A stretch of DNA of 32,422 bases, from positions 1 to 32,422 of IMG/VR virus record IMGVR_UViG_3300044710_000207. One strand, given 5' to 3'. Positions 1-32,422 of the stretch are shown piece by piece. The position numbers and the translations under genes were made by a program. Below the pieces are notes generated by a model, which was not told where the DNA came from, made no database searches, and saw only the letters and a list, made by a program, of their open reading frames with translations. The DNA comes from a virus. The stretch's first letter is position 1. Each line of letters begins with the position of its first letter.

Positions 1-314
1 CGGTCTCGACGCAAGGCTTCTTCTACTTCCACCTTCTCGATCAGCACCTGCAGGCTGTGCAGGTGCTCGTAGAGAGAAGAGCGTAGGTACTCGGTGTTTT
101 GCGTGAGCCGGTCGAGAGCCCGGCGCCCGTGCTGCTCTGCGCGCTTCAAGTCGAGCAGCACGTAGAACTGGCCGTCGTCGAGAAGCTGCTTGATGGCAGC
201 GCCGTCCTGCTGCGTGAGCAGAGGGGAGCGCGGCAACCAGTCTAGAAACGGCGTGTCCACGAACGTGCATAGACGAATGATCTTCTCCGCCTCTTCGAGC
301 TGCTCGAGTCTCAT
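1..314 (-). CDS. Hypothetical protein, 3' end cut by window edge
   Basis: An open frame starts with ATG at 314-312 and runs without a stop past base 1, giving 104 visible residues. The start overlaps the stop of the upstream gene (311-706) in an ATGA arrangement, typical of translational coupling. The protein begins MRLEQLEEAEKII and is rich in Glu, Leu, Arg and Gln; the second half looks helical, perhaps a coiled coil. I do not recognise a family. It belongs to the minus-strand operon with nucleotide-metabolism genes, but that says little about its own role. The real C-terminus lies outside the window. Confidence 0.75.
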   Translation of the reverse strand, partial: MRLEQLEEAEKIIRLCTFVDTPFLDWLPRSPLLTQQDGAAIKQLLDDGQFYVLLDLKRAEQHGRRALDRLTQNTEYLRSSLYEHLHSLQVLIEKVEVEEALRRD

Positions 315-706
315 GGCTGAACGAAGAAATCATTTACTTTGGTCCACCCCAAGAGAGCCGCCGGGTCCGGGGTCACCATGACGTTGACCGCGTTCGACGT
401 CTTCTGCACCACGATGGCCATGACATCGGACTGCGTGATGGGTCTCGAGAGGAACTGGATGAAGTACTGCAGGTTCGGCGGCCAGGTCTTCGGAAAGTTG
501 GTGCCTGGCGGCAGGGGAGCAGTAGGGTCCTGCCACCGTACCCAGAGCGAGTAGCGAGTGATGCCGTTGGACGACTCGATGTCCTTCAGGGCGGCGTCCA
601 AAGCCAGCGCCCTGTTCTGATCGATGTTCCCGTCAGGGCACCGCGTCCCGCGCTGCGCGAACGCCAGCAGCGCCTCGTACTGCTCCTGCGAAATAGTGAG
701 GTTCAT
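311..706 (-). CDS. Hypothetical protein, 131 aa
   Basis: The frame encodes 131 residues starting MNLTISQEQYEALLAF. A longer frame upstream exists but would run into the dNMP kinase gene; the ATG at 706 leaves a 13-bp gap after the kinase stop at 720. No strong Shine-Dalgarno is visible, so the start is probable rather than certain. The C-terminal half (about residues 75-131) has aromatic and beta-type alternation. No catalytic motif or membrane segment is visible. The gene sits between the kinase and a coupled downstream gene that overlaps its TGA by 4 bp. Function unknown. Confidence 0.75.
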   Translation of the reverse strand: MNLTISQEQYEALLAFAQRGTRCPDGNIDQNRALALDAALKDIESSNGITRYSLWVRWQDPTAPLPPGTNFPKTWPPNLQYFIQFLSRPITQSDVMAIVVQKTSNAVNVMVTPDPAALLGWTKVNDFFVQP

Positions 707-719
707 AGACCGAAGAGTA

Positions 720-1484
720 CTACTTGTCGCGCACCCAGGCCAAAGCAGTAGCTGTGAAGCGCTCCAGCTCATCGAGGGTGCCGTCGTTATTGATCGTGAA
801 GCTGAAGTAGTCCTCGGGGATGGTGCTGAACTCGGTCTCGCTGAGATGCTTCGCAGCCGCGCCTTCGAGCGTCGTAGGACGCTTCATGAGAAAGACCGCA
901 CCGCCAGCGGCATTGATGGCCCGGACCTCGTTCTTGAAGCGAACGTCGGAGATGACGACACCCTTGGGTTTCTGCAGCCCTCCCACGAACAGTAGTCCTG
1001 ACTTCTGCGAGTAGTAGTTCACACCGTTAGGGTCATCCCGATCATCTGCCAGGAGCCTGGTGGCCGTACGCAGAGCGTAGTCGACCCACACGTCCGGGTA
1101 GCAATCACGCCCCCACTCCGTACCGAGGCGCTGGAGCGCGTAACGCGTCGTGAGCACGCAGTCCGTGTGCTCTTGGCTTCCTTTGATCACGTGCTGGCCG
1201 TCCTTCACGTAGATCTCTCTCGACCAGCAACCGCAGCGCTGACAGATCGACATCCCTGAGATGATGGGACCCCACACGTGCGGGATGTTCTTGAAGCGCT
1301 CGTCCACGGCGTTGCGCTTCTCGCTCGGTCCCCATAGCTGTTCGTCAGTGAAGGCGAAGACGTCCTTGCAGATGCGCTTCAAGGGGTCTGCGAACGCCAC
1401 CTTCGCAAAGCCATGGTTCTTGACGAGGAAGTCCGCCGCTGTGTCCTTGCCGCTGCCTGCCGGCCCGCACAGTCCAATGATCAT
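720..1484 (-). CDS. Putative deoxynucleoside monophosphate kinase
   Basis: The 254-residue protein starts MIIGLCGPAGSGKDTAADFL, a Walker A P-loop at residues 7-15 (GPAGSGKDT) directly after a beta strand. This is the layout of the P-loop deoxynucleotide monophosphate kinases of large phages (T4 gp1-like). Such enzymes phosphorylate dNMPs to dNDPs with ATP in the cytoplasm for phage DNA synthesis. A cysteine pair (CQRC, around residue 80) and several loops suggest an insertion relative to minimal kinases. The ATG at 1484 is preceded by an AAGGAG ribosome site and overlaps the previous stop by 4 bp, so longer upstream extensions are unlikely. A dCMP deaminase and a MazG-like protein in the same operon support a nucleotide-pool role. 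The exact substrate cannot be read from sequence. Confidence 0.8.
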   Translation of the reverse strand: MIIGLCGPAGSGKDTAADFLVKNHGFAKVAFADPLKRICKDVFAFTDEQLWGPSEKRNAVDERFKNIPHVWGPIISGMSICQRCGCWSREIYVKDGQHVIKGSQEHTDCVLTTRYALQRLGTEWGRDCYPDVWVDYALRTATRLLADDRDDPNGVNYYSQKSGLLFVGGLQKPKGVVISDVRFKNEVRAINAAGGAVFLMKRPTTLEGAAAKHLSETEFSTIPEDYFSFTINNDGTLDELERFTATALAWVRDK

Positions 1485-1807
1485 GTCTTCTTCTCCTTGA
1501 GTTCTTTCGCCCTCGCTTCCGGCATCGTCCAGCCGGCATCGAGGGCCTTCTTCTCCCAGGGCGCGAGTCCCTTGGGTTTCACAGGGAACTCCCCAGACCA
1601 GCGACAGTGGTAACACACAGCCTCGAGGCAAACGTTGTCGAACGCCTGCCCGTGATCCTCGGTGCCTTCATCTTCGCACTCGCAGATAAACCCCAGGCAC
1701 CCGCCACGCCGGTTGTGCAAGCTAGCGCACTTGTCTTCACCTCCTTTGCCGTGCTTGCTCGGCTCGGCCCCGCACTTCGGGCACGCCCACTTGATCTGTA
1801 CGGTCAT
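1481..1807 (-). CDS. Small cysteine-rich, zinc-binding-like protein
   Basis: The 108-residue protein starts MTVQIKWACPKCG. Cysteine pairs CPKC (residues 9-12) and CECE/CYHC further on, with additional single cysteines, suggest one or two zinc ribbons. The C-terminal 25 residues are Lys/Glu/Ala-rich and probably helical. Its ATG overlaps the stop of the DUF7352-like gene (ATGA), it carries a GGAGAG ribosome site, and its own stop overlaps the kinase start, so three genes in a row are coupled. Such zinc proteins in phage early operons may bind nucleic acid or host proteins, but the function here is unknown. Confidence 0.8.
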   Translation of the reverse strand: MTVQIKWACPKCGAEPSKHGKGGEDKCASLHNRRGGCLGFICECEDEGTEDHGQAFDNVCLEAVCYHCRWSGEFPVKPKGLAPWEKKALDAGWTMPEARAKELKEKKT

Positions 1808-2130
1808 ACATCTCTCCGAAGAACGCGCTCGAACAGGTGGTACAAGAGGTCTATACCGCCGTTCTCGCTGCGCTTGATGAACGTGCCGAGGTGCTTGAGT
1901 TCCGTGACTGTGTCCTCTGGCAGGCTAGGGATCTCGTCACCGGTCAGGCGCACCTCGAAGTCACGCCGCTGCTGTGGCATGCCCGTGTCGACGAGCGCCC
2001 ACAGGCAAGGGCGCACGCTCATGCCATTCGACGCGAAGTCTGCGTGAAGGACCTTCGCATCCATAGGCAGGTCGAGATGGAAGAAGCCGTCTTCATCCGT
2101 CTTGATGGGGTACTTGTGAACCGTGCGCAT
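1804..2130 (-). CDS. DUF7352-like small phage protein
   Basis: The 108-residue protein begins MRTVHKYPI, followed by DLPMDAKVLHADF, the segment PCLWALVDTGMPQQRRDFEV, and near the end LKHLGTFI and LLYHLFERV. This order matches the widespread phage and bacterial family I know as DUF7352 (consensus start M-K-T-I-x-K-Y-P-L, then a Trp-Ala-Leu-Val-Asp strand and a terminal H-V/L-F-E strand). Function of the family is not established. The start has a good AGGAG ribosome site and the gene is coupled by ATGA to the next one. Length fits the family. The assignment rests on remembered consensus, not on a search. Confidence 0.8.
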   Translation of the reverse strand: MRTVHKYPIKTDEDGFFHLDLPMDAKVLHADFASNGMSVRPCLWALVDTGMPQQRRDFEVRLTGDEIPSLPEDTVTELKHLGTFIKRSENGGIDLLYHLFERVLRRDV

Positions 2131-2139
2131 GCTGTTCTC

Positions 2140-2652
2140 CTAGTCGCAGTCCGGACAAGGCGGCTCTTGGCCTGCCAGCGAGATCTCGTTCAGCTTGCGC
2201 TGCTCATCGAGGATGGCTCGGCGCTCATCGTCTAGCTTCTGTTCATCGACCTCGATGTACTCGAGCCAGAGCTTGTCGAAGTTCTTGGTAGCCAGCACCA
2301 GCTCTTCGCCGATGTACGGACTGTTCGCGCAAGGTTCTGCGACGACGTACTTCTTCTCTTCGAGCCACTCCATGAACGCACCAACGACGAGCTTGTCCTT
2401 GTGTGACGCGCGTAGCTTCTCGCAGTTGGGGACCTCGAGGGTCTTCGATGTCTTCTTTTCTGCCATGACCTTCCTCATTGGGCAGGCTGTATGCTGCCTC
2501 GTCCAGGTCTTGCCTCCATCGGCAGACCACTCCACGAAAGAAGTGGGCCTGCCGTTGGGATGTCGAATGGGGCGGCGCTTCATACCGCAGCGCTGACAGG
2601 TATCCCCATTGGCGCCGTAGCCGTACCAGTGGTCAGGTTGTGCCTTGGGCAT
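2140..2652 (-). CDS. Two-part protein: zinc-finger-like N-terminus plus helical C-terminus
   Basis: The frame encodes 170 residues from ATG at 2652, preceded by AAGGGG, and overlaps the upstream 54-aa gene by 20 bp. Residues 1-60 form a small Cys-containing unit (DTCQRCG near residue 18, a later CPMR and a WSADGGKTW segment) that looks self-contained. Residues 63-170 are a different, helical and acidic unit ending EPPCPDCD, with a CxxC that could bind metal. An internal ATG at 2466 begins MAEKKTSK and has its own GAGG Shine-Dalgarno about six bases upstream, so a shorter 108-aa product may also be made. Function unknown. Confidence 0.75.
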   Translation of the reverse strand: MPKAQPDHWYGYGANGDTCQRCGMKRRPIRHPNGRPTSFVEWSADGGKTWTRQHTACPMRKVMAEKKTSKTLEVPNCEKLRASHKDKLVVGAFMEWLEEKKYVVAEPCANSPYIGEELVLATKNFDKLWLEYIEVDEQKLDDERRAILDEQRKLNEISLAGQEPPCPDCD

Positions 2653-2797
2653 CGGGCGTCCCCTTGCAGTCGTCTGTATCGGGCGGCTTCGCATTGTGCC
2701 CGACGGTGTGCTCCTTCAAGCACTTGGTGCACTTGTAGACGTCCTTCTCCGAGAAGGAGTCCTTGATCCAGTCAAGCTGAAACCAATTGTGCTTCAC
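2633..2797 (-). CDS. 54-aa CxxC protein with GTG start
   Basis: A GTG at 2797-2795 overlaps the TGA of the upstream gene (GTGA), and the frame runs 54 residues: it starts MKHNWFQLDWIKDSF and contains YKCTKCLKEHTVGH and a later Cys. CxxC plus downstream His and Cys suggest a small zinc ribbon. The longer reading that begins further upstream lies wholly within the preceding gene and shows shadow-like composition, so the coupled GTG is preferred. Similar minute zinc proteins occur beside it in the same operon. Function unknown. Confidence 0.65.
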   Translation of the reverse strand: MKHNWFQLDWIKDSFSEKDVYKCTKCLKEHTVGHNAKPPDTDDCKGTPDAQGTT

Positions 2798-3510
2798 GAG
2801 CTGACCCGGCCCTCTAGCACCATCTTCTCGAGCGGCGTGAGGTCCCACTGCGCGAGCACGGTATAGATCAGCCCCGAGACGTGCTTGAGAAGAAGCGGGT
2901 CGGGCGGCGCCATGTGCTCCCACTTCGCTTCCCAGAGGATGTGGTAGCCAGAAAGCTCGCCCTTCGGACGAAGCATCACCGGGATGGCCGGTACGAGCGC
3001 CTTGAATTTCTCCTGGCTCAGACGAGGCAGGTTGTTCTGCTCGCGCCAGTGCTCGTTGGTGAGCTCGGGCGGGAACATGGCGTCGGGGATGCCGATGGCA
3101 CCGTTCTTGAACCGACCCTTGTTGTGATCGTAGGGCACCCAGCGGTCTTTGTAAAAGACGATGTGGTTGCGATCTCGCGACACGATGACGTTCGGCCAGT
3201 CGGCCTGCGCTACCGCCAGAAGAGGCAGGCGCTTGCCTTCGCGCGCGATGCCGGCTTCGCGCATCACCTGCCCTAGGTTCAGAATGCGCTGACCATTGGC
3301 CATCACGCGGTACGACTCCATGAGGACCTCGTCCTCCTTCTCGATGGTCGACTTGAACGAGCGCGCTGAGCGCAGGCTGCGTCCTGCAGCGAGCACCTTC
3401 TCTCGCGCCTCCTTCATGCGCGCCTCGCGATGCTCACGTACCTTCTTCCGGTAGTCCTTGTAGTGGATGGCGGCGATGCGCGGATCCATCTGGTGCGTGG
3501 TGATATTCAT
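2794..3510 (-). CDS. Hypothetical protein, 238 aa
   Basis: The ATG at 3510 has an AGGAG site and lies 10 bp after the dCMP deaminase stop. The product starts MNITTHQMDPRIAAIHYKDY, followed by a highly basic helical stretch (about residues 15-60, KKVREHREARMKEAREKV) that may bind nucleic acid. The middle and C-terminal parts look globular with many Trp, Pro and aromatic residues (for example a WVPYDHNKGRF segment around residue 140). No enzyme motif is recognised. It is coupled by GTGA to the following 54-aa gene. It could be a DNA- or RNA-associated early protein, but that is inference only. Confidence 0.8.
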   Translation of the reverse strand: MNITTHQMDPRIAAIHYKDYRKKVREHREARMKEAREKVLAAGRSLRSARSFKSTIEKEDEVLMESYRVMANGQRILNLGQVMREAGIAREGKRLPLLAVAQADWPNVIVSRDRNHIVFYKDRWVPYDHNKGRFKNGAIGIPDAMFPPELTNEHWREQNNLPRLSQEKFKALVPAIPVMLRPKGELSGYHILWEAKWEHMAPPDPLLLKHVSGLIYTVLAQWDLTPLEKMVLEGRVSS

Positions 3511-3520
3511 AGGCGTTCTC

Positions 3521-3955
3521 CTAGTCCTTGTACTGACGGTGTTTGATGCCCACGGTGTCGAAGAGCTCGAGACCACGACGGATGCGGTAGTCATTGAGGT
3601 AGAGCACTTCGCGAACGTTGCCGAGGTTGATGAGAAGCTTGGCGCAGTTCACACACGGAAGGTGCGTGCAGAAGACGATCTTCTCGGTGGCCCTGGGTGC
3701 GTCGCAGTTGACGACGGCGTTGGCCTCCGCATGGATGCAGCCGCACAGGCCCGGCGTGTCGGAGTCGCACTCGTTGGGTAGCCCCGCGGCGTTGCCGTTG
3801 TAGCCCCAGCTCAGAATCTTCCTGAAGTCGGGGGTGGCGACGACGCACCCGACCTGCACCAGCTTGCCCTCAGAACTGGTACGACGACAAGTAGATCGCC
3901 GGCTGAGACTCTCGGCGATGCCCATGCAGATGCTCTCGAACGACGGTCGGATCAT
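3521..3955 (-). CDS. dCMP deaminase (ComE/dCMP deaminase family)
   Basis: The 144-residue protein carries both zinc motifs of the cytidine/dCMP deaminase superfamily: HAEAN at residues 75-79 (His ligand, catalytic Glu) and PCVNC at 100-104 (two Cys ligands). Upstream, a STCRR segment and VGCVVAT match the usual start of phage dCMP deaminases. The enzyme deaminates dCMP to dUMP, the substrate for thymidylate synthesis; it acts in the cytoplasm. Length is in the usual range of about 140-190. The ATG at 3955 overlaps the MazG-like stop (ATGA) and has a GGAGAAG site. A few residues between the STCRR and VGCVV segments look like a small insertion. Nearby dNMP kinase and MazG-like genes support a nucleotide-pool operon. 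Confidence 0.9.
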   Translation of the reverse strand: MIRPSFESICMGIAESLSRRSTCRRTSSEGKLVQVGCVVATPDFRKILSWGYNGNAAGLPNECDSDTPGLCGCIHAEANAVVNCDAPRATEKIVFCTHLPCVNCAKLLINLGNVREVLYLNDYRIRRGLELFDTVGIKHRQYKD

Positions 3956-4263
3956 TGGCTCTTCTCCAGGGTTTCCTTGTGCCACGTCTTGAAGCGCGCG
4001 AGCTTCACGTCGAACTGCAGCTTGAAGGCGACAAGGTCGCCGGCCGTGAAGTTCTCGGTCTTGAAGAACTCGATGGCCGCAGACAGATCCGCGAGCTCGC
4101 TGACTAGGCGCTCGCGCAGGTTGGTCCCATCCCAGTGGTCCTCCTTGCCAGCGTTGCCCATCAACTTGCCGCTTACCTGGGACACCTCCCCTTGTTCTTC
4201 GAGTAGCTTGCCGAGGCCGGGCCACACGCGGCTCCCGAGCATGAAGTCTCCATTGCCTTCCAT
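3952..4263 (-). CDS. MazG-like NTP pyrophosphohydrolase
   Basis: The 103-residue, mostly alpha-helical protein shows the MazG-type metal signature: an EExxE cluster at about residues 22-26 (LEEQGEVSQV) and ExxD at 56-59 (SELADLSAAIEFF). Members of this all-alpha superfamily hydrolyse (d)NTPs to monophosphates, and phage versions are thought to adjust nucleotide or alarmone pools. Length fits single-domain MazG-like proteins. The ATG at 4263 follows GAGGAG and shares one base with the upstream stop (TGATG). It is coupled to the dCMP deaminase. Substrate is unknown; a structural or scaffold role of the fold cannot be excluded. Confidence 0.72.
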   Translation of the reverse strand: MEGNGDFMLGSRVWPGLGKLLEEQGEVSQVSGKLMGNAGKEDHWDGTNLRERLVSELADLSAAIEFFKTENFTAGDLVAFKLQFDVKLARFKTWHKETLEKSQ

Positions 4264-4568
4264 CAGATGACTCCTCTCACAGTTAGTACTTGCCGGATGC
4301 AGTCGCGCGCGTAGTCGCACGCCCTGCGTTGCACGCGCCACGACAGCGGAGTGCTGCCGTAGGACGCCCCGAAGACTTCTTGCCGCGTGAAGACGCGGTC
4401 ATGGTGGTGAGGCTCCCCTTTGTCCTCCCACTTCACACGCAGCACGAACTCGCCGTTCGGGCGGGCCACGAACTCGACACCGGTCGCCCCCGTCGACCTC
4501 CGAATCGGATCGAACCAGCGCTCCAGCTGCTGACGAAGACCCTGGAGAAGAGCGTCACCTCGGTCCAT
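4263..4568 (-). CDS. Hypothetical protein, 101 aa
   Basis: The frame from ATG 4568 encodes 101 residues beginning MDRGDALLQGLRQQLERWFDP, with a GGGGAG ribosome site five bases upstream. The central part (GVEFVARPNGEFVLRVKWED) reads as paired beta strands, followed by a basic helical C-terminus with two Cys. The frame stays open further upstream, but that part lies opposite the plus-strand gene and is rejected. This is the first gene of the minus-strand early operon; its start is only 12 bp from the divergent plus-strand start at 4581. Function unknown. Confidence 0.7.
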   Translation of the reverse strand: MDRGDALLQGLRQQLERWFDPIRRSTGATGVEFVARPNGEFVLRVKWEDKGEPHHHDRVFTRQEVFGASYGSTPLSWRVQRRACDYARDCIRQVLTVRGVI

Positions 4569-4580
4569 ACTGGCTCCCCC

Positions 4581-5033
4581 GTGGCTGGCGAAGCATACTT
4601 CACGTCCGAGCGTTTCATTCACGACGACCTGGCATACAAGGTCGAGAAGATGGTCATCCTCGCGAGAGGCAAGTACAAGAGGACCGGCAAGTTCGAAAGC
4701 TACGCCATCGCCTGGCCCAGCGAGACCATTACAGGCGACGACGGCAAGGCCATCGCAGGCTCCGTGCTGATGCGCCTGCAGGACGACACACCGCCGCAAG
4801 AAGTGATGCAGTCACTCAAGAAGATGGTCGTGCGCACCAAGGCCTACGGCCTGGCGCTGTTCGAGAAGAAGGTCGACGCGCTGCGCATACTCTTCGAGAC
4901 GCACCATGGCGCTCGAGCGTGGATCGTACCGCTCGAGCGCCATGGAGACCGTCTAGTACCAGGCAAGTACACCATCCGAGACAACGCCGAGTGCCTGGGC
5001 CTTCTCTGGCAACCCAGGCGCGGTACCGCCTAG
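4581..5033 (+). CDS. Hypothetical protein, 150 aa, single plus-strand gene
   Basis: This frame reads convincingly from about 4581 to the TAG at 5031-5033. Start choice is uncertain: GTG 4581 keeps all the coding-looking sequence but has no clear Shine-Dalgarno; ATG 4647 (starting MVILARGKYKRTGKF) has a weak AAGG. The protein has alternating beta strands and basic residues and a helix around VMQSLKKMVVRTKAYG, but no recognised motif. Its 3' part contains a perfect 16-bp-arm inverted repeat and smaller hairpins, and its stop overlaps the stop of the convergent gene 5030-5857. It is isolated between two minus-strand operons. Function unknown. Confidence 0.7.
   Translation: MAGEAYFTSERFIHDDLAYKVEKMVILARGKYKRTGKFESYAIAWPSETITGDDGKAIAGSVLMRLQDDTPPQEVMQSLKKMVVRTKAYGLALFEKKVDALRILFETHHGARAWIVPLERHGDRLVPGKYTIRDNAECLGLLWQPRRGTA
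4904..4945. repeat. Perfect inverted repeat, 16-bp arms, 10-bp loop
   Basis: Bases 4904-4919 (CCATGGCGCTCGAGCG) are exactly reverse-complementary to 4930-4945, separated by the 10 bases 4920-4929. The structure lies inside the plus-strand gene about 90 bp before its stop and encodes part of it, so codon choice is constrained by the palindrome. There is no T-run, so it is not a classic intrinsic terminator. It could block convergent transcription, act as a protein-binding site, or be a recent palindromic insertion. Confidence 0.9.
4993..5029. terminator. Hairpin cluster at convergent junction
   Basis: GCCTGGG at 4993-4999 pairs with CCCAGGC at 5013-5019 across a 13-base loop, followed directly by the 10-bp palindrome GCGGTACCGC at 5020-5029. 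Both lie just before the overlapping, convergent stops CTAG (5030-5033). No poly-T tract follows on either strand, so bidirectional termination is inferred from position and structure only. Confidence 0.35.
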
Positions 5034-5857
5034 GACGCCGCCTGCTTGTCGAGGGCCTGCGCTGCGGGAGGGATGGGGAACTTCGCTGCCTCGGCGGCCC
5101 TCTTCAGCCGTTCGTGCTGCGCCTGAGCCACCGGGTCGAGGGTAGCAGAAGGAGGGGCCTCCGGCTGACGCTCAGCCTGGGGCGGGACCACGATGCGTGC
5201 CGCACCCGGCTGCGCGACGACTTCGTCGCCCTGGATCGCCGAGCTCGCGTCATCGTCACTCGGAGGCGTCGGGATGCGCTCGGGCAGCGTGAGACCTTCA
5301 CGCGCTGCCGCCACGAGACGTCGCGCAGACTCCCGCGCGTTCTCGGAGTACTCGGCCGTCGCGATGTCGTAGGCACGCTGCTCGAGCGGGTTGAGCTCGC
5401 CCGTGTTGCGGTACGCAGCGATGACCGTAGAGGCGGCGTGCTGACGCACCGTCGTGGGGTCGTCCCCGTTACCGAGGCGAGGCGGGGTGGGGAAGAGGTC
5501 CTGCTGCGAAGACGACGCCTTGACGCCCGTAACGGGAGTGCGCTTCGGAGCTGCCTCGGTTGCAGGCGCCCGACCGCGCCGACCCGCTGTCTTCTTGGCG
5601 GTCTTCTTCACCGCCGGCGCAGCTGCTGCAGCAGCCGCCTTCTTCGCCTTTTTGGGCTGAGGTCGCGGAGTGACCTCCTTCTTGGTGGCGTTCTTGCCAT
5701 CGGCGAAGTACTTGTCGGCGAAGTCGTGTGCGCGCTTCTTGTCCTTCTCGTTCCAGGTCGCCTTGCCGATGGCTCTTCGCGCACCCGTGAGACCGGCATA
5801 CTTGCCGTTCTGGGCGTTCTCGATGAAGCTGTCGACGGTGAGTTTCTCGTAGTTCAT
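5030..5857 (-). CDS. Lys/Ala-rich protein with possible DNA-binding linker
   Basis: The 275-residue protein starts MNYEKLTVDSFIENAQNGKY. Residues 1-55 look like a small folded helical domain ending near FADKYFADG. Residues about 60-110 are a very basic, low-complexity stretch of Lys, Ala, Arg and Pro (including KKAKKAAAAAAAP and KKTAKKTAGRRGR), reminiscent in composition of histone H1-like tails. The rest is Pro/Ala-rich with one helical section (about 150-190, including YSENARESARRL). It may bind DNA or condense the phage genome, but no family is recognised. The ATG at 5857 has a good AGGAG site. The stop overlaps that of the convergent gene 4581-5033 in CTAG. Confidence 0.8.
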   Translation of the reverse strand: MNYEKLTVDSFIENAQNGKYAGLTGARRAIGKATWNEKDKKRAHDFADKYFADGKNATKKEVTPRPQPKKAKKAAAAAAAPAVKKTAKKTAGRRGRAPATEAAPKRTPVTGVKASSSQQDLFPTPPRLGNGDDPTTVRQHAASTVIAAYRNTGELNPLEQRAYDIATAEYSENARESARRLVAAAREGLTLPERIPTPPSDDDASSAIQGDEVVAQPGAARIVVPPQAERQPEAPPSATLDPVAQAQHERLKRAAEAAKFPIPPAAQALDKQAAS

Positions 5858-5876
5858 CTGCAGTCTCCTCTTTTGT

Positions 5877-5895
5877 TTCGCTCGGGATGAGCGAA
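5877..5895 (-). promoter_or_regulatory. Leader stem-loop upstream of 5030-5857
   Basis: TTCGCTC at 5877-5883 pairs with GAGCGAA at 5889-5895 around a five-base loop. In the mRNA of the Lys/Ala-rich protein it sits just 5' of the AAAAGAGGAG ribosome site and may stabilise the leader or modulate translation. No sequence family is recognised. The rest of the 118-bp gap (5858-5975) shows nothing else clear; a TTGACT overlaps the upstream stop but has no convincing -10 partner. Confidence 0.3.
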
Positions 5896-5975
5896 CAAGC
5901 CGTCTCTCTAACGAGGGCGGCTGTGCACCACGGCACTGGGTGGAAGTGAAAGAACTACTCCCCCTACATCAGAAG

Positions 5976-6146
5976 TCAACCAGCTGGTGTCTTCTTCTTG
6001 TGCACTAGCACCAGAACAGAGGCACCCAGGCCCATGCACAAAAGCCCGACGCGTGCGCCCTTATTCCCTCCGAAGTCGTAGTGCATCTCCAGAAGAAGGC
6101 ACACAATAGAAGCAGTCAGCATTCCCACAGCAGCAGCACGAAGCAT
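5976..6146 (-). CDS. Small two-helix membrane protein, 56 aa
   Basis: From ATG 6146 (AGGAGG ribosome site, strong) the product starts MLRAAAVGMLTASIVCLLLE, a first hydrophobic helix (about residues 3-19), then a short polar loop (MHYDFGGNKGAR) and a second helix (about 33-50, VGLLCMGLGASVLVLV), ending in a basic tail HKKKTPAG. By the positive-inside rule the C-terminus and probably the N-terminus are cytoplasmic. Two close helices in 56 residues resemble small phage membrane or holin-like proteins, but no lysis gene is adjacent. A longer upstream reading is unlikely given the ribosome site. Confidence 0.7.
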   Translation of the reverse strand: MLRAAAVGMLTASIVCLLLEMHYDFGGNKGARVGLLCMGLGASVLVLVHKKKTPAG

Positions 6147-6225
6147 CGAGCGCCTCCTGGAGCACGTCGAGTGCTCCGTACATCTTCTTCCGCGTTCGGG
6201 GAAAAGAATGCTGAGGCGATCTGGC

Positions 6226-6256
6226 TTGCCACAACAGTAGGGGTCGACGCTACAAT
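6226..6256 (+). promoter_or_regulatory. Candidate sigma70-like promoter for the 6293 cassette
   Basis: TTGCCA at 6226-6231 and TACAAT at 6251-6256 resemble -35 and -10 elements, separated by 19 bp, which is longer than the ideal 17. They lie in the 146-bp divergent gap upstream of the plus-strand gene at 6293. The -10 falls between the two arms of the inverted repeat 6236-6280. Read by eye only. Confidence 0.35.
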
Positions 6257-6280
6257 CCAACTGCTCGTACAACCCCTACT
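6236..6280. promoter_or_regulatory. Inverted repeat of 11-bp half-sites, candidate operator
   Basis: AGTAGGGGTCG at 6236-6246 and CAACCCCTACT at 6270-6280 are inverted with 10 of 11 bases matching, spaced by 23 bp. They bracket the candidate -10 at 6251-6256 in the gap between the divergent genes 5976-6146 and 6293-7288. This geometry suits binding of a dimeric repressor or DNA looping; an RNA hairpin in the leader of the plus-strand transcript is also possible. Confidence 0.4.
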
Positions 6281-6292
6281 TCAAGGTGAGTC

Positions 6293-7288
6293 ATGCACAC
6301 AGTCTTCGCTCCGCACCTCAAGTGCAACGTTGTCATCGGGGCCTGCAAGCTGCCCGATCCGCACGCAATGCGCTTCCACCTCGGCGACTACGTCGACGAA
6401 GCCACACTCCCGCCGTCTCCCGCCTCAGTGGACTACAGCGCCCCCGCCATGTCGGTCATCTCGAACATCGAAGGCAACGACTCGGTGGGTGACTGCGTTC
6501 TGGCAGAGGAGGCTCACTTCGTCGGTGTAATGACCGGCAACACGGGCCGGCTGTTCTCGTACACACCGGCCCTGACCCTCGCCGCGTACTCGGCCATCAC
6601 AGGGTACAACCCGAGCGACCCGAGTACCGACCAGGGAACCGACCCGACGGTCGCGATGAACTACTTCGTCAAGAACGCCTACGCGGACGGTACCAAGCTC
6701 GCCGGCTGGGCCATGGTCGACGCTTCCAACAAGACGCTCGTGACCTTCGCCATCAGCGCCCTTGGCAACTTGAAGCTCTGGGTCGGTCTGCCTGATGCGT
6801 GGATCAACCCCTTCCCCAGCAAGAACGGCTTCGTCTGGGACGTCGCTCCTCCCAACGCGAACAACGGTCACTGCATCGGCTCATGCGCCTACAACTCGAC
6901 GCAGATCACCATCGTGGGCACCAACGCGCAGGGCGTGCAGGTCATGACCTGGGGGCTCATCGGCACTATCACCTGGGCGGCCTTCGCAGCCCTCTTCGTG
7001 CAGAGCGCCGGCGGCGGCGCAGCCGTGCGAATCACCCCCGACTGGTTGGCCAAGGGTGCCACGAAGACGCCAAGCGGGTTCGCCTACGCGGACCTCATCT
7101 CGGATCTCAACCGGTTCTACGGAAGCAACATCCCGGTCCCCACGCCTCCCCCGCAGCAGCTGCCGGCCACCCTCGCCAACGCGCAGATGGTGACGAACAA
7201 CGCGCTCTCGCGCCAGCTCCCCTTCATCCAGAGGGGCAACGCGAAGACTCTCGTCGATGCGGCACTCGCCACGCTGGTCTGGCCGTGA
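6293..7288 (+). CDS. Papain-like cysteine peptidase family protein
   Basis: The 331-residue protein has a GNDSVGDCVLAEEAH segment (Cys68) and NNGHCIG (His193), followed by VMTWGLIGTITWAAF (about 217-231). This order, Cys in GDC, His in GH, then a T-W-G...T-W-x-x-F strand-helix and a later DWLAKG...PSGFAYADL segment, matches a family of papain-like-fold proteins I know from environmental bacteria and phages, consensus GND-x-x-GDC and GGHA. The biochemical role of that family is not established; peptidase or amidase activity is inferred from the dyad. No signal peptide is seen. The ATG at 6293 has AAGGTGAG upstream. It is coupled by GTGA to a small lipoprotein gene, which suggests the two act together, possibly at the host envelope. 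Confidence 0.75.
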   Translation: MHTVFAPHLKCNVVIGACKLPDPHAMRFHLGDYVDEATLPPSPASVDYSAPAMSVISNIEGNDSVGDCVLAEEAHFVGVMTGNTGRLFSYTPALTLAAYSAITGYNPSDPSTDQGTDPTVAMNYFVKNAYADGTKLAGWAMVDASNKTLVTFAISALGNLKLWVGLPDAWINPFPSKNGFVWDVAPPNANNGHCIGSCAYNSTQITIVGTNAQGVQVMTWGLIGTITWAAFAALFVQSAGGGAAVRITPDWLAKGATKTPSGFAYADLISDLNRFYGSNIPVPTPPPQQLPATLANAQMVTNNALSRQLPFIQRGNAKTLVDAALATLVWP

Positions 7289-7533
7289 AGGCGCTGTACT
7301 TCCTGGCCGCTGTGTTCCTGACCGGTTGCTCCAAGCAGCCACCGGCAACCACTCCTGCGCAGCGCGCGTTCGACCTGTTCGTTGAGGCAGGCTGCACTGC
7401 CGCCGACGACAGTGGTGCCGGCGCGCAGGCGTTCCTCGAGGAGTCCATGTCCGACGCAGCTCCTCCCTTCTTCGCCTGTCTGCTCGAAGGAGGCACCATC
7501 ACGTCCTGCAACGTCAACTGCGCAGGCCAGTAA
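7285..7533 (+). CDS. Small lipoprotein, 82 aa, GTG start
   Basis: A GTG at 7285-7287 overlaps the TGA of the peptidase-like gene (GTGA). The product starts MKALYFLAAVFLTGCSKQPP: a basic start, a hydrophobic core and a lipobox LTGC with the modified Cys near residue 15. This is a classic type II signal peptide, so the protein is probably lipid-anchored outside the inner membrane. The mature part has four more Cys (EAGCTA, FFACLL, and a CNVNC near the end) that could form two disulphides. It is followed by an intrinsic terminator, so the pair forms its own transcription unit. It is not proline-rich like Rz1 outer-membrane spanins. Superinfection exclusion is one possible role, unproven. Confidence 0.75.
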   Translation: MKALYFLAAVFLTGCSKQPPATTPAQRAFDLFVEAGCTAADDSGAGAQAFLEESMSDAAPPFFACLLEGGTITSCNVNCAGQ

Positions 7534-7549
7534 CCAACCAAGACACGAC

Positions 7550-7592
7550 AAAGGCCGGGTCCTGCTGAAAGCGGGCCCCGGCCTTTCTCTTT
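7550..7592 (+). terminator. Rho-independent terminator
   Basis: AAAGGCCGGG at 7550-7559 pairs perfectly with CCCGGCCTTT at 7577-7586 around a 17-base loop, followed by CTCTTT. It lies 17 bp after the lipoprotein stop and just before the GGAGGA ribosome site of the next gene, so it ends the peptidase/lipoprotein transcript or attenuates read-through. Confidence 0.8.
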
Positions 7593-7603
7593 GGAGGACT
7601 CCC

Positions 7604-7837
7604 ATGGCAAGACGAAACGTGTTCATCTGCGATGAGACGGGCTGCGGTGCGGTGCTGGTACACCCGGAGGACGGCTTCGTCTTCTACGGCGTCGTGCGCA
7701 CCACGGACATCGACGGCTCCTCGACAACCCTCATCACGTTGCCTGAGATGACGTCGTCGACCGACCCACCCGAGACAGTTCTTTGCAAGGACTGTCTCGT
7801 CAAGCGACTGCGCCTCGACGGGGTGAAACCCAAGTGA
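7604..7837 (+). CDS. Small CxxC protein, 77 aa
   Basis: The ATG at 7604 follows a GGAGGA ribosome site. The product starts MARRNVFICDETGCGAVL and ends near LCKDCLVKRL, giving Cys pairs CDETGC (about residues 9-14) and CKDC (about 62-65) that could bind one zinc ion in a ribbon-like fold, with beta strands between. It is coupled by GTGA to the 286-aa gene downstream. No family is recognised with certainty; small zinc-ribbon proteins are common in phage genomes. Confidence 0.75.
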   Translation: MARRNVFICDETGCGAVLVHPEDGFVFYGVVRTTDIDGSSTTLITLPEMTSSTDPPETVLCKDCLVKRLRLDGVKPK

Positions 7838-8694
7838 ACTACGAGCGTGCGCTGGCGACGCTAAACCACGCGCGCACGGGCAAGAGGCTAGAGAGGAAGA
7901 AGCTCGAGAACGCCACCTGGGTCCAGCTGGTCAACGGCGAGCCTCCTTGCATCGATCTCACGCTCTTCCAGAAGCACATCCTCACCTGGTACCCGAACGG
8001 CGACATTGCCATCGACAACCACACCTACTGGGCCTACACAACCAAGGACCGGCTCAACAAGTACATGCCGTCTGGCTTCAGCGTCTGGCAGAACAAACCG
8101 TACTGGTACATCCGGACGCCGGCAGCGGTGCTTCCCTACTACAACCGGATGCACCTGACCAGCAAAGGCCTGGACCTCGCCGTGCCGGACCAGGTGCACG
8201 ACGTCGGCGTCATCGATATGAAGCGACGCGCGCACGAGTACGCGAAGGCCTACGCCGCACGCCTGGTCAACGGCAAGATCGCACGCGCGCCGGACTGCCT
8301 GGACTGCCGGCTCGATGATGGCTCACCGCTAACAATGGAGGACCGTCTGCACGCACTGCGACACATGAACAGGTCGGAGTTTCCGAGCAACATTGCCATC
8401 AAGGCCATGATGGAAACGACCGTCGGAGACCGCCACCACTTCCACAGAGGCAACGCGGTGTCTTCTTCCTTCCTGAGGGACATGCTCCATAAGTCTTGGG
8501 AGGAGGCGCAGGTCTTCTGGAGGAAGCCCCGAACGAAGAAGGAGCTCATCCGCCAAACCGAGAAGAAGATGACGTCGGACCTGGACTTCTCGTTCCCTCC
8601 GAACGCGCCGAGCGAGTACAGAACCAACTTCCGAACGATGGTCGAAGACTACTTCCTCGAGTACATCATCGGCTTTGAAAGAATGTCGGATTGA
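7834..8694 (+). CDS. Conserved phage protein of unknown function
   Basis: GTG 7834-7836 overlaps the previous stop (GTGA); the product has 286 residues. The N-terminal 90 residues read: NATWVQLVNG, a strand pair ending HILTWYPNGDIAIDNHTYW, then AYTTKDRLNKYMP and VWQNKPYWYI. This order (a polar strand, a W/F-x-P-x-G-x-I/V strand, T-T-K-x-R-I/L-N-x-Y, then an aromatic strand) resembles a family I have seen in many actinobacterial and other phages with no known function. The C-terminal 190 residues are more helical, with a CLDC pair near residue 157 and a HHFHRGNAV segment. No catalytic site is assigned. Confidence 0.75.
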   Translation: MNYERALATLNHARTGKRLERKKLENATWVQLVNGEPPCIDLTLFQKHILTWYPNGDIAIDNHTYWAYTTKDRLNKYMPSGFSVWQNKPYWYIRTPAAVLPYYNRMHLTSKGLDLAVPDQVHDVGVIDMKRRAHEYAKAYAARLVNGKIARAPDCLDCRLDDGSPLTMEDRLHALRHMNRSEFPSNIAIKAMMETTVGDRHHFHRGNAVSSSFLRDMLHKSWEEAQVFWRKPRTKKELIRQTEKKMTSDLDFSFPPNAPSEYRTNFRTMVEDYFLEYIIGFERMSD

Positions 8695-8708
8695 GCTAGT
8701 AGTAAGCC

Positions 8709-9107
8709 ATGGGCACGAAGAAGAACAAGAACGCGCCTGTGATGCGCCTGGTTGCTGACATCAACGGCGACGCCTGCATCCTCTTCCGTCTGCTCAGACC
8801 CCTCATCAACCAGGAGAGGGAGTTGCAGGGCAAGCCCCCGACCACCCAGAGGGAGGTGGTCGGGGCGCTCATCACCGCGTATTGTCTTAGCCACCAGGAC
8901 GACATCCTGGGCATGCTCGATGAAGAACACCGACCCGCCTTCGAAGCAGCCCTTCGACGCCACAACGTCCGCACCCAATTTCCGAGCCCCCATCGCGGTC
9001 CTGCCCGACCTGCCTCGGCTCAACTTCCCGTCGCTGGACCAAGTACTGGTGCACCCGTCGAGCCCGCACCCGCTGCTGCAGCTCAGCGAGACGCCGCCGC
9101 CGAGTAG
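8709..9107 (+). CDS. Hypothetical protein, 132 aa, possibly frame-shifted into the next
   Basis: The product starts MGTKKNKNAPVMRLVADI and is well behaved for about 75 residues: helices around ILFRLLRPLINQERELQG and EVVGALITAYCLSHQDDIL. From about base 8920 the frame becomes Pro/Ala-rich low complexity and its third codon positions lose their G/C preference, while the +1 frame gains it. So either the real protein ends with a disordered tail overlapping the next gene by 188 bp, or a frameshift (programmed, mutational or sequencing) joins the two. The ribosome site is weak. Function unknown. Confidence 0.6.
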   Translation: MGTKKNKNAPVMRLVADINGDACILFRLLRPLINQERELQGKPPTTQREVVGALITAYCLSHQDDILGMLDEEHRPAFEAALRRHNVRTQFPSPHRGPARPASAQLPVAGPSTGAPVEPAPAAAAQRDAAAE

Positions 9108-9453
9108 CGTCTCGCTCTTCCAAGGCCTGCTCGGAGGGCGCCTCGAGGTCCTGGTGCAGGACTCCATCGACCACCCAGAGCGCTACGACGAGCCGACGCG
9201 GCTGATGCTGCAGGAGCTCGCCGCGGGCGCGAGCAAGCTCGAGGAGCTGACCGCCGCCGAGCGGGGCATCCTAGACCGGGCGACGATGGACTTCGCCGCC
9301 TACAGGCCACCACAGGCGCCCAAGAACGCACCAAAGCCACAGCCCCCGATGAAGAAGCCGCGGCTGGTGGAAGCTGCCGACGCGCTCGAGGACGGTCGGG
9401 CCCCCCAAGTCGAGGAGCCCGGCGGAACGATGACGCCCTACTGGTGGTTGTGA
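8920..9453 (+). CDS. Hypothetical protein, 177 aa, overlapping the previous frame
   Basis: From ATG 8920 the frame shows strong G/C preference at codon third positions throughout. After a Pro-rich start it gives a clear helical core (about residues 66-125: SLFQGLLGGRLEVLVQDSI, later RLMLQELAAGASKLEELTAA) and a Pro/Lys-rich tail ending MTPYWWL. No Shine-Dalgarno precedes this ATG and it is not coupled to a stop, so it may instead be the C-terminal half of the 8709 protein read after a +1 shift. The stop is one base from that of the convergent virion gene starting at 9455. No family recognised. Confidence 0.6.
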   Translation: MKNTDPPSKQPFDATTSAPNFRAPIAVLPDLPRLNFPSLDQVLVHPSSPHPLLQLSETPPPSSVSLFQGLLGGRLEVLVQDSIDHPERYDEPTRLMLQELAAGASKLEELTAAERGILDRATMDFAAYRPPQAPKNAPKPQPPMKKPRLVEAADALEDGRAPQVEEPGGTMTPYWWL

Positions 9454-9454
9454 C

Positions 9455-10522
9455 TCAGGCGTCCTTCTGCTGCGACGCGTCGTACTCGTACTCGATGGCG
9501 TAGCGGTGGCCGGCGCCGTGGTAGGTGCCGGCGGTCAGACCGAGCGTGGTGTTCGCCGTGCTGGTGCCGTTGGCCGCGATGACAAGGGTCGCCGAGGTGT
9601 CCTGCAGAGAGGTGGTCAGCGTGAGGTCAGTGCCGGTCAGCGTGGCGACCAGGCCGGGCCAGGTCACCGCAATGAAGGCGAGCAGGCTCGACTCGGAGTC
9701 AGAGCCCGTGGCGCTCGTGCCGTCGAAGGTGACCGACGCATGGGTGCCGTTGACAGTCATGTCGAGCACCAGGCCCGTGCCACCGCCGGCGAGGGTCCCA
9801 CCCGTGCCATAGAGGCCTGCGGCCGTGACGTCCGCCGAGCCCGTGGTCGTCGCCGGCGCCTGGGTGGTCGGTGCGGTGAAGGGTGTGTAGGCCCCGTTGG
9901 GCGCATTGGTCGTCGCTGCAACGAGAGAACCGGCCGTCGGTACGGTGCCATCTGCAAGCTCTCGGCGAATGAGGCCAACGGCCTGGCCTGTGCGCAGCTT
10001 CTGCGGGAAGGCCAGGCCGATAACCACGCCGTTGAGCACCGAGAAAGTCGCGTCGACGCCACCGCCGTCAGCCGCAGGCGTCACCGTCAGAACTCGTGCA
10101 AAACACTTCACGCCAGCATGCGTGCCGGAGGCATTGGTGCCCGTGATGGTCTCGGAGATGGGGTTGCCGTTCACATCGATCCCAGTGACCACCACGCTAT
10201 GGCTCATGTGCGTAGGGGTGCCGCTGCTCGCGACGACCACTTCGACGTTGCGCGGAGGGCTGAGAGCGATGCCGGCATTGCCGTTGACCTTGTACGTCAC
10301 CGAGGACGTCAAAGTGCTGAGCGTTGCAGCCAGGAAGGTGATCGCACCAGCCGCCGGGGGATAGTCGTACTCCTCGACAGTCACCGCCACGAGAGGACTC
10401 ATGGCCACGGCGACGTCCTTTCGCACGTCGGCTACTTCTCCGGCAATCCCGCCCGCATTGAGCAGGTGCTGCAGCCGTGCCAGCATCTTCGAGAACAGAC
10501 CAGAACCGCTTGATCCAGACAT
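9455..10522 (-). CDS. Virion-type protein with C-terminal beta-module
   Basis: The 355-residue protein starts MSGSSGSGLFSKMLARLQHL, with a short N-terminal helix, and is otherwise almost all beta: Thr, Val, Gly, Ala-rich with low charge. Residues about 227-336 form a module (VTAAGLYGTGGTLAGGGTG ... STANTTLGLTAGTYHG) that also occurs in the tail sheath of this phage, even with visible DNA similarity. Residues 40-220 contain further beta segments. Last gene of the late operon; ATG 10522 has AAGGAG. It is likely a minor virion component such as a tail-surface, fibre or baseplate protein. The exact role is inferred from composition and position. Confidence 0.75.
   Translation of the reverse strand: MSGSSGSGLFSKMLARLQHLLNAGGIAGEVADVRKDVAVAMSPLVAVTVEEYDYPPAAGAITFLAATLSTLTSSVTYKVNGNAGIALSPPRNVEVVVASSGTPTHMSHSVVVTGIDVNGNPISETITGTNASGTHAGVKCFARVLTVTPAADGGGVDATFSVLNGVVIGLAFPQKLRTGQAVGLIRRELADGTVPTAGSLVAATTNAPNGAYTPFTAPTTQAPATTTGSADVTAAGLYGTGGTLAGGGTGLVLDMTVNGTHASVTFDGTSATGSDSESSLLAFIAVTWPGLVATLTGTDLTLTTSLQDTSATLVIAANGTSTANTTLGLTAGTYHGAGHRYAIEYEYDASQQKDA
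9515..9844 (-). repeat. Beta-module copy in the 355-aa protein
   Basis: This stretch encodes a domain similar to the one at 15551-15871 in the sheath gene. The blocks LYGTGGTLAGGGTGL and TANTTLGLTAGTY have close counterparts there, and the DNA around 9781-9815 is visibly similar to 15811-15845. It marks duplication or recombination of a module between virion genes. Confidence 0.7.
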
Positions 10523-10535
10523 GGGGTGACTCTCC

Positions 10536-11135
10536 TTACCCGAGTGGTGTTCCAACCTGGGGTTGCCCGTATTGGTTCACCCCGAACGGCAGCTGGTAGC
10601 CGACACCACGAACCGGATGTCCCATGCCATAGACAGGGGTCGTCGGTTCTTTTGCCATGGCGCGTGTCCCAGCGTGCATTGCCTTGCTCGCTAGGATACC
10701 AGTAGCCAGGGTACCTCCGGCAAGAGCCAGGTTCGTTTTCACGCCGAGCCCTCCGCCGAGCCACTTCTTTCCCTGCGCGAGAAGGTTGCCCGCAGCAGGT
10801 ACTGCCCCAGTTCCGATGCCACCCATCTTCGCCAGATCGGCGCCGGCATCGGCGGCAATAGAAGCAAGACGTACCATCGCCTGGTCAGGGATGGGTGTGT
10901 AGCGAAGAGCTTCTTCTGCCTGTTGAAGCTTGGCGAGTTCGTACTCCCGTAGTGCTTCCTGCTGGAGGGCTTGTTCTTCCCGCGCCTTCTGGTCCCCCTT
11001 CTGGTTGCTGTGCGCGAGTTCGGCGTTGGCAAGCCCCGCCATCAAGCTAGCGAGCAGCGGAACTCCAGCCGTCTTCGCCAGGAAGACGTCCTCGGTTCCG
11101 TAGCGCTGCATGAGGGCGGGGTTCGGAGTGTTCAT
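10536..11135 (-). CDS. Coiled-coil / glycine-zipper structural protein
   Basis: The 199-residue protein starts MNTPNPALMQRYGTEDVFLAKTAG. Residues about 25-78 are Ala/Gln/Glu-rich and helical (including KAREEQALQQEALREYELAK), likely a coiled coil. Residues about 108-155 are Gly/Ala-rich (GGLGVKTNLALAGGTLATGI), resembling a glycine-zipper membrane helix. The C-terminus is Gly/Pro/Gln-rich. An FLAKTAG near residue 19 is one of the recurring K-x-A motifs of this operon. The ATG overlaps the upstream stop (ATGA). Probable internal or membrane-interacting virion protein; not a known family to me. Confidence 0.7.
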   Translation of the reverse strand: MNTPNPALMQRYGTEDVFLAKTAGVPLLASLMAGLANAELAHSNQKGDQKAREEQALQQEALREYELAKLQQAEEALRYTPIPDQAMVRLASIAADAGADLAKMGGIGTGAVPAAGNLLAQGKKWLGGGLGVKTNLALAGGTLATGILASKAMHAGTRAMAKEPTTPVYGMGHPVRGVGYQLPFGVNQYGQPQVGTPLG

Positions 11136-11362
11136 CGCGGATGAGGCGGAGGCAAGGTCCGGCGGACCAGCGACGTGACGTCGGAGACCTTCTGCGTCGT
11201 TGCAGCTTGTACCCGACGGAGTGACTCCATGGCTTCTTGTAGCTCTGGGTCTACACCGGGGCTGGTCTTCTCCTCCTCCGTCTCTTCCTCCTCATCGTCT
11301 TCTACAGGCGGTTTCGGAGCACTCCCTCGAGCTGTCCCATGCTTCTTTCGATGGCTCTCCAT
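11132..11362 (-). CDS. Small acidic protein, 76 aa
   Basis: The product starts MESHRKKHGTARGSA and has a run of acidic residues (DDEEEETEEEK, about residues 22-32) followed by a helix EAMESLRRVQ and a basic Pro-rich end. The ATG at 11362 follows AGGAGG, strong, although the gene overlaps the 3' end of the previous gene by 61 bp in another frame. Coupled by ATGA to the next gene. Function unknown; possibly a chaperone or assembly factor of the neighbouring coiled-coil proteins. Confidence 0.65.
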   Translation of the reverse strand: MESHRKKHGTARGSAPKPPVEDDEEEETEEEKTSPGVDPELQEAMESLRRVQAATTQKVSDVTSLVRRTLPPPHPR

Positions 11363-11748
11363 TGTTCCTCCTGGGACTTCACGAACGCAGCGAAGGCTTC
11401 GTTGCGTACGTACCTGCTGCCTCTCTCTTTTAGCCTGTCGATATCAGAGCGCATGCTCCGCAGCTGGTCGTTGAACGTCTCGAAGGGGTCGGGTCGGCTT
11501 GCACGCTCTTCCTTGCGCGCAGCGAGCAGCTCGGCCTGATGCTCCTTTTCCTGCTCTTGTTCGGCCTTGTACGCGTCGAACTCGAGTCGCCAGCCCTTCT
11601 GCAGAGCATTGAGCGCGACCTTTTGTTCCTTGACGCCCTTCTCGGCTGTGCTGAGGCGCATCTTGAAGCGCGCGTAGGAGCCAGCGAACGCGAGCACCGC
11701 GGTGATGGCAGAGGTCAGCCCGTGTTGCGAGAGAGCGTTCCAGTCCAA
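11302..11748 (-). CDS. Membrane-anchored coiled-coil protein, TTG start
   Basis: The frame begins at TTG 11748, preceded by GAGGAGG at ideal spacing; no ATG lies nearer. The product starts MDWNALSQHGLTSAITAVLAFAG: one transmembrane helix (about residues 10-25) followed by about 110 residues of charged coiled coil (including KAEQEQEKEHQAELLAARK). This one-helix plus coiled-coil layout resembles phage inner-membrane spanins or holin-associated proteins, but also small structural tethers. No endolysin is adjacent, so a lysis role is only a possibility. Confidence 0.7.
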   Translation of the reverse strand: MDWNALSQHGLTSAITAVLAFAGSYARFKMRLSTAEKGVKEQKVALNALQKGWRLEFDAYKAEQEQEKEHQAELLAARKEERASRPDPFETFNDQLRSMRSDIDRLKERGSRYVRNEAFAAFVKSQEEQWRAIERSMGQLEGVLRNRL

Positions 11749-11784
11749 GGGGCCTCCTCGCCGTCGGGAGCACCCGAGGCGGCC

Positions 11785-12174
11785 TCATCCTAGCAGCCAG
11801 ACCCTCACCTGACAGGATGCGGTGAAGGCAATGGAGAGGGAAGTGGCGCCCGCAGAAGGCGTGGGGTTGATCCACACAAGGAAACCACCCGGCGCGATCT
11901 CGAGCGGCTGCGAGCCACTGTTGAGGGTCGCGAGGATAGGGGCCGCACCCGACTGCCCACTGTCGTAGCGGACCATGACCCCCTTGGCTCCCGGAGCTCC
12001 GATGGAACCGAAGGGCACGGCCTGCGTACCCGAACCAACGAGGTTGAGGACCGACGACTCCAGAGCGATGAAGCTCGAGGAGCCGTTGAACGGGATGGGG
12101 TCCTGCGGAAGCGACTGGTCGGCCGCCAGCTGCAGCGCGCCAGTGAACGAGAAAGGCTGAGGGGCAGGCGGCAT
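11785..12174 (-). CDS. Small beta-rich virion protein, 129 aa
   Basis: Starts MPPAPQPFSFTGALQLAADQ; ATG 12174 has GGAG. The sequence alternates hydrophobic and small residues throughout with few charges (VMVRYDSGQSGAAPILATL, GGFLVWINPTPSAG, CQVRVWLLG), typical of a beta-sandwich such as phage tail or fibre accessory proteins. It sits right after the tube candidate in the late operon. No specific family is recognised; it could be a tail-tip, fibre-attachment or decoration protein. Confidence 0.7.
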   Translation of the reverse strand: MPPAPQPFSFTGALQLAADQSLPQDPIPFNGSSSFIALESSVLNLVGSGTQAVPFGSIGAPGAKGVMVRYDSGQSGAAPILATLNSGSQPLEIAPGGFLVWINPTPSAGATSLSIAFTASCQVRVWLLG

Positions 12175-12196
12175 CGACTACTCCGTGGGGGTGGGA

Positions 12197-12955
12197 CTAA
12201 GACCCGGGGAGGCCAGGGAACGTGGCGTTGCCGCCGCCGGCGTTGCTCGAGGTCGTGTTCGAGATGAGTGTGAGGGCCGCGACGGCGACAGGCACCGCGC
12301 GCTCGAACTGCACCGCCACCGACTCTTGGATGAGAACTCCCTGAGCGTCGGTCGCCCACGAGTGGTTCGGCAGGTAGCAGGCCTCGAAGTACACCGCCGC
12401 GAGGGTGTCGAGGTTGATGTCGCGGATGTACATCAGGATGCCGATGGGCTGCGCGAACAAGTCCGACGCCAGGTTGACGTAGATGTTCTCGTAGCCGGGC
12501 GGGATGATGACGTCGTGAGGGTTCGCAACGCTCGCCGCGCCGACGTTCGGGAACATCGATGGGACGATGGTCGGCGGGATGAGGTCCTGGTAGTAGGCGT
12601 ACAGGATCCGCAGCAGCGAGGCGCCGTGGTAGTAGATGCGCCCGAGGCCGAGCTGCCCCACCGTGCGCCCGGCGATGAAGTAGCTGCGCTCCGAGCCGAT
12701 CTCGAAGATGCGCGAGAACTGCCGCGTGTGCGAGAGGTTGAAGTTCTGGATGATGCCGATGGGGAAGACGACCTGGTTGGCCGCTTGTCCATTGCCTGCC
12801 ACCGCCCCCGCAATGGCCGCCGACCCACCGATGTTCGCGAGACGGGGAGGCCCCGCCGCCAGCATCGTGAACCCTGCGTTGGCGTAGCGCCCATCGACCA
12901 GGCCTGCCTGGACGTAGTTCGAGTACGGCGCCCAATCACTGAAGTTGCCGGCCAT
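12197..12955 (-). CDS. Putative tail tube or related virion protein
   Basis: The 252-residue protein starts MAGNFSDWAPYSNYVQAGLV and contains RQFSRIFEIGSERSYFIAGR, GLGRIYYHGASLLRILYAYY, then IYVNLASDLFAQPIGILMY and beta strands, ending in a Gly/Asn-rich tail. In myoviruses the tube gene follows the sheath, and this gene lies just downstream of the sheath with only a 73-aa gene between, so a tail-tube role is the best guess. The protein is larger than T4 gp19-type tubes (about 160 residues). Another virion role such as baseplate hub is possible. ATG 12955 is preceded by a GGGAG. Confidence 0.6.
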   Translation of the reverse strand: MAGNFSDWAPYSNYVQAGLVDGRYANAGFTMLAAGPPRLANIGGSAAIAGAVAGNGQAANQVVFPIGIIQNFNLSHTRQFSRIFEIGSERSYFIAGRTVGQLGLGRIYYHGASLLRILYAYYQDLIPPTIVPSMFPNVGAASVANPHDVIIPPGYENIYVNLASDLFAQPIGILMYIRDINLDTLAAVYFEACYLPNHSWATDAQGVLIQESVAVQFERAVPVAVAALTLISNTTSSNAGGGNATFPGLPGS

Positions 12956-12959
12956 GGTC

Positions 12960-13181
12960 TTACTCCCTCACCTTGGAAACGTAGTTTCCGCCGAGGCTCT
13001 CGTACACGTTCAGGGTGTCTCCGGTGTTGAACATCGCCGCGACTTTGAGCAGCTCGGGGTCTGCACTCGCCGACTTCTGGAGGAGGACCGTGTCGACGGC
13101 ACTGAGACGAGGAGAACCGAACCGCTCCTCGAGAGCAGCCCGGCCCACCACATCAGCAGCCAGTTTACGGAGGTCGTCCAT
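12960..13181 (-). CDS. Small protein, 73 aa, between sheath and tube
   Basis: From ATG 13181 (TAATG overlap with the sheath stop) the product starts MDDLRKLAADVVGRAALEER, helical, then LLQKSASADPELLKVAAMF, two copies of the K-x-A motif seen across this operon, and a beta-like end (LNVYESLGGNYVSKV). The frame extends upstream opposite nothing but the sheath, where it is clearly a shadow. Possibly a tail-assembly factor, or a LysM-like tail adaptor given the NVYESLGGNY ending; that is speculative. Confidence 0.7.
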   Translation of the reverse strand: MDDLRKLAADVVGRAALEERFGSPRLSAVDTVLLQKSASADPELLKVAAMFNTGDTLNVYESLGGNYVSKVRE

Positions 13182-16100
13182 TAGATGGTCAGCGTCAGCC
13201 GGATGTAGTTGCAGGGGAAGGGCACGTCGAGGGTGACGTCGATGAGCACCGTGTCCGGCGCCGACACGTCCTGGATGATGTTGTTCAGGTTCGACCCGAT
13301 GAGGACTCCTGCCTCGGCGAGGAACCCGAGCAGTCCGTGGATGACGTGGCCGAGCGAGTCGAGGAAGCCCTGGGTGATGTTGAAGCGCCCGATGAAGGTC
13401 TTCAGGCCCGTACGCAGGAACTTCGCGCAGAAGTCGACGACCTTCGTGATCGAGTCGGTCCTCGTCTCGATGGACGTCATGTCCGTCGTGAGGGCCATCC
13501 GGCTGATGAGAGGCGTCGCCGGCGCGTCCTGGACGATGACGTAGTTGCCGCCAGCCGCCATCACGTTGAGCTGCGGCTCGCTGAAGACACCGTTCGACCC
13601 GATGACGCGCGTGAAGCCCGTCATGGGGAAGTTGGTGAACGACTGCTGCGGTGGCTGGTTGGCGATCAACCCCACAATGGCCGAGTTCAAGTAGAACCCG
13701 TCGATGACCTGCTCGACTCCTTGCAGCGTCGCGGCGCAAGTGTCCGGGAAGGTCGACCACACACGGCGGTCCTGGTAGCCCTGTGCCACCTTCTGGACCG
13801 TGATGGCGATGTTGTCGCGGTCGGGGGTCACACCGTCAGGCAGGACCAAGGCCTTGCCGCGGATGCGCACAGCGAAGGGCTCGGCGATGAGCGGCGAGGG
13901 CAGCGCCGACGTCGCGTAGTACCCGTCGTCGTTCTGACCAGGCAAGAAGCCCGAGGTCTGCACCGTGACGACCGACCCGACGACGTTGATGATGCTGTAG
14001 TGGTTGCCGTCACCGATATCGAGGAAGATGCCTGCCGTCACGGCGTAGGGGCCGACGCCACTCTCGCCGTTGGCCAGAAGAAGCGCGCCGAGGTTGGCGA
14101 CGCCCGTGTCGAACACGTTCGTCGTGATGGTCGAGTTGCCGTTGATGCCCGACGCCACCAGCGTGTCGAGGTAGTGCGTCGGCACCGAGGGGTTGATGAG
14201 CACGATGCGCTCGCCCTTGTTCTCGGGAGCGCTCATCGTGTCGACGTGCGTCTGGAAGACCTGCGAGACGGACGGGTCGTGTGTCAGCGGCGCGATGCCG
14301 TAGACCTCGAAGGCCTCGAGGAACGACGCCGCGCGTGTGAAGCCGGCCACCGTGCCGAAAGGAGAACCACCGCTCGACTCGTCGACACCCAGACCCGTGA
14401 CCTGCGTGTTCGGGGCGTTGAGCAGCGCGAAGTAGATGCCCAGAGCGAGCGGGTTGTCCGTATCGACCGGGGAGAGTTGTGCACTGAGCGTCGCCGTGTC
14501 GCTGAAGCGCAGCAGTCCGGGGCTCGCCGCCTTCGACGTCACGTCGAGTCGCAGCGCGTGGTAGGCCACGTAGATCTGGGCGTTCGAGGGGAGGACAGGA
14601 GTGCCTTGCGTATTGCGCAGGATCTCCGGCAGGGTCTTGATGTTGCCCGAGCTGTCGACGTCCAGGTTCGGGAACGGCCGAGTGACGCCCGCCGACGGGG
14701 CGTCGGCGTTCAGGTTCTCCGCCATGATGTACCAAGCCAGCCCGACGTTGGTCGAGATGGGGACCTGGCGGTTGATCTTCAGCTGGTTCGTGTTGCCGCC
14801 CGGCGCGACCTGCACGATGGTCGCGAAGTTCACGCCGTCGACCCAGAGGACGTCTCCAGGAAGTGGCGCGAAGGGGTTGCCACGCGACACGGTGCCCGCC
14901 GTCAGACCAAGCGTCGGGCAGGCGGTGCCACCGACTACCTTCACGATGGACTGCTGGCCGAGTGTCGTGTTGGTGAGCGCAAGGTCGGAGCCCGAGAGGC
15001 TGGCCAGAAGAAGTCCGCCCGCCACAGCTCCGAAGAGGGCGTTGATCTGTGCAAGCACCAAGGACGGCGTCGTTGCGCTTTCGAAGGTGACCGTCTGGGG
15101 CTCGTTGCCGTCGTCGAGGGTGAGCGTCTGCCCGTTGGGCACACCACCGCCAGGAACAGCGATGGTTCCGACGATCTGCGCCGAGGTAGGCGAGGCCGTG
15201 AAGTTCGCCCCCTGGAACTGCAGGAGTGGCGTCGTCGCCGCGCCACTCCCGCTGTCGATGGCAACCACGCCGGCGATGCCCGTCGTCGTGCCAGGCGCGA
15301 CGCCGAGGTGCGCGTTGGCCGTGCCAGCACCCACCAGGATGCTTCCCGTTGCACCGACGGTGAGGTCGGTAATCTGCAGGTGGTTGCCCACCGACGTGGA
15401 GATGGCCGTGGCAACGGCTGCCACGACCGCGGTGACCTGTGCCACCGTCGCTGCCATGGTGAGCGCGGGAGCGAAGGTCACGGTGAGCGGCGAGGCCGCG
15501 CCGTTGAAGGTGAGGATGAGCGTCTCACCGTCCAGCGTACCGGCCGTGCCGTTGTACGTGGTCGCCGTCAGGCCGAGCGCAGTGTTGGCCGTTCCCGAGC
15601 CCACAACAATGCTGCCACTGGCTCCGATGGTGTTGTCGGTGAGCACCAGGTGCGTCGCGACCACCGTGGCCGTGAGCGTCGGCCACTGGGTGTTGATGGC
15701 CGCGAGCATCGCGGCTTCGCTCGCGTCGTTGGTGAGCCCAGCGCCGTCGAAGGTCAGCGTCGTCGAACCTGCCCCGTTGACGTTGAGGATCAGGGTGAGC
15801 CCCGTCCCGCCACCGGCGAGCGTACCGCCCGCACCGTAGAGTCCAGAAGCGGTGACGTCAGTCGTACCCGTATGATTCGCCGGCGTCGCGTACGTCAGCG
15901 TCGTCATGTCGACGCTGCCCGTCACCGTCGCAGCCGTGCCGATGCCATTCTCGAGGAAAGCCTCCGTCTGCAGCAGCTCCATCAGCGCGCTGCCCTGGCC
16001 TCCGAGGAACAAGAACGCGCGCACGGTCGTCGGATCGACGACGAGCTGCGAGAGGTTGTTGTTCGGGTTGGGGTAGCTCGCGAACGAGATGTTCGTGATG

Positions 16101-16639
16101 TGCTGGTCGTAGCCGACGGACCCCGAGTAGACCTTGTTCACGCCGAACCCGAATGCCGCAAGAACTGCGGGCGCCGTGGTGGACAGAACTTCGATGGTCT
16201 GCAGGGCGTTGGCTGCGACGGAACGGATGCGCCACTGCGTCCCGCTGTTCACCGTCTCAGCCGTAAACGACGTCACGCCTGCCGCAGCGAAGGCGAGCAG
16301 AACTTGCGCGACGATCTGCGCGGGCGACAGCGGCGTGCCGGAGAAGTCGATGCTGACGGCGGGCCCGTTGTTCAACGAGAGGTCGAGGTTCAGCGCGTTG
16401 AGCCCCGCGTAAACCGGAGGCGAACCCGTGCCCGCGATCGACAGCGCGATGGCCTGCAGGGCCACAAGAGCCTGAGGGTTGAGGGTTTGCGCACCCGTCG
16501 CAGAAGCCACCAGTACGTCGACCACCTGCCGGCAGACGCCAACGATGCAGGGAACGAGAGTCGGGGTGATGACGGTCGGGGTGACCGTCTGGAACACCTG
16601 AATTACTTCGACTCCCGGTCGCGGAAGTTCGGCCGCCAT
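13181..16639 (-). CDS. Tail sheath protein with large beta-module insertion
   Basis: The 1152-residue product opens with MAAELPRPGVEVIQVFQTVT, the P-G-V-x-V start typical of contractile tail sheaths, and closes with the typical sheath C-terminal region: KVVDFCAKFLRTGLKTFIGR, a helix LDSLGHVIHGLLGFL, and IIQDVSAPDTVLIDVTLDVP. Common sheaths are about 400-700 residues; the excess is an inserted block from about residue 50 to 590. It contains about four Thr/Val/Gly-rich modules (about 58-168, 257-363, 364-450 and 455-583), each with a late GTANxxLGL-type strand in the clearer copies. Sheath subunits form the contractile outer tube that drives the tail through the host envelope; the inserted modules would face outward. 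ATG 16639 has AAGGAG. The assignment as sheath is good; the exact module limits are by eye. Confidence 0.88.
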   Translation of the reverse strand: MAAELPRPGVEVIQVFQTVTPTVITPTLVPCIVGVCRQVVDVLVASATGAQTLNPQALVALQAIALSIAGTGSPPVYAGLNALNLDLSLNNGPAVSIDFSGTPLSPAQIVAQVLLAFAAAGVTSFTAETVNSGTQWRIRSVAANALQTIEVLSTTAPAVLAAFGFGVNKVYSGSVGYDQHITNISFASYPNPNNNLSQLVVDPTTVRAFLFLGGQGSALMELLQTEAFLENGIGTAATVTGSVDMTTLTYATPANHTGTTDVTASGLYGAGGTLAGGGTGLTLILNVNGAGSTTLTFDGAGLTNDASEAAMLAAINTQWPTLTATVVATHLVLTDNTIGASGSIVVGSGTANTALGLTATTYNGTAGTLDGETLILTFNGAASPLTVTFAPALTMAATVAQVTAVVAAVATAISTSVGNHLQITDLTVGATGSILVGAGTANAHLGVAPGTTTGIAGVVAIDSGSGAATTPLLQFQGANFTASPTSAQIVGTIAVPGGGVPNGQTLTLDDGNEPQTVTFESATTPSLVLAQINALFGAVAGGLLLASLSGSDLALTNTTLGQQSIVKVVGGTACPTLGLTAGTVSRGNPFAPLPGDVLWVDGVNFATIVQVAPGGNTNQLKINRQVPISTNVGLAWYIMAENLNADAPSAGVTRPFPNLDVDSSGNIKTLPEILRNTQGTPVLPSNAQIYVAYHALRLDVTSKAASPGLLRFSDTATLSAQLSPVDTDNPLALGIYFALLNAPNTQVTGLGVDESSGGSPFGTVAGFTRAASFLEAFEVYGIAPLTHDPSVSQVFQTHVDTMSAPENKGERIVLINPSVPTHYLDTLVASGINGNSTITTNVFDTGVANLGALLLANGESGVGPYAVTAGIFLDIGDGNHYSIINVVGSVVTVQTSGFLPGQNDDGYYATSALPSPLIAEPFAVRIRGKALVLPDGVTPDRDNIAITVQKVAQGYQDRRVWSTFPDTCAATLQGVEQVIDGFYLNSAIVGLIANQPPQQSFTNFPMTGFTRVIGSNGVFSEPQLNVMAAGGNYVIVQDAPATPLISRMALTTDMTSIETRTDSITKVVDFCAKFLRTGLKTFIGRFNITQGFLDSLGHVIHGLLGFLAEAGVLIGSNLNNIIQDVSAPDTVLIDVTLDVPFPCNYIRLTLTI
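14891..15871 (-). repeat. Tandem beta-modules in the sheath gene (three clear copies)
   Basis: This part encodes sheath residues about 257-583. Copies end in GSGTANTALGLTATTYNG, GAGTANAHLGVAPGTTTG and GGTACPTLGLTAGT, each preceded by a strand L-x-L-T/x-x-x-x-x-G-A/Q-x-x-S-I. A weaker fourth copy precedes them (residues about 58-168). Related copies occur at 9515-9844 and, more diverged, inside 21621-22499. Confidence 0.75.
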
Positions 16640-16654
16640 CAGAGGCTCCTTTCG

Positions 16655-17647
16655 TCACACTTTGACTGTGCTCGTCCCAGTGCCATTCGCATCGTGTCTC
16701 TCACACGATTCTTCCACACTGGGCGCTGCTATGGGAATAGACCGACCCCCCATCCCCGGTGGTCGCACGGCCGGACAGTTCGGTCTGGAGGCTCGAACTA
16801 CAACACGCTGAGCGGGGTTCAGTGGGTGCGGCGCGGTGAGAAGAACAGGGGCAGTTGCCCCCGGTACAGGCGTATTGCCGTACACGTCACTCGCAAGAGG
16901 TGCGAAAGCTGGAGGTCTGTACCCCTGCACGCCCACGGGCAGGTTTGCGCCCGCAGCTTCGATGGGTCCACAGTGTCCACCAACGCGCAAGTTCTGCTCG
17001 TTGATGGCCCGAAGCTTCAATCGAATTGACAGCGTGATCTCCTCGAGGATGTTCTTGCCGAGAGGACTTGCCTGCGACGTCCGATAGAATTGAAAGGGGC
17101 AAGTGACCGGCGTGACGTACCACTCGTCGCCGGAATCCGCGACGATGATGGAACCTGCAGGAGAAGGAGAACCGATGGCAGGCTGTCGGCCAATCTCAAA
17201 GAACCCCGCCTGCATGAGCTGCTCTCTGTGCATCCAGAGTTGTTCGGCGCACACCCAAGCGATGCGTTCGCACTCGAGTGACACGCGCGAGCTGCAATTG
17301 ATGACCATCGTTCCAGGCACAAGAACGGACTTCTTCTTCGTGCCAGTCCGCATGTCGAAGTCGAGCATGTCGTCGAGGCCGAGTGAATAGAACTGCACCG
17401 GGCCACGCGTAAAACTGACCGCAGGTCGCTGCCCGATATTCTCGGCGTGAATCGGGTTCTCGTTGGAGATGTAGATCTCCGTCGAGTTCGAGTCTTCCTC
17501 CCAGTGGTAGGCACCAATCGGCGCAGCGGAGAAGAGACCCTGGAAGAAGCCTACAAATAGAGAGCGAGCGTGCTCGAGGGGCGAGTACTTGAAGCTGTCC
17601 TCAGGGAAGGCGCCCGCCGGGTTTGTTGTCGGAACCTTCGAGGGCAT
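16655..17647 (-). CDS. Putative neck / tail-terminator protein
   Basis: The 330-residue product starts MPSKVPTTNPAGAFPEDSFK, contains HARSLFVGFFQGLFSAAPIG and a beta-rich middle ending LVPGTMVINCSSRVSLECER, a helix AWVCAEQLWMHREQLMQAGF, and DEWYVTPVTCPFQFYR strands, with a Pro-rich C-terminal tail of about 80 residues. Its place directly upstream of the sheath and after the neck gene matches tail-terminator or tail-completion proteins (T4 gp15 position); the middle helix between two strand sets is compatible with that fold. The ATG at 17647 overlaps the upstream gene by 47 bp and has GGAGG. No certain family match. Confidence 0.6.
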   Translation of the reverse strand: MPSKVPTTNPAGAFPEDSFKYSPLEHARSLFVGFFQGLFSAAPIGAYHWEEDSNSTEIYISNENPIHAENIGQRPAVSFTRGPVQFYSLGLDDMLDFDMRTGTKKKSVLVPGTMVINCSSRVSLECERIAWVCAEQLWMHREQLMQAGFFEIGRQPAIGSPSPAGSIIVADSGDEWYVTPVTCPFQFYRTSQASPLGKNILEEITLSIRLKLRAINEQNLRVGGHCGPIEAAGANLPVGVQGYRPPAFAPLASDVYGNTPVPGATAPVLLTAPHPLNPAQRVVVRASRPNCPAVRPPGMGGRSIPIAAPSVEESCERHDANGTGTSTVKV

Positions 17648-17951
17648 TTCGCATCGCCTCCACCTGACGGGCCTGAGCCATATTGTACGCCAGCCCCAGA
17701 CCCCCACCAAGCATGGGTAGGGCAGCAAGCGTGAGTGCAGGAGGGATGTCACTCCCCGTGACGTGGCGGTAGGCCTTGTTCGCGAGCTGCCCTGCACCGA
17801 AGCCCGCGAGCGTTCCAACCCCCATACCGACAGGAGCTGCCAGAAGAGTACCTGCCGCACGCAGATTCTTCTTCGCCTCGCCCTCGGCCATCTTGCAGAG
17901 TGCCTCGGCTTCTTTGCGCGGCAGGTAAGCGAACAGAGTGGGCGTGCTCAT
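17601..17951 (-). CDS. Small glycine-zipper membrane-like protein, 116 aa
   Basis: Starts MSTPTLFAYLPRKEAEALCK. Residues about 33-57 (LLAAPVGMGVGTLAGFGAG) and about 72-90 (LTLAALPMLGGGLGLAYN) are two Gly/Ala-rich hydrophobic stretches like glycine-zipper helices. The rest is polar. ATG 17951 overlaps the neck-gene stop (ATGA), and its 3' end overlaps the next gene by 47 bp. In phages such proteins may be internal virion proteins inserted into host membrane; here that is inferred. Confidence 0.65.
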   Translation of the reverse strand: MSTPTLFAYLPRKEAEALCKMAEGEAKKNLRAAGTLLAAPVGMGVGTLAGFGAGQLANKAYRHVTGSDIPPALTLAALPMLGGGLGLAYNMAQARQVEAMRNALEGSDNKPGGRLP

Positions 17952-18847
17952 TGCTTGGAGTAGGTGGAGGTGTAGAGGCTGAAGATGCTGGGAATCTCCG
18001 AGTCCATGAAGGACTCGAGGTTCATCGGGTTGGTGTAGTTCCTCGACGGGTTCAGCCAGAGGGTCTTGAGCGGCTGGTCGAGATTGATCGGTACGAGGAA
18101 CTCGATGTCCTTGGGTGGTACTTCGTGCAGTTGTACTTCCTGATGCACCACCGCACGCCCTTGCTCGGTCTGGTTGACCTGCACGACACGCCAGCGCCGG
18201 TTCTCCGGTTCTACGACGAGATCACGAGGCTTTAGTGGCGGGTACCAGACAAGTCGAGCTGTCGTATTCGACTGCTGCTGCGCGCCGACATTGGTGTTCT
18301 GCTCGCTCTTGGCCGACGGGTCGAACTGCATCCACGACTCGATGGGGGACAAGTAGCCTCGCACGAAGCTCGTGTCGAAGCAGAGCCGGCAGCCCGATTG
18401 ACGCTTCGTGCGCAACACCGGGTTCCAGCAAGTACAGCGCTGACCAAACGTGCGCGCAGGCAGTACCCAGCACCGGCGTCCAGCGAACTCCCGAAAGAGA
18501 AGCTGCATGTGTCGCCGGAGCTCAAGGGCGATGAGGTCAGCGTCAGGGTCTTTGGTGACAGGACCGAAGGTCGCTGTGTCCCCTGTCGGAACACGTGTGA
18601 TGAGCAGCTGGTAGAAGTACTTGCGCCAGCGGTGCCCTCCCACGAGTACGTTGTCGACGAACGTGTAGATGTCCTGGAAGGGTACCGAAACGTTCTCGAA
18701 CGGGCCGCTCGGTGACTCACTGCGCTGCACCTGGAAGGTGTAGTCGAGGACGTCCTCGCTCGTGTCATCGAGCTTCCACGACAGCTCGTTGTAATCGACG
18801 TCTAGAGAGCGACATCGAAACTCGATGACGTTGAGCGGGACGCCCAC
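17948..18847 (-). CDS. Neck protein with FN3-like and zinc-binding regions
   Basis: The 299-residue product starts at GTG 18847 (no ATG suits; weak ribosome site). Residues about 5-98 look like a fibronectin type III domain (NELSWKLDDTSEDVLDYTFQ ... YTFVDNV ... YFYQLLI). Residues 138-156 hold CTC and CRLC pairs (Cys138, 140, 153, 156) flanked by WNPVLRTKRQSG, a zinc knuckle of the kind seen in phage neck or head-tail joining proteins. The last third is beta-rich with basic patches. Position between head connector genes and sheath supports a neck or head-completion role. Confidence 0.7.
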   Translation of the reverse strand: MGVPLNVIEFRCRSLDVDYNELSWKLDDTSEDVLDYTFQVQRSESPSGPFENVSVPFQDIYTFVDNVLVGGHRWRKYFYQLLITRVPTGDTATFGPVTKDPDADLIALELRRHMQLLFREFAGRRCWVLPARTFGQRCTCWNPVLRTKRQSGCRLCFDTSFVRGYLSPIESWMQFDPSAKSEQNTNVGAQQQSNTTARLVWYPPLKPRDLVVEPENRRWRVVQVNQTEQGRAVVHQEVQLHEVPPKDIEFLVPINLDQPLKTLWLNPSRNYTNPMNLESFMDSEIPSIFSLYTSTYSKQ

Positions 18848-18856
18848 AGCTTCTTC

Positions 18857-19939
18857 TTACGCCGCCCGCAGGCGCCCGAGCATCCCGGTCGGCCGCGTGA
18901 AGTCGCCGACGTTGGGGGGCATCATGGGAGAACCTGTGGGCAATCGACTTCCGAGGACGGAGGGGTCGGCCATTCCACCCGGTGAGGGTCGGCGGGCACC
19001 GGGGGCGCCTCCCCCCATGAGAGTGCCTCCATACCCCTTGGCAGCTTGTCCCAGGGACTGGCCGCCCATCACACGTCCACCGATGCCGCCCGCAGCGTGC
19101 CCGAGCGCGGCGCCGCCGAGGGCCCCACTGAGACGGTGCCCTTCGCCCCCAGCAAGCGCTCCACCGGCCGCACCGAGCGCGGCGCCGGCCATCGCAGGGT
19201 TCTTCGCAGCAAAGCCGAGTGCCTTCTGAGCAAGTGGCGCCGCAGATGCCAGCATCCCCCCAAGACCCGCGGCCTGTTTGGCCATCACCGCACCGGCGTG
19301 CCCGCCGTACATACGCAGCAGCTCGACGTGCGCCGCCTTGTCGAAATCCTGCCGCGCGAGCTCGCGCCCAAGGTTGTCGGCGAAGGCGATCTTCTCCTGT
19401 GGAGTCCCGCTGAGCACGGCCGCGGCCGATTTGGCGACACCGCCCCCGAGACCCTGGCTGTCGTCCTGCACACCCTCCGCAGGCACCGGCCCGGGAGCCC
19501 CGGCTCCTTGCGCAGGAGTGTCTGCGGTCGCGCCGAGCTCCGCCTTGAACTTCTCCAGCTCGAGCAGGCGCTTCTTCATGCGGATCTGGTCCTTCATGTC
19601 GTAGAAGTTGTCGTCGAGCTTGTTCTGCTGACGGCGCTCCTGGCGCTTCTGTATGTCGGTCATCTCGGCCTGCAGCTCCTCCTGCTCGAGGGCGATGGCT
19701 TGGTCGAGAAACGGCGTGCCCTTGAACTGGTCGAGCCAGGTCTTGGGAGTGCCGTCGGACTTGCATTCGTCCATGTACGCCGCCTTCTCGAGGTGCGGCC
19801 AGAGGCGCGCGACGGGCGTGCCATCGGCCAGCTTGCGCAGCTCCTCGGCCGGCAGCTTCTCGAGCAGGGACATGACCTCGACCGTGCTCTCCTTGCGGAG
19901 CTGCTCCTCGTAGGCGACCTTCAGAAATTCGTTCAGCAT
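18857..19939 (-). CDS. Structural protein: helical N-terminus, glycine-zipper C-terminus
   Basis: The 360-residue product starts MLNEFLKVAYEEQLRKESTV at ATG 19939; a GTG three bases earlier (19942) would overlap the previous stop and is equally possible. Residues 1-135 are strongly helical and charged (DIQKRQERRQQNKLDDNFYD), residues 190-300 are Gly/Ala-rich with regular GxxxG spacing (AGAALGAAGGALAGGEGHRL), and the tail is Pro/Gly-rich. Repeated K-x-A motifs (FLKVAY, LEKAAY, FDKAAH, MAKQAAG) mark it as part of the same protein set as the scaffold and protease. Probably an internal or tail-associated virion protein; no named family. Confidence 0.7.
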   Translation of the reverse strand: MLNEFLKVAYEEQLRKESTVEVMSLLEKLPAEELRKLADGTPVARLWPHLEKAAYMDECKSDGTPKTWLDQFKGTPFLDQAIALEQEELQAEMTDIQKRQERRQQNKLDDNFYDMKDQIRMKKRLLELEKFKAELGATADTPAQGAGAPGPVPAEGVQDDSQGLGGGVAKSAAAVLSGTPQEKIAFADNLGRELARQDFDKAAHVELLRMYGGHAGAVMAKQAAGLGGMLASAAPLAQKALGFAAKNPAMAGAALGAAGGALAGGEGHRLSGALGGAALGHAAGGIGGRVMGGQSLGQAAKGYGGTLMGGGAPGARRPSPGGMADPSVLGSRLPTGSPMMPPNVGDFTRPTGMLGRLRAA

Positions 19940-21612
19940 CACGCGGCTCCACGTTGTTGGATGATCGTCTTGATGTCGCTGCCGATGCCCTTGAGGTGCT
20001 CGGCTTTGTTCTTCGCCGAAGCGACGAGACTGGGGCCCATCTGCGCTCCCGAGATCCCGCCGCCCAGCGCACCCATCCCTATCATCGCAGCTGGGTGCTT
20101 CTCAGCAAACTCCCCGATGGTGAGCCGCGCGCGGCGCTGGGCGAGACCGAGGGTGTCCTTGTAGTTTCGGTTGGGGTTCGCCTCGAGCGCAGAGATCTCC
20201 CCACGGAGGGGTTCGTTGCTGGTGAAGGCCTCGCCGGCGCCCAGGCCCGCGCCGAGCGCGGCGCCCACAGCAGCATGCGGCAGGCGTGCGACGGCGCCGG
20301 GCGGGAGAAGGTCCCGCAACGATGCCGTCTTACCGACGAAAGGGCGGGAGGCCGATGCCAAGACCTCCTTGTTCGGAGTCTTCGCGTCCCCGCTCGGCTC
20401 CTTCTGGTTCATGGAGGTCGTCGAGCTCGCACCCTCGAAGGTCGGCTCGTTCTTCGACGCCGGAGTGGATACAGTGTCGTCTCCTTCCGGAGCCATTCCC
20501 GCCGGGGGGACACCGGGGTTCGGCGCGGCGCCGGCGGGACCAGCGGTGGGCGCCGGCGCACTGCTCGGACCGGCGGCCTGGCTCGCTGCGGCGTTGGCGG
20601 CGTCGGTCGCCGGCGTGGGGGTGAGCGAGGGGGGCTCCTGCGAAGCGGCCTCGAGGAGAGTACCCCGGAGCTGCTGGAACGCCATGCGCATCGCCGCGGC
20701 AGCCTGCTGCTGCTGGAGCACCTGATCCTGCGCCGTCATGGCCTTCTGCGTCGCATCGGCGACCTGCGCTTGGTACTGCACCGACTGCTGCTCGCTCATC
20801 TCCTGCTGCTGCTGGAGGTCCTGCGTCTGCTGAACGGCAGCCTGCGACTCCTGCCGGAGCGCCTCGAGCTGCTGGCGCAGGTACGCCGATTCGCTCTGCT
20901 CGGCCGCCTGATCGCCCGCCATCTGCATGGCCAGGAACTGCTGGGTTGCTGGGTCGAGGAGGGGCTCGATGCCCTGGGGCTGTGGTGTGGCCGGGGCAGG
21001 CGCCCCTGCCTCTGCCGGCGAGGGGGCCTGCGCGGGAGGCGCCTGGATCATCCCCGCATCGAGCAGAGCGAGCTTGAACGCCGACGCGGCCTTCTCGTAC
21101 ATCTTTCGATCGTGGCCGGCGCCGAGGTGCTTGCCGACCTGGCCGCCGAGGTGTTCCCCCAACGCCGCGCCACCGAGGGTCGCAACGGGGTTGCCCTTGC
21201 CGTAGCGGTGCATCGCCGCGGCGCCCGCGGCGCCCCCGAGGAGCTTGCCGACGAGGCCTCCCCGGCCCTCCCCCGTGTGGTGTTTCTCTTTCTCGAACTC
21301 GGCGCTGAGCGAGGCATGCGCACGCTCCTTGCCGGTCTCCGAGGGAGACTTGTCCCCTGCCGCCATCTTCATCCCTGGCGAGGACTGCTGCCCCAGCGCA
21401 GTCGGGGGGAGTGCGGGAGGAGGCTGGGCGCGCATGTTCTGTCCGCGCGCGGTCGGAGGCATTGCTGCCGGAGAAGTCATGGGCATCGCCCCCGCGGCGC
21501 CGCCAGCGAGGGGCATGGCGTTGGCCTCCTTGTCCTTGCCGCGGATGCGGATGAAAAAGTCCGCCGCCTCCGCACGAGGGATGCCACGAAGCAGGTGCTG
21601 TTCGAAGTTCAT
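19939..21612 (-). CDS. Large Gln/Ala-rich coiled-coil virion protein
   Basis: The 557-residue product starts MNFEQHLLRGIPRAEAADFF (ATG 21612, AGGAG). It has a Pro/Met/Ala-rich section, a Gly/Ala-zipper (about residues 115-165, GKLLGGAAGAAAMHRYGKG), a YEKAASAFKLALLDAGM motif, and a long Gln-rich coiled coil (about 225-325, LRQQLEALRQESQAAVQQTQ). A disordered Pro/Ala linker follows, then VGKTASLRDLLPPGA and a second Gly/Ala helix. It resembles internal virion or tail-lumen proteins in design but is too short for the tape measure of a typical myovirus tail. Family unknown. Confidence 0.7.
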   Translation of the reverse strand: MNFEQHLLRGIPRAEAADFFIRIRGKDKEANAMPLAGGAAGAMPMTSPAAMPPTARGQNMRAQPPPALPPTALGQQSSPGMKMAAGDKSPSETGKERAHASLSAEFEKEKHHTGEGRGGLVGKLLGGAAGAAAMHRYGKGNPVATLGGAALGEHLGGQVGKHLGAGHDRKMYEKAASAFKLALLDAGMIQAPPAQAPSPAEAGAPAPATPQPQGIEPLLDPATQQFLAMQMAGDQAAEQSESAYLRQQLEALRQESQAAVQQTQDLQQQQEMSEQQSVQYQAQVADATQKAMTAQDQVLQQQQAAAAMRMAFQQLRGTLLEAASQEPPSLTPTPATDAANAAASQAAGPSSAPAPTAGPAGAAPNPGVPPAGMAPEGDDTVSTPASKNEPTFEGASSTTSMNQKEPSGDAKTPNKEVLASASRPFVGKTASLRDLLPPGAVARLPHAAVGAALGAGLGAGEAFTSNEPLRGEISALEANPNRNYKDTLGLAQRRARLTIGEFAEKHPAAMIGMGALGGGISGAQMGPSLVASAKNKAEHLKGIGSDIKTIIQQRGAA

Positions 21613-21620
21613 CGTGGCTC

Positions 21621-22499
21621 CTACTCGTAGGTGTAGACCGCGTGCATGTTGTCGTTGCCAGAGTACGCCCACGTCCAGCAGGGCGCTGTAGGCGTCACTT
21701 CGGCCGGCGTGTAGAACTTGCCGACCGTGTCGTTCAGCAGGTCGAAGCCGAGCAAGGTGTTGGCCGTGTTCGTTGCAGCGCCTGTGACAACCGTAGTCGC
21801 TGCAGGTAGACCCAGGATGCCGAGAAGACCGCTCGTACCCGAGACAACCTCGATGCTCGCAGTCCCACCCTGGTCGCTGGATTGCAGGACGAGCTGGTTG
21901 AAGCCATTGATGCTCGCCGTGATGCCACCCGCCACAGTGACTGCATTGATCTGCGTGACGATGGCGCCCTGATTCGCGGGAGCGGCAAAGGTCACAACCA
22001 GGTTGCTCCCACCGTCGTGCTTGAGAGTCAGAACAAGACCGTCGACCGAGCCACCGCTTCCATACGAGAGCGTGCGCAAGTCGACCGTGCCCACCACGGT
22101 GGCGTAGCCTCCCACAGAGCCGCCCTTGAGCACCACTCCGCCCGACGGAGTCGCCTCGCGGATGATCAAGGCGCCGTCGAACATGTTGACCAAGGTGCCT
22201 GCGATGTTCGCTTCGATCTGCGCCTTGATGTCCTTGAAGAGCAGCGTGTACGGGTCGGGGTTGGTGCCTGGCGGCGCGGCACTGCCACCCGCTCCGTCAG
22301 CGCGCACGAAGGTCACGCTGGCTGCCGTGGGCAGCGAGAAGGTGAGCGTTGTACCAACCAAGCCGTTCACCCCTGCGCCGATGTTGGCAGGAGTCCCTCC
22401 CCCTTGCGCGCTCTTCAGAACGCTGCCCTGAATCCCGCCGTTGAGGAAGTTCTGCACTTCGTCGATGGTGCGAAACTTCCGGAGCTTGTTGATGGCCAT
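21621..22499 (-). CDS. Virion protein with two beta-modules
   Basis: The 292-residue protein starts MAINKLRKFRTIDEVQNFLN, a short helical head, then two beta-modules related in layout to those in the sheath: one around residues 45-120 (GTTLTFSLPTAASVTFVRA ... GALIIREATPSGG) and one around 130-240 (LVLTLKHDGGSNLVVTF ... FNQLVLQSSDQGGTASIEVV). The end is WTWAYSGNDNMHAVYTYE. It lies between the connector candidate and the coiled-coil proteins. A structural head-to-tail or surface role is likely. ATG 22499 follows GAGGAAG. Confidence 0.75.
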   Translation of the reverse strand: MAINKLRKFRTIDEVQNFLNGGIQGSVLKSAQGGGTPANIGAGVNGLVGTTLTFSLPTAASVTFVRADGAGGSAAPPGTNPDPYTLLFKDIKAQIEANIAGTLVNMFDGALIIREATPSGGVVLKGGSVGGYATVVGTVDLRTLSYGSGGSVDGLVLTLKHDGGSNLVVTFAAPANQGAIVTQINAVTVAGGITASINGFNQLVLQSSDQGGTASIEVVSGTSGLLGILGLPAATTVVTGAATNTANTLLGFDLLNDTVGKFYTPAEVTPTAPCWTWAYSGNDNMHAVYTYE

Positions 22500-22509
22500 C
22501 TTCTCTTCC

Positions 22510-23007
22510 TCAGTAGGCTGCGTAGGTCGCGTTCACGGCCCAAAGCTCCGAGTGCACACCGGAGTTGCTCGGACCAAGGATGCCCTCGATGTTGATGGCC
22601 ACCTTCACACGCTGCTTCATCTGCTCGGTGAAGGCCTTGAAGTACTGCAGCCAGTTCATGAGCATCGGGGTCTTGTCGTTCACCCCCACGTTGATGCCGC
22701 CGTTCGAGTAGTTGATGTGGTTGCGCGTCTGGAGCAACCCAACCGACTCGATGAGGGAGATGGTGGCCATCCGCAAGATGAGCGCATGCTGGTTTCGCTG
22801 AAGAATGTCCTCGAGCGTGAACGACGTGAAGTGTGGCGTCCCGTTGAAGTCCGCCATCGCGTCGTAGACGGCCCAGGCGATTTGCCGGTCGCTCGACTCC
22901 TCGCCGGCGACGATGCGATTGAGCTCAGGGAAGTCCCGATGGTAGAGCCGGACCAACTGGACGAAGTCCCGGAAGGTCTGGCTCATGTTCGGGATGCCCT
23001 GGAGCAT
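22510..23007 (-). CDS. Putative head-tail connector protein
   Basis: The 165-residue product starts MLQGIPNMSQTFRDFVQLVR, mainly helical in residues 1-100 (RDFPELNRIVAGEESSDRQI, ILQRNQHALILRMATISLIE), then a short beta part NYSNGGINVGVNDKTPM and helix WLQYFKAFTEQMKQRVK. This helical bundle with a late strand region is the design of gp6-like or T4 gp13/14-region connector proteins, which join the portal ring to the tail. ATG 23007 has GGAGG. Context (two genes after the capsid protein and before neck genes) fits; sequence evidence alone is moderate. Confidence 0.55.
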   Translation of the reverse strand: MLQGIPNMSQTFRDFVQLVRLYHRDFPELNRIVAGEESSDRQIAWAVYDAMADFNGTPHFTSFTLEDILQRNQHALILRMATISLIESVGLLQTRNHINYSNGGINVGVNDKTPMLMNWLQYFKAFTEQMKQRVKVAINIEGILGPSNSGVHSELWAVNATYAAY

Positions 23008-23010
23008 GGA

Positions 23011-23331
23011 TCAGCCTCCGAACGACTTCCTGCGCACCCCCGGAGACGTGGTCGGCTCGGTGAGCTTGGGTGGAAGGGAAGGCGGGCGTGCCGCCTTCAC
23101 CTCGAGCGCCTTCTTCCTGGCCAGGTAGGCCGGTGGCAGCTCGTTGGCTGACAGCGCGCCGAGGCCGACGAGCCGCTGCAGCTCCGTACGTAGCGCGCTC
23201 TCTTTCTCGGAGGGCAGGTCACCCGAGTCACCAGGCCCGAGCAGGAGCGCTCCCACGGCGAAGGTGTGGTTGACCATGCCGTGCTGCTTGAGCACCGGCG
23301 TCTCGACGTCCGTCAGGTTGAAGACCTTCAT
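23011..23331 (-). CDS. Small hypothetical protein, 106 aa
   Basis: Starts MKVFNLTDVETPVLKQHGMV; its ATG overlaps the previous gene's TGA by 4 bp. The first 45 residues read as beta strands (FAVGALLLGPGDSG), then a helix (EKESALRTELQRLVGLGALS) and a basic Pro-rich tail. The short strand-plus-helix layout, VNHTFAVGALLLGPG in particular, recalls small adaptor proteins found between capsid and connector genes. No firm family. Confidence 0.7.
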   Translation of the reverse strand: MKVFNLTDVETPVLKQHGMVNHTFAVGALLLGPGDSGDLPSEKESALRTELQRLVGLGALSANELPPAYLARKKALEVKAARPPSLPPKLTEPTTSPGVRRKSFGG

Positions 23332-23948
23332 CGCCTGTTTCTCCTACCCTTGCGGGGCTGACCCTCAGAGGATACTTGTTCCTGGGCAGAAGGAGCAGAG
23401 CCCTCCACTTCTCCCCCCTCTTCACCATCGGCCTGCGCCGCAGCAAGGGCCTCCTCGAGCTCGGCGTCGGTATCGACCGCCTGCGAGGGAGGAACCGGTA
23501 CGTCGGGTGTGTCGTCGATGGCCTTCTGCTCGGCGGCGTCGGTCAGAAGGGAAGGCTTCTGCCCGGGAGGCATGACCTGTGGCATGGCCGTGTCGTCACC
23601 GACGTAGGGCGGGATGTACTGACCTACCTGCTTGTCGTCGGCGACCGAGTCGAGCTTCGGGTGGGGGAGCAGCGGCGTGGGCGCGGCGGGTCCTGGTTCG
23701 AGGGTCGCGAGGTCGACGACGCGACCGTCCATCATGCGCACCTCGAGGATGTGAAGGGCCGCCTTGCTCCGAAAGTCCTCGAGGTTCCGGCGGAGCATGT
23801 CCTCCGTGATGATCAGAGGGCGGCCTGGCATGAGGCGCACCTGCTCGGTGCCGAGGTAGTGCTTCTTGCGAAGGGCCGCCGGCAGCTGCGCTCGGTGGGT
23901 GCGGTGTGCCGCGGCGCGCACAACGCTGTGGACTGCGTACTGGGTCAT
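23328..23948 (-). CDS. Hypothetical virion-region protein, 206 aa
   Basis: From ATG 23948 (GGAGG site) the product starts MTQYAVHSVVRAAAHRTHRA, a basic N-terminus, then VRLMPGRPLIITEDMLRRNL (about 40-59), a strand-helix unit, and VRMMDGRVVDL. Residues about 85-206 are Pro/Asp/Glu-rich and disordered, ending in a basic PRKGRRNRR tail. First gene after the major capsid protein, so probably head-associated. The central pattern resembles small head-completion proteins but is not a confident match. Confidence 0.65.
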   Translation of the reverse strand: MTQYAVHSVVRAAAHRTHRAQLPAALRKKHYLGTEQVRLMPGRPLIITEDMLRRNLEDFRSKAALHILEVRMMDGRVVDLATLEPGPAAPTPLLPHPKLDSVADDKQVGQYIPPYVGDDTAMPQVMPPGQKPSLLTDAAEQKAIDDTPDVPVPPSQAVDTDAELEEALAAAQADGEEGGEVEGSAPSAQEQVSSEGQPRKGRRNRR

Positions 23949-23969
23949 GGGGTGTCCTCCAAACGGAAC

Positions 23970-24000
23970 GGGCGCCGGCACCGATCCGGCACCGACGCCC
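23970..24000 (-). terminator. GC hairpin downstream of the capsid gene
   Basis: On the minus-strand transcript GGGCGTCGG pairs with CCGGCGCCC (plus-strand 23992-24000 and 23970-23978, one G-U pair) around a 13-base loop. The stem region also contains a direct repeat CGGTGCCGG. A short T-containing tail follows but no proper U-run, so it is at best a partial terminator or processing stem that could set capsid-gene transcript levels against downstream genes. It occupies the 86-bp gap 23949-24034. Confidence 0.4.
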
Positions 24001-24034
24001 GCTCATCTTCGCGCAGAACTGGGGCGGCGTCGCC

Positions 24035-25159
24035 TTAGAACTGCGTGACGTTCGGGAACTTGAGACCGGCGTCGACTTTGTTATTCGGCGTGCCGAGCGA
24101 GTCCTCGGACACCGGCACGAAGTTCGTGAGCAGGCTGTCGGCGTTCGTGGTCGGGTTCGCGTCCGCCGAGTACAGCTCGAGCTTGCGCACCGAGGCGATG
24201 TTGATGACCGCCATCGCGATGTCCTCCCAGGCCTGGAAGGTGATGATGTTCGCGATCTTGTCGATGTAGAACTTCGTGTTGTTCAGGACGTAGAACTTCC
24301 CGAAGAACTCCGGCTTCGTGAAGACGTACACGTTGCCGGGACGCAGGATGTCCGTCTTGACGGTACGGATGTACGCACGCCCGAAGAGGGTGTTGTACTT
24401 GTACCCGTCGACCGCCGTCTCCGACTGGAGACGGTCGCCGAAGTCCTCGAGCGTCCACTGGAGGATGTCGTCCCAGTCGACCTCCGTCATCAGCAGGCGT
24501 TCGCTGCGCAGGCGGTTGCCGTCGAGCAGCTTGAAGAGGTTGATGACGTCGGGCCGCTGGACGGGGCGGACCGTCGCATCGTTGGTGCTGGCCGCACGCG
24601 CGAGCTCGCCCTTGCGGATCGAGAACTCGACGACGCCGGGTCCTTGGATCTGCGAGGTGTTGAGCGGGGTCGCGACGCCGCCATTCGCCTGCAGCTGCAG
24701 GGCCTGAACCGAGGCCTCGATGTTCACCGTGAACTCGCGGTCCTCGACCTCCTGGATGTCCTTCACCGAGTTCTCCTCGATGATCTTGGTGATGGGCATC
24801 TCGTAGGCGAGAAGCTCCTGCTCCGTCTTCTGGAAGATCTCCGAGCTGACGGTGTAGAAGCCGACCTCTGCCTTCGAGCCGCGGATGAACCGCGCCGTCG
24901 GGCTGCCTCGGAAGGTCATGGTGAGCGCGCGGGACTGCGGCTCGACGTCCACGATCTTCACGAGTGTGTCGTGGTTGACCGACCGCTGGCAGTCACTGCG
25001 CGTGACTTGCTCCGGCGGGATCACCTTTCGGGCGTAGGAGACCTCGCGCAGTCGGTCGCGGATGTACGAGCCACCGTACTCCGCCATCTTCTCTTTGCCC
25101 TCGGACGAACCGAGCTTCTGCGTGAAAAGCTCGTTGAGTACCCTTGCCGGAACGCTCAT
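24035..25159 (-). CDS. Major capsid protein (HK97-fold type, putative)
   Basis: The 374-residue protein starts MSVPARVLNELFTQKLGSSE at ATG 25159 (AGGAG). It contains a long helix (residues about 110-145, IFQKTEQELLAYEMPITKII), a beta-rich mid-part, a basic DDILQWTLEDFGDRLQSE helix section, NVYVFTKPEFFGKFYV strands and a late IITFQAWEDIAMAVINIASV, the W/E-D-x-x-M-A-V type closing strand common in large-phage HK97-like capsid proteins. It lies directly after protease, scaffold and decoration genes, the standard capsid-gene order. The subunits build the icosahedral head. Length is normal. No KTAS motif is present. Confidence 0.8.
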   Translation of the reverse strand: MSVPARVLNELFTQKLGSSEGKEKMAEYGGSYIRDRLREVSYARKVIPPEQVTRSDCQRSVNHDTLVKIVDVEPQSRALTMTFRGSPTARFIRGSKAEVGFYTVSSEIFQKTEQELLAYEMPITKIIEENSVKDIQEVEDREFTVNIEASVQALQLQANGGVATPLNTSQIQGPGVVEFSIRKGELARAASTNDATVRPVQRPDVINLFKLLDGNRLRSERLLMTEVDWDDILQWTLEDFGDRLQSETAVDGYKYNTLFGRAYIRTVKTDILRPGNVYVFTKPEFFGKFYVLNNTKFYIDKIANIITFQAWEDIAMAVINIASVRKLELYSADANPTTNADSLLTNFVPVSEDSLGTPNNKVDAGLKFPNVTQF

Positions 25160-25190
25160 GGTCTTCTCCTCTCTTTTCCTGTCGTTCCGG

Positions 25191-25739
25191 TTACGAGCGC
25201 CAGCCCGAGATGAACCGGAGCTGCCCACCGTTGTTGGTGGACAAGCGAGTGACGTAGCCGACGACCGGGTCGGTGTCGGAACCCGAGAGGGCGCCGTGAC
25301 CGACCAGGCCCGTGAAGTTGCGACCGCCGAACGTGATGGTGGCGATCTTCAGCGGCTGCATGACGGCCGTGATGGCCGCGCCACCATGGACGACTGCCGA
25401 CGCGTCGAAGATGCGGGTGTCGCACTCGTAGTCGCCGCGCCACAGGATGGGCATCTTGGGAGAGGAGAGGGCCTGCACGTCGTAGCGACCACGCTCGGCG
25501 AAGAGCGGGAAGCTGCGGGGCGGGAAGGCGGCGCCCGCGGGCTGGTAGGCGCCGACGGACGTGATGTCCGATGCCCGGACGATCTGGTAGGAGGAGTTGA
25601 GCGTCATCCACTCGCCATCGACCAGTGCGACGGCGTTGAGTGGATTCGCCAGCGTGGGGTCAGAGAGGGGAAAGTCCCTGCGCTGAACCGGGAGGATGTC
25701 CGAGATGGGCGTGAAGTTGATCTTCTGCAGAGTCGACAT
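25191..25739 (-). CDS. Putative head decoration protein
   Basis: The 182-residue protein starts MSTLQKINFTPISDILPVQR and is nearly all beta: LNAVALVDGEWMTLNSSYQI, PKMPILWRGDYECDTRIF, VMQPLKIATITFGGRNFTG. It resembles capsid decoration or cement proteins in size, composition and place, just before the major capsid gene. ATG 25739; AGGAG lies about ten bases upstream. No family-defining motif, so the role is from context. Confidence 0.65.
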   Translation of the reverse strand: MSTLQKINFTPISDILPVQRRDFPLSDPTLANPLNAVALVDGEWMTLNSSYQIVRASDITSVGAYQPAGAAFPPRSFPLFAERGRYDVQALSSPKMPILWRGDYECDTRIFDASAVVHGGAAITAVMQPLKIATITFGGRNFTGLVGHGALSGSDTDPVVGYVTRLSTNNGGQLRFISGWRS

Positions 25740-25780
25740 GGCCTAGTTTCTCCTATCCGTTGGTCGTTGGTCGGAGCGGT

Positions 25781-26152
25781 TCAGCCCACGCCCCCGACGA
25801 TGAACCGCTCGAGATCCGACGATGTGGCGGGAGACGAACCCGACTCGGCGTCGTTCGTGAGTGATGCGAGCTTCTGCCCCATGTCGGGGCCTACGAGGTC
25901 GACGGCCTGTTCGACGGCGTCGAGCTTGCCCGCCTCGGCCGCCTTCTCCAGACGGGTGGCCAGGTCGTCGACGCTCGTGTCGAGCTCGAGGCCCTTGCGG
26001 TGCATCTCGCTCGCGAGCTTCTCGACCCGGTCACGTCGGTCTTTCGAAGCGAGCTTCTCTTCGAGCTCGCCGATGTACGCGCCCTGCGCTCGGAGCGCAG
26101 CGGAGGCATCGGTCAGAACCTCCGCAATCTGAGCGTGGCTGATCTTATCCAT
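25781..26152 (-). CDS. Coiled-coil protein with K-x-A-S repeats, 123 aa
   Basis: From ATG 26152 (AAGGAG) it starts MDKISHAQIAEVLTDASAAL and is helical: ELEEKLASKDRRDRVEKLAS, then LEKAAEAGKLDAVEQAVDLV and GQKLASLTND, with a final LERFIVGGVG. Three to four copies of K-L-A-S/K-A-A occur with a spacing that suggests an amphipathic helix pattern. Between the 470-aa protein and the decoration gene, it may be an accessory scaffold or internal core protein. Confidence 0.7.
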   Translation of the reverse strand: MDKISHAQIAEVLTDASAALRAQGAYIGELEEKLASKDRRDRVEKLASEMHRKGLELDTSVDDLATRLEKAAEAGKLDAVEQAVDLVGPDMGQKLASLTNDAESGSSPATSSDLERFIVGGVG

Positions 26153-26162
26153 GTGCTCTCCT

Positions 26163-27575
26163 TCACACTCTACCAGGCGCTGCCGCACGGGTGGAAGTAC
26201 CCGGAGCCTGCTTCTCGTCGATGGATGCTGCGAGCTTGGTGAGAAGAACGCGCGCGGCGGCGGTCTTCACACTGGCCGCGGCGGGAGTGACGATGACCTT
26301 CTCCTCGGGAGCGGAGGCGATCTTCGGTCCGGCCTTGCCTGTGTTCTCGAAGGCGACCTGCAAGACGTTGTCGTGTTCGGCACTGAGCGCAGGCTCCTGG
26401 AAGTACTGACGCAGGTCGTTCTTCCGGTTCGCGTAGGCCGTGCCCTTGGTGTAGTCGCGCGCGGCCTCGGACGATGCAACGAGTCCAGTCGGTCCCTGCG
26501 GTGCACCGCCGGCGGGAGCGCCTCCCGACTCGCCCGCTGCGGACGTGTCCGGGGGAACCGCGGCGCCCGCGGAGATCTGCGCCGGGTTGATGGCGTCCTC
26601 TGCCTGCTTGACCCGCGTGAGCATGTGGTCGACGAGCGATACGGGCGCGGCGCCCGCCTCCTTGCCCTTGTTCTCGGGCTCACTCTTGTGCGCGGCCTCA
26701 GCGGTCTCGAGGCCCTTCTTGGCCTCCTCGAGTCCCTGGGTCTCCTTCTTCTCGTGCTCGTCGGACGCGATCTTGGCGCGGATGAGCGAGACGACGTTCG
26801 CGTGCTTCTTGCCGTAGTTGGTCTCGATCATCTTGCCAGCGACGGGGTGCGCCTGGTTGTTCTCCATCTGCGTGCCGCCGTGCTCGGACTTCATGGCCTT
26901 CTGCTCACCAGGGTGCATCGGCACGGTGTGCACACCCTGACCCTTGTGATCGGGCAGAGGCTTGGATGCCGTCGCCTGCGACACGCCAGAAGGGCTCGTC
27001 TGCAGGTGCTCGGTCAAGTTGTGGGGGCCGGCGAGGCTCGCGCCCTCCTTCAACAGGACCTCGGCGCAGAAGTCGAGCGCACTGGCGAGCTTCTCGACAT
27101 CGAAGCCACCGAGCTTCACGCCCGACGACGAGGCCGTCTTCTTTTTGCAAGTCCCATCGTGCTTGTCCATGCCGCACGAAGCGCACTTCTCCTCGGCGGT
27201 CTTCTCCTGTTGAATGCGGGCCTCCTCCGAGACGCGCACGCGGTCACCCGAGGCGACCATCGCCTGCTTCACCAGGTCTTGCAGCATCGGACGAGCAGCC
27301 ATCGATCCAGCCATGTTCTCTTCTCCTGCGGACGCCCGCTTCGGCAACATCTCAGCGCCCCGAGGGGCCATGGACTTCTGTTCGGAGGCGCCCGCGTCCA
27401 TCTGTGGAGGAGCGCCCGTGTTCACCCGGGAGTAGTTCTGCCGCGGCGAGACCCCCGCCGGCCCCCGCTTCCCGGGAGCGAAGGTCGGGTCGATGCTGGG
27501 GGTCGGAACCGGGGAGGCTGCGGTCGCACCTGTGGAAGACGCCAGCGTGTCCGCGGCGCTCTTCAGATGGGACAT
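26163..27575 (-). CDS. Large low-complexity, scaffold-like protein
   Basis: The 470-residue product starts MSHLKSAADTLASSTGATAA (ATG 27575, GGGAGG). Residues 1-95 are Pro/Ala/Ser-rich; a Cys/His patch CASCGMDKHDGTCKKK (about 128-143) could bind zinc; then KLGGFDVEKLASALDFCAEV, a charged helical section rich in Lys/Glu/Ala/His (about 225-310), a Gly/Pro/Ala linker and a helical C-terminus with GPKIASAPEEKVIV and VKTAAARVLLTKLAASIDE. Several K-x-A-S motifs match those of protease and scaffold. An internal head or scaffold-core role is likely; no named family. Confidence 0.7.
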   Translation of the reverse strand: MSHLKSAADTLASSTGATAASPVPTPSIDPTFAPGKRGPAGVSPRQNYSRVNTGAPPQMDAGASEQKSMAPRGAEMLPKRASAGEENMAGSMAARPMLQDLVKQAMVASGDRVRVSEEARIQQEKTAEEKCASCGMDKHDGTCKKKTASSSGVKLGGFDVEKLASALDFCAEVLLKEGASLAGPHNLTEHLQTSPSGVSQATASKPLPDHKGQGVHTVPMHPGEQKAMKSEHGGTQMENNQAHPVAGKMIETNYGKKHANVVSLIRAKIASDEHEKKETQGLEEAKKGLETAEAAHKSEPENKGKEAGAAPVSLVDHMLTRVKQAEDAINPAQISAGAAVPPDTSAAGESGGAPAGGAPQGPTGLVASSEAARDYTKGTAYANRKNDLRQYFQEPALSAEHDNVLQVAFENTGKAGPKIASAPEEKVIVTPAAASVKTAAARVLLTKLAASIDEKQAPGTSTRAAAPGRV

Positions 27576-27611
27576 GACCGAAACCTCCCACGATTCTTCA
27601 CCGTTCCTTGG

Positions 27612-28361
27612 TTACTTCCACTCGACGGGGTAGCCCGCCGCTTCGAGCAGCTCGAGTGCTCGCAGACCGACAGCTGCGTCGACGTTGGGCGCCGAGGCGA
27701 CCTTGCTCTTGCTGTCGGGAGCGAGGCCGAGGGTGACGACGGCAGCGACCTTGCGGCCGGCGAGGTCCGCATCGAAGCCGCCGTCGGCCGCGAGCTTCTT
27801 CGCCTGCTCGATGGCCATCTGATCGAGGGCCGAAGCCGCGGCCTCCTTCTTCTCCTCTTTCTTCTCTTCCTTCTTCTCCTCGGGCTTGCCCTCTTCCTTG
27901 CCCTTCATGTGGGCCTTGAAGGCCTCGGGGATCTCGGCCACCTTCGGCGTGCCGGCGGCGGCTGCCGCAGCAGCTCCCGGAGTGGCCGCGTCGGCCGCGA
28001 TCTTGCGCAGCTCCTGGACGTAGGCGTGGGCCATGGTGCGCCCGAGGAAGTCTGCCTCCGCGACCTTCTCGGCAGCGGCCTTCTTCTCCTCGTGCTCCTT
28101 CTCGGCCTTCTCGCGCTTCTCCTTCTCCTCGTCCTTCTTCTCTTCGTGCTTGGGAGGAGGGAACTCGGCCGACTTCTGGACCCAGTTGTCGTAGAGCGCC
28201 TGGACCTGCTCGTCGGGCATCGACTTGAGGTCGATCTTCTGCTCGCTCGCGAGCTTGAAGAAGAGCTCCACAGAGGCCTGCTTCTCGAGGTCCTCGGCGG
28301 GGGCCGACGCGGTCTTGTTGGTGCCGTAGTGCTCGGCGAGGAATGCGTCCATGGTGGTCAT
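27612..28361 (-). CDS. Putative scaffolding protein (Glu/Lys-rich)
   Basis: The 249-residue product starts MTTMDAFLAEHYGTNKTASA. Residues about 70-100 and 155-175 are runs of Lys and Glu (HEEKKDEEKEKREKAEKEH) typical of scaffold coiled coils. K-x-A-S motifs recur at residues 16-19 (KTAS), 27-30 (KQAS), 36-39 (KLAS), and KVAS near the end. Scaffold proteins fill the procapsid, guide capsid assembly and are removed or cleaved by the maturation protease, whose gene lies immediately upstream (start of this gene near the protease stop, three bases between). An alternative ATG lies at 28352. The C-terminus (GLRALELLEAAGYPVEW) may be a capsid-binding helix. Confidence 0.7.
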   Translation of the reverse strand: MTTMDAFLAEHYGTNKTASAPAEDLEKQASVELFFKLASEQKIDLKSMPDEQVQALYDNWVQKSAEFPPPKHEEKKDEEKEKREKAEKEHEEKKAAAEKVAEADFLGRTMAHAYVQELRKIAADAATPGAAAAAAAGTPKVAEIPEAFKAHMKGKEEGKPEEKKEEKKEEKKEAAASALDQMAIEQAKKLAADGGFDADLAGRKVAAVVTLGLAPDSKSKVASAPNVDAAVGLRALELLEAAGYPVEWK

Positions 28362-28364
28362 GAT

Positions 28365-30125
28365 TCAGTGTCCTCCAGCAATCTTGCTGCGCATGGCCTG
28401 CGTGTTCCTCGAGGGGAATCCCCTCTCCACGACGGCGTGTTGTGTCTCTTCTCCCACTTCATCCCAGAAGGCGAGCTTCAAGTAGCCCGCCGACAGAGGG
28501 GTGAAGAGGCTGTCCACCTCTGCGGCTGCGAGCTTGTGCAAACGCTCATCGGACGGCAGCGCCGTCGAAGCGATGAGTGACTGAGCGTGAGCAACAAGTT
28601 CCATGATGCCGGTTCGGTACGCGTTGTACGCAGACCCTATCTTACGCAAGAGTGGAGAATAAAGGGAAGAAGCGGACGAGCGCTTTTCTTTGAGGGGCTC
28701 GGAGGCAACCAGTACCCTCTTCTCGACAGCCGGTCCTAGTGCTGACCGAGACGACAACAAAGACATCAGGAGTCGCGCCAGAACGGGAGAGAAGAACTCT
28801 TCTCCCATGGGTACGGGCAGAGCCTCATCGCTCTTTGGAAAGACGGTGCCTTCACGTTCCAGCTTGTCGGCGAGAGGACGCTGTCCCATCTGAATGAGGA
28901 TGATGCGCTGAAATTCCCGAGGCCTCAGCACCATCCCGAGCCCTGATGGCGTGGAGAGGGCGCTCTCCAGAGAAGAAGCGCCTAGCGCATCGAGCACTTC
29001 CTTGGGCAGGTCCTTCTCATTCTTCGTGAGCACAGGCACCGCCTTGCCTACGAACTGGCTCGGCATGACGTCCTTCACGATCTCGGCGTCCTTGTCCTTC
29101 GCCTGCTTGCCTAGGAAGGCCATCTTGAGTGCGTCGGTCGGTGCACTGGCTGTCTTGCCAACAACACCCTCCGGAGCGAACTCCGGCAGAAGAAGCTCGT
29201 CTCCATCGGAATAGCCGAGCTTCTCCGCGAGCTCGGCGCCGCTCAAAAACCAGTAGCTCTGTCCTGCTCCTGCAATCTTCATCATCGTCTTGGCTGTCTT
29301 GTCAGCGCCGATGAAGACGAAGCTGATGTCGAAGAAGCTCGGGTAGTCGTTGTAGACGAAGATCTTCCTGCCGTCGGGCAGGATGCGATTCATTGCGCGC
29401 TTGGCGTGGTCGCAGTAGTCGTTGCGCGTGATGGACACGCCACGGATGCCCTTGCCGTTCTTCTGGATGAGGGCCTTGTGGTAGCGCAGCACGGCGTCAC
29501 CAGGTGCCTTGTCTCGTCCAGGAGAGAACATGGACTGCGCTTTTCGATACGTGTCCCAGTCCAAGCAGATGCTGCACGTGTCGAAGGGCACCTTGCAGCC
29601 CATCGATACATCCGGGTACTCACCTGCCTGGAGCTTGTCCCAGACGCCAGTGCCTCCAAACTTCTGGCAGCGCTCGGAGTCGACGCGCGCTACGAGTTCG
29701 ACGCGCTTCATTCGCGGGTTCCACGCGGCGAGCTCCACCTCACCAAAGGCGCGAGAGGCGTCCTTGTTCCGATGGTGCGCGTACGGGTGAGCGGAGTAGA
29801 ACGTCGGGAACCCGTACGGCCAAGTCTTCGCTCGGATCTTGTCGATGAGCGGATTGCCGGTCCACTCGTCGGGACGGTGAATGAGCGCGGTCTCCGGGAA
29901 GTAGTCGCCGTTGATGTTCGAGCCCCAGTACTCGCCCGCGCCCATGGCGTTGAGCAGCACGTACTGCGCATCCTTCTGCGGCTTGAGCGTATCGATGTAC
30001 CGGACCACTTCCGGTAGCAAGTAAGGCGCGGCCGTCTTCTCGAAGACGGGGGCAGAAGGACCGAACAGCGGGATGGCGTTGTGCCCGTCTTCGTCCTCGC
30101 CCTGGAAGAAGGCAACCTTGAGCAT
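28365..30125 (-). CDS. Head maturation protease with Cys-cluster insertion
   Basis: The 586-residue protein has NINGDYFPETALIHRPDEW, a strand-helix opening, then FPTFYSAHPYAHHRNKDASR (His113 or His117/118), RAFGEVELAAWNPRMKRVEL and GEYPDVSMGCKVPFDTCSIC. The His, then a G-E strand, then S174 in V-S-M-G-C is the order of the herpesvirus-assemblin-type prohead proteases (Ser/His, with S-x-G on the nucleophile strand). Cys177, 184, 187 and 238 with His240 (YCDHAKRA) could bind zinc inside the domain. The 586 residues exceed the usual 200-300 of simple proteases; the last 250 residues are helical, K-x-A-motif-bearing and probably scaffold-like. It cuts scaffold and itself during head maturation by analogy. 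Very similar layout I recall from other environmental phages, unproven here. Confidence 0.8.
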   Translation of the reverse strand: MLKVAFFQGEDEDGHNAIPLFGPSAPVFEKTAAPYLLPEVVRYIDTLKPQKDAQYVLLNAMGAGEYWGSNINGDYFPETALIHRPDEWTGNPLIDKIRAKTWPYGFPTFYSAHPYAHHRNKDASRAFGEVELAAWNPRMKRVELVARVDSERCQKFGGTGVWDKLQAGEYPDVSMGCKVPFDTCSICLDWDTYRKAQSMFSPGRDKAPGDAVLRYHKALIQKNGKGIRGVSITRNDYCDHAKRAMNRILPDGRKIFVYNDYPSFFDISFVFIGADKTAKTMMKIAGAGQSYWFLSGAELAEKLGYSDGDELLLPEFAPEGVVGKTASAPTDALKMAFLGKQAKDKDAEIVKDVMPSQFVGKAVPVLTKNEKDLPKEVLDALGASSLESALSTPSGLGMVLRPREFQRIILIQMGQRPLADKLEREGTVFPKSDEALPVPMGEEFFSPVLARLLMSLLSSRSALGPAVEKRVLVASEPLKEKRSSASSLYSPLLRKIGSAYNAYRTGIMELVAHAQSLIASTALPSDERLHKLAAAEVDSLFTPLSAGYLKLAFWDEVGEETQHAVVERGFPSRNTQAMRSKIAGGH

Positions 30126-30134
30126 GAACGCGCG

Positions 30135-30617
30135 TTACTTCTTCTTGCCGCCAAGCGCGGCGCGCGTGACCATGTCCCCCATCGGAGAGCGCATCTTGTC
30201 GCGAAAGTTCAACGTCTCGACGACCTTGCCACCCGCATGCACGGGGTCTTCCATCATCTGACGTACGTAGCTACCGGCCACCGTGGGGTCCTTCGAGAAC
30301 TGCGGGTTGAATGTGCGCAGCGTCGAGAACATCCGGTTTACCAGCCGAGGGTCCTCCTCGTGCTTGGCTGCAACATCCGGGTTGACCTCGAGCATCGCAC
30401 GGAAGTCGCGGCTCTTGGTGGCGGCGTCGTAGATCGCCCCGGCAGCAGCAACTCCGCCCCCAACGGCAAGCGCGCCGGCGGCGCCCATGGCACCACGGCC
30501 GAGCGCGGCGCCCATGCGCCCCGGGTTGCTGAGGCCGGAGCCTGCCATGAGCCCTTGCCCGAACGACGCGGCCGTCTTCGTCTTCAGGTACTCCGTGACG
30601 GGATTCTCACTGCCCAC
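30135..30617 (-). CDS. Internal virion protein candidate with glycine-zipper
   Basis: The best start is GTG 30617 (GAGG site, 11-bp overlap with upstream gene), giving MGSENPVTEYLKTKTAASFG. Residues about 32-65 are Gly/Ala-rich (GALAVGGGVAAAGAIYDAA), a glycine-zipper-type helix. The C-terminal half FRAMLEVNPDVAAKHEEDPR, FSTLRTFNPQFSKDPTVAGS and YVRQMMEDPVHAGG follows a pattern (R-x-M-L-x-x-N-P-D, F-x-x-L-R-x-F-N-P, K-D-P-x-V-A-G-x-x-x-R-x-M) that I believe is widespread in phage internal virion proteins. Ends LGGKKK. Longer readings upstream look like shadow and are rejected. Function may be ejection-associated. Confidence 0.7.
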   Translation of the reverse strand: MGSENPVTEYLKTKTAASFGQGLMAGSGLSNPGRMGAALGRGAMGAAGALAVGGGVAAAGAIYDAATKSRDFRAMLEVNPDVAAKHEEDPRLVNRMFSTLRTFNPQFSKDPTVAGSYVRQMMEDPVHAGGKVVETLNFRDKMRSPMGDMVTRAALGGKKK

Positions 30618-31803
30618 TTTGGACCTCGTACTTGTGCCGGAGGTGCGCCGTCGTCCCCGGGATGTTGCGCGCGACGAGGTCGACCGCGCCTCGCGCGCCA
30701 CGCGCCGGAAGGCTCGGGCTGTTCTGCATGTGGGTGTAAGCCTCCATGCCACCGATGCCGATGGCAGCTTCCGGCAAACGTGAAACCACCTTCTCGGCCA
30801 CCGCACCCGCTGTAGGGCCGACTGTCTTCTCAACGAAAGGGCGGATGGCCTTGCCTGCCCCCGTGCTCACTCGAGAGGCTGTGTTGTACATGTCGGCGAG
30901 AGACGCCTGCTTGAGGTAGTGATCGAGATGCGCGGCGTGCTGGCGGAGCTCGCGCTGCGCTCCGCGCGTCTCGGCGAGCTTGGAGAGCACCGTGCAGAAC
31001 TCCTCGAACTCGACGATGAGCGGGTGCTCGGTGTTCACCACCCTGGCGCTGGCGGTCTTGTCGACCGACGCGACCGCGGCTTCGAGCGTGTGAAAGACCC
31101 CGTCACGCAGCAGCCGCGGCGTGATCAAGGAGAAGGCCACCTTGATGTGATCCGCGCTCGGAGCCACCGTCGACCAGGCCTGCATCACATCACCCAGGCT
31201 GACGTCAGAGAGCGCCGCCTGCTTGACCTGGTGGTACACCCGGTCCCCGAGGTCGGCGTACATGACCTCTAGGCCATCGAGCTGCGTCTGCAGATGGTCC
31301 TCGGCGCCGGCGAGCTTGTCCTTCAGCTCGATGACTTCCGAGTGCGGATTGGCGTAAGGCAGCTCCGTCTTCAGGTCCGCACCGAAGATGGCACCGAGCT
31401 CACGCTCCGCGACGTCCGACTCGATGCTGGCCGTCTTCGGCGGTGCGTCGTAGTCTCCGGTGCCGCGATCGAAGACCGAGCCCCCACCCCCATCGTTCAG
31501 GTCCTGCAGGATGGCCGCCGGGTCGGCGGGTCCGCCCGGGAAGTCGACCACATGGTGCGTGGCGCCTTCCTTCTTGAAAGCCTCGAGGTAAGCCGCCGTG
31601 TTGGCAAACTCCGCTACCCTCTTCACCTGCTCGGGAGAGAGCTGCGCCTGCTTGACCGTGGTGACGACAGCGTCGGTCAGGGTCTTGTGCTCCCCCGCAG
31701 TCCAGTCGGCAGCCGCCTTCTTACCCAAAACCTCGAGGTACTCGCCCGAGTGGGAGTGTGCGTTCATTTGCTGCATCAGGCCGTGCCGGGGAAGGTCACT
31801 CAT
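30607..31803 (-). CDS. Large structural/internal protein, first late gene
   Basis: The 398-residue product starts MSDLPRHGLMQQMNAHSHSG from ATG 31803; a GTG three bases upstream is an alternative. It is mostly helical and acidic, with K-x-A motifs in series (VKQAQLS, PKTASIESD, VKQAALSD, IKVAFSL, DKTASARVV, LKQASLADM). Residues about 310-365 carry Ala/Gly-rich stretches (TVGPTAGAVAEKVVSRL, AAIGIGGMEAYTHM) and the end is basic. As first gene after the divergent control region it may be an internal or core protein made with the head module. No portal motifs seen. Family unknown. Confidence 0.7.
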   Translation of the reverse strand: MSDLPRHGLMQQMNAHSHSGEYLEVLGKKAAADWTAGEHKTLTDAVVTTVKQAQLSPEQVKRVAEFANTAAYLEAFKKEGATHHVVDFPGGPADPAAILQDLNDGGGGSVFDRGTGDYDAPPKTASIESDVAERELGAIFGADLKTELPYANPHSEVIELKDKLAGAEDHLQTQLDGLEVMYADLGDRVYHQVKQAALSDVSLGDVMQAWSTVAPSADHIKVAFSLITPRLLRDGVFHTLEAAVASVDKTASARVVNTEHPLIVEFEEFCTVLSKLAETRGAQRELRQHAAHLDHYLKQASLADMYNTASRVSTGAGKAIRPFVEKTVGPTAGAVAEKVVSRLPEAAIGIGGMEAYTHMQNSPSLPARGARGAVDLVARNIPGTTAHLRHKYEVQSGQ

Positions 31804-31851
31804 CACTCACCAGTCCCTTCACAAGGACTAGAATAGACCAGGGCTAAAAAC
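31804..31851. promoter_or_regulatory. Divergent control region with imperfect inverted repeat
   Basis: This 48-bp gap separates the late operon (minus) and the HTH gene (plus). AGTCC at 31812-31816 and GGACT at 31825-31829 are inverted with eight bases between; TT/AA inside extend it with one bulge. A TAGAAT at 31829-31834 is a possible -10 for the plus gene, but no -35 fits. The repeat is a candidate operator for the divergent HTH protein. Weak evidence. Confidence 0.3.
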
Positions 31852-32422
31852 ATGGGAAGACAACCGCCCAGTGACTACGTCGACAAGGTCGAAGCAGCGA
31901 AGACGTTGGGCGTGTCCGTACGCACGCTCGACAACATGATCCACAAGAACATGATCGTGCCGCACTCCTTTGCCGGCAGCAGGAAGGTCGTGTTTCTACG
32001 CTCCGATGTCTCTGCCTTGATGCAGGCCACAGGTGATGGAGGACTCGACCTGGCCCAAGTGAAAGCGCTGGCCTTGGCTGCGCTGTCGACCTCCCGTCGC
32101 AACGAGCAGCGTATGGTGGAGCTCTATGCGCACCTGGGCATGGAACTTCTACCCCTCGCGCGTGATACGCATTCGGTGCGTTCGCTCTACGAAGAGGTGA
32201 AGCTCGGTGTAGAACCCTCGAGCGTCCACGACGCCGACTGGCTGCAGTTCTGGACCAACACCTTCTTCTCGATGGACGAGGTCTACCTTGAGCTCGTCAC
32301 GCATCTGACTGGGGACGTAGAGCCGTGGTTGGTGTTCCACGACTTAGCGAACGCCATCTTGCGAGAGCTGGATTCTTACGGACTGACACGCCCTGTGCGC
32401 ATCTTCCGCGCCAGCCGAAACC
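31852..32422 (+). CDS. MerR/excisionase-type helix-turn-helix protein, cut by window edge
   Basis: ATG 31852 opens a frame with no stop to the window end, giving 190 visible residues. It starts MGRQPPSDYVDKVEAAKTLG, then VSVRTLDNMIHKNMIVPHSF and a FLRSDVSALM helix: this is the winged helix-turn-helix of MerR-like or excisionase (HTH_17) proteins, in which VEAAKTLGVSVRTLDNMI is the recognition motif. The rest is helical with several Trp and Asp residues. It is divergent from the late operon and may regulate it. Its true C-terminus is outside the window. Confidence 0.8.
   Translation, partial: MGRQPPSDYVDKVEAAKTLGVSVRTLDNMIHKNMIVPHSFAGSRKVVFLRSDVSALMQATGDGGLDLAQVKALALAALSTSRRNEQRMVELYAHLGMELLPLARDTHSVRSLYEEVKLGVEPSSVHDADWLQFWTNTFFSMDEVYLELVTHLTGDVEPWLVFHDLANAILRELDSYGLTRPVRIFRASRN

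Follow-up and report, generated by a model that had tools for sequence, protein, structure and literature searches.

Proteins of the head cassette in the window (the whole 32,422-nucleotide stretch analysed) share a short Lys-x-Ala motif, which is strongly supported, on sequence comparisons, as a meaningful part of head assembly, since its enrichment holds in held-out loci, is limited to head genes genome-wide and goes together with conservation of the motif lysines. The motif is probably (at a probability of about 0.68) a maturation cleavage site recognised by the phage's own prohead protease, putatively of the form L-x-K-x-A↓S, and this cutting code would differ from the Glu codes of T4, phiKZ and SPN3US. 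The case for cleavage is that the motif flanks the protease catalytic domain at an invariant position, the set of carriers is of the T4 gp21 type and beta-branched residues stand beside the Ala-Ser. The earlier note had proposed a shared cleavage site or docking peptide; a role in head assembly is borne out and the bracketing of the protease tips the choice towards cleavage, with docking kept as the main rival since helices predicted with confidence contain some of the conserved copies.

Together, the six head-cassette proteins contain 33 copies of K-x-A-[S/A], far above the 5.1 ± 2.2 expected from residue shuffles (z 12.5; 0 of 1000 shuffles reach this count). In the same proteins and by the same shuffles, K.A is found 57 times versus 22.9 expected, and R.A (10 versus 12.4), A.K (20 versus 23.0) and E.A[SA] (4 versus 5.1) are not enriched; R.A[SA] likewise displays no enrichment. 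The major capsid protein (MCP), sheath and seven further structural proteins together have one K.A[SA] versus 1.1 expected. With codon shuffling, AARNNNGCN is in excess in frame (57 versus 22.9 expected) and not in the remaining five frames. Because the excess is confined to the coding frame, the enrichment is at the protein level, and a DNA-level repeat is ruled out as the source of the motif. All motif positions that had been picked out by eye in the protease, the scaffold, the 470-aa protein and the proteins at 25781-26152 and 30607-31803 were recovered, including four K-[T/I/V]-ASAP copies (KTASAP at protease residues 324-329 and scaffold residues 16-21, KVASAP at scaffold residues 220-225 and KIASAP at residues 418-423 of the 470-aa protein), KTAS in 30607-31803 (two copies) and KLAS in 25781-26152. 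The core motif is broader than K-x-A-S/A as first described; the consensus of 2019 sites is [L/M/F/I]-[E/V/T]-K-[T/V/I/L]-A-[S/A]-[A/E]. Position +1 favours the beta-branched residues T/V/I and disfavours G/P, S is found at +3, the aligned flanks carry no signal beyond about -4 to +4, and no longer helical periodicity is seen around the sites.

The motif excess holds across a large family of tailed phages, in relatives gathered by protease homology that span 38-67% GC and protease identities down to 26%. K-x-A is usually their most over-represented residue pair and ranks first in 57 of 69 held-out loci. All carriers examined have a Cys at Ser+3; more distant protease relatives display neither this Cys nor a cassette-wide K-x-A excess. 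Covariation of the +1 residue between the protease and the other proteins across lineages gave no clear pattern. In four whole genomes the head cassette was enriched 2.2-2.5-fold and the rest was at background level; the few exceptions included a distal gene family common to all four. A member of this family, Arash gp242, is present in the virion proteome with 21 unique peptides and 550 spectra (PMC10585845). The window's phage also has the motif in a few proteins encoded in the tail-gene region. The earlier note had extended it to 12960-13181 and 18857-21612, and it is enriched in the former (about 73 aa; K.A[SA] 3 versus 0.1) and in the 361-aa protein at 18857..19939 (about 360 aa; [LIVFMY].K.A 6 versus 0.8); in the protein at 19939..21612 (557 aa, given elsewhere as 577 aa), K.A[SA] is not significant (3 versus 1.2, p 0.12).

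The protease resembles T4 gp21, which is its best fold match in the PDB (5jbl, Foldseek probability 0.80, with a weak E-value of 0.2). Foldseek also returned 60 BFVD matches at E<=0.001, many of them annotated as prohead proteases. Among 44 family members, 18 hit PHROG 18299 ('head maturation protease'). A PDB sequence search gave no match, a search of genome contigs gave no relatives of the protease, and no convincing Pfam family was found for its 44 homologues or for any cassette protein. His118 and Ser174 are conserved in the expected order in alignments of 44-52 sequences and in 49/49 held-out ones, and are predicted to be the catalytic pair of a T4 gp21-type, HK97-like prohead serine protease; a CCCH zinc-finger-like set (C184/C187/C238/H240) is also present. 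Ahead of the catalytic domain, Lys30 and Ala32 are conserved in 98% and 94% of 52 sequences and in 49/49 and 48/49 held-out sequences, on par with the catalytic His and Ser. In the AlphaFold model this site falls within a segment (27-32) with pLDDT<50, and the linker 304-357 between the catalytic and C-terminal domains is of low confidence as well. The gene adjoins that of the scaffold, upstream of the MCP gene, in the window and in the Arash, D69 and T4 maps.

Table 1. Motif-carrying proteins and individual motif copies in the window.
Feature	Position	Strand	Basis or remark
Prohead (capsid maturation) protease, 586 aa, 14 K-x-A	28365..30125	-	conservation, Foldseek, PHROG
Protease N-site KTAA, residues 30-33, directly ahead of catalytic domain	30027..30038	-	alignments
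Protease C-site KIA, residues 283-285, end of catalytic domain	29271..29279	-	K-x-A in 43/52 sequences
Protease KTAS (start of KTASAP), residues 324-327, in linker 304-357	29145..29156	-	alignments, AlphaFold model
Helical core/head protein, 398 aa, 10 K-x-A	30607..31803	-	shuffles, conservation, structure model
Cassette protein, about 154 aa, one KTAA near N-terminus, between 398-aa protein and protease	30135..30599	-	start inferred from sequence
Scaffold-like protein, 249 aa, 13 K-x-A (10 of them K-x-A-S/A)	27612..28361	-	assigned by position and composition
Scaffold KTAS (start of KTASAP), residues 16-19	28305..28316	-	
Scaffold KVAS (start of KVASAP), residues 220-223	27693..27704	-	K-x-A in 22/29 homologues
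Core protein, 470 aa, mostly low-complexity, 15 K-x-A	26163..27575	-	
470-aa protein KIAS (start of KIASAP), residues 418-421	26313..26324	-	
Core protein, 123 aa, three KLAS copies	25781..26152	-	
Major capsid protein	24035..25159	-	PHROG 2522 major head protein, E 3.5e-9
MCP K24-M-A26, conserved K-x-A in N-terminal segment, candidate propeptide site	25082..25090	-	
Ala/Gln-rich virion protein, 557 aa, few K-x-A	19939..21612	-	K.A[SA] counts alone not significant
360-aa protein, N-terminal LKVAY, LRKLA, LEKAAY; Gly-rich C-terminal half	18857..19939	-	
73-aa protein, three K-x-A-S/A	12960..13181	-	

In the scaffold family and in the family of the 398-aa protein (a 399-aa ORF), the motif lysines are more conserved than the other lysines of the same proteins (p about 0.001 each). 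Among 44 homologues of the latter, the K-x-A copies at 29-31, 195-197 and 250-252 (399-aa ORF numbering) are kept in 40, 32 and 33, respectively. The structure model of the 398-aa protein, for which no fold match was found, puts the most strongly conserved copy (K28/A30 by the numbering of the model) and several more within helices of high confidence rather than in loops. In the scaffolds of Arash and D69, the copies flank repeated, roughly 30-residue units that look helical. Ala and Lys are abundant in the cassette proteins. The MCP, described earlier as free of the motif, indeed lacks K.A[SA] and nevertheless has a conserved K-x-A near its N-terminus, without Leu at -2 or a following Ser; the MCP of phage G has no K-x-A.

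If the motif is cut, scaffold, core proteins, immature protease and capsid protein would co-assemble into a prohead, in which the protease would remove its own N-terminal ~32 residues at K30-x-A32 and free its catalytic domain of the C-terminal region by cuts at sites around residues 283-345. Cuts at many copies in the scaffold and core proteins would produce small peptides that leave the head, and the capsid protein would probably be trimmed by about 26 residues. The bond cut is probably that between Ala and Ser, which would put Lys at P3 and Ala at P1, because a 'strict-x-strict, then Ser' layout matches A-x-E↓S of SPN3US. Against cleavage, mass spectrometry of Arash finds scaffold and protease peptides in virions, with coverage figures that look unreliable; the incomplete MCP site, missing altogether in phage G, and the weak E-value of the PDB fold match also count against it.

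Alternatively, K-x-A could be a docking peptide that attaches scaffold, core and internal proteins to each other or to the inner capsid face, a multi-copy analogue of the T4 capsid-targeting sequence. The many copies per protein, several conserved copies situated within predicted helices or at their ends, the units flanked in the Arash and D69 scaffolds and the short N-terminal peptides by which T4 internal proteins are targeted (PMC9958956) would all fit. However, the motif lies on both sides of the protease catalytic domain, in flexible segments, and also in the capsid protein itself, its +1 residues Thr/Val/Ile are poor helix formers, and helical periodicity does not extend around it. We regard docking alone as unlikely. 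The T4 sequence is a single N-terminal tag of 10-20 residues that suffices for packaging; the copies in the window are multiple and mostly internal. The motif could also recruit clients to the core and be cut there later, as T4 targeting peptides are. Propeptides of T4 and SPN3US have been described or proposed to play both roles, but the multi-copy pattern of the scaffold exceeds a single N-terminal tag, and this dual use seems improbable.

A by-product of Ala/Lys-rich helical proteins, compositional or structural and inherited by homology, would suit the make-up of the cassette proteins, yet it is highly improbable: shuffles that keep composition yield 5 copies, not 33, the look-alikes R.A[SA] and A.K stay at expectation, the AARNNNGCN excess is restricted to one frame, the motif is over-represented in the same way across 38-67% GC and among held-out loci, and in the 399-aa and scaffold families the motif lysines are better conserved than the others.

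Should cleavage be correct, sequence could reveal the capsid-maturation substrates of a large phage clade, most of it uncultured, in which the head proteins have no other family match. It would also mean that T4-type proteases have switched specificity from Glu to Lys-x-Ala together with all their substrates, and the motif would be a testable packaging or cleavage tag. By its motif copies, the distal gene of the Arash gp242 family already stands out as likely to encode a head protein. A wider proposal, which we consider rather doubtful, is that throughout a widespread clade, which takes in Bacillus phage G, Salmonella phage Arash and several hundred protease-carrying metagenomic contigs, a Lys-x-Ala↓Ser code replaces the Glu code, the same peptide recruits proteins to the prohead core and the motif marks head cargo.

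Among known systems, enrichment found substrates only in part: in the SPN3US positive control gp54 ranked first and gp245 12th, and most single-site substrates ranked low. Since verified A-x-E substrates thus mostly rank low, enrichment is no general mark of substrates and is not taken here as proof of cleavage. The Glu-type motifs (L/I)-x-E, (S/A/G)-x-E and A-x-E are not enriched in the window, Arash and D69 cassettes (z -1.0 to 1.5), which alone does not exclude their use. The searched literature on prohead protease motifs, with subscription papers outside its coverage, describes no Lys-x-Ala motif. Proteases homologous to that of the window, with the motif on either side of the catalytic domain, are found in phage G (gp19) and Arash (gp222), and the literature searched gives no account of the motif in either. 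The head maturation proteases of Bxz1-type mycobacteriophages (gp86), Erwinia Yoloswag and Pseudomonas Peetri belong to the same family and keep the zinc-finger cysteines but, unlike the window, lack Cys at Ser+3 and a cassette-wide K-x-A excess. Herpesvirus assemblin, a protease of distantly related fold, has maturation and release sites at an Ala-Ser junction, which are not known to carry Lys in P3 as a rule.

SPN3US gp245 cuts at A-x-E↓S, processes itself and acts on propeptides with repeated sites (PMC10052503). Like the window motif, the sites of gp245 and phiKZ gp175 are short and 'strict-x-strict' and are followed by Ser; unlike it, they are cut after Glu, and the window motif is multi-copy through the whole core. 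T4 gp21 cleaves after Glu in (L/I)-x-E, whereas in the window Lys-x-Ala is enriched and L/I-x-E is not, and the window protease differs in its CCCH zinc-finger-like insert and large C-terminal helical domain. Nevertheless, the T4 gene order 67-68-21-22-23 is similar to that of the window, and the gp21 substrates (gp22, gp67, gp68, IPs, gp23 and gp24) resemble its set of motif carriers. Furthermore, gp21 is blocked by its own N-terminus and activated by self-cleavage there (PMC9958956), and the window motif stands ahead of the catalytic domain, where gp21 removes this blocking segment.

A myovirus head cassette occupies the minus strand of the window (an IMG/VR virus record, GC 0.64), with neck, tail and sheath genes after the major capsid protein (MCP); gene starts were picked by hand from open frames. 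A protease identical to its 586-aa member is also encoded on a 170,766-base contig, IMGVR_UViG_3300044981_000338 (G001). All K-x-A-[S/A] motifs that the earlier note had read by eye are present in window proteins where it had placed them. In six cassette proteins (398, 154, 586, 249, 470 and 123 aa), K-x-A-[S/A] occurs 33 times (5.1 ± 2.2 when their residues are shuffled) and K-x-A 57 times (22.9 when shuffled), with no enrichment of R-x-A, R-x-A-[S/A], A-x-K, E-x-A-[S/A] or Glu-type protease motifs. Since the K-x-A excess is confined to the coding frame and uses ordinary codons, the motif is a protein feature. The sheath, as had been claimed, and other structural proteins are at the shuffled background. 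A few tail-region proteins carry copies too; in two, K-x-A copies at the N-terminus go together with membrane-like stretches rich in Gly and Ala, a pattern that might be expected of ejected proteins. An open frame of 809 codons runs opposite the scaffold and 470-aa genes and probably arises as a side effect of GC-rich codon usage.

Features of the window and of related genomes (cassette genes in order)
Feature	Genome	Coordinates	Strand	Motif copies, observed vs expected
398-aa protein	window		minus	
154-aa protein	window		minus	
586-aa protease	window	28365-30125	minus	
249-aa scaffold-like protein	window		minus	
470-aa and 123-aa proteins	window		minus	
182-aa protein	window		minus	
MCP	window		minus	
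809-codon open frame	window	26151-28580	plus	
Tail-region protein	window	17601-17951		
Tail-region protein	window	18857-19939		
Distal family member	G001	78918-80420		15 vs 4.3
Distal family member, gp242	Arash	174466-175335		
Scaffold-like gp223	Arash	148194-148976		
Scaffold-like protein	D69	156012-156821		

K-x-A enrichment is a clade-wide feature. A protease search matched 66 loci in viral contigs (GC 0.38-0.67), in most of which K-x-A is the most over-represented, or nearly so, of about 1600 residue-pair spacings ranked per locus. A further scan with a profile found relatives encoded in 557 stretches; among 69 loci taken from it as a held-out set, all previously unused, K-x-A came top in 57 and within the top two in 64. 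Against the genome background (G001, G003, Salmonella phage Arash and Vibrio phage D69, whole or nearly whole), cassettes contain 2.2-2.5 times the expected K-x-A and the remaining genes 0.88-1.03 times. Phage G gp19 and its neighbours also carry the motif (K-x-A the top pair, 46 versus 21.3), with copies, as in the window, both before and after the catalytic domain. The cassettes of mycobacteriophages ET08 and Phrappuccino, Gordonia phage Pupper, Erwinia Yoloswag, Pseudomonas Peetri and Moorella MTATph1, which encode related proteases, show no overall excess; a mild one is seen within the large protease fusions of ET08 (14 versus 7.2), Phrappuccino (11 versus 5.8) and Pupper (15 versus 8.3). 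Cys at catalytic Ser +3, present in all motif carriers examined and in none of six non-carrier relatives, is a candidate specificity residue, the comparison being confounded by descent.

Alignment of 2019 distinct sites from enriched proteins, selected by K-x-A so that only flanking positions are informative, gave acidic residues at -4/-3, Leu/Met/Phe/Ile at -2 and Glu/Val/Thr at -1, then Lys, Thr/Val/Ile/Leu at +1 (avoiding Gly, Pro and Asp), Ala, Ser over Ala at +3 and Ala/Glu at +4, with no signal outside about -4 to +4. Within a protein, motif Lys are better conserved than the remaining Lys in the 399-aa (window 398-aa) family (p 0.0016), the scaffold (0.0012), the 361-aa (0.014, 8 sequences) and the 577-aa proteins (0.026, only 5 sequences), and not in the 470-aa and 135-aa proteins. 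In the scaffold-like proteins of Arash and D69 a unit of roughly 30 residues, LEKxAAVxxLxxxGxxFxxAxxLVKEAS, recurs, each unit having a copy of the motif at either end; the units resemble UBA domains a little. The earlier note had the motif absent from the MCP: K-x-A is in fact conserved near its N-terminus (37 of 42; held-out 41/41; LVKEAG in Arash), although the following Ser is usually missing. This stretch is conserved in general, has no Leu at -2 and lacks its K-x-A in phage G; it is a candidate cleavage site only.

Far from the cassette, one gene family, linked pairwise by blastp, is also K-x-A-enriched in all four genomes and is predicted to be head-internal. Its Arash member is well detected in the published virion proteome (PMC10585845). 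Table 2 there gives 100% coverage from two unique peptides, which looks implausible, so for proteins with low counts a place in the list carries little weight. Arash virions, like those of phiKZ-type phages, contain RNA polymerase beta and beta-prime subunits (gp206, with the most spectra, and gp216), encoded near the head cassette.

The protease has no Pfam or PDB sequence match. Among solved structures Foldseek ranked T4 gp21 first (probability 0.80, weak E-value), and its hits to predicted viral structures include many annotated as prohead proteases; 18 of 44 family members hit PHROG 18299, annotated as head maturation protease. The protease represents a new branch within a known type. Four residues making up a CCCH zinc-finger-like set (C184, C187, C238, H240) are nearly invariant and can be recognised in the proteases of Bxz1-type mycobacteriophages and Erwinia phage as well. 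The AlphaFold model (mean pLDDT 78.7; below 50 at residues 27-32 and 304-357) comprises a catalytic domain (about 36-287), a linker (304-357) and a helical domain. K30 is kept in 98% and A32 in 94% of 52 proteases (A32 exceptions include Ser), and in 49/49 and 48/49 held-out ones. Copies conserved in more than half (30, 283, 324, 334, 340) all flank the catalytic domain directly on one side or the other, or fall within the linker, as would be expected of self-processing sites. In T4, gp21 becomes active by cleaving off its own N-terminus, which otherwise obstructs the active site (PMC9958956).

Prohead proteases cleave short motifs common to scaffold, core, capsid protein and the protease itself. 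With the motif, its enrichment, conservation and position, and the protease family directly established, we infer cutting at the motif, the bond cut and the order of events. Because K-x-A-S shares its layout (strict-x-strict, then Ser) with the SPN3US gp245 site (A-x-E↓S, P4 Val preferred; PMC10052503), the prohead protease would cut between Ala and Ser; alternatively it may cut after Lys, as in T4-like L-x-K, which would not show in trypsin data. The motif might instead be a docking peptide: in the 398-aa protein several of the conserved copies sit within confident predicted helices, and the SPN3US control, where genuine substrates need not be motif-enriched, counts against cleavage. For these two reasons docking is retained as an unlikely explanation, and a dual role in docking and cleavage as a still slimmer one. 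As to cleavage, no description of a Lys-x-Ala code was found in the open literature searched, where the T4-type motifs described are all Glu-ended; if truly a cleavage code, Lys-x-Ala would be a new variant.
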